The notes under the pieces: model-generated
What the model saw: the letters and a program-made list of their open reading frames with translations, nothing else
What the model was told of the DNA's origin: nothing
Database searches by the model: none
Shown: positions 1 through 6,759 of the stretch, in pieces
Position numbering within the stretch: position 1 is the stretch's first letter
Layout of the letters: every line of letters starts with the position of its first letter
Assembly: GCA_023228865.1 (NCBI GenBank)
Contig: JALOAH010000149.1
Location: 1 to 6,759 of the forward strand
Direction: 5' to 3'
DNA from: Porticoccaceae bacterium
Lineage (GTDB): Bacteria; Pseudomonadota; Gammaproteobacteria; Pseudomonadales; Porticoccaceae
DNA: 6,759 nucleotides
Translations under genes and position numbers: made by a program

Positions 1-359
1 TGGTGTCGCGCTTGATCAGTACTGGCTCACTGCTCGATAAAGGATACCTGTTCTGGGACGAACCGGAAACGAGCCTGAATCCGCGCCTGATCAAGTTGAT
101 TGCACGAATGATCTGTCATCTCAGCAAGCAGGGCATTCAGGTGATTCTAGCGACACATTCCCTATTCCTTCTTAGGGAGCTGGAAATTCTTGGGGGTAGC
201 AAGGAGTTCTCTGACATTGAAAAGCGCTTCTTTGCATTGAGGCCGGGCTCCGACGGTGTGGAAGTAGAGCAGGGTGATGTGCTGGAGGATTTGCAGACAT
301 TGGTGCTGCTGGATGAGGAGCTCGAACAATCTGACCGCTTTATGGAGGTCAGTGACTGA
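1..359 (+). CDS. AAA/ABC-type (OLD-like) ATPase, C-terminal part, 5' end outside window
   Basis: This is the last ~119 codons of a P-loop ATPase whose N-terminal part, including Walker A, lies upstream of the window. The frame is open to the left edge, so the GTG at position 3 is probably an internal valine and not a start. Visible motifs are Walker B with the following D-loop (YLFWDEPETSLNP, about residues 15-27 of the fragment) and the H-switch (ILATHS, about 48-53). This pattern, with WDEPE and ATHS, is typical of AAA_15/AAA_21 OLD-like ATPases found in defence systems such as Septu and Gabija. The tail after the H-switch is short (about 65 residues) and has no TOPRIM nuclease domain. The effector may therefore be the nuclease-like protein encoded one base downstream, which is an inference. 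The ATPase call is secure; the exact subfamily is not. Confidence 0.85.
   Translation, partial: VSRLISTGSLLDKGYLFWDEPETSLNPRLIKLIARMICHLSKQGIQVILATHSLFLLRELEILGGSKEFSDIEKRFFALRPGSDGVEVEQGDVLEDLQTLVLLDEELEQSDRFMEVSD
344..348 (+). promoter_or_regulatory. Ribosome binding site for the PD-(D/E)xK gene
   Basis: GGAGG lies 12 bases upstream of the ATG at 361, inside the last codons of the ATPase gene. The spacing is slightly long but no better start is nearby. It supports translational coupling of the two genes. Confidence 0.5.
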
Positions 360-360
360 T

Positions 361-870
361 ATGCAGGAGCTTGTTGAAGGGACGCTGATGTTTACTTTTC
401 CGGACCCCTTGAAAGCGCAGCAGTACGATGACTGGTCGTTCTACCGTAATCAGTTCAATAGTACTTTTGGTGGTACCAAGGCGGTGGACTTTATCTGTCT
501 GGATCAGCAGTGCACCTGGTTGATTGAGGTCAAAGACTACCGCGCCCACCAGCGCACCAAGCCCAGTGAGCTGGGAGATGAAGTAGCGGCCAAGGTAAGG
601 GATACACTGGCAGGATTAGTCGCCGCTAGTTGCAATGCGAATGATCTGGATGAGCGTCGTTTTGCGGCAAAAGCGGTGAAGAGTAAGTGTTTGCGTGTGG
701 TATTACATATTGAACAACCGCAGAGACCTTCAAGGTTGCGTCCTCAAGTGGTGAATCCTACTGACTTGGTTATGAAGCTGAAGCAGTTGTTGAGAGCAGT
801 CGACGCTCACCCATTGGTTGTAAGCCAACATAACTTAAAACCATATATGCGCTGGCATGTAAAAGGATAA
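361..870 (+). CDS. Small PD-(D/E)xK nuclease-like protein paired with the ATPase
   Basis: The protein has 169 residues. The sequence KAVDF (40-44) followed by WLIEVKDYR (53-61) gives the D-x12-E-V-K signature of PD-(D/E)xK nucleases, with D43, E56 and K58 as candidate metal-binding and catalytic residues. A conserved-looking aromatic stretch [10 protein letters not shown] (23-32) precedes it. The helical part after it (about 70-105) and the strand [10 protein letters not shown] (111-120) fit a compact single-domain nuclease fold. No signal peptide or membrane segment is present. The start at 361 is one base after the ATPase stop, and the stop is seven bases before the DUF499 start, so it is the middle gene of a tight operon. 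It could be the DNA-cutting subunit working with the upstream ATPase, which is an inference. A catalytically inactive or DNA-binding role cannot be excluded. It resembles unnamed proteins found beside AAA ATPase genes in proteobacteria; I know no gene name for it. Confidence 0.8.
863..867 (+). promoter_or_regulatory. Ribosome binding site for the DUF499 gene
   Basis: AAGGA lies 10 bases before the ATG at 878 and overlaps the last codons of the preceding gene. This indicates translational coupling. Confidence 0.55.
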
Positions 871-877
871 TCGAAGC

Positions 878-3733
878 ATGAGCTTGAAGCCCTGGCGGGA
901 AATCGCCCGCCCCCATAGAGACGTCCTGGAAGGCACTTTCAAACAGTCCGAATTTGCCGCTGACATCACTCAGGTCGCTACGGGTACCGCACCTCCGGAG
1001 TACCAGGATGCGGAGATGTTCTTCGCCCGTACCTTTATCACTGAAGGTATGCGTTTGTTGCTGATCTCCGTGGCGGAGCGTTTGGCAGGCAAGGGTGGCG
1101 ACCCGGTGGTTCAGCTGCAAACCGCTTTTGGCGGTGGTAAAACACACACCATGCTGGCGGTATTTCACTTGGCGAGCCGTAAGGTGAGCACCGACAAGCT
1201 GATGGGCATCCCGCCCATTCTGGATCAGGCGGGTATCAGCGAGTTGCCCAGAGCCCGCATTGCCGTACTGGACGGCATTCGTCAGTCGCCCAGCCAGCCA
1301 AACAGCTATGGTTCCACCATGGTGAACACCCTGTGGGGCGAGCTGGCCTGGCAACTGTTGGGTGAAGAAGGCTATGCCCTGGTGGCAGATAGCGATGCCG
1401 ATGGTACTTCCCCCGGCAAGGAGGTACTGATAGCTCTGCTGACCAAAGCAGCACCCTGCGTGATTCTGATCGATGAATTGGTGGCCTATATTCGCCAGCT
1501 CGAGCTGGGCAAGCAGTATAAGGGTGGCACTTTTGACAGTAATATCAGCTTTATCCAGGGCCTGACCGAGGCGCTGAAGGCGGTACCCAACGCCATTTTG
1601 TTGGCCTCCTTGCCCGAGTCCGAACTGGAAGTGGGCGGTACCATGGGCCAGCGCACACTGAATTCACTGGAGACCTACTTCGCTCGCGTAGAGTCTGTGT
1701 GGAAGCCAGTGGGCTCCAGTGAAGCTTTCGAGATTGTTCGGCGCAGGCTGTTTGATAGCGCCGGGGAACGAGCGCAGGTTGAGGGTATCAGTCGCCAGTT
1801 TTCGGATTTCTACCGGCAACACGCAGAAAAGTTTCCGGTTGAAACCCAGTCCAACGAGTATTTCGAAAGGCTGTGCGCCTCCTATCCCATTCACCCTGAA
1901 GTGTTCGACCGGCTGTATGAGGACTGGTCCACGCTGGACAAGTTTCAGCGCACCCGAGGGGTGTTGCAGTACCTGGCGATTGTCATCCACCGCCTGTGGA
2001 ACTCGGACAACAAGGATGCGCTGATCATGCCCGGCTCGCTGCCGCTGGAAGACAGTAATGTCCGCAACAAGTCGATTCACTATCTGCCCCAGGGCTGGGA
2101 GCCGGTGATCGAAAGGGAAGTGGATGGCCCGCGCTCGATCCCCTATGACATCGATGGCCACCATACCCTGTTTGGCGGTGTCCAAGCTGCCAGGCGCACA
2201 GCTCGCACTATTTTTCTCGGTAGCGCCCCTTCTTCGCAAGAGCAAATGGTTCGCGGTATTCAGGCCGAGCGCATTCTGTTGGGCACGGTGCAACCGGGAC
2301 AAACCATCGGCGTATTTGAAGATGTACTCAAGCGCCTGCGTGATCGCTTGCACTACCTGTATGCCGAGCAGGACCGCTTTTGGCTGGACACCAAACCGAA
2401 CCTCCGCCGCGAGATGGAAAGCCGAAAACAAAATCTCAGCGAGCGGGATGACGTCATTCCTCTGTTGAAAGAGCGCGTTACCCGCGTATTTGGTCGTACC
2501 CACCATTTTGCCGGGATTCATGTGTTCACGCCCTCGGTAGATATACCGGACGACTACGGCTCAGGCCCTCGTCTGGTGGTGCTGCCACTGAATGCTGGCT
2601 ATAGCCGTACCGAAACCAATCAAGCCTATGGCGAAGCAGAGAAAATTCTGCGTAATCGGGGGGAGCAGCCGCGCCAGAAGCAGAATCGCTTGATTTTTCT
2701 GGCTCCTGATTTTGATGGAATCAGCCGCCTGAAAGATCAGGCAAGGGTCTATCTCGCCTGGCGTTCCATCGTGATGGATATCGAAAGCGGCACGCTCAAT
2801 CAGGACCTGTCTCATCTGAATCAAGCCAAGCGCAACCGGGATGCGGCAGACCAAACTCTGAGCCAATTGATTCGCGAAACTTGGAAGTGGCTCGTTGCCC
2901 CGATCGAGGACTTTGTCAAAGGCCGCTTGGCGCTGACCTGGGAGGCCGTGGTTATTCCGCCGACGGCTCCCAACTTGGTTCAAAGCATTGAAGAGAAGCT
3001 GCGGGAGGAAGAGTGGCTGGTTTATGAATGGTCGCCGATCCATCTGCGCAAGGTACTTACGGATTGGTATCTGAAGGATGGCGTCAAGGAAGTCAGCGCA
3101 CTGAAAGTGTGGCAAAACAGTTGTCATTACCTGTACCTGCCGCGCCTGGTAAACGACCAGGTGTTTCGCAACGCGATTGCTCAGGGTGTGGAAACACAGG
3201 ATTACTTTGGCTTCGCCTCAGGTAAAGAGGGCGATCGGTACCTTGGTTTTAGCTTCGGAAATGGCTCAATCGCTGCGTTGGATGATACGTCACTACTGAT
3301 TGATAGAGAGGCTGCGGCTGCATACGCGGAAAAGCTGCGCCAGGCACAACAACCGCCGGTAACAGATCCTGATGGCGCCACTTTCGATGAAAGTCATGTA
3401 GGCGGATCGTCAGCTGACACTGACAACGCGGCCAAACCGCGTGAAGGTGATGCCCAGGGTAGCGTTGGCGGTGTACGAGAAAGCGTAAGTACAGCACCTA
3501 AAACTCGCTTCTATGGGACGGTGGATCTGGATGCGCTGAAGGCCAAGATGGAATTTGCCACCATCATGGACGAAATCGTCCAGCAGTTTACTGCCCAGTT
3601 GGGAGTTGAGGTCACCATCTCCGTTGAGATCGAAGCTCGCAAGAAAGGCGGCTTTGATGAGTCGTTGCAACGCACTATTAAGGAAAACAGCAATGTCCTG
3701 AAATTTAGTTCTTCAGAGTTTGAAGAGGATTGA
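878..3733 (+). CDS. DUF499 family AAA+ ATPase, predicted defence-system component
   Basis: This 951-residue cytoplasmic protein matches the DUF499 (COG1483-type) predicted ATPases in length and layout. The N-terminal family signature is [14 protein letters not shown] (3-16). Next is the P-loop [14 protein letters not shown] (77-90), where K88 and T89 bind nucleotide. The first glycine of the usual GxxxxGKT is replaced by threonine, which appears normal for the family. Walker B is CVILIDE (194-200, D199 and E200). A long helical middle region follows. A hydrophilic, low-complexity linker spans about 822-876. A compact C-terminal domain (about 877-951) begins [11 protein letters not shown] and contains an alternating strand [11 protein letters not shown]. 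Family members occur with adenine methylases (for example DUF1156) and helicases in restriction-like anti-phage loci, and I recall a described distant link to BrxC/PglY of BREX. No methylase is in this window. Here the gene follows the ATPase and nuclease-like genes directly, which suggests one functional complex. The family call is firm; the role in defence is inferred from context. Confidence 0.9.
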
Positions 3734-3821
3734 CCTTAATGGGAGCTGAGAGAGAGCCATAAAGCTGCTGCTGTCGCAGAGAAGTTATCGTGGACACTGG
3801 GTTTTGTTTAATCTTCACTGT

Positions 3822-3826
3822 AGGGG
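3822..3826 (+). promoter_or_regulatory. Ribosome binding site deciding the start at 3835
   Basis: AGGGG sits eight bases upstream of the ATG at 3835. An in-frame GTG at 3790 would add 15 residues but has no comparable site, so 3835 is preferred. Confidence 0.65.
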
Positions 3827-3834
3827 AATCAGTT

Positions 3835-4506
3835 ATGAACTCGAACCAAAGTAGTGGTGGAAAAGAGCTGATTCGCTCAGTGTGCACTAGCGGTGCAGGT
3901 ACTATCGCTTTAGATGGAGCCGAGATGGCGCTGGATTCTATGTTGGATGATGGGCTGCTTCGAGATATCCCAATATTTGGTTGGGTTGTAAAGATTTATG
4001 GGGCGTATCAGGGCATTAAAGAAAGAATTTTTTTGAAAAAGATATGTCGTTTCTTAGGGGCAGCACAGAAGACTACTGAAGACGAAAGGCGATTATTTTT
4101 AGCACGAATGGAAGCTGATCCAGATCACCAGAAAAAGGTGGGTGAAGGAGTTTTGCTGCTCATTGATCGCCATGAAGACTCAGGGAAGTCTGAACTCTTG
4201 GGGAGAGTATTTGCATCGTATATAAAAGACGAAATTACCTATGAAGAGTTCCAGCGCTATGCATTCATAATAGATAAGCTTTTTTTGAAAGATCTTGTAG
4301 ATTTAGGTCAATACTACACGAAGCTTGGTGATTTTGAAGAATCTAGAAAGAGGGGGGATAAAGTGCGACTTGGTCAATTCCTCGAAGAAATGACAATCCA
4401 GACACTTTTAGGTATCGGGCTGCTTGACTCTGAAGGCTATATCGAGACTAAATTTAGTCGCAATGAGCGTGGGGATAAGCTGATCAGCATACTTAAGGGT
4501 AAGTAA
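3835..4506 (+). CDS. Uncharacterised 223-residue protein with hydrophobic segment and winged-helix-like tail
   Basis: I do not recognise a named family. The N-terminal part has small residues and then LDSMLDDGLLRDIPIFGW (33-50), leading into a moderately hydrophobic stretch (about 41-60) that could touch or enter a membrane. A basic segment FLKKICRFL (66-74) follows. The middle (about 80-165) is predicted helical, with LLLIDR (107-112), LLGRVFASYIKDEITYEEF (121-139) and IIDKLFLKDL (145-154). The last ~35 residues (LLGIGLLDSEGYI, then ERGDKLISIL) resemble a winged-helix end of the LxxLGLL...TxxGxxLI type. Similar unnamed proteins with a DGxLKDIPIxG motif occur scattered in bacterial genomes. 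The gene is visibly richer in A+T than its neighbours and uses more A/T-ending codons, which suggests a separate acquisition. It lies 101 bases after the DUF499 gene on the same strand and just before a terminator. It could be an accessory or regulator of that operon or an independent cargo gene. Confidence 0.8.
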   Translation: MNSNQSSGGKELIRSVCTSGAGTIALDGAEMALDSMLDDGLLRDIPIFGWVVKIYGAYQGIKERIFLKKICRFLGAAQKTTEDERRLFLARMEADPDHQKKVGEGVLLLIDRHEDSGKSELLGRVFASYIKDEITYEEFQRYAFIIDKLFLKDLVDLGQYYTKLGDFEESRKRGDKVRLGQFLEEMTIQTLLGIGLLDSEGYIETKFSRNERGDKLISILKGK

Positions 4507-4699
4507 AATATTAGAAACATTTTCATACTTTAGTTTGTAAATGAATGGCTGGGATGAGAGTTGGTTGTCTACAAAAATGAAAAGTGTTTTGGAATTCCGA
4601 GACCTTTCGGTCTCGGCGTACTTTTTTCAGTCTGACCTGGTTGTTTGTTGTTCATAGTAGCTACAACGGAGTTGGTTTTCAGTGTTGAGAAAGACGTGC
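4507..4699. other. Gene-free strip between converging units
   Basis: This A+T-rich interval separates the plus-strand cargo from the minus-strand backbone. I see no convincing gene. It holds the terminator at 4597-4627 and a 9-base direct repeat GAGTTGGTT (4558-4566 and 4669-4677). The palindrome GTAGCTAC lies at 4657-4664. It is a plausible location for the cargo/backbone boundary. Confidence 0.5.
4597..4627 (+). terminator. Rho-independent terminator ending the plus-strand unit
   Basis: The perfect 8-bp stem CCGAGACC/GGTCTCGG (4597-4604 and 4609-4616) has a four-base loop TTTC. Six T residues follow at 4622-4627, after a five-base spacer. It lies 90 bases beyond the stop of the 223-residue gene. 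The T-run is on the plus strand only, so it should mainly stop plus-strand transcripts. Confidence 0.75.
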
Positions 4700-4774
4700 T
4701 TAAAGCAGTCCTCTCTCCGCAAAGCTCACTGAACTCGCACCACCAATAACCAAATGATCCAGCAGCCTCACATC
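4700..4774 (-). pseudogene. radC: 3' remnant of a radC-type gene fused in frame to yqaJ
   Basis: The last ~23 codons of the yqaJ reading frame encode LLDHLVIGG and then VSFAERGLL followed by TAA. This is the characteristic C-terminus of RadC/JAB-domain proteins of mobile elements (consensus LLDHxVxG...VSFAERGLL). Nothing else of RadC remains: the JAMM metal-binding motif (HxH...SxxD) is absent. The match begins immediately after the YqaJ-like sequence VTGKQTADV, so the join is near codons 174-177 (about 4766-4777). A short shared sequence around the DV codons, present in both families at this point, may have served as the crossover. The remnant supplies the stop codon for the chimeric gene. 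Confidence 0.8.
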
Positions 4775-5296
4775 AGCGGTTTGCTTGCCGGTCACCGCCA
4801 ATTGGTGCATCACTTGGACCTCGACATACTTGGGTACCCCGTCACGCCACAGTCGAGCGCCATTGAGCCCCGCTGTTTTGCACTCCAGAATCTGCACCTC
4901 GCCACTGCCGACCACCTCCCGGTCGATATTGGCCAGCATCCAGGGGATATCCGGGTGTTGCAGAATGGCGTTGACCCTGCGCACCTTCAAGCCAGTACGG
5001 CGCTGGTACTGGGCGGCCACCACCGGTTCCAGCACCACGCCCCAGAATACCGGTGCGGTGTCATCGTCCGGGTCGGGTTTGGCAAGTCCCTGATCTCGGT
5101 TGGTCTTCTCCAGCCACAGCTCCAGCTGCGATTTGTAGGGATTGAGGCCGATAGCCGCCGCTGCGTCACTGCTGCCGATGCCGGTTTGCCGTACCTTGAG
5201 CCATTTCTCACTGCTCAGGTCTTTGGTGGACACCAGACGAAGCGCCGGAAGCGCTTGGCTACGGGCTTGGGTAGGGGCAGATGTAGGTGTACTCAT
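4700..5296 (-). CDS. YqaJ-family (lambda-exonuclease-like) recombinase, C-terminus replaced by RadC tail
   Basis: YqaJ enzymes are 5'-3' DNA exonucleases that work with a single-strand annealing protein in phage- and plasmid-type recombination. This copy has 198 residues, against roughly 300 or more in relatives on mobile elements. The core motifs are present: RQTGIGSSDAAAAIGLNPY (36-54), FWGVVLEP (84-91, E90), MLANIDREV (120-128, D125), ILECK (136-140, E138 and K140) and YVEVQVMHQLAVTG (157-170, Q161 and Q165). These match the E/D/ExK metal centre and the conserved glutamines, so the active site is probably intact. After residue 175 the sequence switches to a RadC C-terminus and stops. The usual helical C-terminal region is lost, so stability or oligomer formation may be affected. 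The ATG at 5294-5296 has GGGAG (5305-5309 on the minus strand) eight bases upstream. It follows the DUF932 gene with a 73-bp gap that contains a hairpin. No annealing protein gene is visible. Confidence 0.85.
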   Translation of the reverse strand: MSTPTSAPTQARSQALPALRLVSTKDLSSEKWLKVRQTGIGSSDAAAAIGLNPYKSQLELWLEKTNRDQGLAKPDPDDDTAPVFWGVVLEPVVAAQYQRRTGLKVRRVNAILQHPDIPWMLANIDREVVGSGEVQILECKTAGLNGARLWRDGVPKYVEVQVMHQLAVTGKQTADVRLLDHLVIGGASSVSFAERGLL

Positions 5297-5310
5297 GTTG
5301 TCTTCTCCCG

Positions 5311-5350
5311 AAATAAAAGAGGCCGACCCGGTACTGCCAGGTCGGCCCTT
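5311..5350 (-). terminator. Hairpin with T-rich tail between DUF932 and yqaJ genes
   Basis: A perfect 8-bp stem GGCCGACC/GGTCGGCC (5321-5328 and 5340-5347) has an 11-base loop. On the minus strand it is followed by TCTTTTATTT. It fits a rho-independent terminator or attenuator after the DUF932 gene and ends about ten bases before the yqaJ ribosome binding site. It may therefore lower yqaJ expression relative to DUF932. Confidence 0.65.
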
Positions 5351-5369
5351 ATGACGTTGCGTGGAATGA

Positions 5370-6338
5370 TCAAGCGGCGAGGCGTGTCGCTTCTTCGAGG
5401 GCTTTCTGTTTCAAACTGGCACCGACGCCAAACCAGGCTGAATCCAGACGGTAATCCGTGTTCCTCGCCCGGCGCTGGTGATCCACATACTCTGTGACGG
5501 CGCTCAATAGGCCGTAGGCAGTGCCTTTGGCCGATACCAGATCAGAGCCCATGCCCTTGCCGTTGAACAGGCTCAGCACGGTAGCTTTGGCCCGCTCGTG
5601 GGGTTTACTGCCGTTGGTGGGCGGGGGCGCCGTCGGGTCAGTAAAAACGCGGTCGATGAACTGCAAGGCTTCCTTATTCTTGACGCGGCGGTGGGAGAGC
5701 GTTTTCAGCCGGTACATAAACTCATCCCAGGCCGAGACCGAGATACCCAACTGCTGTTTGACAGCGTCAGGGTCGAATACCGTGTTGTGACGTACCTTGA
5801 CAGCATTGACGGCCCCTGCCGTTGCCACGGCCAGGGTGTTGTTGCACACCACGCGGATACTGGTGAACTGCGCTGTGGTGGCCATGCTGCCGTCACAGGC
5901 GGTCGCCAGCAGGACATAGGCGTTGGTCTGGTCGTTGCCACCCAGCACGCCGGTTTGACCGGTACGGGCAAGCGCCCACAGCTTGCGCCCGCCCTTGAGC
6001 ACACCGGCGGTATCCAGCTCGAACCCTGACTTTTCGGTCAGATCGCGATAGAACTCCAGGATCTCGCGGGGCTGTACCACCTTATACCGGTTCCCGACGA
6101 CCGACAGTGGCGCTCGATTGTCGGAGCGGAACAGTACTTTGTGGTCGGGGTAGGACAGGATCTGGCTGAACTCATCGCTGGCATCAGCGGTGAAGTGCAC
6201 CGGACTTTCGAGAATGTCCCAGTCCATGCCCGCCTGGCGGGACCAGACATCAATGGATTGTCCTTCGGCAAGCCGGTTGCCGAGGCCATGCCAGGGTGTG
6301 CGGCCCACATAGGCCATGGTTTCAACAAGATGTGCCAT
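5370..6338 (-). CDS. DUF932 (TIGR03299-type) phage/plasmid-like protein
   Basis: The protein has 322 residues, normal for the family. Recognisable blocks are TPWHGLGNRL (14-23), VLFRSDNRAPLSVVGNRYK (68-86) leading into VVQPREILEFYRDL (87-100), and GGRKLWALARTG (116-127). YVLLATACDGSMATTAQFTS (141-160) and IRVVCNNTLAVA (161-172) follow, the most conserved stretch of these proteins. The C-terminal part has NGKGMGSDL (259-267) and TAYGLLSAVTEYVDH (273-287). No signal peptide or membrane segment is seen. Members are carried by plasmids, integrative elements and phages, often next to recombination genes; their biochemical role is not established. The start at 6338 is chosen because AGGAGA (6347-6352, minus strand) is eight bases upstream. 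A start at 6365 would add nine residues in front of that site and is unlikely. The next gene in the same direction is yqaJ, 73 bp on. Confidence 0.9.
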   Translation of the reverse strand: MAHLVETMAYVGRTPWHGLGNRLAEGQSIDVWSRQAGMDWDILESPVHFTADASDEFSQILSYPDHKVLFRSDNRAPLSVVGNRYKVVQPREILEFYRDLTEKSGFELDTAGVLKGGRKLWALARTGQTGVLGGNDQTNAYVLLATACDGSMATTAQFTSIRVVCNNTLAVATAGAVNAVKVRHNTVFDPDAVKQQLGISVSAWDEFMYRLKTLSHRRVKNKEALQFIDRVFTDPTAPPPTNGSKPHERAKATVLSLFNGKGMGSDLVSAKGTAYGLLSAVTEYVDHQRRARNTDYRLDSAWFGVGASLKQKALEEATRLAA

Positions 6339-6346
6339 GAGGTATC

Positions 6347-6352
6347 TCTCCT
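6347..6352 (-). promoter_or_regulatory. Ribosome binding site for the DUF932 gene
   Basis: AGGAGA on the minus strand is eight bases from the ATG at 6336-6338. It decides between that start and the in-frame ATG at 6363-6365, which lies upstream of it. Confidence 0.75.
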
Positions 6353-6369
6353 GTGTAAACGGCATAAAT

Positions 6370-6394
6370 GGGCACAGACAGGCTGCCTGTGCCC
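6370..6394 (-). repeat. Hairpin in the leader of the DUF932 gene
   Basis: The inverted repeat GGGCACAG/CTGTGCCC (6370-6377 and 6387-6394) has a nine-base loop. An alternative inner pairing CAGGC-T-GCCTG overlaps it. On the minus strand it is followed by ATTTATG, which is too poor in T for a confident terminator. It lies 17 bases before the DUF932 ribosome binding site and could be a terminator of the upstream gene, a transcript-stabilising hairpin or a protein-binding operator. Confidence 0.5.
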
Positions 6395-6459
6395 TGATGA
6401 GGATGAAGAGGGGTAAGGGGGCGGAGTGACCGAGCTAGAAAGCCGGGGTAAAACGAGGG

Positions 6460-6759
6460 TTAGAAGGTGAGCCCGCAGTCCAGGCATCGATGACGCAGGG
6501 GGCTGCTAGCCTTGAGGTCGTTGGCGATGCGTTGACCGGCAATGTACCCGGCGATGCCGCCCGCAGCGGCACCAAGAAGCGCTGCGGATGCCATGCCGAG
6601 AGCCCCGCCCAGCGGGAGGGGGCCGAGAATGCGGGTAAGCGTCCAACCCAGCCACCTGTTCACGGCGCCTAAGCTACGCCATCCTTCGGGTTTTTCTTGC
6701 GGAGGAACCCCATGGAATCCATTGATGATCGCCGCCTCTTCTGGGCAGAGCATGTCCGG
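6460..6759 (-). CDS. Small glycine-zipper membrane protein, possibly cut at its N-terminus by the window edge
   Basis: From the ATG at 6751-6753 the protein has 97 residues. The frame stays open to the edge, so a start further upstream is possible and the ribosome binding site cannot be checked. The N-terminal third is soluble (EEAAIINGFHGVPP, 5-18). Next comes a hydrophobic small-residue stretch, LGGALGMASAALLGAAAGGI (48-67) and AGYIAGQ (68-74). Its spaced glycines and alanines are typical of a glycine zipper, which often means one or two membrane passes. The tail has one CxxC pair (C90 and C93 in RCLDCGLTF), too little on its own for a full zinc ribbon. I do not recognise the family. It lies on the same strand as DUF932 with a gap of about 120 bp holding a hairpin, and is probably a backbone gene of the mobile element. 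Confidence 0.65.
   Translation of the reverse strand, partial: PDMLCPEEAAIINGFHGVPPQEKPEGWRSLGAVNRWLGWTLTRILGPLPLGGALGMASAALLGAAAGGIAGYIAGQRIANDLKASSPLRHRCLDCGLTF

Follow-up and report, generated by a model that had tools for sequence, protein, structure and literature searches.

Homologues of YqaJ and RadC have been described in many members of a group of genomic islands that carry variable defence cargo and are moved by jumbo phage, and the sections of that study considered here also describe an IntY integrase, AlpA and insertion beside tmRNA (PMC12595487). In the part of a second study considered here, GI-Hotspot 9 of Pseudomonas aeruginosa (LESGI-1) is bounded by a YqaJ-like gene and has Hma in its cargo (PMC12629846). 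The window analysed in this work, a stretch of 6,759 nucleotides making up positions 1 to 6,759 of contig JALOAH010000149.1 from a Porticoccaceae bacterium, resembles both. As far as these partial descriptions allow a comparison, it shares with the first group YqaJ and RadC next to defence cargo, here as remnants of both genes, and with GI-Hotspot 9 a defence cargo including Hma beside a YqaJ-like gene, the other boundary of the hotspot (kinase) falling outside the window. Unlike the islands in the sections considered, the window has its YqaJ-RadC part deleted; the island ends lie beyond the window.

The remnant of the two genes is a single open reading frame of 198 amino acids on the reverse strand, running from an ATG at 5296 to a TAA at 4700. 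Its first 176 codons (4769–5296) belong to YqaJ: the whole Pfam YqaJ profile (positions 1–150 of 150) matches residues 31–172 with an E-value of 1.2e-45 and 155.9 bits against a cut-off of 22, and TIGR03033 of NCBIfam matches residues 25–177 with 151.4 bits against a cut-off of 68.05. The fusion thus scores above the domain cut-offs of the YqaJ/lambda-exonuclease family in both collections, and it stays below those of RadC. The Pfam RadC profile is matched at its C-terminal end (90–121 of 121) by residues 165–197 with 17.7 bits, under the cut-off of 22.1, and two NCBIfam RadC models match residues 170–197 and 160–198 at their last positions, likewise under their cut-offs (20.2 against 180 and 19.3 against 133.85 bits). 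The last 22 codons and the stop (4700–4768) are assigned to radC by these matches and by direct comparison. Ten RadC copies, taken from nine loci, agree with the last 22 residues at 17–20 positions, whereas ten YqaJ relatives agree at 1–2 positions over their collinear stretch and shuffled sequences (10,000 per comparison) at no more than 10. The division of one open reading frame between YqaJ and RadC is well outside chance expectation, which bears out the in-frame chimera reported by the first-pass annotation. In an in-register DNA comparison with ten yqaJ and ten radC copies, the fusion is yqaJ-like up to codon 176 and radC-like from codons 177–180 on, which places the switch at about 4769–4774, that is at codons 175–176 (GATGTG).

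Compared with complete YqaJ/lambda-exonuclease proteins (PF09588, TIGR03033; structures 3syy and 1avq), the fusion has the whole Pfam domain and the core positions, but its YqaJ sequence stops at residue 176, so that a strand and a helix of the fold are missing, and it ends in a RadC tail. With RadC (PF04002, TIGR00608; structure 2qlc) it shares its last 22 residues, but about 140 N-terminal residues are gone together with HNHPSG, which we take to be the metal-binding motif of RadC. No H[NS]HPSG occurs in any of the six frames of the window.

The fused frame converges with the defence cargo on the forward strand. At the window edge lies the truncated 3′ end of a HEC-02B-like ATPase gene (3–359; PADLOC 196.6 bits, profile positions 227–342 of 344), followed by a HEC-02A-like gene (361–870; PADLOC HEC-02A 266 bits, residues 31–197), for which the open reading frame is listed as 274–870 and the in-frame ATG at 361 suits the start of the match at residue 31. 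The next gene (878–3733) encodes the DUF499 ATPase HmaC of the Hma defence system (PADLOC 1600.5 bits over residues 1–950); HmaA and HmaB, the other members of Hma, would have their positions outside the window. These PADLOC matches confirm that the fusion adjoins defence cargo. The last cargo gene (3790–4506), of 238 codons, is matched by no family of Pfam, PADLOC or NCBIfam and may be an unrecognised cargo component. Between it and the fused frame is a terminator-like hairpin on the forward strand (4597–4616; an 8-bp stem, then a T run); the region has four sites of this kind and shuffled sequences have 2.1 (sd 1.5), which makes the hairpin a pattern only. On the other side, also on the reverse strand, a DUF932/TIGR03299 phage-plasmid-like gene (5370–6365; Pfam E-value 1.1e-72, NCBIfam 383.6 bits) lies upstream of yqaJ, and a small glycine-zipper-like frame (6460–6753), with a weak Pfam match under the cut-off, lies upstream of DUF932. 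Several relatives give weak tblastn matches to the latter at the equivalent place.

Intact counterparts were found in a scan with one genome per species, which gave 22 loci, and in three additional loci (L023–L025). In all of the 22, DUF932 stands no more than about 3 kb upstream of YqaJ, and the C-terminal region of YqaJ is kept in all 25 loci, which are longer than 5 kb and carry a YqaJ core. RadC was found at an E-value of 1e-4 within the stretch fetched in ten of the 22 (L002–L009, L019 and L021) and in none of the other 12; the four-gene order is therefore not universal. Where RadC is present, nine loci share the order DUF932, YqaJ (about 335 amino acids), a Gp3/recombination-directionality-factor-like (RDF-like) gene and RadC, and in L021 RadC stands ahead of the RDF-like gene. 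The nine loci belong to records named Halopseudomonas or Pseudomonas and to one gammaproteobacterial metagenome-assembled genome, with L002 and L009 coming from one strain. The first-pass annotation had placed CobS/CobT-like genes among those normally separating the two; this finds no support in the nine loci, where tblastn detects the Gp3/RDF-like gene in every one (Pfam PF18897 was tested on L003 only). We take “RDF-like” as a Pfam label only. In locus L006 a tmRNA gene (2181–2536) precedes the DUF932-YqaJ module by about 6 kb, and insertion beside tmRNA is what the considered part of the island study describes (PMC12595487).

Between the points joined in the fusion, the distance is nearly constant in eight of the nine loci (1,906–1,990 bp) and reaches 3,592 bp in L005 because an insertion splits the radC of that locus. 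In the same eight loci the first radC is open, encodes 157–171 amino acids and has the HPSG motif. Within L005 (12025–14132) the insertion follows about residue 72, which makes the radC of this locus, like that of the window, a broken one at this boundary.

We consider it likely that one deletion of about 1.9 kb brought YqaJ residues 1–176 into frame with the final 22 residues of RadC, and that the product is an inactive remnant of a nuclease. A deletion was already the simplest reading in the first-pass annotation, and the comparison with islands that keep both genes, which it had proposed, strengthens that reading through the separate genes and their near-constant spacing. The ancestor of the window would have had separate yqaJ, RDF-like and radC genes as the relatives do, and one deletion would have taken 158 C-terminal residues of YqaJ (counted on the relative P0002), the Gp3/RDF-like gene and about 140 residues of RadC (counted on L003). 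At the junction zone, yqaJ and radC of single relatives have 3–6 nucleotides in common in register. In four of the nine loci (L006, L007, L009 and L019) these are the 5–6 nucleotides GATGT or CGATGT, and in the other five they are 3–4; the second radC of L009 also gives 5. A short GATGT-like repeat may thus have given rise to the deletion through slippage or end joining, and an origin by microhomology is plausible, its exact length and the repeat being read from relatives because the ancestor itself was not found. The in-frame join is no evidence of selection, since it would be expected by chance in one of three cases.

The retained part of YqaJ is well preserved. At 72 columns that are invariant in 36 YqaJ relatives, the fusion has a single change (V111I), compared with 0–2 changes in intact YqaJ controls, in agreement with the earlier statement that the motifs are retained. 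The catalytic residues presumably lie within this conserved core, as placed by lambda exonuclease. No decay of the retained part beyond the deletion was seen; therefore, either the deletion is probably recent or the fusion protein is still under selection.

The lost part is conserved as well, with 55 of its 158 positions conserved at 90% or more, and it appears to belong to the fold. The nearest full-length relative among the matches listed, P0002 (332 amino acids, 91% identical over 90%), has a predicted model with strands at 171–178 and 182–189 and a helix at 192–210, with ten-residue pLDDT means of 91–94. LHK-Exo (3syy) aligns to residues 27–214 of this model, and lambda exonuclease (1avq) to residues from 14, 17 or 20 up to 214. 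The YqaJ part of the fusion is equivalent to residues 1–174 of P0002 and ends inside the first of the two strands. Judged by this predicted structure of a relative, the strands and the helix taken by the deletion are part of the lambda-exonuclease fold, and the fold through the strand pair and the helix after the glutamine helix is incomplete in the fusion. Lacking the remainder of the first strand in the last pair, all of the second and the helix that follows, the YqaJ part is predicted to fail to fold as a working exonuclease, and the function of RadC is predicted to be lost along with its metal-binding motif. The structure prediction of the fusion itself is poor, with a mean pLDDT of 45 from an alignment of 19 rows, and the difference in alignment depth (19 against 34 rows) confounds any comparison of it with the full-length model; a mixed alignment (A2) was left out because it wrongly placed YqaJ pieces against the RadC tail.

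Of the two outcomes offered by the first-pass annotation, a shortened but active exonuclease or a decaying gene, we favour the non-functional remnant due to the loss of strands and helix of the fold and of a conserved region. It is unlikely that the product is a shortened active nuclease in which a strand-turn-strand of the RadC tail stands in for the lost YqaJ hairpin. The clean frame and the 71 of 72 core positions kept would agree with it, as would the alignment of the tail with the end of the solved RadC structure 2qlc, which we take to be a strand-turn-strand. However, the lost part, conserved as described, lies on the relative's model within the lambda-exonuclease fold, and in the poor model of the fusion the tail reaches pLDDT values of only about 24–28 and shows no strands.

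The join could also have arisen by exchange of cargo, if illegitimate recombination brought into yqaJ a cassette that carried a radC 3′ end of its own; this we regard as improbable. The genes past radC do vary among relatives in a way that suits it, with DUF499 in L002, a type I restriction subunit in L008 and, after the second RadC, a type III-like restriction gene in L009, and the two radC copies of L009 suit it as well. However, locus L025 of Aeromonas caviae (NZ_AP026896) already has Hma facing separate genes, so that a plain deletion suffices. There PADLOC finds HmaA, HmaB and HmaC, a complete Hma, and HmaC, 65% identical to that of the window, is convergent across two small open reading frames with RadC, two more open reading frames, the RDF-like gene, YqaJ and DUF932, all separate.

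Three observations concern these loci in their own right. The two radC copies of L009 (12069–14716) stand near the cargo edge, the second one encoding 212 amino acids without HPSG and matching just the later part of the RadC profile. A small related open reading frame follows radC in four of the eight loci looked at (L003, L004, L006 and L009), so radC lies close to the border of the variable part without always forming it. A HEC pair stands directly before HmaC both in the window (3–3733, HEC-02) and in L025 (50–11665), where PADLOC assigns HEC-01, not HEC-02, between HmaB and HmaC; a slot inside Hma seems to hold exchangeable HEC gene pairs. The record NZ_AP026896.1 is filed as a plasmid, and its size of 4.9 Mb suggests a chromosome.

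A combined scenario, in which the hairpin swap produced a compact nuclease with changed activity and the Hma island became fixed in place through loss of the RDF-like gene, appears very unlikely.

Recurrence of the chimera in other genomes, which the first-pass annotation had proposed to test, was not seen among the matches listed in the protein searches and the survey of genomes. A search with the full protein found 6,785 relatives, and our figures rest on the best 120, fusion included. A search with residues 140–198 found 1,645 proteins, of which 120 were listed, and none of the ten matches read was a RadC fusion (P0138, P0178 and eight shorter or truncated proteins). The highest coverage after the fusion among the matches listed was that of P0138 (97%) and P0178 (95%). 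P0178 is a full-length YqaJ. P0138 (203 amino acids, longest contig 306,737) has a separate internal deletion of YqaJ, with ADVAVL joined to a C-terminal GGSVSWKRSK...GSRRF. Because this deletion begins about three residues past the same ADV as the junction of the fusion, this stretch of YqaJ may undergo deletion easily or may tolerate it. A survey covered 398 genomes of one family; matches occurred in 135, and none among the matches listed crosses the join: the YqaJ parts end at residue 179 or before, and the stretches reaching residue 198 begin at residue 143 or later and are RadC tails. Among viral contigs there were two distant relatives, and a 40-base stretch at the junction had no exact copy there; in a distant-mode DNA search no record in the plasmid and phage collections covers 80% of the window in one place. 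Among the titles listed from the literature on YqaJ, RadC, DUF932, defence hotspots, HEC-02 and Hma, none described a YqaJ-RadC fusion. Within the scope of these searches, the fusion stands as a private deletion variant in a genomic setting that is already known.

The fusion protein is a singleton on short contigs, as an assembly or amplification artefact might be, but it is highly improbable that the junction arose in this way. It is found on two contigs, the longer of 7,420 bases, which may not be independent, and the at most 6 nucleotides in common at the join in relatives are probably too little for a k-mer misjoin. A natural YqaJ subfamily with this ending and no link to RadC was rejected as having practically no likelihood, since the RadC signatures tested were in none of the 119 other relatives listed (of 6,785), and in the search with residues 140–198 the fusion scored 116 bits against 77 for the next match listed.

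In conclusion, the fusion has the look of an evolutionary scar, not of a new system. Due to the fact that the protein is probably just a remnant, its wider significance is small and the case is one of ordinary biology. The cargo genes seen (HEC-02 and HmaC) are without damage comparable to the fusion, so the event would have damaged the recombination module of the island, not its defence genes. The fusion is thus a clear case of a recombination module breaking beside variable defence cargo while the cargo seen stays open, and, should excision require the RDF-like gene, deletions of this kind could lock mobile defence islands into their hosts.
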